DNA of 64,000 bases from Bradyrhizobium icense. Its GTDB lineage: Bacteria; Pseudomonadota; Alphaproteobacteria; Rhizobiales; Xanthobacteraceae. Positions 1-64,000 of the stretch are shown one piece after another; position 1 is the first letter of the stretch, and every line of letters begins with the position of its first letter. Below the pieces are notes generated by a model that was not told the origin of the DNA, made no database searches, and worked only from the letters and a program-made list of their open reading frames with translations. The position numbers and the translations under genes were made by a program. The stretch is taken from positions 6,510,001 to 6,574,000 of the forward strand of contig NZ_CP016428.1 in the NCBI RefSeq assembly GCF_001693385.1, given 5' to 3'.

Positions 1-463
1 AGCCGCGTCCGCTCTGAACGAAAACGAAATTCGGGCGTAGTGTTTCTGCGATGTCCTTTAAACGAGCCAGGCCGCCGGGCATCAGCGTGTAGTTTGGCGA
101 TATTGGCGCCAGGATTACCCCAATCGACATCGCGGCAAACGAGATCACCGCGCTCTCGATGGAGTTTCCTGAAAGTACCGCCAGCTTGTCAGCCGGCTTT
201 GCGCCCATATCGATCAGACTTTGGCCGACCGCCTGAACCTGCAGCCATGCTTCGCGATAGGTGATCTCGTCCCATCCCCCCTTCGCATTGCGGTGTGCAA
301 GAAAAATTCTATCCGGAGCGGAATTTGCCCAGGTCGGAAGAAAATCCGTGATACGCCAGTCACACTTCCCCAACTCAACGGGCGAGCTCAATACGAGCGT
401 GCCGTCGGTTCGGCGCTCTATGGAAAGCTCCCTCGGCGCAAACGCCAGTGGCTTCGTCGACAT
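1..463 (-). CDS. Feruloyl-CoA-synthetase-like AMP-binding enzyme (5' part, cut by the window edge)
   Basis: Reading the minus strand from an ATG at 463, the frame stays open to the window edge and gives about 154 N-terminal residues. The start is supported by AGGAGA about 6 bases upstream. The visible protein opens with MSTKPLAFAPRELSIERR and contains a DWRITDFLPTWANSAPDRIF block followed by TYREAW, the usual N-terminal layout of ANL-superfamily CoA ligases. The closest style I recognise is feruloyl-CoA synthetase, which activates hydroxycinnamates in lignin-monomer breakdown. The adjacent ABC binding protein on the same strand fits aromatic uptake. The AMP-binding motifs lie beyond the edge, so substrate is inferred from N-terminal resemblance only. 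Confidence 0.72.
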   Translation of the reverse strand, partial: MSTKPLAFAPRELSIERRTDGTLVLSSPVELGKCDWRITDFLPTWANSAPDRIFLAHRNAKGGWDEITYREAWLQVQAVGQSLIDMGAKPADKLAVLSGNSIESAVISFAAMSIGVILAPISPNYTLMPGGLARLKDIAETLRPNFVFVQSGRG

Positions 464-652
464 CGAAATGATCTCCTGAATTAGCGGCCCGGCCGATCGA
501 GCGCGCTACACGCGCTTCGCCACTCCTGATGCGCATCGCTGCTGGGCCCGCCCCTATGGACAGCGCGAGCTGTCAATTGGTCTTCGGGCCGACCGGTCGA
601 CAGTTCGCATCAACGCGCGAACTGCCGCACCCGTCGCTTCGCCGATGCGAGA

Positions 653-1852
653 TCACTCGGACCTGGCGTCCAGCACTTCCCCGAAAGCTTGCCAGCTCGT
701 GCCGGTCCATCGCTGCAACCGCATCTGCGTCCAGATCATGTTCTCGACGTCGCTGGTGTTGACCTTGATGCCAGGCAGCGCAGTCGGAACGACGAAGTCC
801 TTCAGGTTCTTGGCCTGAGCAAGAATATTCTTGCGGGACAGGTCACTGCCGCATTGCTTTAGAATCTGCTCGAGCAGGATGCCTTGCTGATAGCCCGTGA
901 GATAGCTGCCGTTGGTGATATCGGCGCCCTGCAAATATTTGTCAAAGAACACCCTATAGGCCTGCATGCCCGGGTCATCTTTCCATGCCGGATCCAGAAT
1001 ATCCTTGTTGGTGGTGCCGACGATCACGCCGACCGATTTGTCGAGACCGGCGGGCGCGAGTGTGCCTCCGACCGAGCTGGATGGGAAGTTGAGGATCACG
1101 GTCGCCTTCCAGCCGATCACCGAGGCTTGCCGGATCGCCTGCGCGGCAAACTTCGGTGTGCCGGCGATCACGAGAGCGTCCGCACCGGAGCTCTTCAGAT
1201 TGACCACCTGTGAATCAACCGTCGGTTCAGTGACCTCATAGGAAGCGGTCACGATCTTTCGGTCGAAATCCTTGCCGAGAAACGCCTTGAAGGCGTTGAC
1301 GTAGTCTTTGCCGAGATCGTCATTCTGATAGAGGATGGCATACTTGGCGTTTGGCAGCGCCTTCGTCAGATATTTGGCGTAGATCTTTCCTTCGGTGTCG
1401 TAGCTGACAAGACCTATCGTCGTCAGCGGGTAATTCGCGACGTCAGTAAATTTGGATGACCCGCTGATAATTGCGATGCTGGGCACGCCTTTCGACCGCA
1501 GATATTTTGCCGTAGCCGAGATGCCGGGAGTGCCGAGCTGGCCGAACATGAACGACACTTCGTCGCTCTCAACGAGTTTGCGGACGTGCTCCACCGCTTT
1601 GGGAGGGCTGTATGCGTCGTCATACGCGATGTAGTTGATCTTGCGACCGTTAATGCCGCCGCGGTCGTTGACCGACTGAACATAGGCCATAACTCCCCTG
1701 CCCACGAGACCGATCGATGAGGCCGGCCCGCTGAAGGGAAAAACGCCGCCAATCTTAATCTCGGTCGCTGTAACTCCGGGCTCTTCGGCCGCGAATGCCG
1801 GGCCGCCTAAAAGTAACGCCAGAGCCGCTACGATCTTCCATTTTATCAACAT
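653..1852 (-). CDS. ABC transporter substrate-binding protein, branched-chain amino acid/aromatic type
   Basis: A 399-residue periplasmic binding protein of the LivJ-like (Peripla_BP_6) family. Residues 1-21 form a signal peptide ending PAFA before AEEPG. The mature start GVTATEIKIGGVFPFSGPAS is typical of the family, as is the block DRGGINGRKINYIAYDDAYS near residue 70. Length is normal. Members bind amino acids, amides or aromatic acids for high-affinity ABC importers; no permease or ATPase gene lies nearby in the window. It is on the same strand as, and upstream of, the CoA-ligase gene at the left edge, so uptake of a hydroxycinnamate is a reasonable guess but not shown by sequence. Confidence 0.88.
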   Translation of the reverse strand: MLIKWKIVAALALLLGGPAFAAEEPGVTATEIKIGGVFPFSGPASSIGLVGRGVMAYVQSVNDRGGINGRKINYIAYDDAYSPPKAVEHVRKLVESDEVSFMFGQLGTPGISATAKYLRSKGVPSIAIISGSSKFTDVANYPLTTIGLVSYDTEGKIYAKYLTKALPNAKYAILYQNDDLGKDYVNAFKAFLGKDFDRKIVTASYEVTEPTVDSQVVNLKSSGADALVIAGTPKFAAQAIRQASVIGWKATVILNFPSSSVGGTLAPAGLDKSVGVIVGTTNKDILDPAWKDDPGMQAYRVFFDKYLQGADITNGSYLTGYQQGILLEQILKQCGSDLSRKNILAQAKNLKDFVVPTALPGIKVNTSDVENMIWTQMRLQRWTGTSWQAFGEVLDARSE

Positions 1853-2199
1853 TGGTCATCCTCCCAATCGCGATGCACCTTCCGGGCACGTGATTCCTAT
1901 TTGTTTTGTCGCCGGCTACGTCCCTCGTCACTGGGAGCCGGCATCGAGAATTTCGCTGAACTGGCCCAGCGCCTAATTGTCCAACGCTGCAACCGGCACA
2001 TCGCGGCCGTTGCGATCGGCCGTCTTCTTCTCAAGACTACAGTTCTTTTTTAGAACTAGTCAAGCCATAAGGTGGTCGACGCGCAATGGCCGTGATCACC
2101 TTCGTATCGTTCATTTCTACCGGGACCTTCTAGGGAAGTTAGAAAATGCGGGTTCGCTGAGGTCGCGCCAGATGGCGTTTATCGTTCTATTTTAAAACT
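1853..2199. other. Intergenic region without a recognisable gene
   Basis: About 350 bases between the binding-protein start and the SDR remnant. A small plus-strand ORF (1977-2195) has no recognisable domain and no good ribosome site, so I do not call it. The promoter for the minus-strand binding protein should lie at its left end, but I see no convincing -35/-10 pair. Confidence 0.5.
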
Positions 2200-2518
2200 T
2201 CAGCTCCGTATCTGCACGTCGCCCGTCGTCGAGACCGACTGGAGGACGTTGCCAAGAGAATTGAAGTCATGACGAAGCGCGCGGTCGATCGTGACTGCCG
2301 ACCTCGCTGAAGCGAAGGACCTGTCGTGCATTGAAGCGCAACTAACCGAGCGGGAGGACATCGATGTCCTGATCAACAATGCCGGCTCTGGCGCACTTGG
2401 GCCGATCTCGAAAGGAACTGCGGATGGACTGGAGAACCTAATAGAAATCAACATCCTGGCGTTGACACGACTGACTCATGCCGCCCTGCCGGGGTTTCGC
2501 AGTAGCGCGATTAATTGA
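2200..2518 (+). pseudogene. Remnant of a short-chain dehydrogenase
   Basis: Two overlapping reading frames carry consecutive pieces of an SDR. The first (about 2200-2290) reads HVARRRDRLEDVAKRIEV, the usual cofactor-side segment after the first beta strand. The second (2279-2518) reads IVTADLAEAKDL and then IDVLINNAGSGALGPISK, the SDR Asp and NNAG blocks. A frameshift near 2279-2290 joins them. The Rossmann glycine motif before the first piece and the catalytic Ser-Tyr-Lys part after LTHAALPGF are missing, so it is broken at both ends. It is probably a relic of a gene once paired with the TetR repressor downstream. Confidence 0.7.
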
Positions 2519-2627
2519 TTCGGCCCCGATCTGGTCTGTCCAGCTCGTCCACGTGAATCGAGGCTTTGCTGGTCGCGGTCGCTTTCCTCACTAAAGTTCG
2601 GCTCGCAATCGGTTTCGATAGGATGGC

Positions 2628-3215
2628 CTACAATTTCTCTTTCGCCGTATCCGCGAGCGTGTTTGCCGCACGAACCCCTGCCGCAAGTATCGCATCGGAC
2701 ATCAAGGGGTCCTCAACCGCCCGCGCGAGCTGAAGCGCTCCGACAAGGACAGCGAAAATTCCCATCGCGGTATCATGAGACGTGCGGCTCGAACTGTTCG
2801 GCGGCAATCGTCGCGCCAGTTGCTCGAAGAGCTCACGTATCCGAGCGGCGTAAGCCTTCCGGATGGCACGTGGCTGACGGCCGATCTCGGGAAGCAGCGC
2901 TGCTGAGGCGCATCCTGCGTCCGGGCGGTCGCGATGCTCCGTAGAGAGATAAAGGCGGGTCAGTTCACGGAGCTGTCCAGGGGCGGCATCACCTTCGAGT
3001 CGCCGCAGTTGCTCATCGAGCGCACGTTCAAGTCCTTCCCGAACCAAATCGTCTTTCGAGCGGAAGTGCGAATAGAATCCGCCATTCGTCAGCCCTGCCT
3101 CGGCCATAATCCCCGTCATTCCCGTGGCGGCGATGCCCTGCCGCCGGAACCTCTTGGCCGCGGCCTTCAGGATGCGCTCATGGGAGTGATCTTTGTGCCC
3201 TTTGGCATACCGCAT
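2628..3215 (-). CDS. TetR family transcriptional regulator
   Basis: A 195-residue repressor. Residues about 12-58 form the TetR helix-turn-helix (RILKAAAKRFRRQGIAATGM, then AGLTNGGFYSHFRSKDDL, the recognition-helix signature). The rest is a helical ligand-binding and dimer domain resembling the TetR_C set found on regulators of SDR or efflux genes. It is transcribed divergently from the SDR gene at 3313, and the roughly 100-base gap holds a perfect 14-bp palindrome. This arrangement suggests it represses the SDR and itself until a small ligand binds. The ligand is unknown. Confidence 0.9.
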   Translation of the reverse strand: MRYAKGHKDHSHERILKAAAKRFRRQGIAATGMTGIMAEAGLTNGGFYSHFRSKDDLVREGLERALDEQLRRLEGDAAPGQLRELTRLYLSTEHRDRPDAGCASAALLPEIGRQPRAIRKAYAARIRELFEQLARRLPPNSSSRTSHDTAMGIFAVLVGALQLARAVEDPLMSDAILAAGVRAANTLADTAKEKL

Positions 3216-3245
3216 GCCGGTTTCTCCAAGCGAATATCCTATTGT

Positions 3246-3259
3246 ATGATGATCATCAT
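3246..3259. promoter_or_regulatory. Candidate TetR operator
   Basis: ATGATGATCATCAT is a perfect 14-bp palindrome lying 31 bases upstream of the repressor start and 54 bases upstream of the SDR start. Its place between divergent genes, one of them a TetR repressor, makes it the best operator candidate. Confidence 0.55.
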
Positions 3260-3312
3260 GTGATATTTATATCTTAATCTCATAGCTGATCAATCGCATT
3301 GAGGAGGCTTTT

Positions 3313-4125
3313 ATGCGACGAGACGGTAAAGTGGCGGTTGTGACCGGGGCTTCTACAGGAATTGGGCAGGCCTCCGCAAAGGCGCTGCACCAAGCTGGAT
3401 TCCGCGTGTTCGGCACCAGCCGGAGGGCCGTCGCGAGTACCCTCGAGGGGATTACGATGGTCACCTGCGATGTGACGGACGACGCATCGGTGACGGCGGC
3501 CGTCGACAAGGTTCTCGATACGACGGGCAGGATCGACGTTCTCGTGAACAACGCGGGGATGGGCCTGCTTGCCGGAGCTGAAGAATCCTCGGTTGATCAA
3601 GCTCAAGCGTTGTTCGACGTGAACCTTTTCGGAGTGATCCGCACGACCAATGCGGTTCTTCCGATCATGCGAAATCAAAAGGCGGGACGGATCGTCAACA
3701 TAAGCTCGGTCCTTGGCTTAATACCTGCTCCATTCTCGGCACTCTACTCCTCCACGAAGCATGCTCTCGAAGGCTATTCGGAGTCACTCGATCATGAGGT
3801 GCGGACATTCGGCATTCGAATTTGCTTGCTTGAGCCGGCGTATACCCGCACTTCATTCGAACAAAACATGGTGCTTCCGGATCGGAGCCTGGACGCCTAC
3901 GTCTCGGCGCGAATGCGCTCCAGCGCACTGATGCACGAGGTTATGAAGACAGCCGATAGTCCCGGGGTTGTTGCCGAGAAGGTCGTTGAAGCCGCGACTA
4001 CCACATCTCCCCGACGGCGATATACCTGCGGAAAGGTTGCGCGGCAGGTGAGCGTGCTGCGTCGTTTCGTCCCCGAACGGATGTTCGACAAGAGCCTTCG
4101 CAAGCAAATGGGATTGCCGGCGTAG
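3313..4125 (+). CDS. Classical SDR oxidoreductase
   Basis: A 270-residue NAD(P)-dependent short-chain dehydrogenase. It has the cofactor motif TGASTGIG at residues 11-18, the NNAG motif at 79-82, catalytic Ser131/132 (NISS) and YSSTK with Tyr145 and Lys149. The long helix after LEPAYTRTSF and the basic C-terminus resemble SDRs acting on lipid or retinol-like alcohols; the exact substrate cannot be read. The ATG at 3313 follows GAGGAGG at 3301-3307. It is divergent from the TetR gene at 2628 and is probably controlled by it. Confidence 0.9.
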   Translation: MRRDGKVAVVTGASTGIGQASAKALHQAGFRVFGTSRRAVASTLEGITMVTCDVTDDASVTAAVDKVLDTTGRIDVLVNNAGMGLLAGAEESSVDQAQALFDVNLFGVIRTTNAVLPIMRNQKAGRIVNISSVLGLIPAPFSALYSSTKHALEGYSESLDHEVRTFGIRICLLEPAYTRTSFEQNMVLPDRSLDAYVSARMRSSALMHEVMKTADSPGVVAEKVVEAATTTSPRRRYTCGKVARQVSVLRRFVPERMFDKSLRKQMGLPA

Positions 4126-4314
4126 CCGAACGGGCTAAGCCGATCTCAAGCGGGCTTTCGCGCTTTATCTTGGGGCCGTTTGCAGAGCGGTGGTCCGGTC
4201 CGGTGCTCGCAACTTTGCGCCGACCGCTAAGGCATCCATTGCCGTTCGGAGCCAGCCTCGCGCCCGAGCGGAACGAAGAGGTGTTCATGGGTAACTCCAG
4301 AAGGTAGTCTCATC

Positions 4315-5577
4315 ATGCGTCGCGTCGTCGTTACTGGTTTGGGATTGGTATCACCGCTGGGTTGCGGCAGTGAGTTGGCATGGTCCCGCCTGCTTGCGGC
4401 CCGTTCCGGGCTGGCTGCCCTTCCCGAATGGGCGGCTGCTCTTCCCGCGCGGGTCGCGGGAATCGTGCCACCAAAGGCCGACGATCCGGATGGAGGCTTC
4501 GATCCGGATCTGGTTGTTCCTCCCAAGGATCAGCGACGGATGGATCGCTTCATCCTCTTCGCACTGGTCGCCGCGGCCGAGGCCATTGCGCAGGCAGCAT
4601 GGACTCCTTCCGGCGCGCATTCGCTGGAGCGAACCGCGACCGTGATCGCATCGGGTATCGGAGGCTTTCCGGCAATCGTCGAGGCGGTCCGCACCACGGA
4701 TCAGCGCGGGGTCAAGCGCCTCTCGCCTTTCACCGTGCCGTCTTTTCTCGCCAATCTCGCAGCCGGTCATATCTCCATCCGTTACGGCTTCAAGGGGCCC
4801 ATTGGCACGCCGGTCACGGCCTGCGCCGCGAGCGTGCAGGCGATCGGCGATGCCGCGCGCCTGATCCGATCCGGAGAAGCGAACGTTGCAATCTGCGGGG
4901 GCTCGGAAGCCTGCATCGGTCTCGTGAGCCTCGGTGGCTTCGCAGCCGCCCGGGCCCTTTCGACCGGCTTCAATGACACGCCAGCGCGCGCGTCCCGCCC
5001 CTTCGACCGCGACCGCGACGGCTTCGTCATGGGCGAAGGTGCCGGTATCCTCGTCATTGAAGAACTTGAGCACGCGCTCCGCCGCGGCGCCCAGCCGATC
5101 GCCGAAATCGTCGGCTATGGTACGACTGCTGATGCCTACCACATCACGTCGGGACCCGAGGACGGCGACGGCGCGCGCCGCGCTATGGAAGGCGCCTTGC
5201 GGCAGGCCGGCCTTAAGCCCGGTGACATACAGCATCTCAACGCCCATTCCACCTCGACGCCGGTTGGCGACGTTTCCGAACTGGAAGCGATCAAGGCGGT
5301 CTTCGGCCGTGAGGGGTTGCTTGCCGTGAGCGCTACCAAATCGGCGACCGGCCATCTGCTCGGCGCAGCCGGCGGCGCGGAGGCGATCTTCACGATCCTT
5401 GCGCTGCGCGATCAGGTCGCGCCGCCAACTCTCAATCTCGAAAATGGCGACGCCGCCGCAGAAGGCGTCGACCTCGTGGCGCGTGAGGCTCGGCCCATGA
5501 CGATGGAGCATGCGATCTCGAACGGCTTCGGCTTCGGGGGCGTCAACGCCAGCGTCATCTTTCGGCGTTGGCAATGA
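4315..5577 (+). CDS. fabF: Beta-ketoacyl-ACP synthase II (FabF-like)
   Basis: A 420-residue thiolase-fold condensing enzyme that elongates acyl-ACP with malonyl-ACP. It opens with RRVVVTGLGLVSPLG. The catalytic triad is visible as Cys170 in TACAAS, His311 in LNAHSTSTPVGD and His347 in SATGHLLGAAGG, with Lys342 of the same block. The C-terminus NGFGFGGVNAS is standard. The start is an ATG after AGAAGG at 4299. It sits among SDR genes rather than beside acpP/fabG, so it may be a second, specialised synthase rather than the housekeeping FabF. Codon use looks like the neighbours. Confidence 0.9.
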   Translation: MRRVVVTGLGLVSPLGCGSELAWSRLLAARSGLAALPEWAAALPARVAGIVPPKADDPDGGFDPDLVVPPKDQRRMDRFILFALVAAAEAIAQAAWTPSGAHSLERTATVIASGIGGFPAIVEAVRTTDQRGVKRLSPFTVPSFLANLAAGHISIRYGFKGPIGTPVTACAASVQAIGDAARLIRSGEANVAICGGSEACIGLVSLGGFAAARALSTGFNDTPARASRPFDRDRDGFVMGEGAGILVIEELEHALRRGAQPIAEIVGYGTTADAYHITSGPEDGDGARRAMEGALRQAGLKPGDIQHLNAHSTSTPVGDVSELEAIKAVFGREGLLAVSATKSATGHLLGAAGGAEAIFTILALRDQVAPPTLNLENGDAAAEGVDLVAREARPMTMEHAISNGFGFGGVNASVIFRRWQ

Positions 5578-5653
5578 GGCCGCATACCGAGCGTCGTCGA
5601 CACGACCGCTACCAATACTTTGCCAGCTTCCAACACGCATGCGAGTAAGTGAC

Positions 5654-6433
5654 ATGACTCAGTCCAAGCGCGACGCCCGACCTTCCGTCCAGGATGTTGC
5701 ACTCATTGTCGGTGGTGGTCCAGGCATCAGCTCAAGTTGCGCGAGGCTGTTCGCGAAGAACGGTATGCGGGTTGCTGTGGCAGCCAGGAATCCGGAAAAA
5801 GCAGCCCTTGAGACACTCGAAAAGATGCATGGGGTGCGTCGATTCGCTTGCGATGCGAGCGAAGCGGCGGCTGTGGAGCAGTTGTTCAAGAATGTGGTGC
5901 AGGACATTGGGAGGCCGAGGCTTGTCGTGCATAACATCGATGGCCGGGTCCCCGGCATTTTCCGCAAGAGCGTGATCGAAGCCGATCCTATCATGGCGCT
6001 CGAAACACTTCGAAGCGCGGCATTCAGTGCGTTTCTGGTAGGGCAACAGGCCGCCAGGCTCATGCTTGGAAACGAACTCGACACCAACGGGGCGAAGGGA
6101 ACGATCATCTTCACGAATGCCAGCGCAGCGCTCAAAGGCTTCCCATCGAGCGGTGCCTTCGCAATGGCATGTCATGCCAAGTCGGGACTCGCGCAGAGCA
6201 TGGCAAGAGAACTGATGCCGCAGGGTATCCACGTCGCGAATGTGCCGATCGACGCCGCGATCGGCTGGACTCAGGAGGACGGGACTCGCGCGCACCGGCT
6301 GGCAGGAACGACTGTCGACGACAATATGGCCGACCCCGACCATATCGCCGAAACCTATTTGCAACTGCATCGCCAGCATCGGTCGACGTGGGCGTTCGAA
6401 GTCGTGCTGCGGCCGTGGGTCGAGAAATGGTGA
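5654..6433 (+). CDS. SDR-family protein with an altered active site
   Basis: A 259-residue Rossmann-fold protein beginning at ATG 5654. The frame is open further upstream, but that extension overlaps the synthase gene. The cofactor loop reads GGGPGISSSCARLF (residues 20-33) rather than TGxxxGIG, and the NNAG position reads HNIDG. The catalytic lysine is Lys176 (CHAK), but the position four residues earlier, normally Tyr, is Ala172. The block SMARELMPQGIHVANVPIDA is typical of an SDR subgroup that lacks this Tyr. It follows the synthase by 76 bases on the same strand, so a joint role in lipid synthesis is possible. Classical dehydrogenase chemistry is doubtful. Confidence 0.82.
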   Translation: MTQSKRDARPSVQDVALIVGGGPGISSSCARLFAKNGMRVAVAARNPEKAALETLEKMHGVRRFACDASEAAAVEQLFKNVVQDIGRPRLVVHNIDGRVPGIFRKSVIEADPIMALETLRSAAFSAFLVGQQAARLMLGNELDTNGAKGTIIFTNASAALKGFPSSGAFAMACHAKSGLAQSMARELMPQGIHVANVPIDAAIGWTQEDGTRAHRLAGTTVDDNMADPDHIAETYLQLHRQHRSTWAFEVVLRPWVEKW

Positions 6434-6778
6434 CTGGCATCGCCGGCGCGCCACGTCGCGCCTGATGCGGGCGACTCTCATGGCCGACTGGACCAGCTCT
6501 CAACCAGAACAGAAAGGAGCAGGACTCAGAGCCTGCGATGTCCGATTTGTTCGCCGTAATACCCTATTCTACGATGAGAGCGTAATAGACCTGCCCGAGT
6601 AGCCTCCGCGGTATATGTTGGGATGAAAGCCACGGGGATAAGCCACATGGTCGATGTAATGCGCGACGCCGCTTAGTTGATTCTGGAACGAACATCAGAA
6701 GCTCTCCATTTCCAAACGCGCCTAAAAAATTCGGCGAGAATAGAGCCGCTTACATAACGAAATCAGCAGCTTGGATGC
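6434..6778. other. Intergenic region before tRNA-Gln
   Basis: About 345 bases between the SDR-like gene and the tRNA. Short ORFs here are continuations of other frames. I see no gene, terminator or repeat I can support. Confidence 0.5.
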
Positions 6779-6853
6779 TGGCTGGGGCGGGAGGGATCGA
6801 ACCTCCGAATGGCGGAATCAAAATCCGCTGCCTTACCGCTTGGCTACGCCCCA
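6779..6853 (-). tRNA. tRNA-Gln (anticodon TTG)
   Basis: On the minus strand this 75-base gene folds as a tRNA. The acceptor strand TGGGGCG pairs with CGCCCCA, followed by discriminator G and an encoded CCA at 6781-6779. The D arm is GCCAAGCGGTAAGGC, the anticodon stem-loop is GCGGATTTTGATTCCGC with TTG in the loop, and the T arm is GGAGGTTCGATCCCTCC. TTG reads CAA/CAG, giving glutamine. Confidence 0.97.
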
Positions 6854-6975
6854 AAAAGGCCGGGCCGGGACACGGGGTCGACCGATCCATGTCCGGCACC
6901 GCCGGTCTATAGAGGGAGCCCCGCCATTTCAACAGGCAGCGGGGCGAATTTCATCCCAAAATCAGCTCCTTCGAC

Positions 6976-7010
6976 GTGACCTTTATATAGGGTCACCATA
7001 TAGGGTCACC
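6976..7010. promoter_or_regulatory. Inverted repeat plus exact 13-bp tandem duplication upstream of the acyl-CoA dehydrogenase
   Basis: GTGACC at 6976-6981 faces GGTCAC at 6991-6996, and the 13-mer ATATAGGGTCACC occurs twice in direct tandem (6985-6997 and 6998-7010). The result is three half-sites at regular spacing about 130-160 bases before the acyl-CoA dehydrogenase start. This looks like a regulator binding site; the protein is unknown. Confidence 0.45.
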
Positions 7011-7138
7011 CCTTCGGGCCCCTGGGCCGGTTTTCGCACCCCGGGCGGGGACCGATCCGCCCACCGGAGAGTTGAGAGAACCCCGGTTTCGTGGGAAGAC
7101 GGCGGCAGCTCACTAGCCAAAAAAGCGAGATTTTCGTC

Positions 7139-8920
7139 ATGACTTACCGCGCGCCGATCTCCGACATCCTGCTCGCGCTCAACCACGGCGCCGGGCTGCA
7201 GGCGGCCGTGAGGGCCGGCCATTACGGCGATTTCGACGTCGACATTGCCGCGGCCGTGCTGGAGGAAGCCGGCAAATTCGCCGGCGATGTGCTGGCGCCG
7301 CTGAACCGGGTGGGCGACGAACACGGCATCAAGCTTGCGGACAACAAGGTGACGACCGCGCCGGGCTGGCCCGATGCCTATCAGCGTTGGGCCGCCGCGG
7401 GGTGGAACGCGGTGTCGGGGCCGGAAGCGTTTGGCGGCCAGGGCCTGCCGCTGGCGATCAACGCCGCCTGCACCGAAATCTGGAGCGCGTCGAATATCGC
7501 CTTCGGCCTGTGCCCGCTGCTGACGCTCTCGGCGATCGAGGCGCTCGACGCCCATGGCAGCGAGGAGCTGAAAAAGACCTATCTGCAAAAACTCGTCTCC
7601 GGCGAATGGACCGGCACCATGCAGCTCACCGAGCCGCAGGCCGGCTCCGACGTCGGCGCGCTGCGCACCCGCGCCGAACGCGCCGGAGATGGCACCTATC
7701 GCATCAAGGGCAGCAAAATCTTCATCACCTATGGCGACCACGACATGACCGACAACATCGTTCATTTCGTGCTGGCGCGCCTGCCCGATGCGCCCGCGGG
7801 CACCAAGGGGATTTCGCTGTTTCTGATTCCGAAATTCCTCGTCAATGCCGACGGCTCGCTGGGGCCGCGCAACGACATCTATCCGTCCGGCATCGAGCAC
7901 AAGCTCGGCATGCACGCCTCCCCCACCTGCACCATGACGATGGGCGATCAGGGCGGCGCGATAGGTTATCTCATCGGCGAGGAAAACAAGGGCATGCAAT
8001 GCATGTTCACGATGATGAACCAGGCCCGCCTTGGCGTCGGCCTCGAAGGCGTCGGCATTGCCGACCGCGCCTATCAGCAGGCACTGGCCTTTGCGCAGGA
8101 GCGCAAACAAGGCCGCGCCGTCGGCAAGAAGGGCGACGGGCTCGATCCGATCATCGTGCATCCCGACGTCAAGCGCATGCTGTTGCAGATGCGCGGCATG
8201 ACGGCCGCGGCGCGTTCGATCTGTTATGCGACGGCGGTGGCGCTCGATATCTCCGCCCGCGCCAAGGACCCGAAGGTGCGCGCCGATGCCGCTGCGCGCG
8301 GCGCGCTGTTGACGCCGATCGCAAAAGCATTCTCCACCGATATCGGCAACGAGGTGGCATATCTCGGCGTGCAGATCCATGGCGGCATGGGCTTCATCGA
8401 GGAAACCGGCGCCGCGCAGCATTACCGTGACGCGCGCATCACCTCGATCTACGAGGGCACCAACGGCATCCAGTCGATCGACCTCGTGACGCGCAAGCTC
8501 GCCGCGAACGGCGGCGCCTCGGTATGGACGCTGCTCGACGAACTCGGCGGCATCGTCAAGCAGGTCGAAGCTTCGAACGATCCGGCCTTCGGCACGACAG
8601 GCGCGAAACTGCGCGACGCACTCGGCTCGCTCGAGCGCGCCAGCAAGTGGCTCCTGGAGCGCGTGGCGTCTGCGCCGAACGACGCGCTCGCCGGCGCCAC
8701 GCCCTATTTGCGCCTGTTCGGTTCCACACTCGGCGGCTGCATGCTGGCCGGCGAAGCGCTGGCCGCGAAGAGCCATGGCGAGGCTGGCGATCCGCAGCGC
8801 TACGTGACGGTCGCCCGATTCTTTGCGGAGAATATTACCGTGCAGGCGGGATCGCTGGAGAAGACGGTGACCGATAGTGCCGATGCCGTGAACGGCGCGG
8901 ATGCGGTATTGCTGGGGTAA
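7139..8920 (+). CDS. Acyl-CoA dehydrogenase, long form (DmdC-like)
   Basis: A 593-residue FAD enzyme oxidising acyl-CoA to enoyl-CoA, with electrons passed to ETF. The N-terminal domain begins MTYRAPISDILLALNH. The FAD-binding block MQLTEPQAGSDVGAL lies near residue 160, and the C-terminal domain has QIHGGMGF and IYEGTNGIQ with the likely catalytic Glu. A further C-terminal helical extension of about 120 residues makes it longer than 380-400-residue family members; this matches the group that includes 3-methylmercaptopropionyl-CoA dehydrogenase, although many rhizobial copies probably act on other substrates. I chose ATG 7139 over an upstream GTG because homologues start MTYRAP. Confidence 0.9.
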   Translation: MTYRAPISDILLALNHGAGLQAAVRAGHYGDFDVDIAAAVLEEAGKFAGDVLAPLNRVGDEHGIKLADNKVTTAPGWPDAYQRWAAAGWNAVSGPEAFGGQGLPLAINAACTEIWSASNIAFGLCPLLTLSAIEALDAHGSEELKKTYLQKLVSGEWTGTMQLTEPQAGSDVGALRTRAERAGDGTYRIKGSKIFITYGDHDMTDNIVHFVLARLPDAPAGTKGISLFLIPKFLVNADGSLGPRNDIYPSGIEHKLGMHASPTCTMTMGDQGGAIGYLIGEENKGMQCMFTMMNQARLGVGLEGVGIADRAYQQALAFAQERKQGRAVGKKGDGLDPIIVHPDVKRMLLQMRGMTAAARSICYATAVALDISARAKDPKVRADAAARGALLTPIAKAFSTDIGNEVAYLGVQIHGGMGFIEETGAAQHYRDARITSIYEGTNGIQSIDLVTRKLAANGGASVWTLLDELGGIVKQVEASNDPAFGTTGAKLRDALGSLERASKWLLERVASAPNDALAGATPYLRLFGSTLGGCMLAGEALAAKSHGEAGDPQRYVTVARFFAENITVQAGSLEKTVTDSADAVNGADAVLLG

Positions 8921-8926
8921 GCCTTT

Positions 8927-9013
8927 GTAGGGCGGGTAGGCGTAACCCGCCTTCGCAAGTCCGGCTCGACGAACCAAGCGGCGGATTACTGCTTACGCTA
9001 ATCCGTCCCCTAC
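8927..9013. repeat. REP-like palindromic repeat
   Basis: GTAGGGCGGGTAGGCGTAAC at the left and CGCTAATCCGTCCCCTAC at the right form an imperfect stem, a common intergenic element style in bradyrhizobia. It lies just after the acyl-CoA dehydrogenase stop. The rest of the gap to 9224 shows nothing else. Confidence 0.6.
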
Positions 9014-9224
9014 CGGTCTTGCTTCTCTGCCGGGTACCGGACACGAATCCCAAAAATACACAACAAGTTCCATTGTGCCGCCCGTTGTTTTGAGGCAACA
9101 CCCCTAAAAAAACAGATTATCCCGTAGTCTCCGGCCGTTGCGGATTCATTTCGCAATCCGAAGAATGAACCCTGTCGCGTGCTTGTGTAAATCAGGCTCA
9201 TGCGGAGCCTTGGGAGGCCGAATC

Positions 9225-10520
9225 ATGGACCCCTGGCGATTGGCGACGACGGCGCAGCGCCGCATCAACGTTCTCTTGGGCCTGGCTCTCGCGAGCTGGA
9301 TTCTCGTTTGCCTCGCCGGCTTCGATTCGGCTTCCACCGAACGCGTCAGCGCTTCTGTCGTCAGCGCTTCCATCAAGAATGCCGATGCTTCCATCGAGAA
9401 CGCCGACGCGCCTTCAATCGTGGAACGTCAAGAACCATCTCTCATCGCAACCGCCGAGCCTACGCGCACGCCGCCCGTGATCGCCCTGGCAAGCGCCGCG
9501 ATCGATGCCATCGACGTGCCGATCCCTACCGCATCCGTGATCGAGAAAGCGCCTGATGCGGCGAAAACTCCTGATACGACGAAAGCTCCTGACACGACCG
9601 CAGGCTTGGAAGAGCCGAAACCTGTTGTCGTGGCCGCGCTGACCGATCCGGCGGAGATACTGCCGCCGGAAGTTTCTTCCGCCGAGATTGCAACGACGAT
9701 CACGCCTGATTCCGCACCCGACAACGCCGCGCAGACCGTGCGCACCATCGAGATCAACGAGGAATGTCTGGTCGCGGAGCCCTGCATCGATCGCTACTTG
9801 TGGGCTCTCTACGAGCGCGCACCCAAGATCGACGCCATCAAGGTGCATGAGCGGAGGAAAGTGACCGTCAAGAGGAAGGGCAAGACGGTGACTGTCACCA
9901 AGACCTTCACCAGGCGTGTCGATGAGGATTTTACGTGGAAGGACCCGAAGGCCGCGGAAAGAGCCGGCATGACCATGATGGACTACGTGATCGGCGGCAT
10001 GGACAAGAGCTTCAAGCTCAAGCTCTTTCATATGCTCCACGCGGCGGAGCAGGCCGGGCTGTCGCCCGGCATCACCAGCGCATTTCGCGATGATTACCGC
10101 CAATCGATCGCCAGCGGCCTGAAGGCGGCAAGCGATCGGTCCTACCATGGCGGGAGTTTGCGTGGTGGCTATGGCCGCGGACTCGCGGCTGACGTCGTGA
10201 GCGTCAAGGGCGCAAGCCGGGCGCAGCGATGGGTCTCCACGGAAAAGTTCTGGAAATGGATCGATGAGCACGGCAAGGAATTTGGAATCGGCCGGCCCTA
10301 CCTCGACAGAGATCCGCCGCATGTCGGGCCGATCGACGGCAAGGAATATGCTTCCCGCCGCGGCGGAACGAAGACGCCTGACGTGCAAGCGAGTGCAAAG
10401 AAGCGCGTCCGTGTGACCGCGCGGCACGATCACAAGCGGCACGATCACAAGGTAGCAAAACAGGCGAAAACCACAAAACAGGCGAAAACCGCAAAATTGT
10501 CGAAAGGCAGGACCATGTAA
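9225..10520 (+). CDS. Membrane-anchored M15-like peptidoglycan peptidase domain protein
   Basis: A 431-residue protein starting at ATG 9225 after GGGAGG. Residues about 17-33 are a single membrane or signal segment (LLGLALASWILVCLAGF). A low-complexity Ala/Pro/Thr-rich linker follows to about residue 180. The folded C-terminal part has GITSAFRDDYRQ, then SYHGGSLRGGYGRGLAADVV and RDPPHVGP, where His, Asp and His sit where M15/VanY-type peptidases bind zinc. The last about 60 residues are Lys/His-rich and repetitive (RHDHKRHDHK, KQAKTTKQAKTAK). A role in cell-wall trimming is inferred. I see no partner gene. Confidence 0.75.
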   Translation: MDPWRLATTAQRRINVLLGLALASWILVCLAGFDSASTERVSASVVSASIKNADASIENADAPSIVERQEPSLIATAEPTRTPPVIALASAAIDAIDVPIPTASVIEKAPDAAKTPDTTKAPDTTAGLEEPKPVVVAALTDPAEILPPEVSSAEIATTITPDSAPDNAAQTVRTIEINEECLVAEPCIDRYLWALYERAPKIDAIKVHERRKVTVKRKGKTVTVTKTFTRRVDEDFTWKDPKAAERAGMTMMDYVIGGMDKSFKLKLFHMLHAAEQAGLSPGITSAFRDDYRQSIASGLKAASDRSYHGGSLRGGYGRGLAADVVSVKGASRAQRWVSTEKFWKWIDEHGKEFGIGRPYLDRDPPHVGPIDGKEYASRRGGTKTPDVQASAKKRVRVTARHDHKRHDHKVAKQAKTTKQAKTAKLSKGRTM

Positions 10521-10610
10521 CCGGTCCGGGCAGGCCTTCCTGCTGAAGCGGGAGCATGTCGCCCGCAAGCGCAGCGACATGCGGGACCGAATGAAGTTGA
10601 AGTGTATTCA

Positions 10611-11744
10611 TTAGCGTCGCGAACTGGCTGCAGCGACCGTCAAAGCGATCGCCGCGGGATCGCAGCAGAGCACCATCAGCAATATCAGCCAGCGAACCGC
10701 ATCTTCGGGTGCGGCGCCAACCATCATCGCCAGATACTGGATCGGTCCTGTGGATGCTTCGATGCGCGAGCGTTCGCCAGCCAGCGCCGCGCGTTGCGCC
10801 TGCAGCCCAACCAGCGTTGCGGTGGCCGCCTGCCGCTGCGTATCCAACCCGTCCCGCGTCGCGCGCTCTTGGGTTGCGATGTTGATGGCGCGCGTCACCC
10901 GGCCGCGCCGTGTCGATTCATCCACGGCGCGGTCGATCTGCGCGATGCGGCCGGCCAGATCGGCAACGACAGCCGACTGAGCCGAGACGCGGGCGTCGAG
11001 CGATTCGATGCGTTCGGTAACGCCGGAGCGCGCCGAGGCCGCAACGCTGACATGCGCCTCGACCAGCTTGCCGAACACACCCGCCGCGTTGATCAGCGCG
11101 AGGCCGGCAACGAGCGCGACCATGACCGAGCGCATTTTCCAGTTGGTCCGGCGCCAATGCGCCGCCAGCCATCCGGCGATCACGAGCTTGCCGGCTTCCA
11201 TCGTGGCGGCGAGCACCATGACGGCAACCGGATCGCCGGGAAATATTTCGGCCATGCCCGCGACTGAAAAATAGGCCGCAACCGTCGCCAGCGCGAGCGC
11301 TGCAAGAAGGGCAAAGGCGCGGCTGGTGGCTGTCGACGTGGCGGGAGCGGCCTCCGCCACGATGGGCGCTACGGAAACCGTCAGCGGTTCGAGCGACGCG
11401 TTGGGCTCCTCCGGCTCGCCACCGATCTCGGTTGCCTTGACGTCGGCTGTCTTGTCTTCCGCTGTCTTGTCTTCGGCCATCTTGGCCTTGCCGGCCTTGG
11501 CCTTGGTACTCTTGCTAGCCTTGGCGCGACCGGAAGCGGAAGAGGAGCGGCCGCGTTTCGCTGCTGGCAGGGGCGCCTCGCCAGACGGTTCGCCGCTTAT
11601 CTCTTCCGCAGGTGTCGCCACTAATCTGGGCGTGCGATTTGAGGCATTAGCCAGGCTCTCAAGCTGATGCCTGATGCGCGCAGCATCACCCTCCCCCGTC
11701 AGCTCGGCCGCGGAGATCGCTCGCGTGGTTGCACGGCCTGTCAT
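10611..11744 (-). CDS. Coiled-coil inner-membrane protein of unknown function
   Basis: 377 residues. The N-terminal about 140 residues are charged and low-complexity, rich in Lys/Ala, with a tandem AEDKT repeat. Four likely membrane helices follow: about residues 143-165, 172-192, 208-228 and one near the C-terminus (WLILLMVLCCDPAAIALTVA). Between the third and fourth lies a long Ala/Arg-rich coiled coil (ERIESLDARVSAQSAVVADL onward). The start ATG overlaps the stop of the upstream 63-residue gene as ATGA, so the two are translated together. I do not recognise a named family. Confidence 0.75.
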   Translation of the reverse strand: MTGRATTRAISAAELTGEGDAARIRHQLESLANASNRTPRLVATPAEEISGEPSGEAPLPAAKRGRSSSASGRAKASKSTKAKAGKAKMAEDKTAEDKTADVKATEIGGEPEEPNASLEPLTVSVAPIVAEAAPATSTATSRAFALLAALALATVAAYFSVAGMAEIFPGDPVAVMVLAATMEAGKLVIAGWLAAHWRRTNWKMRSVMVALVAGLALINAAGVFGKLVEAHVSVAASARSGVTERIESLDARVSAQSAVVADLAGRIAQIDRAVDESTRRGRVTRAINIATQERATRDGLDTQRQAATATLVGLQAQRAALAGERSRIEASTGPIQYLAMMVGAAPEDAVRWLILLMVLCCDPAAIALTVAAASSRR

Positions 11745-11932
11745 GTGGCACCCCGCCTCGTAACGGCGAAAGCCAGCTTCTCCTCAGTAAAGAACTGGAG
11801 TGTGTCGTAACCTTCCGTGTCGACGGCATACCTAAAGCTTCCATCGACGGTCGGAAACACGGCGACAACCGTCCCTGACTCGTGATCGTTGGCAACGTTC
11901 TCGACTTGCTCGCCAATCGCAAACTTCGACAT
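11741..11932 (-). CDS. Small conserved-looking protein, SH3-like strand pattern
   Basis: 63 residues, MSKFAIGEQVENVANDHESG then a beta-rich segment (GTVVAVFPTVDGSFRYAVDT). The pattern of hydrophobic strands with Gly turns resembles small SH3 or KOW-like barrels, but no motif proves a function. On the minus strand AAGGAGT precedes the ATG by 8 bases. Its TGA overlaps the ATG of the downstream coiled-coil membrane protein by four bases, indicating translational coupling. Confidence 0.7.
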   Translation of the reverse strand: MSKFAIGEQVENVANDHESGTVVAVFPTVDGSFRYAVDTEGYDTLQFFTEEKLAFAVTRRGAT

Positions 11933-12465
11933 CGAAAACTCCTTTTGGATTCGTCGATGCGATTATATCTCCACGAGCAGGCCGTAGCTGCTCAACGATT
12001 CGCCTTCCGGAATTTAGGACGCCGGTTGTTGCACGAATGTCTCATCCTGCTCGTCGTGCGAAACCGCTTCACACGTTGCGCGCCAGGCGAACATGGCGCG
12101 ATGTCAGGATTGAGTCCGAAATGTTGTCGAGAAGAAAATCAGTCGGACAATCTGCATCTTCTATGCGGCTGGGCGTCATTACGTTCCGAACAGCGCCATG
12201 CATAACTGTTGCTGCATAATGACAGTCAGGCTAATCCGCCGCCGAGACCGTAGTTCTACGCTTTGCGAATCGCCCACGCCCGAACTCTACTTTCACCGCA
12301 ATTGTTTCCCTTGAGCGTTCGACTAGATCGTCCCGCGCCGAAAACGGCGCGGCTTTGCAGTGCGTAGTTTTACGGGCCGATTTCCTTAAAGGCCGAGCGC
12401 GCACCCTGCTGGCACGAACCCTGCATGGCGTGAGCGAACCGGGTATTCAACAACGAAGGTCACCC
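11933..12465. other. Intergenic region with one terminator-like hairpin
   Basis: About 530 bases without a gene I can support. A short plus ORF around 11882-12205 lacks a ribosome site and domain. The clearest structure is the hairpin listed at 12333-12355. Confidence 0.5.
12333..12355 (+). terminator. Hairpin with AAAA loop, possible terminator
   Basis: CCGCGCCG-AAAA-CGGCGCGG forms a perfect 8-bp stem, followed by CTTTGC. The U-tract is weak and no plus-strand gene lies immediately upstream, so it may instead end an unrecognised small RNA or be a transcript-stabilising hairpin. Confidence 0.35.
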
Positions 12466-12681
12466 ATGCTCGTCACTCTTATCGCCGTTCTCTGCAACAG
12501 CCAGCTCTGTCTCGAAAAGGTCGTTACCACCAGCGAGCAGTCCGGCATCACGATGGGCGCCTGCGCGGTCAACGCGCAAATCGGAATTGCCGATTGGCTT
12601 GCCAAGGGGCCGTATCACGCCTGGCGATTGCAGGGCTACAAATGCGTCCTCGGCAAATACACGCCGAAAAGCGAGGCGTGA
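12466..12681 (+). CDS. Small protein of unknown function
   Basis: 71 residues from ATG 12466, with GAAGGT 7-12 bases upstream. The N-terminus MLVTLIAVLCNSQLCLEKVV is hydrophobic with two Cys, and further Cys occur in GACAVN and YKCVLG. Four Cys plus a hydrophobic start suggest an exported disulfide-bonded protein. A run of similar small proteins is common in bradyrhizobia, but I cannot name the family. The frame is open further upstream, without a better start. Confidence 0.65.
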   Translation: MLVTLIAVLCNSQLCLEKVVTTSEQSGITMGACAVNAQIGIADWLAKGPYHAWRLQGYKCVLGKYTPKSEA

Positions 12682-12699
12682 GGCGCAGGCTATCTCACC

Positions 12700-13330
12700 C
12701 TGGCGCGGCTCTTTGTCGGGCGTAACGAATTCGTTTGCGTCAACGTTCGTAGACATGGCCTCACCTTCTCGCGGCGCACGGCGCCCGAGGTTTGCATGAA
12801 CCTTTCCCTCAAAACAGAGGGAGCAGGGAATGCCGGGTGCTTGCTGCACCCGCGGTCTCGTGTGCAAGAGATGGAGTGAGATGCGCACACGAGCATACAG
12901 GTACAGCCGGAGCACTCCGGCATTCCCTGCGCAATGGTCTTACGGCTTATGCCGCGCTCTCCCTGGAGACGAATTCCTCTTGCCTCCATCACTGCCGGCT
13001 TGATGACGGATCGATCCGGTTGGATCGATTTCGCCACCGGCAGCTTGGCACCAGCCACGGGTGTCAGGACCACACGGTTTTGCCGTACGCTTCAGCGCCG
13101 TACGTCCTGCGCGCTGTTGCTCGCTCACGGATAACCGCCCTGCGAACACGCATCGCGCCGACGCTGCTGCGTCCACCGCATCCCACCCCGCGTCCGTGAC
13201 GATCGCGATCCGCCCCTCGTGAGGGATGAGACGGCGGAATTTTTAGTGCTGATTTGGGGTGATCGAAAAGGAAATTGTTTTTCGGAAGGGACTGGACGGG
13301 GCAAATCACGTTGAAATGGCCGGGAAATTA
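12700..13330. repeat. Structured non-coding element resembling a dispersed bradyrhizobial repeat
   Basis: A roughly 630-base stretch with no convincing gene. Its core is a long nested inverted repeat. GCAGGGAATGCCGG (12823-12836) pairs perfectly with CCGGCATTCCCTGC (12917-12930), and inside it CTCGTGTGC (12857-12865) pairs with GCACACGAG (12885-12893). I recall closely similar text, including the downstream part near 13260-13310 (AAGGGACTGGACGGG), at many intergenic sites in Bradyrhizobium. That is memory, not a search. Short ORFs on both strands are incidental. It borders the lower-G+C cassette. Confidence 0.55.
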
Positions 13331-13535
13331 GCGTTTTCGAGCAAGGCTCATAGCTGGGTCAAAGTTGATTCGACCGAAGGCGAAACGATGAGTTGGGGCA
13401 CCATCACCGCATGCGGGATTAAGGGTCAACACAACCAATCGGATCGGTTGTTGTTGAAAGGTTGCGTATCGCAGGGTTGCAGCTACATTGTGCCCGTACC
13501 CGCTCAGCCACGTATTTCAAAGTTCATTTAGCGCA

Positions 13536-13994
13536 ATGAAGTCTAACTCGCCCGCTTGGATACTCATCTTCGGCGCTGGCATGGTGTTTGGCACGATGCT
13601 AGCGGTCACGAATATCTTTGAATGGAAACTGGTGCCGGAGGGAGGTCAGGTCAAAATGGCCTATCACGAACTCATCTCCATCCTTCTCACCGGCATCGGG
13701 GTGATACTCGCCGCACTCGCACTTTTTATTGGCGCTCTCGCAGTGTGGGGTTACTCCCAATTTCAATCTATGACCCGCACGGCTTCGGGCGAACATCTTG
13801 AGAAACTCCTCAAGGATGGCCCTTTCCGAAAGGAAGTTGAACACATAATTGTCAAGCATGTTTCCGCGCAAATAAAGGACGGCCCACTGCGAGATATCCT
13901 GGTTGAACGCGTTGATATATTGATTCACAGCAATGCCGAGGAGCGCGCCGACCGAGATACGGGAGACGATACAGATGACTCTGACATCAAGTGA
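13536..13994 (+). CDS. Two-helix membrane protein, first gene of the accessory cassette
   Basis: 152 residues from ATG 13536. Membrane helices at about 7-26 (WILIFGAGMVFGTMLAVTNI) and 47-72 (SILLTGIGVILAALALFIGA), then a charged about 80-residue cytoplasmic tail ending in an acidic stretch (RDTGDDTDDSDIK). No known family is recognised. It lies 24 bases upstream of the metallopeptidase gene and shares its lower G+C, so it is probably the first gene of that operon. By analogy with membrane effectors of defence systems it could be an effector or anchor; this is inference only. No good ribosome site is visible. Confidence 0.72.
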   Translation: MKSNSPAWILIFGAGMVFGTMLAVTNIFEWKLVPEGGQVKMAYHELISILLTGIGVILAALALFIGALAVWGYSQFQSMTRTASGEHLEKLLKDGPFRKEVEHIIVKHVSAQIKDGPLRDILVERVDILIHSNAEERADRDTGDDTDDSDIK

Positions 13995-14018
13995 CGCATC
14001 TCCGCAGGTTGCACGACG

Positions 14019-14516
14019 ATGATAAGTGAACTGGGCCGCCTGGAACGGGCCGAACGGGAAAGAATATCGGAATTTTTGAGCGAGGCGCCTGTCAGCTTGT
14101 CTGCCCTTGCGAACTCGCTCGGGCTCCGAGTGATTTCGGCAAAACTACCTAATGGAATTTCTGGTGAGATTCGGCCTGACCATGAAGCACCGGCCGGCTA
14201 CATCATTCGCGTCAACAAGAATGACCCGGCGCGCCGTCAGCGGTTCACGGTTGCCCACGAAATAGGACACTACCTTTTACATCGCGATGAGATCGGCGAC
14301 GGAATCACAGACGACATTTTGTACCGGTCCTCGCTCTCAGACAGCAGAGAGGCACAAGCGAATAGAATGGCTGCTGATCTACTGATGCCCAAGCCGATCG
14401 TTGACACCTGGATTGAACGCGCACGAGCGCTTCAAGTTGAAGACCTTGTGGGATTTCTCGCGGACAAATTCAACGTTTCGACAGCTGCAATGAAGATTAG
14501 GTTGGGAATCGAGTAG
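14019..14516 (+). CDS. ImmA/IrrE-family metallo-endopeptidase
   Basis: 165 residues from ATG 14019. The zinc motif HEIGH is at residues 80-84 (FTVAHEIGHYLLHRD), and the third ligand is Glu111 in REAQANRMAADLLMP, the standard ImmA/IrrE layout. Residues 10-45 form a helical segment of the type often preceding these domains. Known members cleave phage-type repressors or act in stress control, normally next to an XRE regulator gene. Here no such regulator exists; the neighbours are a membrane protein upstream and a beta-family protein 25 bases downstream. The target is unknown. Confidence 0.9.
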   Translation: MISELGRLERAERERISEFLSEAPVSLSALANSLGLRVISAKLPNGISGEIRPDHEAPAGYIIRVNKNDPARRQRFTVAHEIGHYLLHRDEIGDGITDDILYRSSLSDSREAQANRMAADLLMPKPIVDTWIERARALQVEDLVGFLADKFNVSTAAMKIRLGIE

Positions 14517-14541
14517 AGCATCTAGTCGTGGGGAACGAAAC

Positions 14542-15609
14542 TTGGTCGATTTCAGTCAATTTTCTTATGTACCGATTTTGGCAGTCCGTCCATCAGAGAT
14601 GACCGCGATGGAAGAACTCGTTCCTGCCGACAAAGACTCTATATTGCCTTACATCACACTGCGACCATGGCTCGCTGCCCGTCACATAGAGCCTGTCATC
14701 GCGAAGGTTGAAGCGGCAGTAGGACATCGACCCGTCATCATTGACCTAACTAACGAACGATTTGACCAAGGAGAGCGACGCCGGGCTGTCCATGACGTAC
14801 TTGATGAGTTGCGAGACCCAACCAACGGCTATAGAAATTTCTACGACTTCATTGGAGAACATGAAAACTTCGTCCCAAGCTTGCAGTTGAACGCTCCAGC
14901 GGAGATTGACGCACAGGTCCCCATTGTCGCCGCTCTCGGCAGAGGCGTTGCGGTCAGACTAACCGAGCCGATGTTTAGATTTTCTACATCGATAGCGCAG
15001 CGGCTGGTTCACATTGAGGATCACTCAACGATACATTTCATTGTGGACTTCGAACGCCAAACCGCAGAGCTTCTAGCTCGGGCAGCCGGAGCAATTGGCA
15101 TCGTGGAAGGTATTCGGAGAATACTGCCCGATTCATTCGTTTCGGTGTCCGCCTCAACGTTTCCGGCAAACTTCGTCAATATAACGCAACAAGCAATTTT
15201 CGAACGCCAGTTCTACGATGAAGTGGTGAGGCATATTAGACATCGAAACGTTATCTATTCTGACCGCGCGTCGGTAAGAGTGGAGAGGCAATCAGGTGGA
15301 AGTGGAGCGCCGGCCCCCCGCATTGACAATGCTTTGCCGACGGATTGGCATTTCTTCAGAGTTGGGGACGATGATGTAGACCGCGATGCTGCATACCAAA
15401 TGGCCGCATTACGCGCCGTCCGCTCTCCGGGTTGGGCGAATCTCGGCGTATGGGGCACAAGCGAGATCATTAAGACCGCGAACGGCGACGGCGCAATAAT
15501 CTCGGCCCAGCGCTCGACCGCCGTCAGAATAAACATTCACCTTCACCAACAAGCGAACTTTGGGAAACCGCCTGCCTTGCCGGATTCAGAAACCGATTGG
15601 AGCGACTAA
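14542..15609 (+). CDS. Beta-family protein (sce7725-like)
   Basis: 355 residues from TTG 14542, after GTGGGGAACG. The opening FSYVPILAVRPSEMTAMEEL matches the beta protein/sce7725 family, whose members begin YVPILxxKxGE. Alternating strands and helices suggest a TIM-barrel-like fold (IHFIVDFERQ, RILPDSFVSVSASTFP). Members are found in phage and accessory regions, and in Sorangium the sce7725 and sce7726 loci are adjacent, as the equivalents are here. The molecular function is not known. The stop TAA overlaps the opposing gene's stop. G+C is clearly lower than the flanks. Confidence 0.82.
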   Translation: MVDFSQFSYVPILAVRPSEMTAMEELVPADKDSILPYITLRPWLAARHIEPVIAKVEAAVGHRPVIIDLTNERFDQGERRRAVHDVLDELRDPTNGYRNFYDFIGEHENFVPSLQLNAPAEIDAQVPIVAALGRGVAVRLTEPMFRFSTSIAQRLVHIEDHSTIHFIVDFERQTAELLARAAGAIGIVEGIRRILPDSFVSVSASTFPANFVNITQQAIFERQFYDEVVRHIRHRNVIYSDRASVRVERQSGGSGAPAPRIDNALPTDWHFFRVGDDDVDRDAAYQMAALRAVRSPGWANLGVWGTSEIIKTANGDGAIISAQRSTAVRINIHLHQQANFGKPPALPDSETDWSD

Positions 15610-16352
15610 GCTAGTAGGCTTGGAAGTGGCAGCAGACTGTCTGAAGCTTCTTGCGCCCATTTTTGCCAGAAGATTTGCTCGTCTTGCTGCATCAAAGCGC
15701 GACGCGTTCTCAAATCTGAAAATCGACTCAACGCTAACATCCTATCTGGATCAATCTTTTTATCAGCTACTTCATTCCAGAAGGCACGGCTTGAGTGCAC
15801 AAAGGTCCGCTTGAACGCTTCGATTGCTGCCTCATAAACATCTTCAGTCCGCAACTCACTAGCCGAGATATTTAATCGACCTCGATAGACGCCATCGTTA
15901 TTGCTAACCGGCGCGAGACGGCGGAGTTGAGCAAGGCTACAAAGATTTGCCAGAGCCTGTGCCGATTGACTGCGATTCACGCCAGCGGCTTGTGCCTGAG
16001 TAAGATTTCCCAGGGAATCGACTGTCCACAGCTCAACCGGAGCAGGAAGCATTTCAGTCACTTTTTGGCTGTGTCTTTGGTCGATGACCACGATCACGCG
16101 ATCAAAGCATTGGAGGTATGCCTGCAACTGCCAAGAAAGCCGCCGGAGGGAATCGAATTTGCTCTTAAACTCAACGCCGATGAATTCGCCGTTCCAAATT
16201 GCTAAGTCAATCCTACGACCAACTCGGCCAAGCGCATACTCTGAAGCGATGATTGAATTTTGATCAACCGTACGCAGGCCGCGAAGGTGCTCTAAGAACA
16301 AGCACTTCAAGGACACTTCATTCAGTGGTGCAATATAGTCAGGATTAGACAT
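15606..16352 (-). CDS. sce7726-family protein, putative PD-(D/E)XK nuclease
   Basis: 248 residues on the minus strand. Residues 36-63 carry ASEYALGRVGRRIDLAIW then FIGVEFKSK: Asp49 and Glu61-x-Lys63 form the D-(x11)-ExK core of PD-(D/E)XK enzymes, and Gln75/Tyr79 (WQLQAYLQ) resembles the RecB-type helix motif. The rest is helical. It matches the sce7726 family in style. It converges on the beta-family gene with interlocked stop codons (CTAA at 15606-15609). I infer a nuclease acting with the three plus-strand genes; there is no functional proof. Confidence 0.8.
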   Translation of the reverse strand: MSNPDYIAPLNEVSLKCLFLEHLRGLRTVDQNSIIASEYALGRVGRRIDLAIWNGEFIGVEFKSKFDSLRRLSWQLQAYLQCFDRVIVVIDQRHSQKVTEMLPAPVELWTVDSLGNLTQAQAAGVNRSQSAQALANLCSLAQLRRLAPVSNNDGVYRGRLNISASELRTEDVYEAAIEAFKRTFVHSSRAFWNEVADKKIDPDRMLALSRFSDLRTRRALMQQDEQIFWQKWAQEASDSLLPLPSLLA

Positions 16353-16535
16353 CGGCGACTCAGTATGCTGCGTGGCAATACAGTGTCAATCCTCAAGCCT
16401 TTGTAAATGCGGCAACATTTCGCGGGGCGCCGCGTCCTCTTTCGCGTCACTTGTAACTAAGCGCAACATACAGTTTCGTAGCAGTCGATGCATCTGAAAC
16501 GCCTCGCTGCCTTCCATAGGGCGACCATTGCTCGA
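16353..16535. other. Leader between the sce7726-like gene and the IS element
   Basis: About 180 bases that should hold the promoter of the minus-strand sce7726-like gene. I see no strong motif. The insertion sequence begins at its right end, so the IS has landed just upstream of that promoter region. Confidence 0.4.
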
Positions 16536-16536
16536 G

Positions 16537-17115
16537 CTAGAGCGTTAGCCTATCAGGTTGCAAGTAGCCGGCGGCGGTGAAGTAGTTTGTGGATTCTGCT
16601 GGCGTGTAGGTGTCGACGGTGCGCCCGATAGCATCCCAAAGGCCGCCGACGGTGCGTTCGGCGGCCTTTCGCAAGCTTGCTTTGAGCTTGGCGAAGGCGT
16701 TTTCGATCGGGTTGAAGTCGGGGCTGTAGGGCGGAAGGTAGAGAAGCGTCGCGCCAGCTGCCTCGATCATCTCACGTATGCGGGGCCCTTTGTGGCTGGA
16801 GAGGTTGTCCATGATGACAATAGCGTCGTCCGGGAGCTCGGGGACGAGCACCTTTTCGATGTAGGTTTCAAAGGCATCGCGATTGATGGGACCATCGAGC
16901 ACCCAGGGCGCGATGATGCCGCGCGTGGTGAGGGCGGCGACGCAGGTTGTTGTTTTCCAGTGGCCGTGAGGAACGCTGGCCCGCAGGCGTTCTCCGCGCA
17001 GACATCGACCATGTGTTCGCGCCATGTTGGTCGATGCCCAGGTCTCGTCGATGAAGACGAGCCGATCCCGGTCGAGCTTGCCCTGGCTCTCGCGCCAGGC
17101 CTGGCGTCGCGTCAA
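16537..17115 (-). CDS. IS630 transposase, C-terminal frame (DDE catalytic domain)
   Basis: 192 residues from a nominal TTG, really reached by -1 frameshifting from the upstream frame. The DDE triad is visible: Asp in RLVFIDETWAST, Asp in AIVIMDNLSSHKG and Glu in DFNPIENAFAKLK. The frame runs to the last base of the element, and its stop TAG is supplied by the duplicated TA plus the next host base (16537). No internal damage is seen. Confidence 0.9.
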   Translation of the reverse strand: MTRRQAWRESQGKLDRDRLVFIDETWASTNMARTHGRCLRGERLRASVPHGHWKTTTCVAALTTRGIIAPWVLDGPINRDAFETYIEKVLVPELPDDAIVIMDNLSSHKGPRIREMIEAAGATLLYLPPYSPDFNPIENAFAKLKASLRKAAERTVGGLWDAIGRTVDTYTPAESTNYFTAAGYLQPDRLTL

Positions 17116-17590
17116 GACATCCGGGCGATCTTGCTCTGTGGCATGGGCGGTCTTTTTTTACGCGTGATCTTGTGCCGCTCGAAGAAGCGTCGGATCGTGC
17201 CATAACCAAAGGACAAGCCTTGTTTGCTCAAGCTATCACGCAATTCCTCGATGGTGATGTCGGGTGAGGCCTTGAGCAGAGCCACGATCGTCGCATGATG
17301 GGCATCAATCCGGTGGGACTTGCGATCGCCGCCCTGAGCTCTCGGCTGGGCATCGCCTTGCTCCCGCTCGCGCGTTCGCCAGCGGCTTACGCTCGCCGCG
17401 CTGACGCCAAATCGCTCAGCAGCCTGCCGGCCTGAAACGCCGCCTCCAATACAGGCCAGCACACGTTCGCGCAGATCCATCGACAGCGGTTTCGCCATGC
17501 CCGCCGGCCTCCAGTCCGGCGACCAGCTTGAATCACTAAAACGCTGATTTGTGAATCCCCGACGATTCAGTCAGATGGGCCAACGCTCTA
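16538..17590 (-). mobile_element. IS630-family insertion sequence with TA target duplication
   Basis: A complete element of about 1.05 kb. The ends match as imperfect inverted repeats: GAGCGTTAGCCTATCAGG at the left, and on the opposite strand at the right GAGCGTTGGCCCATCTGA. Each is flanked by TA (16538-16539 and 17589-17590), the target duplicated by IS630/Tc1-type transposases. It carries a two-frame transposase on the minus strand. Both ends and the DDE residues are intact, so it may still be active. Confidence 0.88.
17112..17498 (-). CDS. IS630 transposase, N-terminal frame (DNA-binding)
   Basis: 128 residues. MAKPLSMDLRERVLACIGGG and SGRQAAERFGVSAASVSRWR form the paired helix-turn-helix region that binds the element ends. 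A second helical domain (ELRDSLSKQGLSFGYGTIRR) follows. The frame ends at TGA just after the catalytic frame begins. An A7 run on the minus strand (T7 at 17153-17159) lies where a -1 slip would continue as KTAHATEQDRPDVL, the normal IS630 sequence, so this is the first part of a fused transposase rather than a separate protein. Confidence 0.9.
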   Translation of the reverse strand: MAKPLSMDLRERVLACIGGGVSGRQAAERFGVSAASVSRWRTREREQGDAQPRAQGGDRKSHRIDAHHATIVALLKASPDITIEELRDSLSKQGLSFGYGTIRRFFERHKITRKKRPPMPQSKIARMS

Positions 17591-17677
17591 GCCAACCTCG
17601 GACGGGATTGTGGGTCATGCTTCGGCACACATGGCGCAAGCTGGGCAGGCTCGGGTCCCCGGTCGCGGCCCCACTCC

Positions 17678-18619
17678 TCACCCGATCGGCTTCAGCCCGG
17701 CCTCGATCGCCGCCCTTCGCGGCTCCAGGAATGGCGGCAGCGCCAGCTTTTCGCCGAGTGTTTCCATCGGCTCATCCGTCGCAAAGCCCGGGCCGTCGGT
17801 GGCTATCTCGAACAGGATGCCGTTGGGCTCGCGGAAATAGAGGCTGCGGAAATAGAAGCGGTCGATCTCGCCGCTGTTGGGGACGCGGAGCTCGTTCAGC
17901 CGCTGCGCCCAGGCGTGGTACTGCGTCTCGTCAGGAGTACGGAACGCGACATGGTGCACGCCCCCGGCGCCTTGCCGCGCCACCTGAACATTCTTGTCCT
18001 CGAGCACATGCAACTCCGCGGCGGGGCCGCCCTCGCCCATCGCGAACACATGAACCTGCGCGCCGTGGGCGGCGTACTCGCGCACGCGGCGCATGTTCAT
18101 CACTTCGGTCAGCACGAAGGCGGTGCGCGACAGCTCCTGCACGGTCAGCACGATCGGACCGAGGCCGCGGATCTGGTGCTCTGATGGCACCGGGCTGCGC
18201 TCCCATGGCGAGGCCGCGCCCTTCCCGCCATCGTCGACCATCACCAGCCGCTGCCCCTCGCCGTCCTCGAACGGCAGCGTCAGCCGGCCGTCGACTTCGA
18301 TGATGTCGCCAGTGACGCCGCCGGCCTTCTTGAGGCGATCCCGCCAAAAGCCGAGGCTTTTCTCGCCCGCAACGCGCAGGCCGGTGCGCGAGATCGAATT
18401 GGTTCCGCGCCGTTCGGGGGCCGCGGGGAAATCGAAGAAGGTGAGATCGGTGCCGGGATTGGCTTTACCGTCGGCATAGAACAGGTGATAGGCGCTGACG
18501 TCGTCCTGGTTGACGGTCTTCTTGACCAGCCGCATGCCGAGCAGGCCGGTGTAAAAGGCCAAATTCTCCCGCGGCTTCGCGGAGATCGCGGTCAGGTGAT
18601 GAATTCCGCCTAGCTGCAT
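17678..18619 (-). CDS. Ring-cleaving dioxygenase of the VOC/glyoxalase fold
   Basis: 313 residues with two VOC modules. The first starts [20 protein letters not shown] with a metal-ligand His. The second has [20 protein letters not shown] and [16 protein letters not shown], giving the second His and the Glu. Such enzymes (MhqO/PcpA-like) are Fe(II) dioxygenases that open hydroquinone- or catechol-type rings, and some act in quinone stress. The length is normal for the two-module form. The ATG is at 18619. Neighbours give no pathway clue; the substrate is unknown. Confidence 0.82.
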
Positions 18620-18692
18620 TGCGTTGTCCTTTTAGTCACATGGTGGGCGGGACCGTTTGGCCTCTTGCCGGATGATGTAGGATGTGGCCACC

Positions 18693-18769
18693 GTCATTGC
18701 GAGCGGAGCGAAGCAATCCATTGTTTCTTTATGCGGTGCCATGGATTGCTTCGCTCCGCTCGCAATGAC
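18693..18769. repeat. Long perfect palindrome of the GCGAGCGGAGCGAAGCAAT repeat family
   Basis: A 29-bp arm (18693-18721, starting GTCATTGCGAGC) and its exact reverse complement (18741-18769) enclose a 19-base loop. This sequence is a well-known dispersed intergenic palindrome in alphaproteobacteria. It lies between the dioxygenase start and the nucleotidase start, so it would form a strong hairpin in the leader of the latter if transcribed. Confidence 0.85.
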
Positions 18770-18805
18770 GTGGAAAAGTCAAGCTACCTGCTAAATATCC
18801 CTGCC

Positions 18806-20470
18806 ATGAGAATTCTCTTCCGTCCCATCCTTGCCTTGACGATCATGCTGGCGCTGGCCGCGCCATCCCGCGCGCAAACGCCAGCGCCGGTAGATTTGCG
18901 CATTCTCGCAATCAACGATTTTCACGGTTACCTTCGCCCGCCGCCGGGCGGGATCACGATCGCCGATCCCGAAGACAGGATGAAGAAGATCACCGTCGAG
19001 GCCGGCGGCGCCGAGCACATGGCGACCCTGGTGCGCCAGCTTCGCGACGGCCACACGAACTCGATCTTCGTCGCGGCCGGCGACCTGATCGGCGCCAGCC
19101 CGTTTCTATCGGCGATGTTTCATGACGAGCCGACGATCGAAGCGCTGTCGATGATGGGACTGGCGCTTTCCTCCGTAGGCAATCACGAGTTCGACGAGGG
19201 CAAGGACGAACTCCTGCGCATGCAGAATGGCGGCTGCCACCCGGTCGACAAATGCCGGGGACCGCACCCATTTACGGGCGCAAAATTTCGCTATCTCGCC
19301 GCCAGCACGTTCGAGAAGCGCAGTGGCAAGACGGTGTTTCCCGCCTATGACATCAGGGAGTTCGACGGCATCCCGGTCGCTTTTATCGGCCTGACCCTGA
19401 AGGGCACGCCGGGCCTCGTCTCGCCGCTCGGCGTCGCCGACCTCGAATTCCGCGACGAGGCGGACACCGTGAACACGCTGATCCCGGAACTGAAGGCGCG
19501 CGGCGTCGAGGCCATCGTCGTGCTGATCCACGAAGGCGGCCTGCCGACAGGCGACTACAATGAATGCCCTGGTATTTCCGGACCGATCGTCGACATCGTC
19601 AAAAAATTCGATCACGCGGTGGATGTCGTGGTCACCGGCCACACCCACCGGGCCTATGTCTGCGAGATCGACGGGCGGCTCGTCACCTCCGGCGACAAAT
19701 ACGGCACGCTCGTCACCGCGATCGATCTCAAGCTTGATCCCGTCACACGCGACGTCATCAGCGCCAAGGCCGGCAACAATATCGTCCGCACCGCAACGCT
19801 TGCGAAGGACGCCCAACAGACCGCGCTGATCGAATCGTACGACAGGCTGGCCGCGCCGATCGCCAACCGTCCGGCGGGTTCGGTGACGGCAACGCTGTCG
19901 CGCGTGCCCAACGCCGCCGGCGAAAGCTCGCTCGGCGACATTATCGCAGACGCGCAACTCGCCGCGACCAGCAGCGAGGCGAAAGGCGGCGCGGTCATCG
20001 CGTTCACTAATCCCGGCGGCGTGCGCGCCGACATAACGCGCAAGGAAGATGGCGCGGTGACCTATGGCGACGTGTTCGCCAGCCAGCCGTTCCGCAATCA
20101 ACTGGTCACGCTGACGCTCACGGGCAAGCAGATCAAGGACATGCTGGAGCAGCAATGGCTCGATCCGAAGCGCCCGCGGATCCTGCAGGTATCAAAGGGA
20201 TTTGCCTATGCGTGGGACGCCAGCCGGCCTGACGGCGAACGCGTGCTGCCTGAGCGGATGTCGCTGAACGGGCGACCGATCGATCCGGCCGCGAGCTATC
20301 GCGTCACCGTCAACAATTTCCTTTTCGTCGGCGGCGACGGATTTACCGTGCTTACGCAAGGAACCGCGCCGCAGGTCGGCATCTATGATGTCGACGCGCT
20401 GCACGCTTATTTTGCGGCGAACAGCCCGGTCAGCCCGACCGCCGCCGATCGCATTGTCAGGATCAACTGA
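18806..20470 (+). CDS. Periplasmic bifunctional UDP-sugar hydrolase/5'-nucleotidase
   Basis: 554 residues from ATG 18806, with a signal peptide MRILFRPILALTIMLALAAP cut after SRA. The metallophosphatase domain shows the ligand blocks LAINDFHGYL, SVGNHEFDEG and VVTGHTHRAYV. The C-terminal nucleotide-binding domain has AFTNPGGVRADI and NNFLFVGGDGFTVL. The enzyme releases phosphate and nucleoside from external nucleotides for salvage. The frame is open upstream through the palindromic repeat, but that extension is repeat-derived. Full length for the family. Confidence 0.92.
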   Translation: MRILFRPILALTIMLALAAPSRAQTPAPVDLRILAINDFHGYLRPPPGGITIADPEDRMKKITVEAGGAEHMATLVRQLRDGHTNSIFVAAGDLIGASPFLSAMFHDEPTIEALSMMGLALSSVGNHEFDEGKDELLRMQNGGCHPVDKCRGPHPFTGAKFRYLAASTFEKRSGKTVFPAYDIREFDGIPVAFIGLTLKGTPGLVSPLGVADLEFRDEADTVNTLIPELKARGVEAIVVLIHEGGLPTGDYNECPGISGPIVDIVKKFDHAVDVVVTGHTHRAYVCEIDGRLVTSGDKYGTLVTAIDLKLDPVTRDVISAKAGNNIVRTATLAKDAQQTALIESYDRLAAPIANRPAGSVTATLSRVPNAAGESSLGDIIADAQLAATSSEAKGGAVIAFTNPGGVRADITRKEDGAVTYGDVFASQPFRNQLVTLTLTGKQIKDMLEQQWLDPKRPRILQVSKGFAYAWDASRPDGERVLPERMSLNGRPIDPAASYRVTVNNFLFVGGDGFTVLTQGTAPQVGIYDVDALHAYFAANSPVSPTAADRIVRIN

Positions 20471-20559
20471 GCCGAAAGCCGTAGGCCTTTCCGAGCGGCC
20501 TCTAACCACCTAGATTAGCCGCTTCCTTACCGGCGCGTTCCATTACGCCAGGAATCAAC

Positions 20560-21486
20560 ATGACGCTGCTTTTGACCCATACCGCCTGTCTCGACCATGT
20601 CACGCCGCCGGGGCACCCCGAGCGCCCCGATCGGCTGCGCGCGGTCGCCGAGGCGCTGGGCGAAGAGCGCTTCAAGCCGCTCACGCGCGGCGAAGCGCCG
20701 GAAGGCAATCTCGATTCCGTCACGCTGTGCCATGGCGAGCATTATATCGGCGAACTCCGCCACATCGCGCCCCAGAGCGGCATGATCTACATCGACGGCG
20801 ATACTTCGATGTCACCGGGCACCTGGGAGGCGGTGATGCGCGGCGTCGGAGGCGCGGTGGCGGCAACCGACGCTGTGATGTCCGGCGCCCACCAGAACGC
20901 TTTCGTCGCGGTGCGCCCGCCCGGCCATCATGCCGAGGTCTCGAAGCCGATGGGCTTCTGCTTCTTCGACAATGTCGCCATTGCCGCACGTCACGCCCAG
21001 CGCAAATACGGCATCGGCCGCGCCGCGATCGTCGATTTCGACGTCCATCACGGCAACGGCACGCAGGACATTTTCTGGCACGATCCGACCGTCATGTATT
21101 GCTCGACGCACCAGATGCCGCTGTTTCCGGGCACCGGGGCCAGCGGCGAGCGCGGCGAGCATGACACCATCGTCAACGCACCGCTGGCTTCCGAGGACGG
21201 CAGCGCAAAATTCCGCGCCGCGTTCGAAAACCTGATCCTGCCGCAATTGCAGAAGTTCTCGCCGGAACTGATCATCATCTCCGCCGGCTTCGACGCGCAT
21301 TACCGCGACCCCCTCGCCTCGATCAACCTGGAGGCGGACGATTTCGGCTGGGTCACCCGCAGGCTGATGGATGTGGCGGACAGCAGCGCCGGTGGGCGGG
21401 TTGTCTCGGTGCTGGAGGGCGGCTACGACCTGCAGGGGCTGAAAGAATCGGTGGCGGCGCATGTCACCGCGCTGATAGGCGCGTAA
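20560..21486 (+). CDS. HDAC-family deacetylase (acetylpolyamine amidohydrolase-like)
   Basis: 308 residues of the arginase/deacetylase fold. Visible active-site blocks: RPPGHHAEVSKPMGFCFFDN (tandem His), IVDFDVHHGNGTQDIF (zinc Asp and His) and ISAGFDAHYRDPL (second zinc Asp), and LEGGYDLQGL near the end. Bacterial members remove acetyl groups from polyamines or other small amines, or rarely from proteins. It starts at ATG 20560. It is followed on the same strand by xseB after 130 bases, a pairing familiar from rhizobial chromosomes. Confidence 0.93.
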   Translation: MTLLLTHTACLDHVTPPGHPERPDRLRAVAEALGEERFKPLTRGEAPEGNLDSVTLCHGEHYIGELRHIAPQSGMIYIDGDTSMSPGTWEAVMRGVGGAVAATDAVMSGAHQNAFVAVRPPGHHAEVSKPMGFCFFDNVAIAARHAQRKYGIGRAAIVDFDVHHGNGTQDIFWHDPTVMYCSTHQMPLFPGTGASGERGEHDTIVNAPLASEDGSAKFRAAFENLILPQLQKFSPELIIISAGFDAHYRDPLASINLEADDFGWVTRRLMDVADSSAGGRVVSVLEGGYDLQGLKESVAAHVTALIGA

Positions 21487-21616
21487 ATCCCTGCCACAAT
21501 AGACCCTCAAAAGCCTCTGTTTTGACGCGTTTTCTTCACGCGAGCCGGTACCCACGTCGCTCGAAAACGTTATAGTTTGATTCCGCGCCTCGATGGCGCG
21601 CATTCGGGAACTAGAT

Positions 21617-21868
21617 ATGGCCGAAAATACCCAGGTGGACGTCAAAAAACTCTCCTTCGAGCGGGCGATCGAGGAGCTTGAATCGATCGTGAAGCGGCTC
21701 GAGGACGGCAAGGTGCCGCTGGAGGAATCGGTCGCGATCTACGAACGCGGCGAGGCGCTGAAGCGCCGCTGCGAAGAATTGCTGCGGCAGGCGGAGGCCC
21801 GCGTCGACAAGATCACGACCGACGCGAGCGGCCAGGTCACGGGGACCGAGCCGCTCGACGTCCAGTAA
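21617..21868 (+). CDS. xseB: Exodeoxyribonuclease VII small subunit
   Basis: 83 residues from ATG 21617. The core KKLSFERAIEELESIVKRLE and VPLEESVAIYERGEALKRRC is the helical-hairpin signature of XseB, which coats the XseA catalytic subunit in degradation of single-stranded DNA. Homologues begin at this Met, so the in-frame upstream Met at 21593 is not used. xseA is not in the window. Confidence 0.95.
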   Translation: MAENTQVDVKKLSFERAIEELESIVKRLEDGKVPLEESVAIYERGEALKRRCEELLRQAEARVDKITTDASGQVTGTEPLDVQ

Positions 21869-21873
21869 ATCCG

Positions 21874-21920
21874 CCGTCCGGTATTCGGGGTTCGGCGCAA
21901 CAATCGGGAATACCGGACGG
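21874..21920. repeat. 13-bp inverted repeat downstream of xseB
   Basis: CCGTCCGGTATTC (21874-21886) and GAATACCGGACGG (21908-21920) are exact complements around a 21-base loop. The hairpin starts 6 bases after the xseB stop and has no U-tract, so it may protect the transcript end or be an intergenic repeat rather than a classical terminator. Confidence 0.6.
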
Positions 21921-22014
21921 ATTCGCCCTCCCCGCTGTGGGAGGCGGGCCAGCCGAATTAGTTCTTTGCCCTCCGCCCGGCCTGATATAGTCCGCCGACA
22001 CTTGGGGACAGTAC

Positions 22015-23313
22015 GTGCGCGTCCAGCACCGCCATATCATCTATATTCAGGGCTATGATCCGCGCGGGCTGGCGCAATATTACCGCATGTTCCGGACCGA
22101 GCTGCGCAAGTTCAGCCGGCTTTACCAGCTCCAGGCCACCATCAGCCGGCCAAAGGTCGCGTCCGACGACGAGATCGCGTCCTGGACCATCGATACCAAG
22201 GCGGAGGACTGGCAGACCCGCACGTCTTACGACTTCCTCCGGTTCGAGGATTTCATCCAGCAGGACCTGGCGTCGCCGATCTGGCGCACGGTGCTCAGCG
22301 CAGTCTGGATCTACTGGCGCCTCGTCTTTGCCGGCACCATCGCCCGGTTCGGCAAGGCGAACTGGCGGTTCGCTACCTTCATCACCTACCCGCATTTGCT
22401 GCTGCTGCTCGAGGCCGCGTGTGCCGCGGCCATCGCCTTCGTGTTCGAAAAAGGCCTAAGCGCCATCGGCATTCCCGACGCATTCAGCATCGCTACCGCC
22501 GCCGCCATCTTCGTGGCGCTGCTCGGGGCCGTGCTGAAATACACCGAGAACGCCACCTACGTGCTCTATCTCCTGTCCGACACGATCTGGACCTGGGAGT
22601 TCTCGCACCGCGAACGCCCGGAATGGGATCAGCGCATCGACCGTTTTGCGCGGCATCTGGTCAATGTCGCCAGGAGCACCGACGCCGACGAGATCGTCAT
22701 CGTCGGCCATAGTTCCGGATCGTTCCTGTCGACGGAAATGCTGGCGCGCGCGCTCAAGCACGATCCCGCGCTCGGCCGCCACGGGCCGCGGATCGTGCTG
22801 CTGACGATCGGCGGCAATTTCCCGATCGTGGGCTATCACGCCGTATCGAAAGAATTTCGCGACCATCTGCGGATGCTGGCGGTCGAGCCGTCGATCGACT
22901 GGATCGACTGTCAGGCCCGCAAGGACGTGATGAATTTCTACCAGTTCGATCCGATCGCGGGCCACGGCATCGATGTCGGAGCCCTCAGGCGCAATCCGAA
23001 GATCGTGCCGGTTCGCTTCCGTGACATCATACGGCCCGAGCACTACGAGAAATTCCGCTGGCAGTTCTTCCGCGTGCATTTCCAGTTCGTGATGGCCAAC
23101 GAACTGCCCAACGCCTACGACTTCTTCATGATCGTCTGCGGACCGGTCCCTCTCAGCGCGCGCATGACCGTCCCCGACGCCGCGCTTGACGTCGCCACCG
23201 GCGATTCCGGGGCGCGGGATCGGGCCTGGAAGAGGATCGAAGCGGCCACCGCCGCGGCCACACGTGAGGCCGATTTGAGCAAAGTGGAACCATCCGCCCG
23301 CCGCAGCGGTTGA
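22015..23313 (+). CDS. Membrane-inserted alpha/beta-hydrolase-like protein
   Basis: 432 residues from GTG 22015. The start HIIYIQGYDPRGLAQYYRMF resembles the first strand and oxyanion turn of a hydrolase. Two hydrophobic segments follow at about residues 120-143 and 154-174. The nucleophile elbow EIVIVGHSSGSFLSTEML lies near residue 235. I cannot name the catalytic acid and His with certainty. Length and the membrane insert are unusual for esterases; the family appears to be a conserved alphaproteobacterial one of unknown substrate. It stands alone between xseB and dxs. Confidence 0.75.
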   Translation: MRVQHRHIIYIQGYDPRGLAQYYRMFRTELRKFSRLYQLQATISRPKVASDDEIASWTIDTKAEDWQTRTSYDFLRFEDFIQQDLASPIWRTVLSAVWIYWRLVFAGTIARFGKANWRFATFITYPHLLLLLEAACAAAIAFVFEKGLSAIGIPDAFSIATAAAIFVALLGAVLKYTENATYVLYLLSDTIWTWEFSHRERPEWDQRIDRFARHLVNVARSTDADEIVIVGHSSGSFLSTEMLARALKHDPALGRHGPRIVLLTIGGNFPIVGYHAVSKEFRDHLRMLAVEPSIDWIDCQARKDVMNFYQFDPIAGHGIDVGALRRNPKIVPVRFRDIIRPEHYEKFRWQFFRVHFQFVMANELPNAYDFFMIVCGPVPLSARMTVPDAALDVATGDSGARDRAWKRIEAATAAATREADLSKVEPSARRSG

Positions 23314-23638
23314 AAATCGAGGCTTTTTGCCTCAGCACCCGGAACCGAATCGGCTCTCCGGGTTGGCTTTGGCGGCGGCTTTGGTGTAAAGCTTGCGGTT
23401 CTATGGGCTGTGGAGAGCAGTCTGCGGCTGACTTCGGGCGGCGGCAAGCACCTCAAATAGCTAAAGAAACTGAACCGGGAAGGGTTCCGAGCGACTAAGT
23501 GATGCATATCACATGGTTTAAACCGGAGTGCATCTAGGCTTTCAAATCAGGTACCGGCCTGCCCGGTTGGCAGGTGGGTCTGGATTTTCGCGGCGCGGTT
23601 AACGCGCTTCCCGTCTCGCGTCGGGCCTTCATCCCGAC
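23314..23638. other. Leader region of dxs
   Basis: About 325 bases without a gene. It contains a small GAGGC-TTTTT-GCCTC hairpin near 23322, just after the hydrolase stop, and the CRP/FNR-like palindrome listed separately. No riboswitch-like fold is recognised. Confidence 0.5.
23499..23512. promoter_or_regulatory. CRP/FNR-superfamily-like site upstream of dxs
   Basis: GTGATGCATATCAC has the GTGA-N6-TCAC half-sites of CRP/FNR-type operators and is flanked by A on both sides. It lies about 130 bases before the dxs start. Binding is inferred from pattern only. Confidence 0.35.
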
Positions 23639-25585
23639 ATGCAAAATTGGAATATCGCTGTGACCACATTTAGTAAAACGCCGCTTCTCGATACCATCCG
23701 CACGCCCGAGGATCTTCGCAAGCTCAAGATCGAGCAGGTGCGGCAGGTCGCGGACGAACTCCGCCAGGAAACCATTGACGCCGTTTCGGTGACCGGAGGC
23801 CACTTCGGCGCCGGCCTCGGCGTCGTGGAACTGACCACTGCGATCCACTACATCTTCGACACGCCGCGCGACCGCCTGATCTGGGACGTCGGCCACCAGG
23901 CCTACCCGCACAAGATCCTGACCGGCCGCCGCGACCGCATCCGCACGCTGCGCACCGGCGGCGGTCTCTCCGGCTTCACCAAGCGCACCGAGAGCGACTA
24001 CGATCCGTTCGGCGCCGCGCACTCCTCGACCTCGATCTCCGCCGGCCTCGGTATGGCCGTGGCGCGCGACCTCTCCGGCGGCAAGAACAACGTGATCGCC
24101 GTGATCGGCGACGGCGCGATGTCGGCCGGCATGGCTTACGAGGCCATGAACAACGCAGGCGCGATGAACTCGCGGCTGATCGTCATCCTCAACGACAACG
24201 ACATGTCGATTGCGCCGCCGGTCGGCGCGATGAGCGCCTATCTCTCCCGCCTCTACTCCGGCAAGACTTACCGCACGCTGCGCGACGCGGCCAAACAGAT
24301 CAACAAGCGTCTGCCGAAAATCCTCGCCAACCGCGCCAACCGCGTCGAGGAATATTCCCGCGGCTTCATGATGGACGGCGGCACGCTGTTCGAGGAACTA
24401 GGCTTCTATTACGTCGGCCCGATCGATGGCCATAACCTCGACCATCTGCTGCCCGTCCTGAAGAACGTCCGCGACATGGAAACCGGCCCGATCCTGGTTC
24501 ATGTCGTGACGCAAAAGGGCAAGGGCTACGGCCCGGCCGAGGCCTCCGCCGACAAATATCACGCCGTGGTCAAGTTCGACGTCGCCACCGGCGCGCAGGC
24601 CAAGGCCAAGCCGAATGCACCGGCCTACCAGAACGTGTTCGGCCAGAGCCTCGTCAAGGAAGCGGAGAAGGACGACAAGATCGTCGCTATCACCGCGGCG
24701 ATGCCGTCGGGCACCGGCGTCGACATCTTCAACAAGTCATTCCCGGAGCGCACCTTCGATGTCGGCATTGCCGAACAGCATGCGGTGACGTTTGCCGCGG
24801 GGCTTGCCACCGAAGGCTACAAGCCATTCTGCGCGATCTACTCGACCTTCCTGCAGCGAGGCTATGACCAGGTGGTCCATGACGTTGCGATCCAGAGCCT
24901 GCCGGTACGTTTTGCGATCGACCGCGCCGGCCTGGTCGGCGCCGACGGCGCCACCCATGCCGGTTCGTTCGACAACGCCTATCTCGGCTGCCTGCCGAAC
25001 TTCGTCATCATGGCCGCGTCCGACGAAGCCGAGCTGGTGCACATGGTCGCCACGCAAGTCGCGATCAACGACCGCCCGAGCGCGGTGCGTTATCCGCGCG
25101 GCGAAGGCCGCGGCGTCGAAATGCCGGAAGTCGGCATTCCCCTCGAGATCGGCAAGGGCCGCATCCTTCGCCAGGGCAGCAAGGTCGCCCTGCTCTCGTT
25201 CGGCACGCGAATGGCCGAATGCGAAAAGGCTGCGGACGAACTCGCCGCCCACGGCCTCTCCACCACCATCGCCGACGCCCGCTTCATGAAGCCGCTCGAC
25301 GTCGACATGGTGCTGAAGCTGGCGCGTGACCACGAAGTGCTGCTCACCATCGAGGAAGGCTCGATCGGCGGCTTCGGTTCGCACGTCATGCAGACGCTGG
25401 CCGAGCACGGCATGCTCGACGGCGGCTTGCGCATGCGCGCGATGATCCTGCCCGACGAGTTCATCGACCACGATTCGCCGAACGCGATGTATGCCCATGC
25501 CGGCCTCGACGCCAAGGGCATCGTTGCCAAGGTGTTCGACGCGCTCGGCAAGGACTACAAGACCGAGACCGTCAAGCTCGCCTGA
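23639..25585 (+). CDS. dxs: 1-deoxy-D-xylulose-5-phosphate synthase
   Basis: Condenses pyruvate and glyceraldehyde 3-phosphate, the first step of the MEP isoprenoid pathway. The 648-residue frame starts at ATG 23639; a GTG at 23660 ([13 protein letters not shown]) gives the 641-residue form usual in homologues and may be the true start. Visible are [31 protein letters not shown], the thiamine diphosphate motif [18 protein letters not shown] ending at VILNDND, and the transketolase middle domain [18 protein letters not shown]. Full length and intact. Confidence 0.97.
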
Positions 25586-25599
25586 GGGCAAATCTTGTG

Positions 25600-25695
25600 T
25601 CATTCCGGGGCGGAGCGAAGCGACGAACCCGGAATCCAAACCACGATCCAGAGTATGGATTCCGGGCTCGCGCCAAGAGGCGCGCCCCGGAATGA
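25600..25695. repeat. REP-like palindrome (TCATTCCGGGG family) whose right end holds a start codon
   Basis: It begins TCATTCCGGGGCGGAGCGAA and ends GCGCGCCCCGGAATGA, with an inner GGAATCC/GGATTCC pair. Related copies occur at 50.1, 51.2 and 52.6 kb. The final GGAATGA contains the ATG of the next gene at 25692. Confidence 0.85.
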
Positions 25696-26258
25696 CGAAG
25701 ATTTATCTCGCAGGCCCCGACGTCTTCCTTCCCGATGCCATTGAGATCGGGCGCCGCAAAGCCGCAATCTGTGCCCGCCATGGCCTGATCGGTCTCTATC
25801 CGCTTGACAACGCGGTCGACCTGGCCGCTGCCCACGCCTCGCTAGCGATCTTCAAGGGCAACGAAGCAATGATGGATGCGGCGGACGCGATCATTGCCAA
25901 TCTTACGCCGTTTCGTGGCCCCAGTGCCGACGCCGGCACGGTCTATGAACTCGGCTACATGGCCGGCCGTGGCAAGCTCTGCCTGGCCTACAGCAACGAC
26001 CCCGCGGTCTATGTTGAGCGCGTAAAGCGGAACTACGACGTGACCAAATCCGCCACCGGCCATCTGATCGACCGCGACGGGCTGACGGTGGAAGATTTCG
26101 GCCTGCCCGACAATCTCATGATGATCCACACGCTCGATCTGCATGGTGCTAGACTGGTGACGCCGCGGCAGCGGCCGCAAGATATCTGGCACGATCTCAC
26201 CTCGTTCGAGGCCTGCGTCGCTCTGGCGGCGGATCGCGCCACCGGCAAATCGGACTGA
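25692..26258 (+). CDS. Nucleoside 2-deoxyribosyltransferase
   Basis: 188 residues. The start MTKIYLAGPDVFLPDAIEIG and the block SADAGTVYELGYMAGRGK (likely nucleophile Glu in the PSADAGTVYE region) identify the family, which swaps or hydrolyses the base of deoxynucleosides. IIANLTPFRGPS is the usual preceding strand. The ATG at 25692 lies in the right end of a palindromic repeat. No later in-frame start is possible because the first strand begins at once. It sits between dxs and tlyA, ending 2 bases before tlyA. Confidence 0.9.
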   Translation: MTKIYLAGPDVFLPDAIEIGRRKAAICARHGLIGLYPLDNAVDLAAAHASLAIFKGNEAMMDAADAIIANLTPFRGPSADAGTVYELGYMAGRGKLCLAYSNDPAVYVERVKRNYDVTKSATGHLIDRDGLTVEDFGLPDNLMMIHTLDLHGARLVTPRQRPQDIWHDLTSFEACVALAADRATGKSD

Positions 26259-26260
26259 AC

Positions 26261-27016
26261 TTGGCTGACAAGAACGACAGCAAAACCTCTCCCCGCAAGC
26301 GCGTGGACATGCTGCTGGTCGAGCGTGGCCTGTTCGAGAGCCGCGCTCGCGCGCGCGCCGCGATCGACGCCGGCGGCGTGACGGCCGATGGCAGGCCTGT
26401 GTTGAAGGCATCGGAGATGATCGCCGGCAATGCCGAATTGTCCGCTCAGCCCGCCCACCCTTACGTCTCACGCGGCGGCGTCAAGCTCGCCGGCGCGCTG
26501 GAGCAGTATCCGATCGAGATCGAGGATCACGTCTGCCTCGACGTCGGCGCCTCCACCGGCGGCTTCACCGAGGTGCTGCTGGCGAACGGCGCCAGCCTCG
26601 TCTTCGCCATCGATGTCGGGCACGGCCAGTTGCATCCCTCGCTGCAGAACCATCCCAAAGTCGTGTCGATGGAAGAAACCGACATACGCACGTTCGAGGG
26701 CAAGCGCCTGCCCGCCCGGCCGGATGTCGTCGTCATCGACGTCAGCTTCATTTCCTTGAAGGCGGTGCTGCCGGTGGCGCTGTCCCTGGCCGCAGCCCCG
26801 ATGCATCTGCTCGCGCTGATCAAGCCGCAGTTCGAAGCAGAGCGGAAACATTCCAAGCACGGCATCATCCGCAACGCGATGGTGCACCAGGCGATCTGCG
26901 ACGACATCTCGGCGTTTGCCGCCTCGCTCGGCTGCACCGATATCCAGGTGTTTCCGTCGTCGATCAAAGGCGGCGACGGCAATATCGAGTTCTTCATGGG
27001 CGCGCGCCGTGGCTGA
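26261..27016 (+). CDS. tlyA: TlyA-family rRNA 2'-O-methyltransferase/hemolysin-like protein
   Basis: 251 residues from TTG 26261. An N-terminal S4 RNA-binding domain (residues about 14-75: [20 protein letters not shown]) precedes an FtsJ-like methyltransferase with [14 protein letters not shown] (SAM loop), [14 protein letters not shown] and LIKPQFEAE. Members methylate ribosomal RNA; the hemolysin label is historical. It begins 2 bases after the previous stop, and its own end overlaps the next gene by 8 bases, so the three genes form an operon. Confidence 0.93.
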
Positions 27017-28256
27017 GGGCGAACGCCTCGTCATCGACCATGTCGGCCATCATGGCGACGGCGTCGCCGTATCAGGCGGCGACAACATCTATGTGCCGTA
27101 CACGCTCGGCGGCGAAACAATAGAGGTCGGTCCGGTTCCCGGCCACCATCCCGACCGCCGGCGATTGCTCAAGCTCGAAGCTGCAAGCCTGGAGCGCATC
27201 GCGCCGTTCTGTCCGCATTTCGGCGTTTGCGGCGGCTGCGCGATCCAGCACTGGGACGCCGAACCCTATCGCGCCTGGAAGCGCGAGCTCGTGGTGACGA
27301 CGCTTTCGCAAGCGGGAATCGATTGCGACGTCGCGACGCTGGTCGATGCTCATGGTGCGGGCCGCCGGCGTATCACCCTGCACGCACGGATGGGCACGCA
27401 CGACGTGCTCAAGGTCGGCTATGCGGCGGCCGGTTCGCACGACATCATTCCGATCGACCGCTGCCCGATCCTCGACCCGCAATTGAGCGGCGCGATCGAG
27501 GCCGCCTGGGCCGTCGCCGAGCCGTTGATCGCGATGGGCAAGCCGCTCGACATCCAGATCACCGCGACCAATAGCGGCCTCGACGTCGATGTGCGCGGCT
27601 CCGGCCCGGTATCGTCAGCCATGATCGCGCGGCTCTCGCGGATCGCCGAACAACACCGGCTGGCGCGGCTGACGCGCCACGGCGAACTGGTGCTGATGCG
27701 AACGCCGCCCGTGATTTCGATCGGCGCCGCGCAGGTCACGCTGCCGCCCGGCTCCTTTCTGCAGGCCACGGTGGCAGGAGAGGAAGCGCTGGCGGCGCTC
27801 GTCTCCGAACATTGCAAACGCAGCAAGAATATCGCCGATCTCTTCTGCGGCGTCGGCCCCTTCGCGCTGCGGCTTGCAGCGAAGTCGCGGGTAACCGCCT
27901 TTGACGGCGATGCCGGTGCGGTAGCAGCCTTGCAGAAGGCTGCGACGTCCACCTCAGGACTGAAGCCGGTCAATGCAGAGGCACGCGACCTGTTTCGTCG
28001 CCCGCTGATGCCGCAGGAACTGCGCGACTACGACACGGTCGTATTCGATCCCCCACGTCAGGGCGCGCAAGCGCAGGTGAGGCAGATCGCGGCAAGCAAG
28101 GTGCCAACGGTGGTTGCAGTCTCGTGCAATGTCACGACCTTTGCGCGCGATGCGAAGATCTTGATCGATGGCGGCTACAAGATCGAGGGCGTCACGCCAG
28201 TCGACCAGTTCCGCCATACGCCGCATGTGGAATTGGTGGCGCAGTTCAGGCGATAG
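27009..28256 (+). CDS. Class I RNA m5U methyltransferase (RumA/RlmD type)
   Basis: 415 residues from GTG 27009, overlapping tlyA. It has a TRAM-like N-terminus ([14 protein letters not shown]), an iron-sulfur motif [14 protein letters not shown] (Cys68, Cys74, Cys77) with a further Cys in DRCPILD, the SAM block [29 protein letters not shown] and the catalytic-Cys region [14 protein letters not shown]. This is the layout of enzymes making 5-methyluridine in 23S rRNA or tRNA. The exact site is not readable. The pairing with tlyA is common in this group. Confidence 0.93.
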
Positions 28257-28266
28257 GCGCTTCTTG

Positions 28267-28433
28267 CTTACCCTCCCCTGGAGGGGTCCCTGGAGGGGGA
28301 GGGTCGGCTCGCATGAGCGTAGCGAAATGCGAGACGGGGTGGGGTGATCTCTCCACTCGGGCACTGATCGAGAGGATGGACCGTCACCCCACCCCGCCGC
28401 TTCGCGGCGACCCTCCCCCTCCAGGGGAGGGTG
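28267..28433. repeat. REP-like palindromic element (CCCTCCCC/GGGGAGGG family)
   Basis: TTACCCTCCCCTGGAGGGG at the left and CTCCAGGGGAGGGTGA at the right are complementary, with inner arms ACGGGGTGGGGTGA and TCACCCCACCCCG. The left arm carries a partial internal duplication (GGAGGGGTCCCTGGAGGGGG). It sits between convergent genes and may act as a bidirectional terminator. Confidence 0.8.
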
Positions 28434-28455
28434 AAGCACGGTCCTGATTCCGGAT

Positions 28456-29328
28456 TCACCTCCCCCACCGGTCCTGCCAGATCTTCTCGCCGACCATGCA
28501 ATTGACGCGCGGCTCCCGGCCCGCTGCAGGCACCACCGGGCGTTCGGGCGTGCGGCCGGCGATCTCGAGCAGCAGCTTGGTACGAATCGCTTCCTTGAAC
28601 TTGTCGCGGTCCTTGATCGTCACCACGAACGAGCCGGGTCCGCCGATGACGCAATCCTCGTAGTAGAAATCGAGATTGTCGATATCCATGGTGGAGTAAG
28701 ATGGTTCCTTCACCATGATCGGCAGACCGTTGATGACGATGCCCTTTTCCAGCGCGGCATCGCGCGCGATGAGGACCGGCGCGCCGTTGTTGTTGGGGCC
28801 ATCGCCCGAGATATCGATCACCCGCCGCAGGCCGCGATGCGGGCTCTCGTCGAACAGCGGCATGGCGAAGTTGATCGCACCCGAAATCGAGGTGCGCGAC
28901 GCCCGGCGAATCGGGGTCTTGACGATCTCGTTGGCGACGGCGTCAGCCGTCTCCGGGCCGTCGATCACGCGCCAGGGAATGATGATCTTTTGGTCAGTGG
29001 ATGCCGCCCACTCGAAATAGGTGATCGCGATCCTTCCGTTCGGCCCGCTCTTGAGTGCCTGCAAGAATTCCTTGGAGAGGATTGCCTGCGCGTAGCCTTC
29101 CCGCTGCAGCGCCAGTTCATCCATGTCCATCGAATAGGAAACGTCGACGGCAAGGACGAGTTCCACGTCGACGGTCGGATTGGCGTCCTTGTCGGCCAGT
29201 GGGTGGCTATCGGCGTTCAATTGATGGCCCGGCCGGTTCGTTGGGTTCGGCGCGGCAACGCCTGCCACGTCGCCGCCGGCAAGTATGCCGGCTACAAGCA
29301 CGACCCCGATCGAGACATACCAGCGCAT
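28456..29328 (-). CDS. DUF1194 von Willebrand factor A domain protein
   Basis: 290 residues from ATG 29328 (an upstream in-frame ATG at 29382 is less likely). Residues 1-27 are a signal peptide (MRWYVSIGVVLVAGILAGGD). The VWA domain opens VELVLAVDVSYSMDMDEL, with a DxSxS metal-ion site, and ISGDGPNNNGAPVLIARDAA is typical of DUF1194. Two Cys lie in YYEDCVIGGPG and RVNCMVG. Exported VWA proteins bind partner proteins through the metal site; no partner is suggested by neighbours. Confidence 0.88.
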   Translation of the reverse strand: MRWYVSIGVVLVAGILAGGDVAGVAAPNPTNRPGHQLNADSHPLADKDANPTVDVELVLAVDVSYSMDMDELALQREGYAQAILSKEFLQALKSGPNGRIAITYFEWAASTDQKIIIPWRVIDGPETADAVANEIVKTPIRRASRTSISGAINFAMPLFDESPHRGLRRVIDISGDGPNNNGAPVLIARDAALEKGIVINGLPIMVKEPSYSTMDIDNLDFYYEDCVIGGPGSFVVTIKDRDKFKEAIRTKLLLEIAGRTPERPVVPAAGREPRVNCMVGEKIWQDRWGR

Positions 29329-29676
29329 TGCGGCCCTCCCGTCGAACGTCAGTAATGGTGACATGCAAAACGGCCAACGCAAAGCGCTGAAATCATTTGT
29401 CCTTCACATTCGGGTTAAGATCGGGATTCTTTCACAGCAGGACAACTCGGCCGGTTCCCTGCAGCGATAGCATGTCCGAACCCGGCGCGATGGCAGCCCT
29501 GATCAAGCTGAAACTCTCGGCAAACGCCCGGTTTCAGGACCGGCCCGGAGCCTGTAAACTGATCGAGCCGGCCGTCAGCCGCGGCGATCGGACTATGGCG
29601 CAACGCTTGGCGGATTGCCGCGCCAAGTAGCCGCGTGGCTGGCCCGTCGCAATTCGCTCGCTTCGGGATTTCTGGA
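29329..29676. other. Intergenic region before clpS
   Basis: About 350 bases between divergent genes. A 77-residue plus ORF (29397-29630) has no domain and no ribosome site and is not called. No clear promoter motif is seen. Confidence 0.45.
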
Positions 29677-29982
29677 ATGGCAGATACCGTCGTCACGCCA
29701 AAAACCAAGGTCAAAACCAAGGTCGAACGGCCGCGCCTGCACAAGGTCATCCTGATCAATGACGACTACACGCCGCGCGAATTCGTCGTCACGGTGCTCA
29801 AGGCCGAATTCCGCATGACCGAGGACCAGGCCCACAAGGTGATGATAACGGCGCACCGCCGCGGCGTCTGCGTCGTCGCCGTGTTCACCAAGGACGTCGC
29901 CGAGACCAAGGCGACGCGCGCCACAGACGCCGGCCGCGCCAAGGGCTATCCGCTGCTGTTCACGACCGAGCCGGAGGAGTAA
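29677..29982 (+). CDS. clpS: ATP-dependent Clp protease adaptor ClpS
   Basis: 101 residues from ATG 29677. The folded part has VILINDDYTPREFVVTVLKA and EDQAHKVMITAHRRGVCVVA, the ClpS signature, including the N-degron pocket residues (NDDYTP, M and H of the helices). It delivers N-end-rule substrates to ClpA. The N-terminal extension is Lys/Thr-rich with a tandem TKVK repeat. clpA is not adjacent, so this may be one of two clpS paralogues that alphaproteobacteria often carry. Confidence 0.94.
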   Translation: MADTVVTPKTKVKTKVERPRLHKVILINDDYTPREFVVTVLKAEFRMTEDQAHKVMITAHRRGVCVVAVFTKDVAETKATRATDAGRAKGYPLLFTTEPEE

Positions 29983-30002
29983 TTCTCCGCGCTTCATCCG
30001 GG

Positions 30003-31189
30003 CTACGTCGCCGACGTCTCGTCTGCGAGACCGTAGACGCGCGCGGCCTTGGCGAAGCCGGCGACCGGAAACTCGCCGAGGTCGCTCCACCCTCCCCGGC
30101 AGATGCCGGCAAATCCCTCCGACGCTACGACCGTGCGACGGAGCTGGCTGGCGATCTTTTCCAGCCGTGCCGCCAGATTCACCGCGGGCCCGATGCAGGT
30201 GAAGTCGAGCCGGTTGCCGCCACCGATATTGCCGTAGAGATTCGTCCCACGTGAAGCGCGACGCCGAAACGAAAACGTTCGACCGCGTCTCCGATCGGAT
30301 AATTCAGTTCGGCCACGCTGGCGCGGGATTCGTGCGCAGCTTCGAGCACATGCGAGCAGACCTGCTGCTCATCGCCGACATATTCGTCGATCGGAAACAC
30401 CGCGAGCAGCCCGTCGCCCATGTATTTCAGCACGTCGCCGCCATGCTTCTTGATCGCGGCGACCTGGCAATCAAAATACTGGTTCAGAATGTCGACGACG
30501 GTCTCGGCCGGCAGCCGGTCCGACAACGCCGTGAAGCCACGCAGATCGGACAGCCAGATCGCGGCATTCATCGTCTCGGTATGGCCGCGGCGAATTTGCC
30601 CGCCCATGATCCGCTCGCCGGCGCTGTTGCCGACATAGGTGTCCAAAAGGCTCGCGGCCATGCGTTTCAAACTGAGGATCTCGACCACCCGCGCCAGTGG
30701 CTTCGCGAGGCTCCGCAGCGCCGCCAGTTGTTCCTCCGTGAACCCGCCCGGCTGCTTGGTGCTCCAACTCGATGCGTTCACCGTGCCGCCAATGAACGGC
30801 AGCGGCAGAGCGACATAATCCGTCACGCCTTCAGCGCGAAGGTCGTCGATAATTGGAAAACGCCTGCTCTGGGGATCATCTGGCCGGGCTCGAACTTCCA
30901 GTCCCCGCTGGAACACGATGATCAGGGGGCTGGTGTGAAAATCCTGTGACTGCAGGATATTGTAATCGACGGAGCCGACCTCGACCTCCGAGTCCGGCTT
31001 CCAGATAAAGCTGAGCCCGTAGATTTCGGGATGCAGGGTGCGAACGAAGACGCCGACGCGCCACAGCGGCAGCCCTGCCCCGACCATCCGTTCACAGCAC
31101 TCGGCCATAAATCGGGTCGGGCTGGTCGCGGTTCGGCCGCCGTCGATCAGCCAGTCCGTCAGCTTCTGCAGTTCCGGTGCATTCATCAC
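30003..31189 (-). pseudogene. Adenylate/guanylate cyclase domain protein, frameshifted near 30241
   Basis: The main frame (31189-30179) encodes 336 residues: an N-terminal sensor-like region and a class III cyclase domain with AAIWLSDLRGFTALSDRLPA and VLKYMGDGLLAVFP. It then runs into FGVALHVGRISTAISVAATG and stops. Reading one frame over from about 30241 gives the expected continuation NLYGNIGGGNRLDFTCIGPA, then VNLAARLEKIASQLRRTVVA, down to a TAG at 30003. A single T missing in the plus strand (GAGATTCG for GAGATTTCG) explains this. It is a recent disruption or a sequencing error; the missing part includes the last catalytic block. Confidence 0.85.
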
Positions 31190-31261
31190 GCCGGTATTTG
31201 CCGTGCAAGTTCAGCGCGCGTCAAGCTAACAAGAACGCTTGACGTTGAGAAGCGCCCGGGG

Positions 31262-32347
31262 TCAGCCGACCTGTCCGCGGTGGCGCAGGAAATGATCGGC
31301 CAGCACGCAGGCCATCATGGCCTCGCCGACCGGCACCGCGCGGATACCCACGCAGGGGTCGTGGCGGCCCTTGGTCATGATGTCGGTATCGGCGCCGGCG
31401 CGATCCACCGTCTTGCGTGGCGACAGGATCGAGGACGTCGGCTTCACCGCAAAGCGCACCACCACCGGCTGGCCGGTCGAGATGCCGCCGAGTACGCCGC
31501 CGGCATGGTTGGACAGAAAGCGCGTGCCATTATTGCCGGTCCGCATCTCGTCGGCGTTTTGCTCGCCGGACAGTTCCGCGGCGCCGAAGCCGGCGCCGAT
31601 CTCGACGCCCTTTACCGCATTGATGCTCATCATGGCCGCCGCGAGATCGGCATCCAGCTTGGCGTAGATCGGCGCACCCCATCCCGGCGGCACGCCTTCG
31701 GCGACCACCTCGATAACCGCGCCGATCGAGGAGCCGCTCTTGCGGATGCCGTCCAGATACTGCTCGAAGAAGGCGGCCTTGTCCTTGTCCGGACAAAAGA
31801 ACGGATTGCGCGCGATCTCGTCCCAGTCCCACTTGTCGCGGTCGATCTTGTGCGGGCCCATCTGCACCAGCGCGCCGCGCACCTTGACTTCGGCCAGGAT
31901 TTTTCGCGCGATGGCGCCGGCCGCGACGCGCGTTGCGGTCTCGCGCGCCGATGAACGGCCGCCGCCGCGATAATCGCGCAGGCCGTATTTGGCTTCATAG
32001 GTGAAGTCGGCGTGCCCCGGGCGAAACTTGTCTTTGATCTCCGAATAGTCCTTGGAGCGCTGGTCGGTGTTCTCGATCAGGAGCGCGATCGGCGTTCCCG
32101 TCGTCACCTGCATGCCGGTTTCCGGATGCGCCATCACGCCGGACAGGATCTTGACCGCATCCGGCTCCTGGCGCTGGGTGGTGAAGCGCGACTGTCCCGG
32201 ACGGCGGCGGTCGAGATCGTGCTGGATGTCCTCTGATGTCAGCGGGATCAGCGGCGGGCAGCCGTCGACCACGCAGCCGATCGCGACCCCATGGCTTTCG
32301 CCGAAGGTCGTGACGCGGAAGAGATGGCCGAAGGTGTTGTGGGACAT
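31262..32347 (-). CDS. aroC: Chorismate synthase
   Basis: 361 residues. The opening [20 protein letters not shown] is the first family signature. [16 protein letters not shown] and [20 protein letters not shown] are the second and third, and [18 protein letters not shown] lies near the end. It uses reduced FMN to convert EPSP to chorismate, the last shared step of aromatic biosynthesis. Full length, intact, apparently monocistronic; fabI lies about 2.2 kb upstream on the same strand. Confidence 0.97.
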
Positions 32348-32551
32348 CTGGAGCTCGAAATCTCTGGATTGAGCGTGTGGTAACGCGGGGAAAGCATTGG
32401 GTCAAATAGGCTCGCGCCCGTAATGGCCGGGTACGGCCGTCCGAAAGGATGCTATCGCTGCTTCTTCGCCCTCAGCCTTCCTCCTTCGCTTTCTCATTGG
32501 CCCCGAGAAACGTGATTTCCGGGTCCCAACCTTGCGCCGCTCTTTCCGAAA

Positions 32552-33082
32552 CTAGCTGAAGGCCGCAACTACGGTTTCGATGGGGAGAAACAGCGTGCGG
32601 CTGTCCTCTGGATACTCGATGAACTCGGCGCATCGGGTGTAGAAGCGCTTCGCTGTCTCATCCTTCGCATGCACCAGCACCGCCCCAATGCCGATGCTCT
32701 GTGATGCGACCGCGATACGGCGAAGCGCGTCCGATAGGAGGTCCGCACCGAGCCCCTTACCTGCGTGATCGCGGCTGACCGCCAATCTCCCGATGACCGA
32801 TACCGGAATCGTATCGGGCGCATTGCGCCGCACCTTGCCCGGCGCCGCCGCGCGCTCCACCGCCCCGGCCGAGATGCAGAAATAAGCGACCACCCGGTTG
32901 CCCTCGCACACGACATAGGTCCGGGAAAAACGGCTTTCGTTCTTCAAGGCACGGTGCCTCAGCCAGTCGTTCAATGCAGCTTCGCCGCAGTCGAAGCCCG
33001 AAAGGTCATGCTCGACAGTCAAGGGAACGGGGGCCGACAATCCGCGTTCGGCGCGCTCCGATACGCCCTCTACTTCCGCCAT
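32552..33082 (-). CDS. GNAT toxin of a DUF1778/GNAT (TacAT-like) toxin-antitoxin pair
   Basis: 176 residues. VEHDLSGFDCGEAALNDWLR is the typical start of TacT/AtaT-type acetyltransferases. The acetyl-CoA loop is RDHAGKGLGADLLSDALR, and AKDETAKRFYTRCAEFIEYP forms the end of the GNAT fold. Such toxins acetylate aminoacyl-tRNA and block translation. The start overlaps the upstream antitoxin gene by 13 bases. A 25-residue N-terminal extension precedes the core, so a later start is possible. Confidence 0.88.
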   Translation of the reverse strand: MAEVEGVSERAERGLSAPVPLTVEHDLSGFDCGEAALNDWLRHRALKNESRFSRTYVVCEGNRVVAYFCISAGAVERAAAPGKVRRNAPDTIPVSVIGRLAVSRDHAGKGLGADLLSDALRRIAVASQSIGIGAVLVHAKDETAKRFYTRCAEFIEYPEDSRTLFLPIETVVAAFS

Positions 33083-33438
33083 ACCGGCACCCTGCGCAAC
33101 AGCGACCGCAGCTTCGGTCCCGGCGCAGGGGGATTATCGAGCGCGTGCACGAAGACGTCGTAACGTTCGGAATTGAGCACGAACAGGCGCTGGTCGAGCA
33201 CCACGTCAATCGCTTGCCGACGGGCAGTCTCGATCATGAACTCCGTACGCGTCTTGCCAAGGATCGCTGCTGCGTCGTCGATAAGTTGTCTTGTATTGGC
33301 CTCGATGCGCAGATTAATGCTGCCCTTCGTATCCACAATGGGCGAGCGCTCCGCTACAGCAACGGTCGCATTTTCCGGGCCTTCCGAGAATGAGGAGCGG
33401 TCCTTTGCCATCGCAGAAAGATGCGCTTTTGTATCCAC
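33070..33438 (-). CDS. DUF1778 (TacA-like) antitoxin
   Basis: 122 residues. The ribbon-helix-helix part reads SINLRIEANTRQLIDDAAAI with KTRTEFMIETARRQA. The C-terminal segment DQRLFVLNSERYDVFVHALD is the toxin-wrapping region of TacA-type antitoxins. A start at the internal Met (33411) would remove nine residues. It precedes and overlaps the GNAT toxin gene, the usual order, and should repress its own promoter together with the toxin. Confidence 0.88.
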   Translation of the reverse strand: MDTKAHLSAMAKDRSSFSEGPENATVAVAERSPIVDTKGSINLRIEANTRQLIDDAAAILGKTRTEFMIETARRQAIDVVLDQRLFVLNSERYDVFVHALDNPPAPGPKLRSLLRRVPVWRK

Positions 33439-33487
33439 GATGTCAATACAGACGGAATTCGCCGAAAGACGAAGACTCTAACTATAT

Positions 33488-34087
33488 TTAGCTATATTTC
33501 CGCAGATCCCCGTCGCGGAACACATAGACCGCGCCCTGCTCGATCACGAGGTCGGCGGCGCTCTGCGGCGTCTCGATACCGAGCGCCACCATCAGCGCCC
33601 GTGCGGTGCCTCCATGGGCCACCGCGACCGTGTCTGCACGCAAGGAATCGTACCAGTCGCGCATCCGGTCCTGCACCTCCGCATAGGTCTCGCCGCCTTC
33701 CGGCGCCATCGTCCACTTCGCCGTCAACCGCTTGGCATAGAGCACAGGGTCGGCGGCCTGCATCTCGGCCAGCGTCGAGCCCTCCCAGACGCCGTAGCCG
33801 ATCTCACGCAGGCGATCGTCGAGCGAATAACTCTCCGGCGGCAGTTTCATGGCGCCGCGCACCAACTCCATCGTCGCCCGCGCGCGGGAAAGCGGGCTTG
33901 CAACGAACGGCAGCGCGGACGTGTCGCGGCCATCGTGCGCGAGAAGCTCGGCGAGGATGTTGCCGGCGTGGGCCGCCTGCTTGCGGCCAAGGTCGTTCAG
34001 TGGAATGTCCTGCGCGCCCTGCAGCCTGCCTTCCGCGTTCCACGACGTCTCGCCATGGCGGATATAGTAGATCACGGGCGCTGGCAT
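33488..34087 (-). CDS. Histidine phosphatase family protein (phosphoglycerate-mutase-like)
   Basis: 199 residues from ATG 34087 (MPAPVIYYIRHGETSWNAEG). The catalytic RHGE is at residues 10-13, FVASPLSRARATME carries the second Arg, and VAVAHGGTARALMVAL the second His. Small members act as phosphatases or cofactor-dependent mutases on sugar phosphates. It follows a hypothetical gene by 4 bases, and fabI beyond that, on the same strand. Confidence 0.9.
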   Translation of the reverse strand: MPAPVIYYIRHGETSWNAEGRLQGAQDIPLNDLGRKQAAHAGNILAELLAHDGRDTSALPFVASPLSRARATMELVRGAMKLPPESYSLDDRLREIGYGVWEGSTLAEMQAADPVLYAKRLTAKWTMAPEGGETYAEVQDRMRDWYDSLRADTVAVAHGGTARALMVALGIETPQSAADLVIEQGAVYVFRDGDLRKYS

Positions 34088-34091
34088 CGGA

Positions 34092-34529
34092 CTAATCGAG
34101 GTCTTTGACAGACAAGACCATTCTGTCCCCAACAAAAAAGGTCTTATCGGCCGAAATCATTTCCTTCTCTTTCAGCAGTTCGCGTCGCTGACCCAACATC
34201 TTGTGACAGAACGCTTTGCAAAAGCGCGAACTTTCGAGAAAAAAGGGTTCATCCAAATCTTCCGAAAGCTTGATCGTCCAAGCATAGGCCGTGACGGCTT
34301 TATCCCACAGCTCTTCGTCTAATAGAAACTCCGACAGGGTAAAAAGATTGGCCAACCGAGTCCGGTCTCTCAGCTCTTCGGTCTTCCCCTTCGAAGTATT
34401 GAAACGCAACTTCTCTGTCGTCGATTGACCCAGCTCCAAGCGAATCGCGGCGAGCGCCTCGATCTCCCGGGCATCGAACAACAGCTGCAGAACAGGCTCG
34501 ACCCATTGCCTTGCGTTGTCGGGGCTCAT
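34092..34529 (-). CDS. Hypothetical helical protein inserted in the fabI operon
   Basis: 145 residues, MSPDNARQWVEPVLQLLFDA then repeated helical pairs (ELRDRTRLANLFTLSEFL; ELWDKAVTAYAWTIKLSEDL) that look TPR-like, with a Cys in FCKAFCHKML. I recognise no family. It starts 3 bases after the fabI stop and ends 4 bases before the phosphatase, so it is co-transcribed. Its base composition is visibly lower in G+C than both neighbours, suggesting later acquisition in this tight gap. Confidence 0.75.
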   Translation of the reverse strand: MSPDNARQWVEPVLQLLFDAREIEALAAIRLELGQSTTEKLRFNTSKGKTEELRDRTRLANLFTLSEFLLDEELWDKAVTAYAWTIKLSEDLDEPFFLESSRFCKAFCHKMLGQRRELLKEKEMISADKTFFVGDRMVLSVKDLD

Positions 34530-34531
34530 TT

Positions 34532-35350
34532 TCAGTCCTGGGCGAGGCTGATATCCGGCGCCTCAGGGCGCTTCATGCCGACGACGTGATAGCCGGAATC
34601 GACGTGATGGACCTCGCCGGTGACGCCGCGCGACAGGTCCGACAACAGATACAGCGCGCTGTCGCCGACTTCTTCGATGCTCACGTTGCGACGCAGCGGC
34701 GCGTTGTGCTCGTTCCACCTCAAAATGTAGCGAAAGTCGCCGATACCGGAGGCGGCCAGCGTCTTGATCGGCCCGGCCGAGATCGCGTTGACGCGGATGT
34801 TCTTCTCGCCAAGGTCAGCGGCGAGATAGCGCACGCTGGCTTCGAGCGCGGCTTTGGCGACGCCCATGACGTTGTAATGCGGCATCCATTTCTGGGCGCC
34901 GTAATAGGTCAGCGTCAGGATCGAGCCGCCATCGGTCATGAGCTTCTCGGCCCGCTGCGCGATCGCGGTCAGTGAGTAGCAGGAGATCAGCATGCTCTTG
35001 GTGAAATTGTCCTGCGTCGTCTCCAGATAGCGGCCATCGAGCTGGTCCTTGTCGGAGAAGGCAATCGCATGGACCACGAAATCGATCTTGCCCCACTTTT
35101 CGCCGAGCACATCGAACACCGCATCTATCGTCGCGGCATCGGTGACGTCGCAATGGCCCAGCAGGAGGCCGTTCAGCTCCTTGGCCAGCGGTTCGACGCG
35201 TTTCTTCAACGCATCGCCCTGCCAGGTGAGCGCGATTTCCGCGCCGGCGTCGCGGCATGCCTTGGCGATGCCCCAGGCAATCGAGCGGTTGTTGGCAACG
35301 CCGAGGATCACCCCGCGCTTGCCCTGCATCAGACCTGACTTTTGCGACAT
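34532..35350 (-). CDS. fabI: Enoyl-ACP reductase [NADH]
   Basis: 272 residues. It catalyses the last reduction of each fatty-acid elongation cycle. GKRGVILGVANNRSIAWGIA is the divergent glycine motif of FabI. Tyr159 and Lys166 in HYNVMGVAKAALEASVRYLA are the catalytic pair, and NAISAGPIKTLAASGIGDF forms the substrate loop. The C-terminus has VTGEVHHVDSGYHVVGM. Intact. It heads an operon with a hypothetical gene and a histidine phosphatase. Confidence 0.96.
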   Translation of the reverse strand: MSQKSGLMQGKRGVILGVANNRSIAWGIAKACRDAGAEIALTWQGDALKKRVEPLAKELNGLLLGHCDVTDAATIDAVFDVLGEKWGKIDFVVHAIAFSDKDQLDGRYLETTQDNFTKSMLISCYSLTAIAQRAEKLMTDGGSILTLTYYGAQKWMPHYNVMGVAKAALEASVRYLAADLGEKNIRVNAISAGPIKTLAASGIGDFRYILRWNEHNAPLRRNVSIEEVGDSALYLLSDLSRGVTGEVHHVDSGYHVVGMKRPEAPDISLAQD

Positions 35351-35461
35351 CCGCTTTCCAATCGCGCTTCCGTCCGCCTTTGGAGGTACACCAGCACTCT
35401 CGCGCGGTCGAGCCCAAATCCGTCGCTCGGATAACGCGGTTTCCGGTGCGGCTCCATGGCT

Positions 35462-35486
35462 GGAATAGACGCGTCAATTGGGTGTT
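35462..35486 (+). promoter_or_regulatory. Candidate ECF-type promoter upstream of the sigma factor gene
   Basis: GGAAT (35462-35466) and TGTT (35483-35486) are separated by 16 bases, close to the alphaproteobacterial GGAAC-N16-CGTT pattern, about 50 bases before the sigma gene start. It may be autoregulatory. Low certainty because both boxes deviate by one base. Confidence 0.3.
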
Positions 35487-35536
35487 ATGTTGGGTAAGGC
35501 GTTCGCGCCTCCTGCAACTCTTGCAAACTGGTGCTG

Positions 35537-36025
35537 ATGAGCGCGTTTCGTCAAAGTGTCGAGGCCATGATTCCGGCGCTCCGCCGCTATGCACGCGCGC
35601 TCGCGCGCGATGCCGACATCGCCGACGATCTGGTGCAGGACACGCTGGTGCGCGCATTGCGTTCCGAGCGGCTGTTTCTCGGCGGCGATGTCAGGAGCTG
35701 GCTGTATACGATCCTGACCAATTTGAACAAGAACCGGCGTCGGTCGCTGGCACGGCGGCCGCAGTTTATGCCGCTGCTCGACAACAATCCGGACGCCAGC
35801 GGCACCGAGGCGGAGGGCCGCGACATTGCGCGCGCGCTGGCCACGCTGGTGGAAGAGCAGCGCTCGGTGCTGCTGCTGGTGATGCTGGAAGGGCTTAGCT
35901 ACCGCGAGGTCGCCGACATCCAGGGCGTGCCGATCGGCACCGTAATGTCCCGGCTTGCCCGCGCACGCGCCCATGTCAAGGCGTCGCTCGAGGGCGAGCG
36001 CGCGGCGCTGCGGCGGGTGAAATGA
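35537..36025 (+). CDS. ECF RNA polymerase sigma factor
   Basis: 162 residues from ATG 35537; a GTG at 35531 is also in frame. Region 2 reads AMIPALRRYARALARDADIA and LVQDTLVRALRS with DVRSWLYTILTN; region 4 reads LVMLEGLSYREVADIQGVPI and TVMSRLARARAHVK, the recognition helix. The sequence style matches PhyR/EcfG-neighbourhood or related ECF groups. The next gene encodes a membrane protein of anti-sigma type, so activity is probably held by that partner. Confidence 0.92.
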   Translation: MSAFRQSVEAMIPALRRYARALARDADIADDLVQDTLVRALRSERLFLGGDVRSWLYTILTNLNKNRRRSLARRPQFMPLLDNNPDASGTEAEGRDIARALATLVEEQRSVLLLVMLEGLSYREVADIQGVPIGTVMSRLARARAHVKASLEGERAALRRVK

Positions 36026-36092
36026 AGACGCCAAAAGGGTGCATGAAGCGCGTTACGCATAGGCTGATCAGGAATAGGCAGAGACGAAGACA

Positions 36093-36863
36093 ATGATCGA
36101 TCGCAATATCCCCGTCACCGAAGACGAGCTGCATGCTTACGTCGACGACGAGCTGCCGGCGGAACGCCGTGGCGACGTCGAAGCGTGGCTCGCCTCGCAT
36201 CCCGACGATGCCGTGCGGGTGCAGTCGTGGCGCACGATGGCGGAAGCGCTGCATGCCAGGTACGATTCGGTCATCGACGAGGCGGTGCCGAAACGGCTCG
36301 ATATCGAACGGCTGGTGCGGCAACCGCGCAAATGGGTGTACGGCGCGGTGGCAGCCACGCTGGCGGCGTTTGTGATCGGCGGCAGCGTTGGCTGGCTGGC
36401 ACGCGGCGCGGCTGCTGCGCCGTCGGCATTGCAGAATTTTACGATGGATGCGATCGAGGCGCACCGGCTCTATGTCGTCGAAGTCCGCCATCCCGTCGAA
36501 GTGCCAGGCAGCGAACGTAGCCATCTGCAGCAATGGCTAACCAAGCGCTGCGGCTGGATCGTCCGCGCACCCGAACTGACGGGTGCGGGGTTGAAGCTGG
36601 TCGGCGGACGGTTGTTGCCGGGTTCGGTAGGGCCGGCCTCGTTCCTGATGTATGAGAGCGCCTCGGGCGAGCGCTTCACGATCTACACTGCGAAGTCAGC
36701 CGCCGGGGCGATGCAGATGCGATACGCGGCGCAGGGCAAGGAGAGTTCACTGTTCTGGGCCGATGACGGGGTCATCTATGCGGTGGTTTCCACCGGAACC
36801 GACCGGGGCCGGCTCACCCAGATCGCCCAAGCCGTCTACGACCAGATGGAAAAGAAGGGCTAA
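36093..36863 (+). CDS. Membrane anti-sigma factor
   Basis: 256 residues. The N-terminal about 60 residues (TEDELHAYVDDELPAERRGD then VEAWLASHPDD) look like an anti-sigma domain, but the Cys ligands of the zinc form are absent. One membrane helix lies at about 83-104 (VYGAVAATLAAFVIGGSVGW). The periplasmic part is about 150 residues, with a single Cys (KRCGWIV). It directly follows the ECF gene, so it most likely binds and inactivates that sigma factor until an envelope signal is sensed. Confidence 0.87.
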   Translation: MIDRNIPVTEDELHAYVDDELPAERRGDVEAWLASHPDDAVRVQSWRTMAEALHARYDSVIDEAVPKRLDIERLVRQPRKWVYGAVAATLAAFVIGGSVGWLARGAAAAPSALQNFTMDAIEAHRLYVVEVRHPVEVPGSERSHLQQWLTKRCGWIVRAPELTGAGLKLVGGRLLPGSVGPASFLMYESASGERFTIYTAKSAAGAMQMRYAAQGKESSLFWADDGVIYAVVSTGTDRGRLTQIAQAVYDQMEKKG

Positions 36864-37272
36864 CCCGTAGCCCCCGGTGGAACGCAACGAGCCCCGGGAT
36901 CAGTGCGATCGGAGGCGTGTTCCCGGCTTGCGCAGAGCCCGTCATCGGGCGCGCATCTATCGGGGTGAAGAGCGGCGGATAAGCAACACCGCGCCGCTTG
37001 TCCAAATTCTGACATCGAAAATCTGGAATCAGAACACCGGTGCGTCTCACTAATGCACCGGGTGATCACGCGAAAATGAGTAGCGTTCGATCCGCCGATC
37101 GGCGCAAGCGGCCTCGATCGGGGTTTGGTACCGCGCTGGTCCCCCTTTCGAGGCCGCCCCTTTTTCCGGGAAACCCTTTGTTTCCAGGAAGAAAGCGCGT
37201 TTTTTGGGAAACTCCTGCTCGGAACCCCGCTCTCCAAATTCCACGTAAAAACTCCGCCGCGAACCGGCCGAA
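36864..37272. other. Intergenic region between convergent genes
   Basis: About 410 bases. The left end resembles a degraded REP element (GTAGCCCCCGGTGGAACGCA). Overlapping short ORFs on both strands have no recognised domain. No strong terminator is seen. Confidence 0.45.
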
Positions 37273-38223
37273 TCAGCCGAAATCGCTGCGTGGATTGTAC
37301 GTGTGGCCATCGCGCCACTTGTGCATCAATGCCTCAAGCTCGCTATCGTTCCCATCGGGCAAAATAATTCGGGTGATGACGAACAGATCCCCGGTTCCCC
37401 CGGGCTTGGGCAGGCCCTTGCCCTTGAGGCGGAAGGTGCGGCCGCTCGAGGTATTTTTCGGAATCGAGAGCTCGACCGCGCTGCCCAGGGTGGGCACGCG
37501 GACCTTGCCGCCCAGCACCGCCTCATAGAGCGTGATGGGCAGCTCCAGGCGCAAATCGCTGCCATCGACCTTGAAGAGGGGATGCGGGGCGATGCTGACG
37601 GTAATCAGAAGATCACCCGGCGGGTGACCCGGCGCGGTTTCGCCCTGCCCCTTCAGCCGGATCTGCTGACCGGCGGTGACGCCTGCGGGAATCCTGACGT
37701 TGAGCTCCTTGCCGGTCGGCAGACGGACGCGCTTTTCCCCGCCCTTGACGGACTCTTCCAGCGATACCGTCATCGCGACGTTCAGATCGAGATCGAGGCC
37801 GATTCCGCCGGTATCGAATTCAAAGCTCCGGCTGCCGCCGGCTCGTCCGCTCCTGGCTGCGCCGCCGAACATGCTGTTGAGGATATCCTCAAAGCCGGCC
37901 CCGCCCATGCCGCCGGGACTCCCGCCCGAGCGGAAGCTGTAGGACTCGAAGCCGCCGGGCCCGCCGGCGCGGCCGCCACCGGGAAAACCTTGGAAGCGCG
38001 GCTTGCCCTCGGCATCGATCTCGCCGCGGTCGAACTGCTTGCGCTTGTCCTCGTCGCCGATGATCTCGTTGGCCGAATTGATCTCGGAAAAGCGGGCAGC
38101 CGCCTTCGGGTCGTTCTTGTTGTTGTCCGGGTGATGCTTCTTGGCGAGCTTGCGATAGGCACTCTTGATCGCCGCAGCGCTGGCGCCCCGCGTCACCCCC
38201 AAGACCTCATAGGGGTCGCGCAT
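37273..38223 (-). CDS. DnaJ-family co-chaperone without zinc finger (CbpA-like)
   Basis: 316 residues. The J domain MRDPYEVLGVTRGASAAAIK contains HPD (KKHHPDNNKND, residues about 33-35), which stimulates DnaK. A Gly/Phe-rich linker follows to about residue 125. The C-terminal substrate-binding domains have KELNVRIPAGVTAGQQIRLK and SAVELSIPKNTSSGRTFRLK. The Cys-rich zinc domain of DnaJ is missing, so this is a type II J protein. Confidence 0.93.
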   Translation of the reverse strand: MRDPYEVLGVTRGASAAAIKSAYRKLAKKHHPDNNKNDPKAAARFSEINSANEIIGDEDKRKQFDRGEIDAEGKPRFQGFPGGGRAGGPGGFESYSFRSGGSPGGMGGAGFEDILNSMFGGAARSGRAGGSRSFEFDTGGIGLDLDLNVAMTVSLEESVKGGEKRVRLPTGKELNVRIPAGVTAGQQIRLKGQGETAPGHPPGDLLITVSIAPHPLFKVDGSDLRLELPITLYEAVLGGKVRVPTLGSAVELSIPKNTSSGRTFRLKGKGLPKPGGTGDLFVITRIILPDGNDSELEALMHKWRDGHTYNPRSDFG

Positions 38224-38350
38224 CCGTCACGTCTCCTTCACGGAAATTCAGTTCTTTGAAGCTTAGGGCAATTCGCCCGCTTTGGCTTCATCTGGGGAGC
38301 CAGTTGCATTTTTGCAACTACTCCCGGTCGCTTGAAAAGCGGTTTGAGGA

Positions 38351-38866
38351 TCATCCCCTCGTCCAGGGCTTGATCGTATGGATTTCCCATCGGCCATGGC
38401 CGGCCTTGCAGGCGGCGCCCTGCAGCCAGCTTTCCGAGCGGCCGTTGACGTAGCTCGCCAGGAAATCCCGGCAGGTGCGCCCGTCTTCCGCAGAATAGGC
38501 CTGCGACAGTGGCGTCACCGAGCCGCGCGCGCCGGTCTCCGGATTTTCCCAAGGCTGGCTGGAATCCTTGTTGCCCCTGGTCAGCACGTCGGAAGCGGCG
38601 GTGCGGGCAAAGGCGAGATCGCTCTCGGTCGGCACCTGCGGGGAGGCCGGTCGCTTGCCCAGCGCCCCCGTAACATCGGCGGCATCCGTCCTGGCGTAGG
38701 CATCCGGGCGCGACAGGCTGCAGCCACCCGAGCCGAGACCGATCAAAATCAACGTCATTACAGCGCCCCGCGGCCCGATCGCCGATAGGCCAACGCGTCC
38801 CCATGCCCTATATAGGGCGAGCCCGCATCGGGGCTGCAACGCGTTCTGGGACGCGAGGGTACGCAA
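38351..38866 (-). CDS. RT0821/Lpp0805-like surface lipoprotein
   Basis: 171 residues if started at TTG 38866, which has AGGAG six bases upstream; an ATG at 38758 gives 135 residues. A hydrophobic stretch ends [12 protein letters not shown], a plausible lipobox with Cys as lipid site. The C-terminal [20 protein letters not shown] with [10 protein letters not shown] is the signature of small surface antigens of this type. Function unknown. It is divergent from pdxH. Confidence 0.75.
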
Positions 38867-38880
38867 GTGGGACTCCTGAC

Positions 38881-39522
38881 ATGACGGACACGACCTCCAT
38901 CAAACACCCGACACCGTTAACATCGGGTGATTTTACCGCGGCCGAGGAACCGTTTGCGCTGTTCGCCGAATGGTTTGCAGAAGCCGTGAAGTCCGAGCCG
39001 AACGATCCCAACGCGATGGCGCTGGCGACCGTCGACAGCGACGGGCTGCCCGATGTCCGGATGGTGCTGATGAAGGGCTATGATGCGGATGGTTTTGTGT
39101 TCTACAGCCACATCGCCAGCCAGAAGGGCCGCGAACTCGCCGCAAATCCCAAGGCGGCTTTACTATTTCACTGGAAGTCGCTGCGCCGTCAGGTGCGCAT
39201 CCGCGGCAACGTATCGCCGGTAACGGATGAGGAAGCCGACGCCTATTTCGCGACGCGTCCAAAGCAGGCGCAGATCGGCGCCTGGGCCAGCAAGCAGTCG
39301 CAGCCGCTCGAGAGCCGCTTCGCCTTCGAGCAGGCGATCGCGCTGGTCGCGGCCAGATACGTCCTCGGCGAAGTGCCGCGCCCGCAGGGGTGGAGCGGCT
39401 GGCGCATTACGCCCCAGCGTTTCGAATTCTGGCACGACCGACCGTACCGCCTGCACGACCGCATCGAATTCCGCCGCGATGCGCCGGCACACGCCTGGAG
39501 CAAGGTGCGGCTCTATCCCTAG
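38881..39522 (+). CDS. pdxH: Pyridoxamine/pyridoxine 5'-phosphate oxidase
   Basis: 213 residues from ATG 38881. FMN-dependent oxidation of PNP/PMP to pyridoxal phosphate. Visible are [20 protein letters not shown] and [19 protein letters not shown], the phosphate-site region [12 protein letters not shown], and the C-terminal signature [18 protein letters not shown] ending HDRIEFRRD. Full length and intact. Confidence 0.96.
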
Positions 39523-39528
39523 GACGCG

Positions 39529-39615
39529 CCGTCGTGGCAGGGCTTGTCCCGGCCATCCACGTCCCTCTATGTGACCAAACAAGACGTGGATGCCGGCACG
39601 AGGCCGTGCATGACG
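39529..39615. repeat. REP-like palindrome around CATCCACGTC/GACGTGGATG
   Basis: CATCCACGTC and GACGTGGATG face each other across about 20 bases, with partially matching outer arms (CGTGGCAGGG; GGCCGTGCATGACGG). This is a common intergenic repeat style in bradyrhizobia, between pdxH and the SDR gene. Confidence 0.65.
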
Positions 39616-39634
39616 GACAACGAGAGAACCGCTT

Positions 39635-40387
39635 ATGCCCTCTTCATCCAACGCGCCGCGGCGCACGTTGCTCTTGACCGGTGCCAGCCGCGGCATCGGT
39701 CATGCCACCGCGATCCGGTTCTCCTCGGCCGGCTGGCGCGTCATCACCTGTTCGCGGCACGCCTTCCCGGAAGTCTGCCCGTGGGGCGCAGGCCCTGAGG
39801 ACCACATCGAGGTCGACCTCGGCAGCCACGACGACACCGTGCGCGCGATTTCGGAGATCCGCAGGCGGCTCGAGAACGACGAACTGCATGCGCTCGTCAA
39901 CAACGCGGCAATCTCGCCGAAGGCGCCGGACGGCGGCCGTCTCGGCACCATGAACACCGACATCGAGACCTGGAGCCACGTCTTTCACGTCAACTTCTTC
40001 GCGCCGATCATGATCGCGCGCGGCCTGATCGAGGAGTTGAAACACGCCAGGGGCGCCGTGGTGAACGTCACCTCGATCGCGGGCTCGCGTGTGCACCCGT
40101 TCGCGGGCGCAGCCTATGCGACGTCGAAGGCGGCGCTTGCCGCGCTGACGCGCGAGATGGCGTTCGACTTCGGTCGCGTCGGCGTTCGCGTCAACGCGAT
40201 CGCGCCGGGCGAGATCGACACCTCGATCCTGTCGCCGGGCACCGAGAAGATCGTCGAGCAGCAGATTCCGATGCATCGCCTCGGCACGCCGGACGAGGTG
40301 GCGAAGATCATCTACGTGTTGTGTACGGAAACCAGTTCGTACGTGAACGGCGCCGAGATTCACATCAACGGCGGTCAGCACGTTTAG
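39635..40387 (+). CDS. Classical SDR oxidoreductase
   Basis: 250 residues. TGASRGIG at 15-22, NNAA at 89-92, catalytic Ser147 (VTSIAGS), YATSK with Tyr161 and Lys165, and the C-terminal GAEIHINGGQHV typical of FabG-like enzymes. The long segment GTMNTDIETWSHVFHVNFFA is ordinary. Substrate unknown. It follows pdxH by about 110 bases, with a repeat between, so joint transcription is uncertain. Confidence 0.9.
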   Translation: MPSSSNAPRRTLLLTGASRGIGHATAIRFSSAGWRVITCSRHAFPEVCPWGAGPEDHIEVDLGSHDDTVRAISEIRRRLENDELHALVNNAAISPKAPDGGRLGTMNTDIETWSHVFHVNFFAPIMIARGLIEELKHARGAVVNVTSIAGSRVHPFAGAAYATSKAALAALTREMAFDFGRVGVRVNAIAPGEIDTSILSPGTEKIVEQQIPMHRLGTPDEVAKIIYVLCTETSSYVNGAEIHINGGQHV

Positions 40388-40404
40388 GGCGTGACGCGAT
40401 CGCA

Positions 40405-40460
40405 CAGGCGTCGTGGCCCATCCTTCGAGACGCGCGCAAAGAGCGCGCTCCTCAGGATGA
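40405..40460. repeat. REP-like inverted repeat
   Basis: CATCCTTCGAGACGCGCGC and GCGCGCTCCTCAGGATGAGG pair imperfectly, matching the widespread CGAGACGC/GCTCCTCAGG intergenic element. It separates the convergent SDR and small zinc-ribbon genes. Confidence 0.65.
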
Positions 40461-40484
40461 GGTCGACGTTTGCGAATGCGATAT

Positions 40485-40706
40485 TCACTCCGCGCAAAAC
40501 TTCCGCTGCGCAGTGCGCAGAGCAGTCGCCGCAGCGACGTTGAACGTGCTCGAACACTCGTCCTCGTTCTCGCCGTCCGCCAGCACAGCACCGCAGTGCC
40601 GGCAAAGCCGCGTCGAGAACGCCTGCGCCTTGCCGACGCTCCGGTCCTGCTGATAGCGCGCAAGATCGATGACGTTGCGTGGCGACATTATGAGTTTCTC
40701 AACCAT
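40485..40706 (-). CDS. Small protein with a CxxC pair
   Basis: 73 residues from ATG 40706, with GAGGA upstream. MVEKLIMSPRNVIDLARYQQ is followed by LCRHCGAVLADGENEDECSS and a C-terminal Cys. The CRHC pair plus two later Cys could bind zinc. I know no function; such small proteins are frequent in this genus. Confidence 0.65.
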   Translation of the reverse strand: MVEKLIMSPRNVIDLARYQQDRSVGKAQAFSTRLCRHCGAVLADGENEDECSSTFNVAAATALRTAQRKFCAE

Positions 40707-40837
40707 GGGATCCTCGCGGCTTGAGAGACGCTTTATCGCAGACAAGTTTCGACCATTCGTTCAGTCCACCGCTCAAATTTTAGCGGTGGAATTGAGCCGA
40801 TCTTTCGTACGTGGGGAAGCCGCGGGGAACCGTTGCG

Positions 40838-41815
40838 CTACAGCCACTTCTTCCACTTGAAGAGCAAGTATGGCAGCACGGCTGCCATGAGCATCATGAC
40901 AAGCGCCATCGGGTAGCCGTGCGGCCATTCGAGTTCCGGCATCATCCTGAAGTTCATGCCGTAGATCGAAGCGATCAGCGTCGGCGGCATCAGCACCACC
41001 GCCATCACCGAGAACAGCTTGATGATATTGTTCTGCTGGAGATTGACGACGCCGAGCATGGCATCGAGGGCGAAGGTGATCTTGTTAGAGAGATAGGAGG
41101 CGTGGTCAGTCAGGGAACCGACGTCGCGCTGCATGGTCTTGAGCTGCTCGCGCATGTCCTTGGACCATTTGACGCCTTCGACCACCGCCGAGAGGAAGGT
41201 GACGACGCGACCGATCGAGACCAGGCTTTCGCGGATCTTCGAGACCAGATCCCCCTTGCGCCCGATCGCGATCAATATCTGCGCATATTGCTTGGCTTGC
41301 CGTTCGCTTTCGGGCTCGAAGATGTCGTGAGACACCTGGTCGACCTCGGCGCCGGCGCGCTCGAGAATGTCGGCACAGCGGTCGATCACCGCATCGAGCA
41401 GTTCCATCAGCACCATTTCGCCGGATATGCCCGGCGGGCATGAGCGCGCCAGCTTGTGCTCGACGAGAGCAAACGGCTTCGGCTCGTCGTAGCGCACCGT
41501 CACCAGACGGTGACCGGCGAGGATGAAGGTGACGGCCGTGGTCCTCGGCATATCGGTGTCGGATTGGCACATCAGCGTCGCGGTCATGAAGCGGGCGCCG
41601 TTCTCAATGTAGAGCCGGCTGGAAATCTCGATTTCCTGCATGTCTTCCCGGGTCGGCACCGCGATCCCGGCCAGCCGCTCGACCGCGCGGTCCTCCTGCA
41701 TCGTCGGGTTCAACAGGTCGATCCAGACCGCATTGTCCGGCAGCGCCGCTGGGTCCGTGGCCGGGAGCTTCTTGAGGGTGGAATCGAAGGGAACAAACAC
41801 CGAAAACATGGGCAA
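40838..41815 (-). CDS. corA: Magnesium/cobalt transporter CorA
   Basis: 325 residues. A long cytoplasmic domain rich in charged helices precedes two membrane helices at the C-terminus. The first ends in the selectivity motif GMN ([14 protein letters not shown]), and the last runs into a basic tail (LLFKWKKWL), the classical CorA layout. It forms a pentameric Mg2+ channel. ATG at 41815 with no close same-strand partner. Confidence 0.95.
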
Positions 41816-42212
41816 CTCCGGAACTTGGGCAGCGGCCTCTTGTTTCTGACGCGCTTTCTTAACGCCAACCGGTCCGAATTCGCTTCAGAACGCCACGGCT
41901 ACCCAGCGGCACTAAACCCGATTCTGGCAAGCGCTTCATGACCCGCACATCAACCGGCGGTCCATATTTATGGCAGCGACGTGGCACCCATGCGGCCCTA
42001 ATTCGGCCCCGACACACCCCCTGCCCACCAATCAGTCGAAAGGCGCAAAATTTGCGGCATAAAAGCCACAGCCGGCCTTCCGCAGCGCAGAATGGGCGCG
42101 CAAATGCTGGCATATCTGCCGGCTTTTGCGGATAATGGGATTAATGGAATCGTCGCGTTTGAGGCGCAAGATTGCGGCTTGCGAACGCCTGACTTTCGAT
42201 TGGAAGTACGCC
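41816..42212. other. Divergent promoter region between corA and the L,D-transpeptidase
   Basis: About 400 bases. No gene is supported. No clear magnesium-sensing leader structure is recognised upstream of corA. Confidence 0.45.
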
Positions 42213-42902
42213 ATGTCGTCGCTGAAAGTAATTTTGGGGCTGCTCGCCGCCGGTCTTGCCCTGTCCGGCTGCATGCCGGCAACCACCTATCAAGCCGCCC
42301 CTGAAGCCACCCTCAAGCCGAACGACAAGGCCCAGCTCGCCAAGGCGCGCTACGCCGCGGTCAAGCCCCCGGAGGCGTTCCGCCGCGCCATTGTCGACTA
42401 TCACCGCAAGGAACTGCCCGGAACAATCGTCGTCGATTCCGACAACCACTACCTCTATCTGGTCCAGGACGGCGGCAAGGCGATCCGCTATGGCGTCACC
42501 GTCGGCGAGGAAGCCCTCGCATTCTCGGGCATCGCGCGCGTCGGCAACATGGCGGAATGGCCGAAATGGACGCCGACCGCCGACATTCACAAGCGTATCG
42601 AAGGCCTGCCGGCTTCCGTGCCCGGCGGCGTCGACAATCCGCTCGGCGCCCGCGCGCTCTATTTGTACCAGGGCAGCCGCGATACGTTGTTCCGCATCCA
42701 CGGCACCAACCAGCCGGAATATATCGGCGCCTCGATCTCGTCGGGCTGCATCCGCATGACCAATGAGGACGTCATCGACCTCTACAGCCGGGTGAAGACC
42801 GGTACCGTGGTCGTCGTGCTGGAGCCCAAGCAGGGCGACTCGCCGTTCAATTCCAAGATGGCGCTGCAGGGCGGCGGCAACAGCGGCCCGATGGCGCAAT
42901 AG
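42213..42902 (+). CDS. L,D-transpeptidase lipoprotein (YkuD domain)
   Basis: 229 residues from ATG 42213. Signal MSSLKVILGLLAAGLALSGC with lipobox LSGC, so lipid-anchored. The catalytic domain carries TIVVDSDNHYLYLVQDGGKA and the active-site motif HGTNQPEYIGASISSGCIRM, with His and Cys. It forms 3-3 peptidoglycan cross-links or attaches proteins to the wall. A longer frame from 42126 is less likely. Followed by a hairpin terminator. Confidence 0.93.
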   Translation: MSSLKVILGLLAAGLALSGCMPATTYQAAPEATLKPNDKAQLAKARYAAVKPPEAFRRAIVDYHRKELPGTIVVDSDNHYLYLVQDGGKAIRYGVTVGEEALAFSGIARVGNMAEWPKWTPTADIHKRIEGLPASVPGGVDNPLGARALYLYQGSRDTLFRIHGTNQPEYIGASISSGCIRMTNEDVIDLYSRVKTGTVVVVLEPKQGDSPFNSKMALQGGGNSGPMAQ

Positions 42903-42930
42903 CCGGCAGCGGCTGGACCATATTCGAAGA

Positions 42931-44094
42931 TCAGGAGCGCCGGTTTTGCCGGCGCTTTTTCGTTGCGGGCTTCTCTTCGCGCGGCGGCTCGGCCTGATCC
43001 GACTTCTCGCGATTCGATTCCTCAGCGTCCGGCTTGGCAGCATCGGGCTTCGCATCAGACTTGTTCGCGCCAGACTTGTTCACGTCCGACTTGTTCATGT
43101 CCGACTTGGCGTCGTCGGGCTTGGCGGCGACCTCGCGCGACGGCGCTTCTTCGGGCCGTTCTGCCGGCAATAGCGGCGCTCTCTGCGGCAGCGGGTCCCA
43201 GACGTCCCATTGGCAGATCCGGTAGTTGCCGCGCCTTTCCATCAGATCGAGATGGATGTGATCCTCGTGGTACCAATCCGAGCCCGGGCCGAGCACCGTC
43301 GAGAACCGCGCGCAGGCGGAGTGCAGCACGGTCTCGCGCAATTCCCGCGGCACCGTGCGGTCCGTCAGCGAGATCAGGCGGCCGTTGGCGAGCTTGAAGG
43401 CGCGCACATCAAGCGCGTTGGCGCGGCCGTGCTCGGAGAGTTTTGCGCCGACGATGCGGTTACGGCCGCGGCACTCGTACGAATCGAAATTGTCGAGATC
43501 GGAGACCGAACTGCCGAGGCGTTCTGCCACCGGCGCAATGTCTTTCCGGATCCAGTCGGCCAGCGCTGAAGCCATGGTACAGCGCAGGATCGCCGCAGGC
43601 TTCACCGACACCCGCCGCTTGTCCGGCAGCACGATCGCCTCGAGCCGCACCAGGTCCTCGCCGCCGCAGCCGTTGGCGCCGCGGATGTCCGGGATGCTGG
43701 GCGCAATGGCGACTTCGTCCGTCAGCGCCAGGCGGCACGCGGATGGTTGTGGCGTGGGCTCCGGTGCAGGCGCCGCCTGCTCCCTCGTTTTGTCCTTCTC
43801 AGGCGCCGCCTGCTCCTTCTCGGCCGGCCCCTCAGGCTTGGCAGACGGCGCCTCCGCAGGGCGCGGCTTCGGCAGAGGCACCACCACGCGGCGTGCCTTT
43901 CCTCGTGCACGCGGCTGAAACTCCCTGAACAGATTGTCCCACGGCGCAGCGCGCGACGCTTTGGCCGCCCAGGCCGGCTCGACTGGCATGCCAATCAATA
44001 GCGCCGCGGCGGCAGCGGTAACCATTGCCGGTGCAATGCGGCCAAAGGCGCCATTAGCCCATTTTCGGCTTGCTTTCTGCGCGGTAAAGTTCAT
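42931..44094 (-). CDS. Extensin-family (DUF882-like) cell-wall protein
   Basis: 387 residues with a signal segment (MVTAAAAALLIGMPVEPAWA near residue 24-43). A Pro/Ala/Glu-rich linker lies at about 65-115. The extensin-like domain has NGCGGEDLVRLEAIVLPDKR, LSEHGRANALDVRAFKLANG and GPGSDWYHEDHIHLDLMERR, whose His/Asp set resembles zinc peptidases of the M15 type. The C-terminal about 70 residues are a degenerate repeat of SDxNKSD/AKPDA units ending in a basic tail. Probably a periplasmic peptidoglycan hydrolase; not proven. Confidence 0.88.
   Translation of the reverse strand: MNFTAQKASRKWANGAFGRIAPAMVTAAAAALLIGMPVEPAWAAKASRAAPWDNLFREFQPRARGKARRVVVPLPKPRPAEAPSAKPEGPAEKEQAAPEKDKTREQAAPAPEPTPQPSACRLALTDEVAIAPSIPDIRGANGCGGEDLVRLEAIVLPDKRRVSVKPAAILRCTMASALADWIRKDIAPVAERLGSSVSDLDNFDSYECRGRNRIVGAKLSEHGRANALDVRAFKLANGRLISLTDRTVPRELRETVLHSACARFSTVLGPGSDWYHEDHIHLDLMERRGNYRICQWDVWDPLPQRAPLLPAERPEEAPSREVAAKPDDAKSDMNKSDVNKSGANKSDAKPDAAKPDAEESNREKSDQAEPPREEKPATKKRRQNRRS
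42936..42960 (+). terminator. Intrinsic terminator of the L,D-transpeptidase gene
   Basis: AGCGCCGG-TTTTG-CCGGCGCT followed by TTTT. It overlaps the last codons of the convergent extensin-like gene. Confidence 0.8.
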
Positions 44095-44178
44095 TTCAAT
44101 TCCATGAACTTAACCCCGATCCGCGGGCAATGTTCGCGGGTCGTGCGGCAATAAAACAACCATCGGAGGGAAGTGCGT

Positions 44179-45807
44179 ATGCTCGGATTGATGCAAGACT
44201 GGCCTTTGCTTTGCCATCGGATTATCGAACACGCGGCGAAGTATCACGGCACGCAAGAGGTCGTCACGCGATCGGTCGAAGGTCCCATTCATCGCACCAA
44301 TTATGCCGAAATTCATGCACGCGCACTGAAGGTATCGCAACGGCTCGACCGCGACGGCATCAAGCTCGGCGACCGCGTCGCCACCATCGCCTGGAACACC
44401 TGGCGTCATCTCGAATGCTGGTACGGCATTATGGGAATCGGCGCGATCTGCCACACGGTCAATCCGCGGCTGTTCCCCGACCAGATCGCCTGGATCATCA
44501 ACCATGCGCAGGATCGCGCGGTGATAACCGACATCACCTTCGTGCCGATCCTGGAAAAGATCGCAGCCAACCTGCCGAGCGTCGAGCGCTACATCGTGCT
44601 GACCGACAAGGCGCACATGCCGCAGACCACGCTGAAGAACGCGGTCGCCTATGAGGACTGGATCGCGGAAGCCGACGGCAAGTTCGCCTGGAAGGACTTT
44701 GACGAAAATACCGCGGCCGCGATGTGCTACACCTCGGGCACCACGGGCGATCCCAAAGGCGTGTTGTATTCGCACCGCTCCAACGTGTTGCACGGGCTGA
44801 TGGCCAACAATGTCGACGCTCTCGGCACCAGCGCCGCCGAGACAATGCTGCCGGTGGTGCCGTTGTTCCATGCCAATAGCTGGGGCATCGCATTCTCCGC
44901 GCCCTCGATGGGCACCAAGCTGGTGATGCCCGGCGCCAAGCTCGACGGCGCTTCGGTCTATGAACTTCTCGACACCGAGAAAGTCACGCATACCGCCGGC
45001 GTGCCGACGGTATGGCTGATGCTGCTGAACCACATGGCGGCCGGCAATCTGAAGCTGCCCCATCTTAAAAGCGTGGTGTGCGGCGGCTCGGCGATGCCGC
45101 GCTCGATGATCAAGTCGTTCGTCGACATGGGCGTGCGCGTTCGCCACGCCTGGGGCATGACCGAGATGAGCCCGATCGGCACCGTGGCCGCGCTGAAGCC
45201 GCCGTTTGCCGAACTCACCGGCGAGGAGCGGCTCGACATCCTGCAGACGCAAGGCTACCCGCCGTTCGGCGTCGAGATGAAGATCACCGACGATGCCGGC
45301 AAGGAGCTGCCGTGGGACGGCAAGACCTTCGGCCGCCTCAAGGTGAGCGGGCCCGCGGTCGCCAAGGCCTATTTCAAGATCGATACCGACATCCTCGACG
45401 AGGAAGGCTATTTCGACACCGGCGACGTCGCCACCATCGACCAGCATGGCTACATGCGAATCACCGACCGATCCAAGGACGTCATCAAGTCCGGCGGCGA
45501 ATGGATCTCATCGATCGACCTCGAAAACCTCGCAGTCGGCCATCCCGCGGTCGCGGAAGCCGCCGTCATCGGCGTCTACCATCCCAAATGGGACGAACGT
45601 CCGCTGCTGATCGTCCAGCTCAAGGCCGGCCACCAGGCAAGCCGCGAAGACATCCTGAAATTCATGGATGGCAAGATCGCGAAATGGTGGATGCCCGATG
45701 ACGTCGTCTTCGTCGACGGCATCCCGCACACCGCAACCGGCAAGATCCTGAAGACCGCGCTACGCGACCAGTTCAAGAGCTACCGCTTCCCGAACGCGGC
45801 AGCCTGA
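44179..45807 (+). CDS. Long-chain fatty-acid--CoA ligase-like enzyme
   Basis: 542 residues from ATG 44179, with GGAGG nine bases upstream; a GTG at 44173 is closer to that site. It activates a carboxylic acid with ATP and CoA. The ATP loop is [20 protein letters not shown], the adenine-side block is [20 protein letters not shown], and the hinge and C-terminal part read [40 protein letters not shown] and TATGKILKT with the catalytic Lys. Similar to medium/long-chain ligases of Bradyrhizobium. Intact. Confidence 0.92.
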
Positions 45808-45815
45808 ATCAGACT

Positions 45816-45842
45816 CTGTCCCTCCCGTACCGGGAGGGACAG
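45816..45842 (+). terminator. Perfect 12-bp hairpin after the acyl-CoA ligase
   Basis: CTGTCCCTCCCG-TAC-CGGGAGGGACAG begins 9 bases after the stop. There is no U-tract, so termination strength is uncertain. Confidence 0.55.
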
Positions 45843-45991
45843 CCCAAACAAAGAGCCGGCGTGAATTTGATCGCGCGCTGGCGCAGACCAGATGTCCCGA
45901 TGGACGCGCTTTTTGTAACTTTCGATCTGTTTGCGTCGCTGCTTCGCGGAGCCATGAGCTCCCGCGATTATTATCGCCGAAGGGCTATTCG

Positions 45992-46064
45992 CACGAGCGT
46001 ACCTCTCGTTCCTCCTCCAAAGGCAACTCGCGCGAGCGTGCCTTTCGTTCCTCCAAAGGCAACG
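45992..46064. repeat. Two imperfect direct repeats of about 35 bases
   Basis: CGAGCGTACCTCTCGTTCCT and CGAGCGTGCCTTTCGTTCCT, each followed by (TCC)AAAGGCAAC, form two adjacent copies. Origin unknown; too few units for a CRISPR array. Confidence 0.6.
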
Positions 46065-46190
46065 CGTCCTGATTTGCCACACTGAGGGTGCTGGTGCGAC
46101 AGCCCTCAGCAAGCTGGCGGGTGGGAGATCTGGAATTTTCAGCAGCCTCGCCGCTGAAATTTCGCCAAGCCCACAGCCTATCTTTCGAAA

Positions 46191-46427
46191 TCAGACGCTG
46201 GGCTTTCCAGCGGCGGTTTGTTTGCGAGTGCGGGCGGTAATGGCGACCCCGGCATCACGCATGAACCTGACTGCCGAGAGCATCGAAGACGCTATGGCTG
46301 CGGCCCGCTGCCGCCGTGCGATCGCTGCATAAGCGCCAATATCGATGCGGCCATTGGGATGGCGCAGGACAGCATCACCGCTACCAAGCCACCCTGGACC
46401 GCCGCTCCAACTCGCTTCCGCTGACAT
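46191..46427 (-). CDS. Small RSP_7527-like protein
   Basis: 78 residues from ATG 46427, chosen because GGAGA lies 8 bases before it (an upstream ATG at 46442 has no such site). The core HPNGRIDIGAYAAIARRQRA with AAIASSML resembles the short alphaproteobacterial RSP_7527 type (GxIDxxAYxxxARxxRAxAI). Function unknown. It is divergent from a LysR gene. Confidence 0.55.
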   Translation of the reverse strand: MSAEASWSGGPGWLGSGDAVLRHPNGRIDIGAYAAIARRQRAAAIASSMLSAVRFMRDAGVAITARTRKQTAAGKPSV

Positions 46428-46461
46428 TTGACTGGTCTCCATTAGCCGACGGAGGCACTTT

Positions 46462-46485
46462 ATTATGTTCTATATATATGATAAT
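46462..46485. promoter_or_regulatory. AT-rich inverted repeat between the small gene and lysR
   Basis: ATTAT-N14-ATAAT with a TATATATA centre lies 36-59 bases before the LysR start, where autoregulatory LysR sites usually are. Motif-only evidence. Confidence 0.35.
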
Positions 46486-46520
46486 CACCTGCAGTTTCAT
46501 TTCATTCCTGAACTTAATTC

Positions 46521-47417
46521 ATGAATAGTGCCTCCGCCGAGATGAATGCTTTTGTTCGCGTGATCGAGCGCGGCAGCTTCGCTGCGGCGGCGGGCGACCT
46601 CGGGCTCACGCCTTCAGCGCTCTCCAAACTTGTGACCCGCATTGAGGACCGGCTGGGCGTTCGTCTGCTGACGCGCACCACGCGGCGTCTGGTCTTGACT
46701 GCTGAAGGCGAGCTTTTCGTCGCCCGAAGCCGGGAAATACTTGCGTCGATCGAGGCCGCGGAAGCCGAGGTAACAGCGGGAAGCCGTGCTCCGCGCGGTC
46801 TTTTGCGGATCAGCGTCGGAACGGCCTATGCCAAACAGATACTCGGTCCCGCGCTTCCGCTGTTCCTCGCCCGCTATCCCGAAATCACCGTCGAACTTCT
46901 TGTTTCGGACCGGCAAATCGATCTTGTCGCCGAGCAGGTGGACCTGGCCATCCGCTCCGGGCAGCTCGGCGACTCAACCCTCGTGGCGCGTAAGCTCACC
47001 GACGCCAGACGCCTGATCTGCGCCAGCCCGCTCTATCTGAAGAAACATGGTTCACCGCGCGTGCCCGCCGATCTGTTGCGGCACAATTGCCTGACGCTGA
47101 CCGGCTTTGCGCAGATCAATCAATGGCCGTTCCACACCGATGAAGGCATTAACCGGCTCGCCATCTCAGGCACATTCGCAAGCGACAATGCCGACCTGCT
47201 GCTCGACGCTACGGTAGCGGGGCTCGGCATCGCGAGATTGGCAGACTTTGTCGTCGCGCGCGCGTTGCAAGAAGGCGCGCTCGTTCGGCTGCTGGAGGAC
47301 ACCCATCTGAGCGAACCGTTTCCGATCCATGTCGTGACAGTGCCCGGCCGTCACCGCACGCCGCGCGTCAAGGCCTTCACCGACTTCATGATCTCGCAGT
47401 TGAACGATGCGCGGTGA
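46521..47417 (+). CDS. LysR family transcriptional regulator
   Basis: 298 residues. The winged helix-turn-helix reads MNAFVRVIERGSFAAAAGDL and TPSALSKLVTRIEDRLGVRL, and the effector domain begins RGLLRISVGTAYAKQILGPA, with YPEITVELLVSDRQIDLVAE typical of the group. Ligand and targets unknown; the divergent small gene is the nearest candidate. Intact. Confidence 0.93.
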   Translation: MNSASAEMNAFVRVIERGSFAAAAGDLGLTPSALSKLVTRIEDRLGVRLLTRTTRRLVLTAEGELFVARSREILASIEAAEAEVTAGSRAPRGLLRISVGTAYAKQILGPALPLFLARYPEITVELLVSDRQIDLVAEQVDLAIRSGQLGDSTLVARKLTDARRLICASPLYLKKHGSPRVPADLLRHNCLTLTGFAQINQWPFHTDEGINRLAISGTFASDNADLLLDATVAGLGIARLADFVVARALQEGALVRLLEDTHLSEPFPIHVVTVPGRHRTPRVKAFTDFMISQLNDAR

Positions 47418-47516
47418 CGATCCGCAGCACCGCCGCTTGCGCCAATATTCGTTAGAACTGGCCGCACGCCACGGCGGTGTGCAATCGACGGGCGCGTGCA
47501 CCGCGCCGCGTTCGGA

Positions 47517-48758
47517 TCAGCGCGAGAGCGCCAGCGCGTCGAGCTGTCGCTGCGCGTCGGGTTCACCCCATTCCTTTGCCCGCTGGTACCACATGCGGGC
47601 CTGCGCGACGTCCGCCAGCGGGCCATCGGCGCCCATCTGCCTGAGCCGCGCCGGATCGTAGGTCGTGCCGACAAGCAGCGCCGCGCGCGCATCCCGCGCC
47701 TCGGCTCCGCGCATCAGCAACAGCCGCGCCGACTGGACATCGCCAGCGGCGAGCAGGTCCTGTCCGCGTTTGATCAGGGCAGCGATTTCCTTCGGATCGA
47801 GGCTGCGCACGACTTCCGCCTGCCGCGGCGCGGCTGGCATCGGCGACGGCACGGCGGCTGCCATGGCGACCGGCGGCGGCGGTGCGGCGACCGGGGGTGC
47901 AGCAACCGGGGCTGCAGCAACCGGGGCGGGCGCGGCAACCGGTGGCGCAGCGACGGGGGCCTTTGGCACAGGCGCCCAGGTCAGCCGCGTGGAGGTGCCG
48001 GTGAGCGCCACGCCATTACCGTCACGCAGCTCCGCCGTCACCAGCATCTGGCCGGTGAATCCGTCCGGCGGAATGACCGAAACACCCGAAATCTCCGTCG
48101 CCGACACGCGCCATTCGCTCGGACCGACACGCTTGCCGGATGTGAGCCGTGCGCCGGCAGCAAGTCCATTGATGGATACGTAGGCGTCGGGCGGCGGAGA
48201 GCCGACGTGGATCCCGAGCGGCACGGGATCGTTGGCGAACCCGCTGCCGTCCTGTACGGCCAAGGTCGCCGTACGCCTCGCTGGCTGCGGCTGCGGCGCT
48301 GGAAGCACCGACGATTTCACCGACTGCCAGGCGGCCGAAAGCGACGCATTATCCTGGTTGGCCGGGCGCTGCGACGATGGAATGGCCATGACGAGAAGCA
48401 TCGCGATGCTCGCCGCAATCGCCACGGCGATCGAGAACCGGATGACCTGCTGGAACAGCGCGCGGCGTCCCGACAGGTCGCGAAGCACGGATGGCGCTTC
48501 GACCGGTGCGGTCTCCCTCGCCTCCTGCATGGCCTGGGCCACGGCTTTGGTGAACATTTCGGAATCCTGGCGGCGTGCGGGCTTGCTGAAGGGCTGCAAG
48601 GGCGGTCCTTCCGTCGGCATTCGCGGACGCCAGCCATCGTCGTTCTGCATCAGCATCGTGCCCGGTTGATCGCTGCTCGTCCGTTCCCTCAGCTCACGCG
48701 GCGCATAATATGCCGGATCGTTCGGGCCGACATATCCTTCGTGCTTTGCATCACTCAT
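47517..48758 (-). CDS. Membrane protein with a C-terminal Sel1-like repeat
   Basis: 413 residues from ATG 48758. A charged cytoplasmic part of about 105 residues precedes one membrane helix (VIRFSIAVAIAASIAMLLVM). A periplasmic beta-rich region follows (DGSGFANDPVPLGIHVGSPP), then an Ala/Pro-rich linker with repeated PVAAPP units, then a helical end, AARALLVGTTYD-like text followed by ADVAQARMWYQRAKEWGEPD, resembling a Sel1/TPR unit. No enzyme motif. Possibly a scaffold at the envelope. Confidence 0.78.
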   Translation of the reverse strand: MSDAKHEGYVGPNDPAYYAPRELRERTSSDQPGTMLMQNDDGWRPRMPTEGPPLQPFSKPARRQDSEMFTKAVAQAMQEARETAPVEAPSVLRDLSGRRALFQQVIRFSIAVAIAASIAMLLVMAIPSSQRPANQDNASLSAAWQSVKSSVLPAPQPQPARRTATLAVQDGSGFANDPVPLGIHVGSPPPDAYVSINGLAAGARLTSGKRVGPSEWRVSATEISGVSVIPPDGFTGQMLVTAELRDGNGVALTGTSTRLTWAPVPKAPVAAPPVAAPAPVAAAPVAAPPVAAPPPPVAMAAAVPSPMPAAPRQAEVVRSLDPKEIAALIKRGQDLLAAGDVQSARLLLMRGAEARDARAALLVGTTYDPARLRQMGADGPLADVAQARMWYQRAKEWGEPDAQRQLDALALSR

Positions 48759-49212
48759 ACTGAACACTCGCCCTCATGGGGCCTTCCGCCAGCCCCGCGG
48801 ACGTATGCCGATTGCGCCCTATGCGATCCTAGAACTCCGGCGGCGCAACCGCAATTTTTTTGCGACTCCGCCCGGCAACAAGGACCGGGAGTTGAGATCA
48901 TCCTGCAGCGCTTCCGGCTGACGCCCGCCGTTTCCCCTTTGGCTGACGTTCGCCGGTGTCCCGTGCAGGACAGTCCCGTGTTGCGGCAAATACGACAACC
49001 CAGCGGCGAGAGGTAGTCGAAAGTTGGACCAACTTCAATCTACAACTAATAATCAATTTACAGCGATGGTTAACCCGTCAGGTTGCTGCGCGGCGCGTCG
49101 CCCGATTAGCATAGCCTGCAAACTTGAAATTTGCGCCACGCCGTGGTCTCAAGCTTGCGAGTTTGCAGCCGGCCCGCCGGCCAGACAGATTTCAAAACCG
49201 GCAGATTCACCG
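48759..49212. other. Intergenic region upstream of the DUF1499 gene
   Basis: About 450 bases between divergent genes. CTGCAAACT near 49113 and AGTTTGCAG near 49160 form a 9-bp inverted repeat of unknown role. The DUF1499 frame is open upstream through here, but that part is not protein-like. Confidence 0.45.
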
Positions 49213-50064
49213 ATGGCCCGAAGGTTTTCCGCTCCCTACCAGTCGGAGCCCGTGTCCAGCCTCGCCACCTGGTCGCGCAACCTCGCCATCTTTGCCATGG
49301 TCGCGGTGGTGGTGTCGATCATCATCGTCCGCTTCGGCTTTCTGGAGGTAAAACCTGCGCTGGCGACGTTCTTCGGCGCGCTGGGTTTGGCCGTGCTGTC
49401 CATTCTCGTCGGCCTCGCCGCCTTTGCCGCGATCTGGCAGAACGGGTCGCGCGGCATGGGGCGGATCCTGCTGGCGTTCCTGATCAACGCCCTCCTGCTC
49501 GCCTACCCGGCCTACCTCGCCCTGCAATACCGCAAGCTGCCGCCGATCCACGACATCACCACCGATCCGATCGATCCGCCGCGCTTCGAGGCGCTGGCCC
49601 GGCTGCGCAGCGGCGAAGGCGCGAACTCCGCTGTCTATGCCGGGCTCTATTCGGCCGAACGGCAGCGGATCGCCTACCCCGATATCCAGACCGTGGAGCT
49701 CGAAGTCCCGCCGCAGCGGGCCTATGAGGTGACGCTCGCGCTGGTCGCCAAGCGCAAATGGCTCGTGATCGACGAACGGCCGCCGCAGCCGCCGCGCCGC
49801 ATCGGCCGCATCGAGGCGGTGGCGCGGACGCCGATCATGGGCTTCCGCGAGGACATCTCGATCCGCATCACGCCCGACGCCGAGGAATCGCGGGTCGATA
49901 TCCGCTCCTCCTCGCGCTATTTCGAAAGCGACCTCGGCAGCAACGCCGCCCGCGTCAGCAAGCTGATCGAGGACATCAACTCAGCCGTCGACAACGCCAA
50001 GCCGGCGGCGCCGAAGAAGCCGCAGGCCCCGGCGAAAGCCCAGGCGAAGAATGTGAAAAAATGA
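49213..50064 (+). CDS. DUF1499 membrane protein
   Basis: 283 residues from ATG 49213. Three membrane helices at about 21-42, 50-72 and 80-98. The DUF1499 part spans about 105-255, with ITTDPIDPPRFEALARLR and TPIMGFREDISIRITPDAEE then VDIRSSSRYFESDLGSNAAR, the family signature. The C-terminus is a Lys/Ala/Pro repeat. Function unknown. The stop is followed by a REP-like element. Confidence 0.87.
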   Translation: MARRFSAPYQSEPVSSLATWSRNLAIFAMVAVVVSIIIVRFGFLEVKPALATFFGALGLAVLSILVGLAAFAAIWQNGSRGMGRILLAFLINALLLAYPAYLALQYRKLPPIHDITTDPIDPPRFEALARLRSGEGANSAVYAGLYSAERQRIAYPDIQTVELEVPPQRAYEVTLALVAKRKWLVIDERPPQPPRRIGRIEAVARTPIMGFREDISIRITPDAEESRVDIRSSSRYFESDLGSNAARVSKLIEDINSAVDNAKPAAPKKPQAPAKAQAKNVKK

Positions 50065-50074
50065 CGCGTCAGCG

Positions 50075-50193
50075 TCATCCCGGGGCGCGCGAAGCGCGAA
50101 CCTCAGGTGCGCAATTGTGCACCGGGGGATCTCGAGATTCTCAGGTGCGCAATTGCGCACCGTAGTTCGACACTTCGTGTCGCCCCGGAATGA
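50075..50193. repeat. REP-like palindrome, TCATTCCGGGG family, copy with GGTGCGCAATTG units
   Basis: It starts TCATCCCGGGGCGCGCGAAG and ends GTCGCCCCGGAATGA, with CAGGTGCGCAATTGTGCACC and CAGGTGCGCAATTGCGCACC inside. This is a tail-to-tail intergenic position. Confidence 0.85.
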
Positions 50194-50202
50194 CGTGCTA
50201 GA

Positions 50203-51120
50203 TCATGCCAACCGATACGTCCCGCCGATCACCGGATCACCATCCGTCGCAACGATCCCGCGGGCGACCAGGTCCTCCAGATGCGCCAGCACGGAATAGC
50301 CGGCCGCATTCGTCAGCCGCGGGTCGATGCCTATATAGATCGCACGGACCATGGTCGGAATGTCGGCCTCGCCCTTGGCAAGGCGGTGCAGGATCGAGGC
50401 TTCACGGGCCTGGCGGTGGCGGGTCAGGAAGCGGACGTAACGCGGTCCTTGCGGAATTTCCGGCCCATGGCCCGAGAAATACAGGTCCTCCTCACGAGCC
50501 TCCAGCCGCGCCAGCGAGGCCATGTAGTCGATCATCGATCCGTCCGGCGGCGCCACGATCGAAGTCGACCAGCCCATCACATGGTCGCCGACGAAATTGA
50601 TCTTCCGCTCCGGCCACGCGAATGCGAGATGATTGGCGGTGTGGCCGGGGGTTGCGACTGCCTCCAGCGCCCAGCCCTGCCCTTCGATGACATCGCCGCT
50701 CTTGACCTCGATGTCGGGCCTGAAATCGCGGTCGGCACCGGATTCCGGATTGTGCTTTTCGCTCTCAAAGCGCGGCCGCGAGGCGCGGTGCGGCCCCTCG
50801 GCATAGACGGGCGCGCCGGTGGCCGCCCTGATCCGTGCGGTGTTCGGCGAGTGGTCGCGGTGAGTATGGGTGACGAGAATATGCGTCACCGTCTCGCCGC
50901 GTACGGCGTCGAGCAGCGCCTTGGCATGCGCTTCATCATCGGGCCCGGGATCGATGATCGCGACCTTGCCCTTGCCGACGATGTAGCTGACCGTGCCGGT
51001 GAAGGTGAACGGGCTGGGATTATTGCAGAGCACGCGCCGTACGCCGGGCCGTGGCTCATCGACGACGCCGGGCTGAAGCGGGAAATCGCGGTTGAACGGA
51101 ATGTCGTCGTTGTCGGCCAT
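50203..51120 (-). CDS. MBL-fold metallo-hydrolase (LACTB2/glyoxalase-II-like)
   Basis: 305 residues. The zinc motif is VTHTHRDHSPNTARI, with HxHxDH, followed by ATPGHTANHLAFAWPE and NFVGDHVMGWSTSI, which supply further ligands. A C-terminal winged-helix-like tail (ILHRLAKGEADIPTMVRAIY and SVLAHLEDLVARGIV) is typical of the LACTB2-like group, whose members act on RNA or thioesters. Substrate not readable. Confidence 0.9.
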   Translation of the reverse strand: MADNDDIPFNRDFPLQPGVVDEPRPGVRRVLCNNPSPFTFTGTVSYIVGKGKVAIIDPGPDDEAHAKALLDAVRGETVTHILVTHTHRDHSPNTARIRAATGAPVYAEGPHRASRPRFESEKHNPESGADRDFRPDIEVKSGDVIEGQGWALEAVATPGHTANHLAFAWPERKINFVGDHVMGWSTSIVAPPDGSMIDYMASLARLEAREEDLYFSGHGPEIPQGPRYVRFLTRHRQAREASILHRLAKGEADIPTMVRAIYIGIDPRLTNAAGYSVLAHLEDLVARGIVATDGDPVIGGTYRLA

Positions 51121-51140
51121 CTGGAATTTTCACTCCGACG

Positions 51141-51239
51141 TCATTCCGGGGCAGCCCGACAGGGCTGAACCCGGAATCTCGAGATTCTCAGGTGCGCAAT
51201 TGCGCACCATAGTTCGCGCTTGCGCGCGCCCCGGAATGA
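51141..51239. repeat. REP-like palindrome, second copy
   Basis: Starts TCATTCCGGGGCAGCCCGAC and ends CGCGCCCCGGAATGA. It shares TCGAGATTCTCAGGTGCGCA with the copy at 50.1 kb. Confidence 0.85.
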
Positions 51240-51251
51240 CGGTGCGAGGAT

Positions 51252-52466
51252 TTACGAAAACGCCTGTATCCCCGTGATCGCCCGGCCCAGGATCAGGGCA
51301 TGGACGTCGTGGGTGCCTTCATAGGTGTTCACGGTTTCCAGGTTCGCGGTATGGCGCATCACGTGGTACTCGATCTGGATGCCGTTGCCGCCATGCATGT
51401 CACGGGAGACGCGGGCGATGTCGAGGGCCTTGCCGCAATTGTTGCGCTTGACGATCGAGATCATTTCCGGCGCCATCTTGCCTTCGTCCATCAGGCGGCC
51501 GACGCGCAACGAGGCCTGAAGGCCGAGCGCGATTTCGGTTTCCATGTCGGCGAGCTTCTTCTGCACGAGTTGCGTTGCCGCTAACGGCCGGTTGAACTGC
51601 TTGCGGTCGAGTGTGTATTGCCGCGCGCGGTGCATGCAGTCTTCCGCTGCACCCATCGCTCCCCAGGAGATGCCGTAGCGGGCGCGGTTGAGGCAGCCGA
51701 ACGGTCCCTTCAGGCCTGATACGTTGGGCAGCAGCGCGCTCTCCGGCACCACCACGCCGTCCATCACGATCTCGCCGGTGATCGAGGCGCGCAAGGACAG
51801 CTTGCCGCCGACCTTCGGCGCCGACAGGCCTTTCATGCCCTTCTCGAGAATGAAGCCGCGGATCTGGTTGTCATGCGCGGCCGACTTGGCCCAGACGACG
51901 AACACGTCGGCAATCGGGGCATTGGAGATCCACATCTTGCTACCGCTGATACGATAGCCGTCGGACACCTTCTCGGCACGTGTCTTCATGCCACCGGGAT
52001 CGGAGCCGGCATCCGGCTCGGTCAGGCCGAAGCAGCCGACCCACTCGCCGGTGGCCAGCTTCGGCAGGTATTTCTTGCGCTGGTTCTCGTCGCCATAGGC
52101 GTAGATCGGGTACATCACCAGCGACGACTGCACCGAGTTCATCGAGCGATAGCCGGAATCGACGCGCTCGATCTCGCGCGCCACCAGGCCATAGGCGACG
52201 TAGCTCGCGTTCGCGCAGCCATATTCTTCGGGCAGCGTGACGCCGATCAGGCCGAGTTCTCCCATCTCGTTGAATATCTCGCGGTCGGTCTTCTCTTCCA
52301 GATACGCGTTGATGACGCGCGGCAAGAGCTTGTCCTGCGCGTAGGCACGCGCGGTGTCGCGGATCATGCGCTCATCTTCGGTGAGCTGGTCGTCGAGCAG
52401 GAACGGATCGTCCCACTGAAAGGAAGCCGCCGCCGGCTTGTCCTTGGCTTGAGGGCGCACGCTCAT
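51252..52466 (-). CDS. gcdH: Glutaryl-CoA dehydrogenase-like acyl-CoA dehydrogenase
   Basis: 404 residues. FAD enzyme expected to oxidise and decarboxylate glutaryl-CoA to crotonyl-CoA in lysine, tryptophan or aromatic breakdown. Blocks seen: [60 protein letters not shown] and the catalytic region [20 protein letters not shown] with Glu in YEGT. These match GcdH better than other family members. Intact. Confidence 0.9.
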
Positions 52467-52553
52467 GAAAATCCCTTTCGCATCACTGTCCCGTTGGAAA
52501 TTGCCGCCAAATTAATGCGCTATCGGCAGAAGCGCAAATGGATTGGGCGATCG

Positions 52554-52655
52554 TCATTCCGGGATGGTGCGCAAGCACCAGACCCGGATTATCGAGATTC
52601 TCAGGGGCGCAAGGGGCGCCCCATGGTTCGATGCTACGCATCGAACCCGGAATGA
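52554..52655. repeat. REP-like palindrome, third copy
   Basis: Starts TCATTCCGGGATGGTGCGCA and ends ATCGAACCCGGAATGA, with ATCGAGATTCTCAGGGGCGC inside. Related to, but more diverged than, the 50.1 and 51.2 kb copies. Confidence 0.8.
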
Positions 52656-52658
52656 CGA

Positions 52659-53738
52659 CTACTGTCCCTCCAACTTCTCGTTGGAAACAATTTCGATGCC
52701 GAACCCGGATAATCCCTTGTAGTCGTGCACGGAGGACGTGAGATTGACGATCGAAGTGATGCCGAGATCGCGCAGGATCTGGGCGCCGACGCCGACTTCA
52801 CGCCATTGCCGGTGCCTATCGGCCTCCGCCGTTTTCTGTTCGCCAACCGGTTCGACGGGAACCCCGGCCGCGCCGTCGCGCAGGTACACCAGCACGCCGC
52901 GACCGGCCTTCTTGAAATGATCCAGTACGATTTGCATCCGCGCCTGGCCCGTGAAGAGATCTTTGACGATGTTGGGCTTGTGCAAGCGCGTCAGCACGTT
53001 CTTGCCGTCGCCGACGCCGTTATAGACGAAGGCAGCATGCGCGATCTCGTCGAAGGGCGAGCGATAGGCATAGCCCTGGAGCGGTCCGATCGGGCTGTCG
53101 GTCGTAAACGTCGCGACCCGCTCGATCAGCTTTTCGCGCGCCTGACGGTAGGCGATCATGTCAGCTATCGTGACGTGCTTGAGCTTGTGGGCGGCGGCGA
53201 ATTTCGCGACCTGCTCGCCCTTCATCACGGTGCCGTCGTCGTTCATCAACTCGGAGATGACGCCGACCGGAGGCAGGCCGGAAAGCTTGCAGAGATCGAC
53301 CGCCGCTTCGGTATGGCCGGAGCGCAAGAGCACGCCGCCGTCGCGTGCGATCAGCGGAAAGATGTGGCCTGGCCGGGCAAAGTCGTTGGCGCCGGCGTTG
53401 GGATTGGCGAGCGCGCGGCAGCAGGAGGCGCGCTCCTCCGCCGAAATGCCGGTGCCGCCATCGGGCTTGTAGTCGATCGAGACGGTAAAGGCGGTGGTGT
53501 GATTGGACTCGTTATGCGCCACCATCGGATCGAGCCGCAGCCGGCGCGCGTCGTCCGTAGTGATCGGTGCGCAAACGATGCCGGAGGTATGGCGGATGAT
53601 GAATGCCATTTTCTCCGCGGTGCAGAGGGAAGCTGCAACGATCAGATCACCCTCGCCCTCACGGTCGTCGTCGTCGGTGACGACGACGAGCTCGCCCATG
53701 GCAAAGGCTTGCAGAACTTCCTGGATCGTATCGGCCAT
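52659..53738 (-). CDS. ribB: 3,4-dihydroxy-2-butanone-4-phosphate synthase with a degenerate GTP-cyclohydrolase-II domain
   Basis: 359 residues. The N-terminal RibB domain (1-200) has LVVVTDDDDREGEGDLIVAA, TAFTVSIDYKPDGGTGISAE, PGHIFPLIARDGGVLLRSGH and TEAAVDLCKLSGLPPVGVIS, all needed to make the four-carbon riboflavin precursor. The C-terminal half is RibA-like in fold (ARMQIVLDHFKKAGRGVLVY; VGVGAQILRDLGITSIVNLT), but the zinc Cys cluster (GxxxxxxCxCGxQ) is absent. It should therefore supply RibB activity only, with true RibA encoded elsewhere. Confidence 0.92.
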   Translation of the reverse strand: MADTIQEVLQAFAMGELVVVTDDDDREGEGDLIVAASLCTAEKMAFIIRHTSGIVCAPITTDDARRLRLDPMVAHNESNHTTAFTVSIDYKPDGGTGISAEERASCCRALANPNAGANDFARPGHIFPLIARDGGVLLRSGHTEAAVDLCKLSGLPPVGVISELMNDDGTVMKGEQVAKFAAAHKLKHVTIADMIAYRQAREKLIERVATFTTDSPIGPLQGYAYRSPFDEIAHAAFVYNGVGDGKNVLTRLHKPNIVKDLFTGQARMQIVLDHFKKAGRGVLVYLRDGAAGVPVEPVGEQKTAEADRHRQWREVGVGAQILRDLGITSIVNLTSSVHDYKGLSGFGIEIVSNEKLEGQ

Positions 53739-53992
53739 TTTCCAAAAATCTCGTCAAATTTCGCGGGGTGCTGCAAGTGCATTAGCCGGACTCCATGGCC
53801 GGCGCCAGCGTCAATACGCAGGGCGGAACGCTGGAGAGGCATGGCGGGCCCGAATGAAAAACACTGGCGATGATCGCCCGGCCGCATCGAGCGGTTTCGC
53901 CTGGCGAAAGCACTTGCGAGATTATAGCCCCTCTCACGCAGCCGGCGAATGCCCGTTGGGTAAATCGCCGGCCCGAGACGCCATCTTTCCTG

Positions 53993-55720
53993 CTATGGCA
54001 GCACCTCGCGGCGCTCGCTGAGCAGCGCGTCGGTCTCGGCGCGTTTGTCCTCCAGGAGCCCGGCCTGGGCGGCTTCGATCACCTTGTAGAGTTCGTGGGC
54101 GTCGCTGAGCCTGGTCACCGTAACGTAATCGGCGCCGGCCTCGTAGAGGTCGTTGACGTTGGCCAGGATCTCCGCGGTGGCGACGATCTTGGCGGTCGGA
54201 TTGAGCGAGCGGACGTGCCGGACCAGCTTTTCGTTGTCGGCGCCCTTCAACAGCGAATCCGGGATGCTGAGGATGATCAGCTCCGCCTTGCCGACGCCGG
54301 CATGCACCAGCGTATCGACGTTGCTGATGTCGCCATAGACCACGTGCATGCCGCGGTCCGTCAAGGTCCTAAACACCAGCGGATTGAAGTCGATCACGGT
54401 GATCTGCTCCAGCGCCGCCGGATTGAGGCGCTCGATATCGGCAACCAGCGCGCTGGCGGCGCGGAAGAACCCGAGAATGACGATCCGGCGCGCCTCCCCG
54501 TGCCCTGCATCGTGCCCTCCGTCGGCCTCATGCTTGTGATCGAGATCGCGCAAGCCTATCCGCTTCAGGGGACCGATCAGGCTGCGCGTGATCTGATCGC
54601 TGCGGCCCATGACGAAGGTGCTCAGGACCGCCAATACCACGAAGGCAAACGACGCCGCGCTCGACGTCTCAGGTCCAATGTGATGCGCCGTCACGCCGGT
54701 CTGGATCACAACCAGCGAAAACTCCGATATCTGTGCCAGGTTGATCGCCGGCAACAGGCTGGCGCGCAGGCCCTGCTTCATCAGATAGAGCGGCGTGAAC
54801 GTCGTTACCATGCGGCTGACGACGGTGAAGGCCGCGATCGCAAGCGCCAGCCCGATCACCGACGCACCGGGGATCGGGATGGTCATGCCGAGCGAGACGA
54901 AGAACAGCGTGATGAAGAAGTCGCGCAGCGTCGTGACCTTGGCGGAGACGTCGAGCGCATAGGGGAAAGTCGACAGCGAAACGCCCGCTACCAGCGAGCC
55001 CATCTCGCGCGACAGGTGCAGCCTCTCCGCGATCTCGCCGATCAGGAAGCACCAGGCCAGTGCGCCGAGCAGGATCAGTTCCGGCCGGCGCGCAATCTGG
55101 TGGAACAGCCACGGCAGCACGTAGCGGCTGAGCACGAGGGCAGTCATCACCAGCACGCCGACCCGCGCGATCGACAGCAGGATCACGCTCACCTGCAGAT
55201 TGTCGAGGCTCGGCTGCACCGCCAGGAACAGTATCGCGAAGATGTCCTGCAGCACCAGCACGCCGAGCGTAATCCGCCCTGGCAGCGTGTCGAGCTCACG
55301 CTTCTCGTACAGCACCTTGACGATGATGACCGTGCTCGACAGCGCGCAGGCGACGCAGAGATAGAGCGCATCGAAATGGCCGCTGCCCATCGACAGCCCG
55401 ATCCCGATAAAAAACAATATTCCGAGCAGGACGCCGCCGGCCAATTGCCCGCCCGCGGCAAACAGAATCACCTTGCCGGCGCGCACGATCTTCTTCAGGT
55501 CGATTTCCAGCCCGATCATGAACAGCATGAAGATCAGGCCGAGTTCGGAGATGACGGTGATCGAATCCTGGGACTCGACCCACTTCATGCCGAATGGACC
55601 GATGACGAACCCGGCGATAAGGTAGGCCAAAATCAGCGGCTGCCGGGAAAAATGCGCCAGCAGGCCGAGCCCCCAGGCGAACAGGATGCACAGAGTGATA
55701 TCGCGAATAAGTTCGTGCAT
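53993..55720 (-). CDS. CPA2-family monovalent cation:proton antiporter with RCK/TrkA-N domain (KefB-like)
   Basis: 575 residues from ATG 55720 (MHELIRDITLCILFAWGLGL). About 12 membrane helices span residues 5-390, with the core motif ISELGLIFMLFMIGLEIDLK and the helix-5/6 region VACALSSTVIIVKVL. The cytoplasmic RCK-like domain from about 420 begins RRIVILGFFRAASALVADIE, where the usual GxGxxG is altered to GFFRAAS. It probably exports K+ or Na+ in exchange for protons. Intact. Confidence 0.92.
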   Translation of the reverse strand: MHELIRDITLCILFAWGLGLLAHFSRQPLILAYLIAGFVIGPFGMKWVESQDSITVISELGLIFMLFMIGLEIDLKKIVRAGKVILFAAGGQLAGGVLLGILFFIGIGLSMGSGHFDALYLCVACALSSTVIIVKVLYEKRELDTLPGRITLGVLVLQDIFAILFLAVQPSLDNLQVSVILLSIARVGVLVMTALVLSRYVLPWLFHQIARRPELILLGALAWCFLIGEIAERLHLSREMGSLVAGVSLSTFPYALDVSAKVTTLRDFFITLFFVSLGMTIPIPGASVIGLALAIAAFTVVSRMVTTFTPLYLMKQGLRASLLPAINLAQISEFSLVVIQTGVTAHHIGPETSSAASFAFVVLAVLSTFVMGRSDQITRSLIGPLKRIGLRDLDHKHEADGGHDAGHGEARRIVILGFFRAASALVADIERLNPAALEQITVIDFNPLVFRTLTDRGMHVVYGDISNVDTLVHAGVGKAELIILSIPDSLLKGADNEKLVRHVRSLNPTAKIVATAEILANVNDLYEAGADYVTVTRLSDAHELYKVIEAAQAGLLEDKRAETDALLSERREVLP

Positions 55721-55796
55721 GGTTCCGGATTTCCCCCTTTTGCAACCTAGAGGTCCCGGCGCAAGGGTCAAACAAGCAATGTGTCACAGCCATGGA

Positions 55797-56190
55797 ATGG
55801 GGGCTTTTCCCGCGATTCTGGCCACGTTGTCGATCCTCTACGCCCCCACCGCCAGCGCCCGAACCGCAGGCGGAATCGAACAGAATTTCGCAAACTCCCG
55901 CCCCCTCGTATCAGAGCGGATCGCCCATTTCGACACAGCAGGCAAGATGGTGGATAGCTACCTCAAGTCCCCGATTGCGCTAAAACCATTCGCTACCACC
56001 GAGGTCTTCATCGCCGCAAACGACGTGCGCGGCGGAACGGGAGCCAATTTCGTGGTCGGCTGGGCGGCCACGGGTGAGATCGCCGAGCCCGCGGTCGAGG
56101 CGCCGATGGTCGGCGGCGTCGGAGCCGGACATAACGCCTTCATCAGTGGGGCGGCCGATCGGCATCGCCGGCAAGACCCGGGCTGAACAA
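55797..56190 (+). pseudogene. Degenerate DUF3124 gene (internal deletion and 3' frameshift)
   Basis: From ATG 55797 the frame reads a signal peptide (MGAFPAILATLSILYAPTASA), then AGGIEQNFANS. It jumps directly to RPLVSERIAHFDTAGKMVDS, ATTEVFIAANDVRGGTGANF and EAPMVGGVGAGHNAFIS, the later half of DUF3124. The middle part (about 60 residues, with the YVPAYSS-type strand) is missing. After AFIS the frame reads GAADRHRRQ, while the next frame gives VGRPIGIAGKTR, the expected end, so about two bases are lost near 56145. Two lesions make function unlikely. Confidence 0.72.
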
Positions 56191-56200
56191 CGACGAGCCG

Positions 56201-56218
56201 GAGGGCCTCTCGGCCCTC
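56201..56218. promoter_or_regulatory. Short hairpin before the aminotransferase
   Basis: GAGGGCC-TCTC-GGCCCTC, a perfect 7-bp stem, 31 bases before the aminotransferase start. It may end readthrough from the broken gene upstream or lie in the aminotransferase leader. Confidence 0.35.
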
Positions 56219-56248
56219 TCAACAAGAAACAAAATGGAGTGAACATTC

Positions 56249-57493
56249 ATGTCTACCGCTGCACCCTTCGATTTTGCGCCCTTGCTGCCTGCCGGATTGC
56301 CGGCGCCGGCGGCGCGGTGGACGGGGCTTGCCAGATACAGTTTCGTCGGCGGCAACAATGATCCCGAGCAGGTTCCGGTCGACGGCCTGATCGACGCCGT
56401 CAATGCCGTGCTCCGGCGCGAGGGCAAGACGCTCGCGACCTACGGCCTCGCCAGCGGCCCGCAGGGCTATCGCCCCTTGCGCGAATTCCTCACCGCGAAA
56501 CTCAAGCGCGACGCCGGCATCGCCTGCATCGCCGACGACATCATGATCGTCTCCGGTTCGCTGCAGGCGCTCGATCTCGTCAACCAGACGCTGCTGGCGC
56601 GCGGCGACACCGTGCTGGTCGAACAGGAAACCTATCAAGGTGCGCTGACCCGGCTGACGCGGCTCGGCGTCAAGGCGGTCGGCATTCCCCTCGATGACCA
56701 GGGCATGCGGATGGATGCGCTGGCGGCAGCCCTTGCCGACCACAAAAGCCGCGGCATCACGCCGAAATATATCTACACCATCCCGACCGTGCAGAACCCG
56801 ACCGGCAGCATCCTGCCGCAAGCGCGCCGCGCGGAGATGTTGAAGCTGTCACAGCAATACGGCGTGCCGATTTTCGAGGACGATTGCTACGCCGACCTGA
56901 TCTGGAGGGGCGAGCGACCGCCCGCGATCTACGCCATGAGCCCGCACGGCGGCGTCATTCACATCGGCTCGTTCTCGAAATCGATCGCCCCTGCCCTGCG
57001 GGTCGGCTTCATCGTGGCACCCTGGGAGATGATGTCGCGGATGCTGGCGCTGAAGACTGACGCCGGGAGCGGCGCGCTGGAGCAGATGGTACTGGCGGAG
57101 TACTGCGCGCCGCATTTCTCGACCCACGTGCCGAAGCTGACACGCGGCCTGCGCGCCAAGCTCGACACGCTGATGGAAGCGCTCAACGAGCAGTTCGGCA
57201 CATCGGCCGAGTTCGAGGAGCCCGAGGGCGGCATCTTCCTGTGGCTGAAACTCCCCGACAATGTCGATACGCTGAAGCTCTATCAGGCCGCGCTCGCCGC
57301 AGGCGTTGCCATCAATCCCGGACCGGAATGGTCGACCGACAAGGCCTATGCCGGCAGCCGGTTGCGGCTGTGCTTTGCCAGTCCCTCCCATGAACAGATC
57401 CGCGAGGGCGTGGCCGTGCTCGCCGAAGTCTGCCGCAAGGAGTTTGGGGTGCCGGCGCGGATTGCTAATGTGGAGAAGCGGGCGCGGAGTTGA
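56249..57493 (+). CDS. PLP-dependent aminotransferase (class I/II, 2-aminoadipate-transaminase-like)
   Basis: 414 residues. YGLASGPQGYRPLREFLTAK, DDIMIVSGSLQALDLVNQTL, YTIPTVQNPTGSILPQARRA and the Schiff-base region HIGSFSKSIAPALRVGFIVA, with the PLP Lys, define the family. LysN-like enzymes share this layout without the HTH domain of MocR regulators. Substrate unknown. AATGGAGTGAAC supplies a ribosome site before the ATG. Confidence 0.93.
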   Translation: MSTAAPFDFAPLLPAGLPAPAARWTGLARYSFVGGNNDPEQVPVDGLIDAVNAVLRREGKTLATYGLASGPQGYRPLREFLTAKLKRDAGIACIADDIMIVSGSLQALDLVNQTLLARGDTVLVEQETYQGALTRLTRLGVKAVGIPLDDQGMRMDALAAALADHKSRGITPKYIYTIPTVQNPTGSILPQARRAEMLKLSQQYGVPIFEDDCYADLIWRGERPPAIYAMSPHGGVIHIGSFSKSIAPALRVGFIVAPWEMMSRMLALKTDAGSGALEQMVLAEYCAPHFSTHVPKLTRGLRAKLDTLMEALNEQFGTSAEFEEPEGGIFLWLKLPDNVDTLKLYQAALAAGVAINPGPEWSTDKAYAGSRLRLCFASPSHEQIREGVAVLAEVCRKEFGVPARIANVEKRARS

Positions 57494-57528
57494 GCCTGTT
57501 CCGGCTCAACTCCTCGCGGAGGCTATTC

Positions 57529-57804
57529 TCAGCGAAACACCAGTGCGATCCGCAGCAGCCGGACGATCGAGACGTTGCCCTTGCCGGCTTCGATCTGCGC
57601 CACGTAGCGCTCGGACATGCGGGACCGGCGCGCGAGCTCGCGGCGCGACATGCCGCGCAGCGTCCGCATTTCGCGCACCCGGTCGCCGAGTTGGCTGAGA
57701 AATTCGCTCTCGTGCGGCAGCCTGCCGTCCTCGTCATACGGGATCGGCCCAATTGGGCGGTCCGTCGCTGCCTCGCTGTGGGATAGGCTTTCGCTGTGTG
57801 CCAC
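57529..57804 (-). CDS. Short XRE/HTH regulator, probably truncated from a BoxR-type protein
   Basis: 91 residues. The HTH_3 domain spans about 40-90: LGDRVREMRTLRGMSRRELA, then RRSRMSERYVAQIEAGKGNV and SIVRLLRIALVFR at the very end. This HTH style, including SERYVAQIEAGKGNVS, is that of regulators such as BoxR, which continue with a shikimate-kinase-like domain. Here a stop follows directly where the last helix should finish. It may bind DNA without ligand control, or be a decaying gene. Confidence 0.7.
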   Translation of the reverse strand: MAHSESLSHSEAATDRPIGPIPYDEDGRLPHESEFLSQLGDRVREMRTLRGMSRRELARRSRMSERYVAQIEAGKGNVSIVRLLRIALVFR

Positions 57805-57926
57805 GTTCGATCCTTTTGCCCGACATCGTGGTCAAGCAAAAAGCCCTCGCATTGATCGGGATCAAACGGCGTTGGCCACCGTGCAATTTGATTTTGATCA
57901 ATCGGCCCACAGGCCGTGGCCGGCGC

Positions 57927-58913
57927 CTATTCAGCCTTGATGCCGGCCTCGGTAATCAGCTTGCCCCATTTTACGCTCTCGCTCTGGATAAACTTTGCAA
58001 AAGCCTCGGGCGAGGTGGGCGCGGGTTCGGCGCCGAGAACGCGGATTTTCTCGATCGCCGCGGGGTCGCTCAACGCCTTCACGAAGGCGGCATTCAGCGT
58101 TTTGACGATGTCGGGCGGCGTGCCGGCGGGCGCGACGATACCAAACCAGCCGACCGATTCGAATCCCGAGAGGCCCTGCTCCGCCAGCGTTGGAACGTCG
58201 GGCAGAAAAGCCACACGTTTTGCCGCAGAGACGCCGAGTGCCTTCAACTTGCCGTTGCCGATCAACTGCTTGGATGCAGGGATATCCAGCACGGCCAGCG
58301 GGACGTGGCCGGCAAGGACGTCCGTGGTCGCCGGCGCGGTGCCGCGATAGGCGATCAGTTGAATTCCGACACCGGCCTTCTGGTTGAACAAGGCCGAGGT
58401 CAAGTGCATCGCCGTTCCATTGCCGCCATGGCCGATCGACAGGCCCGCCGTTTGAGCCTTGGCCTTGGCAATGAGATCGGCGACCGAGGCAATAGCCGAT
58501 TGTTGCGAAGACACCAGCACGAACGGGATTTCCGCCAGCAAGGTGACCGGCGCCAGATCCTTGACGGGATCGAACGCCATCGCCGCGCGGTTGAGATGCG
58601 GGTTGACGGTCAGCACGCCGGCCGCGGCCACGCCGAGCGTGTAGCCATCAGGCGCTGCCTGCGCCACTGCCCCGATCCCGATATTGCCGCCCGCGCCCGC
58701 CCGGTTCTCAATGACGATCGGCTGACGCAGCGTTTCCGAAAGCAGCGGCTGCAGGGCACGGATCACGATATCGGCACTGCCGCCGGGCGGAAACGTCACG
58801 ATGATCTTGATGGGTTGATCGGGATATGCGTTTGCTGCTTCAATCGCCGATAATGACAGCGACAAAACAACAACAAGGGCGCGGATCATGGCTTGCCGGA
58901 TCGACGGAAACAT
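57927..58913 (-). CDS. Tripartite tricarboxylate transporter substrate-binding protein (Bug/TctC)
   Basis: 328 residues from ATG 58913, signal peptide ending AANA before YPDQPIKIIV. The family blocks TFPPGGSADIVIRALQPLLS, VIENRAGAGGNIGIGAVAQA and AYRGTAPATTDVLAGHVPLA are all present. Bug proteins bind carboxylates, aromatic acids or amides with TctA/TctB permeases, which are not nearby. It is divergent from an aromatic-type monooxygenase, so an aromatic or terpenoid acid is plausible. Confidence 0.92.
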   Translation of the reverse strand: MFPSIRQAMIRALVVVLSLSLSAIEAANAYPDQPIKIIVTFPPGGSADIVIRALQPLLSETLRQPIVIENRAGAGGNIGIGAVAQAAPDGYTLGVAAAGVLTVNPHLNRAAMAFDPVKDLAPVTLLAEIPFVLVSSQQSAIASVADLIAKAKAQTAGLSIGHGGNGTAMHLTSALFNQKAGVGIQLIAYRGTAPATTDVLAGHVPLAVLDIPASKQLIGNGKLKALGVSAAKRVAFLPDVPTLAEQGLSGFESVGWFGIVAPAGTPPDIVKTLNAAFVKALSDPAAIEKIRVLGAEPAPTSPEAFAKFIQSESVKWGKLITEAGIKAE

Positions 58914-58993
58914 TGAGGGTCCCCCGATGATCTCTGTGGCGCTCAGTAATGCATGATCGGCCCAACGCAGCAAGCGACAAGGCGGTAAGCAAC

Positions 58994-60652
58994 ATGGTGA
59001 AGACCAGCGTTCTCGTGGTCGGCGGCGGTCCAGTCGGTCTCACGCTGGCCATGGACCTCGCAACCCGGGGAATTGCCACCACCGTCGTAGAAACACGCGC
59101 CGCCCGCGAGCCGCCGAGCGTGAAATGCAACCACATCTCGTCGCGCTCGATGGAGATTTTCCGCAGGTTAGGCCTGGCGCAGAAGCTGCGCGACGCCGGA
59201 TTACCGGCCGACTACCCGAACGATTGCTCCTACCGCACCACGGCAACGGGCATCGAGCTCTCGCGCATCCTGATTCCCTGCCGGCGCGACCGCTATACCG
59301 CCACCGGCGGACCAGACACCGGTTGGCCGACAGCCGAGCCGCCGCACCGCATCAATCAGATCTATATGGAACCCGTGCTGTTCGCCCACGCCGCCGCCAT
59401 CGATGGGCTGCAGATTCTGAACCGCACCGCATTCGAGGCTTTCAGCGAAGTCGAAGAGGGTATCGTTGCAACCGTCCGCAACCTCGATACCGGAGCCGCC
59501 TTTCAGATTCACGCCGATTTCATCGTCGGCTGCGATGGGGCCCGTTCGCTGGTCCGCAAGGCGATCGACGCCAATCTGCAGGGAACGCCGATCATCCAGC
59601 GCGTGCAGTCGACCTACATCTGCGCGCCCGCCCTGCTCGGCCTGATGGACCGGCCCGCCTGGATGACGCTGTCGCTCAATCCGCGGCGCTGCGGCACGGT
59701 GGTCGCGATCGACGGCCGTGAGAAATGGCTGATCCACAACCACCTCAATCGCGAGGATGAGACCTTTGAATCCGTCGATCGCGATGCCTCGATCCGCGCC
59801 ATCCTCGGCGTCGGCCCCGATTTCGAATACGAGATTCTGAGCAAGGAGGACTGGTTCGGCCGTCGCCTCGTCGCCGACCGGTTTCGCAAGGGACGCGCAT
59901 TCATCTGCGGCGACGCCGCCCATCTGTGGATGCCCTATGCCGGCTACGGCATGAATGCCGGGATCGCGGACGCCACCAACCTCGCATGGCTGCTCGCCGC
60001 CTATCTGCAAGGATGGGCCAACATCGCCATTCTCGATGCCTATGAGGCCGAGCGCCTTCCCATCACCGAACAAGTGTCGCGCTTTGCGATGGAGATGGCG
60101 GGCAAGGTCCTGAGCCAGCGCCGCACCGTTCCCGATGCAATCGAGCAGCCGGGGCCGGAGGGCGATGCCGTCCGCAAGCAGGTCGGGCAAGCGGCCTATG
60201 ACCTGAACGTGCAGCAATATTGCTGCGCCGGCCTCAACTTTGGGTACTTCTACGACCGCTCCCCGATCATTGCCTATGACGGCGCCGAGCATCCGGGCTT
60301 TACGATGGCGAATTTCACGCCGTCCTCGACGCCGGGGTGCCGTCTTCCGTTTGCGAAACTGCCGGACGGACGGCCGGTCTATGATGCGTTAGGTCCGGGC
60401 TATACGCTCTTGCGGTACGATCCGGATGTTGCGGTTGCGTCATTGGCCGACGCGATGCGCACAAAGGGCGTGCCGTTTGCGGTCGTCGATGTTCCGGGCG
60501 ACCAAGCGCAGCCGCCCGGCGGCCGGAAGCTCATCCTTGCGCGCACCGATCAGCATGTCGCCTGGCGCGGCGACGCAATCCCTGGCGATCCCGCACCGCT
60601 CGTCAGCAAGCTGATCGGCCGCGCCCATCAGCTTGCATCCGCTTCTGCGTAA
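58994..60652 (+). CDS. FAD-dependent aromatic monooxygenase
   Basis: 552 residues from ATG 58994. The FAD motif is VLVVGGGPVGLTLAMDLATR at the start, ADFIVGCDGARSLVRKAI near residue 180 and RAFICGDAAHLWMPYAGYGM near residue 305. A thioredoxin-like C-terminal part (LLRYDPDVAVASLADAMRTK) follows, as in phenol-hydroxylase-type and MhpA-type enzymes. It probably hydroxylates an aromatic or polyketide-like ring using NAD(P)H. The neighbours are a Bug binding protein (divergent) and a Tat amidohydrolase (convergent). Confidence 0.9.
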   Translation: MVKTSVLVVGGGPVGLTLAMDLATRGIATTVVETRAAREPPSVKCNHISSRSMEIFRRLGLAQKLRDAGLPADYPNDCSYRTTATGIELSRILIPCRRDRYTATGGPDTGWPTAEPPHRINQIYMEPVLFAHAAAIDGLQILNRTAFEAFSEVEEGIVATVRNLDTGAAFQIHADFIVGCDGARSLVRKAIDANLQGTPIIQRVQSTYICAPALLGLMDRPAWMTLSLNPRRCGTVVAIDGREKWLIHNHLNREDETFESVDRDASIRAILGVGPDFEYEILSKEDWFGRRLVADRFRKGRAFICGDAAHLWMPYAGYGMNAGIADATNLAWLLAAYLQGWANIAILDAYEAERLPITEQVSRFAMEMAGKVLSQRRTVPDAIEQPGPEGDAVRKQVGQAAYDLNVQQYCCAGLNFGYFYDRSPIIAYDGAEHPGFTMANFTPSSTPGCRLPFAKLPDGRPVYDALGPGYTLLRYDPDVAVASLADAMRTKGVPFAVVDVPGDQAQPPGGRKLILARTDQHVAWRGDAIPGDPAPLVSKLIGRAHQLASASA

Positions 60653-60669
60653 AGTACCAGTGCGCTTGC

Positions 60670-61950
60670 CTATCGCACCGCGAACGGCGCCTGATAGGGC
60701 CTGCCGAACGGCACGCCGTTGATCACGGTCTGCACGGGCTTGAGCAACAGCTTGCCCTCGCGCCTGTTGTTCCGGGTGTCGACGAACGAGGTCTGCCCTT
60801 CCACCAGATCCAGGATCGCGACGTCGCCGGGTGCGCCGATCTGCAGCGTGCCGATCTTCGGTGCGCGGTTGATGATTTTCGCCGGCGTTACGGTGGCGGC
60901 CGCCACAACCTGCTCCAATGTAAGGCCAAGCGTGATGAACTTGCCCATGACATTCGGCAAATACGGCATGCCCGGCGAGTTGCCGGAGAAGACGTGGATG
61001 TCGGAGGAAATCGTATCCGGCGTACAGCCGCCAGGAAGCGCGACCTCCGCCACCGTGAAGTCGAAACTGCCACCGCCATGGCCGACGTCGAACATCACGC
61101 CGCGCTGCTTGGCGGAGAGCGCCGCCGGCAGCAGCTTGCCCTCCTGCACGATGTTAGTGAAGGCGCCGCCGATATTCGGCGCGCCGGAATAGGCGTGCGT
61201 CAGCACGTCGCCCGGCCGCATCAGGTCGAGGATTTGCGACATCAGCTCCTTGGTCTCGACGCCGCCGATATGCACCATCATCTTGGCAGGCCAGCCGCAC
61301 ATTTCACAGGCCTTGATGCTGCGCTTCAACGGCTCCAGCCCGTGCTTGGCGATGACGTTCTCCGACATCCTGACCTTCACGCCGAGCAGGAAATCCGGAT
61401 TTTCCGCCAGCGCCATCGCGCACGCATCGACTTGCGCGTAATCGATGTTGTAGAGCTCGGCGACCGGGAAACCGGACAATCCGTTGTTGGCGATATGGAC
61501 GAAGGCGTAAATTCGTGCCCGCGATTGCGCCACGATGTAACGCCGCAGCGCCGCGAGATTGTTGACGCCGGCATCGCCTGCCGACACCACCGTGGTGGTG
61601 GCCTGGGCCTGCACCAATTCGTCGGCGGGAATGCCGATCGCCGAACCATAGGGGTAGACGTGCGAATGCAGATCGATCAGGCCGGGTGTCACCAGCCTGC
61701 CTGAGGCATCGATGCTCTTGGCGGCGCGCGCGGCCGGAATCTCGTTCTCGACGGCCTCGATCACGCCCCAGCGGATGCCGATGTCACGCTTGCCCCTGAG
61801 CGACTGGCTCGGATCCAGCACGTCGCCACCCTTGATCACGAGGTCGAACTTGTCGTTCGGTCCCATCGCAGCGCTGGCAGGTCCGGCGATCCCGGCGATG
61901 GCGGCCGATCCGGTCAGGCTCAGGAAATGACGGCGTGAAACTCCGCTCAT
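60670..61950 (-). CDS. Tat-exported amidohydrolase/deacetylase-family metallohydrolase
   Basis: 426 residues from ATG 61950. The start MSGVSRRHFLSLTGSAAIAG is a twin-arginine signal. Metal ligands are visible as HSH in GLIDLHSHVYPYG, a likely carboxylated Lys in LLGVKVRMSE, His in KMMVHIGGVETK, His in VLTHAYSGAPNIG and Asp in ISSDIHVFSGN. C-terminal VQTVINGVPFGRPYQAPF closes the small beta domain. It likely hydrolyses a cyclic amide or an N-acyl compound in the periplasm. The frame is open upstream to 62223, but the Tat signal fixes the start. Confidence 0.9.
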   Translation of the reverse strand: MSGVSRRHFLSLTGSAAIAGIAGPASAAMGPNDKFDLVIKGGDVLDPSQSLRGKRDIGIRWGVIEAVENEIPAARAAKSIDASGRLVTPGLIDLHSHVYPYGSAIGIPADELVQAQATTTVVSAGDAGVNNLAALRRYIVAQSRARIYAFVHIANNGLSGFPVAELYNIDYAQVDACAMALAENPDFLLGVKVRMSENVIAKHGLEPLKRSIKACEMCGWPAKMMVHIGGVETKELMSQILDLMRPGDVLTHAYSGAPNIGGAFTNIVQEGKLLPAALSAKQRGVMFDVGHGGGSFDFTVAEVALPGGCTPDTISSDIHVFSGNSPGMPYLPNVMGKFITLGLTLEQVVAAATVTPAKIINRAPKIGTLQIGAPGDVAILDLVEGQTSFVDTRNNRREGKLLLKPVQTVINGVPFGRPYQAPFAVR

Positions 61951-62231
61951 GGCAGCCTCCCTGATTTGATTGTTATGGCGCGATGATGCGCCCGCTCCCA
62001 GCCTTCCGCAAGCAAGAGTAAGACCTGCCCATTCTCGTCCCACGCTGGATTGAAGCACGGCGCTGCCGGCTTCCAGTGGGCGCTTACTGTATCGACTTTC
62101 GCAGCTTTGCCTCTCGCGGCGCACGCATGCGAGACACGGCAACAACAAAAGAAGCGATCGGACGATGATCGATTCGGGCTGCATCGCACACGCATCTGAA
62201 CAAGCGTTCAGAATTCTCTTCAAGTTCCGCG

Positions 62232-62256
62232 GGAACGTTCTTCAAAATTTGATGTT
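62232..62256 (+). promoter_or_regulatory. Candidate EcfG-type general-stress promoter
   Basis: GGAAC (62232-62236), 16 bases, then TGTT (62253-62256): one base from the GGAAC-N16-CGTT consensus used by EcfG sigma factors in alphaproteobacteria. It lies 30 bases before the His-rich protein start. Confidence 0.5.
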
Positions 62257-62259
62257 CTA

Positions 62260-62281
62260 TCCTCGCTCAATCGAGGAGGAT
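62260..62281 (+). promoter_or_regulatory. Leader hairpin overlapping the ribosome site
   Basis: TCCTCG-CTCAAT-CGAGGA forms a 6-bp stem whose right arm contains part of the GAGGAGGA ribosome site that ends 5 bases before ATG 62286. The hairpin could mask the site until melted. Confidence 0.4.
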
Positions 62282-62285
62282 TGGA

Positions 62286-62522
62286 ATGAAGAAGCTTGGA
62301 TACGTCATCGCAGCTCTCGGCGCGCTCGTCATTGCGGCGCCGTCGATTGCGAGCGCCGAAACCGTCGTGATCAAGAAGCGCGGCTACCATGGCGGCTACC
62401 ATGTGGGACCCCATCACCGCCATCACGGCGCGCGTGCCGAATTCAGGCGACATCGCGGCTGGCATCGCGGACACCATCATGGCCACAGGACCGTGGTCAT
62501 CAAGAAGAAGTACCGTTACTGA
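62286..62522 (+). CDS. Small exported His/Arg-rich protein
   Basis: 78 residues with a signal peptide MKKLGYVIAALGALVIAAPS, likely cut after ASA. The mature part starts ETVVIKKRGYHGGYHVGPHH and ends TVVIKKKYRY, so the motif TVVIKK occurs at both ends around a His-rich centre. Such proteins may bind metal or coat the envelope under stress; a GGAAC-type promoter upstream agrees. Strong ribosome site (GAGGAGGA) and a downstream terminator support expression. Confidence 0.85.
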   Translation: MKKLGYVIAALGALVIAAPSIASAETVVIKKRGYHGGYHVGPHHRHHGARAEFRRHRGWHRGHHHGHRTVVIKKKYRY

Positions 62523-62538
62523 CGTATCGTCCCTGGAT

Positions 62539-62574
62539 CCCGGCTCTGATGAAATCAGAACCGGGCTCTATTTT
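62539..62574 (+). terminator. Terminator after the His-rich gene
   Basis: CCCGGCTCTGAT-GAA-ATCAGAACCGGG, an 11-of-12 stem, followed by CTCTATTTT, 16 bases after the stop. Confidence 0.75.
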
Positions 62575-62657
62575 GCCTGATGCGCTTCCCTACGCAATCC
62601 GGCATGCCCCCTCGGATAGCATCGCGTCGCGCGTTCGGTCCGGATGCCCCCCAAACG

Positions 62658-62682
62658 AAAAATGGCCCCTCGCGGGGCCATT
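62658..62682 (-). terminator. Intrinsic terminator of the thiolase gene
   Basis: On the minus strand AATGGCCCC-GCGA-GGGGCCATT is followed by TTT, so the stem runs into a T-tract. It lies about 35 bases after the thiolase stop. Confidence 0.85.
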
Positions 62683-62715
62683 CTCTTTGTTTGCGTGTCG
62701 CTGCGTTCGACGATC

Positions 62716-63888
62716 TCAGCTATAGATCTCGAACAGGCCGGCGCCGCCCTGGCCGCCGCCGATGCACATCGTGACGACGCCCCACTTGGCCTTGCGCCGG
62801 CGGCCTTCCTGCAGGATGTGGCCGGTGAGACGCGCACCGGTCATGCCGAAGGGATGGCCGATCGCGATCGAGCCGCCATTGACGTTGTATTTCTCCGGAT
62901 CGATGCCGAGCTTGTCGCGGGAATAGAGGCACTGGCTGGCGAAGGCTTCGTTCAGCTCCCAGAGATCGATGTCGTCGATCTTCAGGCCATGTCGCTTCAA
63001 CAGCTTCGGCACGGCGTAGATCGGGCCGATGCCCATCTCGTCCGGCTCGCAGCCCGCCGCCGCCCAGGCGACGAAGCGGCCCAACGGGTTGAGGCCGCGC
63101 TTCTCGGCATCCTTGGCTTCCATCAGAACGACCGCCGCCGCGCCATCCGAGAGCTGGCTGGCGTTGCCGGCGGTGACGTACTTGCCCGGGCCCTTGACCG
63201 GCTCGAGCTTGCCAAGGCCTTCCATCGTCGTGTCGGGCCGGTTGCACTCGTCACGGTCGACGGTGTAGTCGACGATGCTTTCCGCCTTGGTCTGCTTGTC
63301 GACCACCTTCATCTTGGTCTTCATCGGGACGATTTCGTCCTTGAACTTGTTGGCCTGCTGGGCGGCCGCCATGCGGCGCTGCGATTCCAGCGAGTACTCG
63401 TCCTGGTACTCGCGGCTGAGCTTGTAGCGCTCGGCAACGATATCGGCCGTGTCGATCATCGCCATGAAGATATCGGGCGCGACCTTCAGCAGGTCCGGAT
63501 CGATCGATTCCTTGGGCGAGCCGCCGCCCGGGATCGAGATGCTCTCGACGCCGCCGGCTACGATGCAGTCAGCTCCGTCAGAGCGGATCGAGTTGGCGGC
63601 CATCGCGATGGTCTGCAGGCCGGAGGAGCAGAAGCGGTTCACCGAGACGCCGGCGGTCGACTTCGGCAATCCCGCGAGCAGCGCGGCCTGCCGGCCGATA
63701 TTCGGCGCGCCATGCGCGCAATTGCCGAGATAGCAGTCCTCGACATATTCCTTCTCGACGCCGGCGCGCTCCACGGCGTGCTTGATGGCGTGAGCCGCCA
63801 TCGACATCGGCGGGGTGATGTTGAACCCGCCGCGGCCGGACTTTGCCAGCCCCGTACGTGCATAGGAAACGATGACAGCTTCACGCAT
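62716..63888 (-). CDS. Acetyl-CoA acetyltransferase/thiolase
   Basis: 390 residues. Thiolase fold with the acyl-accepting Cys in [20 protein letters not shown] (residue about 89), [38 protein letters not shown] (His) and [14 protein letters not shown] (second Cys) at the end. It condenses or cleaves acetoacetyl-CoA or longer 3-ketoacyl-CoA in beta-oxidation. No partner dehydrogenase is in the window to its right. Start ATG 63888, intact. Confidence 0.93.
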
Positions 63889-64000
63889 TTGAAAGACCTC
63901 CCTTTGATGCGATCCAGTATGGACTGGAGCCGCGCCCGTGTGTAGCGAAAACCCGAATTCCGGCCAGCGGAAAAGAATGAAACCGAAAAAGCCGGCTCAG
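63889..64000. other. Upstream region of the thiolase gene at the window edge
   Basis: About 110 bases with the thiolase ribosome site (AGGGAGG). Nothing else is seen before the edge. Confidence 0.5.

What the first reader, a model, noticed from the sequence alone, without database searches (positions are those of the whole stretch)
13536..16352. Candidate uncharacterised defence or stress cassette: membrane protein, ImmA/IrrE peptidase, sce7725-like and sce7726-like proteins
Seen: three plus-strand genes spaced 24-25 bases apart (two-helix membrane protein; HEIGH metallopeptidase; beta/sce7725-like protein) meet a convergent gene with a D-x11-ExK nuclease core. All are visibly lower in G+C than the flanks and sit between a dispersed repeat and an IS630 element. 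Known: ImmA/IrrE proteases control phage-type repressors, PD-(D/E)XK nucleases are common effectors, and sce7725/sce7726 are paired unknowns. Inferred: the four act together, perhaps with the peptidase releasing the nuclease or membrane protein on phage or DNA-damage signals.
Basis: partly seen in the sequence, partly recalled or inferred. Interest (0 to 1): 0.82.

Follow-up and report, generated by a model that had tools for sequence, protein, structure and literature searches.

The report
Four-gene relative of phage-defence cassettes
A bacterium carries a four-gene set (membrane protein, peptidase, barrel-shaped Beta protein, nuclease-fold protein) that recurs as a unit in other bacteria and combines parts of known phage-defence systems, so it is probably a self-sacrifice defence, though nothing here was tested at the bench.

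Summary
In detail: three plus-strand genes (gaps of 24 and 25 bases) meet a convergent gene whose stop codon overlaps Beta's. The set is not orphan. Gene 3 is a P4 Beta protein (PF14350) and gene 4 is P4 cII (sce7726). Phage P4 has gop-beta-cII in the same layout, a published anti-phage system. Here the gop position holds a different membrane protein, and a 165-aa ImmA/IrrE peptidase stands between it and Beta.

The unit recurs. In 37 Beta loci from sampled genomes a peptidase directly precedes Beta in 26 (14 short type, 12 fused to further domains) and cII is adjacent in 26. Betas with the short peptidase form mainly one clade (58 of 62 rows, SH-aLRT 99). The cII core residues are invariant in 77 of 77 sequences; its model has a PD-(D/E)XK-like fold. 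The Beta model is a TIM barrel. One genome fuses membrane protein and peptidase.

Most likely it is a toxin-antitoxin-like abortive-infection module, intermediate between gop-beta-cII, PD-lambda-2 and RosmerTA: a new variant of a known kind. Trigger, peptidase substrate and toxicity are inferred.

The parts
13536..13994 (+). two-helix membrane protein (152 aa; an upstream TTG at 13488 is possible); putative toxin/effector in the position of P4 gop
   Evidence: ORF; two hydrophobic peaks; family alignment A7 of 55; no Pfam or NCBIfam family above its cut-off and no PADLOC match
14019..14516 (+). stand-alone ImmA/IrrE (M78) metallopeptidase, 165 aa, no separate HTH_3 domain
   Evidence: PF06114 1.9e-20; PADLOC capP 2.2e-30; family relatives CapP 7t5t and IrrE 3dte in the PDB
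14256..14270 (+). HEIGH zinc-binding motif; H80, E81, H84 and E111 invariant in the 60 short-type peptidases aligned (rows were chosen to hold HExxH; E111 was not selected for)
   Evidence: the only short-type locus without the motif is the split gene L116
14542..15609 (+). P4 Beta family protein (355 aa), predicted TIM barrel
   Evidence: PF14350 1.5e-50; 26% identity to P4 beta; model mean pLDDT 94.8; TIM barrels
15606..16352 (-). cII/sce7726 family protein (248 aa), predicted PD-(D/E)XK-like fold with C-terminal helices
   Evidence: NF033832 1.7e-24; PADLOC cll 8e-30; model mean pLDDT 93.9; nucleases in the structural second look
16164..16208 (-). D49-x11-E61-x-K63 core (E38, D67 and Q75 are invariant too)
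   Evidence: invariant columns in 77 sequences
15606..15609. 4-base overlap of the Beta and cII stop codons; the same spacing in 19 of the 50 loci that labelled short-peptidase with cII
12767..13256 (.). dispersed repeat upstream, not part of the system
   Evidence: 41 matches in the own genome, itself included; extent

Best explanation
This is a toxin-antitoxin-like, abortive-infection anti-phage module. The membrane protein (two hydrophobic helices, a conserved second helix and an acidic tail that is probably cytoplasmic) is the toxin and would permeabilise the inner membrane when free. The stand-alone ImmA/IrrE peptidase and the Beta TIM barrel hold it in check, and together they sense infection. 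Phage infection (a phage protein, or single-stranded DNA acting on the peptidase as reported for PprI and CapP) changes the peptidase-Beta-membrane protein assembly and frees the toxin, stopping growth before phage release. The convergent PD-(D/E)XK-like protein is an accessory nuclease, common but dispensable. Shown here: families, predicted folds, conserved motif residues, conserved order, and one membrane protein-peptidase fusion. Inferred from relatives: toxicity, neutralisation, defence. Guessed: the assembly, the trigger, the peptidase substrate and the nuclease target.
For: P4 gop-beta-cII has the same layout and protects against lambda and P1; gop is toxic without beta (passages of PMC9122126; P4 gene table). 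PD-lambda-2 joins a HigB-like protein, an Xre-peptidase and a P4-beta-like protein that defence needs (passages of PMC9519451); one PADLOC PD-Lambda-2_C model matches 57 of 96 Betas at E <= 1e-5. The RosmerTA pair of phage Kita, an ImmA antitoxin with a membrane-depolarising toxin, defends against phages (passages of PMC10440598); Kita gp32, annotated as a metallo-protease next to a small predicted membrane protein, is 31% identical to the window peptidase. Membrane protein and peptidase also pair without Beta in 3 genomes and are fused in L126. Distances of the four proteins correlate over 44 loci (rho 0.38-0.71; best of 200 permutations per pair 0.24). Eight of 18 viral-contig Beta loci have the short peptidase, a conjugative plasmid carries the four genes, and a close relative lacks them at the syntenic site.
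Against: No defence or toxicity assay of this arrangement was found or run. The membrane family is not detectably related to P4 Gop (hhalign probability 9.5) or Kita gp33 (E 0.39). In PD-lambda-2 the Xre-peptidase was the toxic part, rescued by the HigB-like protein, so roles may be swapped; P4 works without a peptidase. The shared-distance signal is also expected from common descent in the same hosts. The flank scan for defence genes covered 120 of 326 flanking ORFs and is only suggestive.
Confidence: 0.55

Rival explanations
1. The membrane protein and peptidase form the complete RosmerTA-like pair, with the peptidase as antitoxin; Beta and cII are an independent module that merely rides along.
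For: Three genomes have the membrane-peptidase pair without Beta; in P4, Beta and cII occur without any peptidase; 11 of 37 sampled Beta loci have cII but no peptidase found.
Against: In 61 of 63 loci labelled short-type the peptidase lies within 30 bases of Beta on the same strand; Beta distances correlate best with peptidase distances (rho 0.71); in PD-lambda-2 the Beta-like protein is needed for defence.
Confidence: 0.2
2. Proteolytic activation: on infection the peptidase cuts the acidic tail of the membrane protein and so switches it on, a gasdermin-like logic (that comparison is recalled), with Beta as inhibitor or sensor.
For: The peptidase keeps its metal-site residues (HExxH in every short-type locus but the split L116; E111 in 60 of 60); the membrane protein's tail is net acidic (3 or more charges in the last 20 residues) in 45 of 56; one fusion puts the peptidase directly behind that tail.
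Against: In published RosmerTA the ImmA partner is the antitoxin; no cleavage site was identified; P4 gop-beta-cII has no peptidase gene.
Confidence: 0.15
3. The peptidase cleaves a repressor elsewhere (CapP/CapH or PprI/DdrO style), so the genes are a DNA-damage-regulated stress cassette rather than defence.
For: PADLOC capP 2.2e-30; PDB relatives are CapP and IrrE; ssDNA activates PprI and CapP (passages of PMC10904395).
Against: None of the four genes has an HTH family match above its cut-off, and the linked partners are relatives of defence proteins.
Confidence: 0.08

Closest known systems
gop-beta-cII of satellite phage P4 (Rousset et al. 2022, PMC9122126; passages read)
   Same: Beta and cII families; a small membrane-type protein first; cII convergent to Beta
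   Different: P4 has no peptidase gene there; the window's membrane protein is not Gop by PADLOC model or profile comparison
PD-lambda-2 (Vassallo et al. 2022, PMC9519451; passages read)
   Same: ImmA/IrrE peptidase followed by a Beta-family protein; PADLOC PD-Lambda-2_B matches the window peptidase at 4e-7
   Different: its first protein is HigB-like and its peptidase is fused to an Xre domain; the window has a membrane protein, no HTH_3 match, and adds cII
RosmerTA (RmrT/RmrA), for example Gordonia phage Kita (PMC10440598; passages read)
   Same: short ImmA/IrrE protein beside a small membrane protein
   Different: peptidase gene first in Kita, unrelated membrane protein sequence, no Beta or cII annotated next to it
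CapP/CapH of CBASS and PprI/DdrO
   Same: M78 peptidase family
   Different: no cognate HTH repressor among the four genes

Membership tests
gop-beta-cII | Beta family protein | tested here: met
   PF14350 1.5e-50, PADLOC beta 5.6e-43
gop-beta-cII | cII family protein, convergent to Beta | tested here: met
   PADLOC cll 8e-30, 4-base convergent overlap
gop-beta-cII | Gop protein upstream of Beta | tested here: not met
   PADLOC gop does not match the window protein at E <= 10 nor any of 55 family members at E <= 0.001; hhalign probability 9.5
gop-beta-cII | first gene toxic, neutralised by Beta, phage protection | not testable with these tools
   needs bench work
PD-lambda-2 | Beta-like protein C after a peptidase protein B | tested here: inconclusive
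   gene order and families agree and PD-Lambda-2_B matches the peptidase (4e-7); a C model matches 57 of 96 Betas but the window Beta only at 0.018
PD-lambda-2 | peptidase fused to an Xre helix-turn-helix | tested here: not met
   165 aa, no HTH_3 match at E <= 1; only a sub-cut-off match to PF0610-like_N (0.004, residues 13-37), whereas 5 of 5 long-type relatives scanned match HTH_3
PD-lambda-2 | HigB-like first protein | tested here: not met
   window protein is a two-helix membrane protein with no HigB or PADLOC match
RosmerTA | ImmA/IrrE protein beside a toxin gene | tested here: inconclusive
   peptidase homologous to Kita gp32 and beside a membrane protein, but that protein is not related to Kita gp33; toxicity unknown
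PD-(D/E)XK nuclease fold (cII protein) | fold and catalytic residues | tested here: met
sce7725 family | match to an NCBIfam sce7725 model | tested here: inconclusive
   no NCBIfam family matched the window Beta at E <= 1 and no sce7725 model matched any of 96 Betas at E <= 0.001; that the release holds such a model is recalled
CapP/CapH | cognate CapH-type HTH repressor in the operon | tested here: not met
   no HTH family above its cut-off in the four proteins

The most novel reading that the evidence does not exclude
A previously unnamed defence family in which a phage-sensing TIM-barrel protein (Beta) gates a stand-alone ImmA/IrrE peptidase that proteolytically switches a membrane pore on, a bacterial protease-activated pore pathway. 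The P4 gop-beta-cII system would then be a relative that lacks, or has lost, the peptidase.
Probability: 0.15. Interest if true: 0.8.

Novelty: new variant of a known kind. Interest (0 to 1): 0.52.

Why it matters
It links three separately described anti-phage systems (gop-beta-cII, PD-lambda-2, RosmerTA) through shared parts and suggests that Beta often works with an ImmA/IrrE peptidase. The PADLOC model for gop does not recognise the membrane protein, so such loci may be missed as complete systems. It turns the roles of Beta and of ImmA/IrrE peptidases in defence into a four-gene deletion experiment.

Tried and rejected
Rejected: that Beta is sce7725; that the membrane protein is a detectable homologue of P4 Gop or of Kita gp33; that cII is obligatory.

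Led nowhere: profile searches of the PDB with the Beta, membrane-protein and cII alignments gave no credible sequence relative. Promoter and terminator scans were near chance (4 found against 2.6 expected; 3 against 3.9). ORF lists at the syntenic site of three relatives showed other genes between the flanks, not an obvious defence hotspot; in G933 the gap holds about 1.7 kb of other sequence, so it is not a clean empty site. A tRNA scan found only tRNA-Gln at 6779-6853. Paper searches (10 of 10 used): (sce7726, sce7725) listed 5 papers, none opened; some searches gave PMC9122126 (116 also PMC4936722, listing only); none; (PD-lambda-2) 5 papers, of which passages of PMC9519451 and PMC12824646 were read; a long list, from which passages of PMC10440598 were read; (CapP, CapH) 4 papers, passages of PMC10904395 read; one search was swamped by unrelated beta proteins; one search gave PMC10440598 and noise. 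I saw no paper describing the four-gene set in these listings and passages, which cover open-licence PMC only.

Limits: the 100-locus set is biased toward Betas like the window's (searches use window-based patterns); only the 37-locus genome sample is used for prevalence, and it is drawn from the window's own family, order and phylum. Dropped: 8 near-identical Betas; L073, L077 and L090 (duplicate or truncated) from the 37. L068 and L082 were moved to the long-peptidase class; the tree and the counts still carry the old labels. The tree is a quick tree (SH-aLRT only). The aligned peptidases were picked with the HExxH motif as a condition, so its invariance is partly by construction. The membrane profile was built from Beta-linked loci, and that search scored at most 10 candidates per genome. 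Two short-type viral loci without cII (L097, L100) hold under 700 bases after Beta. Flank scan: 120 ORFs taken by hand from a shuffled 150 of 326 (very long ORFs and the window's own left out), and 120 of 170 control ORFs in the same way; at E <= 1e-20 the flanks gave 76 PADLOC families (first 25 seen, one member each) and the controls 9 (mad3 in 4 members, RtcR-type in 2, ShosA, PDC-S07, PsyrA and MzaA in 1 each); many models describe one protein, so these are not counts of systems.
Full report
WHAT IS THERE. The window is part of an 8.32 Mb single-contig genome. Genes at 13536-13994, 14019-14516 and 14542-15609 (+) are followed by 15606-16352 (-); gaps are 24 and 25 bases and the last pair overlap by 4 bases at their stops. 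G+C falls to 0.49-0.55. A dispersed repeat lies upstream. In relative G933 the sequence matching the window runs to 12708 and resumes at 17685, with about 1.7 kb of other sequence between, so repeat, cassette and the transposase-like ORFs are absent there; the locus was gained or lost within the genus.

WHAT THE GENES ARE. The peptidase is PF06114 (1.9e-20), closest in PADLOC to CapP (2.2e-30); its family alignment matches CapP 7t5t and IrrE 3dte in the PDB. NCBIfam gave only a sub-cut-off match to the spr1629 repressor/antitoxin family (2.9e-10, 39.8 bits against 335). Beta is PF14350 (1.5e-50). The convergent gene is NF033832 sce7726 (1.7e-24) and PADLOC cll (8e-30). In phage P4 the same two families are beta and cII, with a small membrane-type protein, gop, before beta and cII convergent (one hydrophobic peak over threshold, a second by eye). 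Pasteurella phage Pmp11 has the same three-gene layout. The window's membrane protein matches no Pfam or NCBIfam model above its cut-off and no PADLOC model.

HOW OFTEN IT RECURS. Beta (PF14350) was sought in 248 family-level, 347 order-level and 398 phylum-level genomes: 12, 18 and 13 had it (the samples share some genomes). Of the resulting loci, 37 had a Beta of at least 300 aa after duplicates were removed. With L068 and L082 reassigned, 14 have a short peptidase directly upstream (7 with adjacent cII; of the other 7, L056 cannot be judged because the contig ends), 12 a long peptidase (8 with cII) and 11 none found (all with cII). In a wider, window-biased set of 100 loci, 62 are short-type after that correction (49 with cII). 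On the uncorrected 63, the peptidase is within 30 bases of Beta in 61, and in 56 a hydrophobic membrane ORF directly precedes it. Of the other seven, L126 is a fusion, L141, L095 and L116 have a profile match elsewhere in the locus, L067 only a weak one (0.001), L091 begins at the contig edge, and L068 is the reassigned one. All 50 cII neighbours of that uncorrected class are convergent, 19 with the same 4-base overlap. The short-type Betas fall in one clade of 58 rows (SH-aLRT 99) plus a four-row group (81); the P4-like rows (11 rows, 86) and the long-peptidase rows stand apart (quick tree).

RECIPROCAL TEST. The NCBIfam sce7726 model, independent of my loci, matched 21 places in 18 of the 347 order-level genomes: 12 beside Beta and 9 elsewhere, so that family has other lives. 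It passed its cut-off in 13 genomes, 12 of which have it beside Beta. The membrane-protein profile matched 15 genomes. Eight of these matches are beside Beta, but those loci helped to build the profile. Three others (G561, G361, G383) sit beside an M78 peptidase with no Beta found nearby and no Beta in the genome list. Four weak ones (2.5e-5 to 8e-4) were not examined. The search scored at most 10 candidates per genome, so distant relatives may be missed.

RELATIVES AND MECHANISM. Passages read: PMC9122126 (gop-beta-cII protects against lambda and P1; gop toxic without beta), PMC9519451 (PD-lambda-2), PMC10440598 (RosmerTA), PMC10904395 (ssDNA activates PprI and CapP). The window set shares Beta and cII with the first, peptidase plus Beta with the second, and a short ImmA/IrrE protein next to a membrane protein with the third (Kita gp32: 31% identity). 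Which Kita genes are RmrA and RmrT is my inference from the record. The membrane proteins form one family across Alpha- and Gammaproteobacteria with a conserved second helix and are the least conserved of the four (mean pairwise identity 21% against 48% peptidase, 37% Beta, 27% cII over 44 loci). The most conserved is the peptidase, which P4 lacks. I therefore read the core as membrane toxin plus peptidase plus Beta, with cII as a frequent accessory. Distances of all four correlate, peptidase-Beta most (0.71), membrane protein-cII least (0.38); common descent in the same hosts would give this too. Toxicity, trigger and substrate are inference.

SETTING. Eight of 18 viral-contig Beta loci are of the short-peptidase type, and a conjugative plasmid of Neorhizobium carries all four genes, as expected for mobile defence genes. 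Among 120 of 326 flanking ORFs were matches to Gabija GajA, DRT4, type III restriction, AbiEi, AbiD and MzaA. The 120 control ORFs matched mad3 (4), RtcR-type (2), ShosA, PDC-S07, PsyrA and MzaA. I take this as suggestive only.

VERDICT. A real, conserved, probably defensive unit; a new variant of a known kind, not a categorically new system.

Noticed in passing
L126:5973-6980 (Sphingomonas sp. 7/4-4): Membrane protein and ImmA/IrrE peptidase are one 336-aa reading frame, keeping the acidic tail between them; only one example, so an assembly or sequencing cause is not excluded.
   Followed up: partly
L074:4322-6039 and L087:4295-6030: Another Beta variant: DUF6932 protein (PF22014), then an HTH-M78 protein, Beta and convergent cII; L080 looks alike by sequence.
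   Followed up: partly
L196, L197, L198: Membrane protein-peptidase pairs of this family without any Beta within the fetched stretch.
   Followed up: partly
L116: The peptidase is split into two adjacent ORFs, neither holding the HExxH motif: an apparently broken copy in Acidisoma silvae.
   Followed up: no
L256:4453-4988: The peptidase frame of a Neorhizobium plasmid locus is missing from the PLSDB gene table although the sequence encodes it.
   Followed up: yes
window 12767-13256: Dispersed repeat with 41 matches in the own genome, itself included; it also lies at the syntenic site of relative G938.
   Followed up: partly
L101, L108: P4-like Beta-cII loci in viral contigs where the nearest upstream ORF resembles a CI/LexA-type repressor by sequence (recognised by eye).
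   Followed up: no
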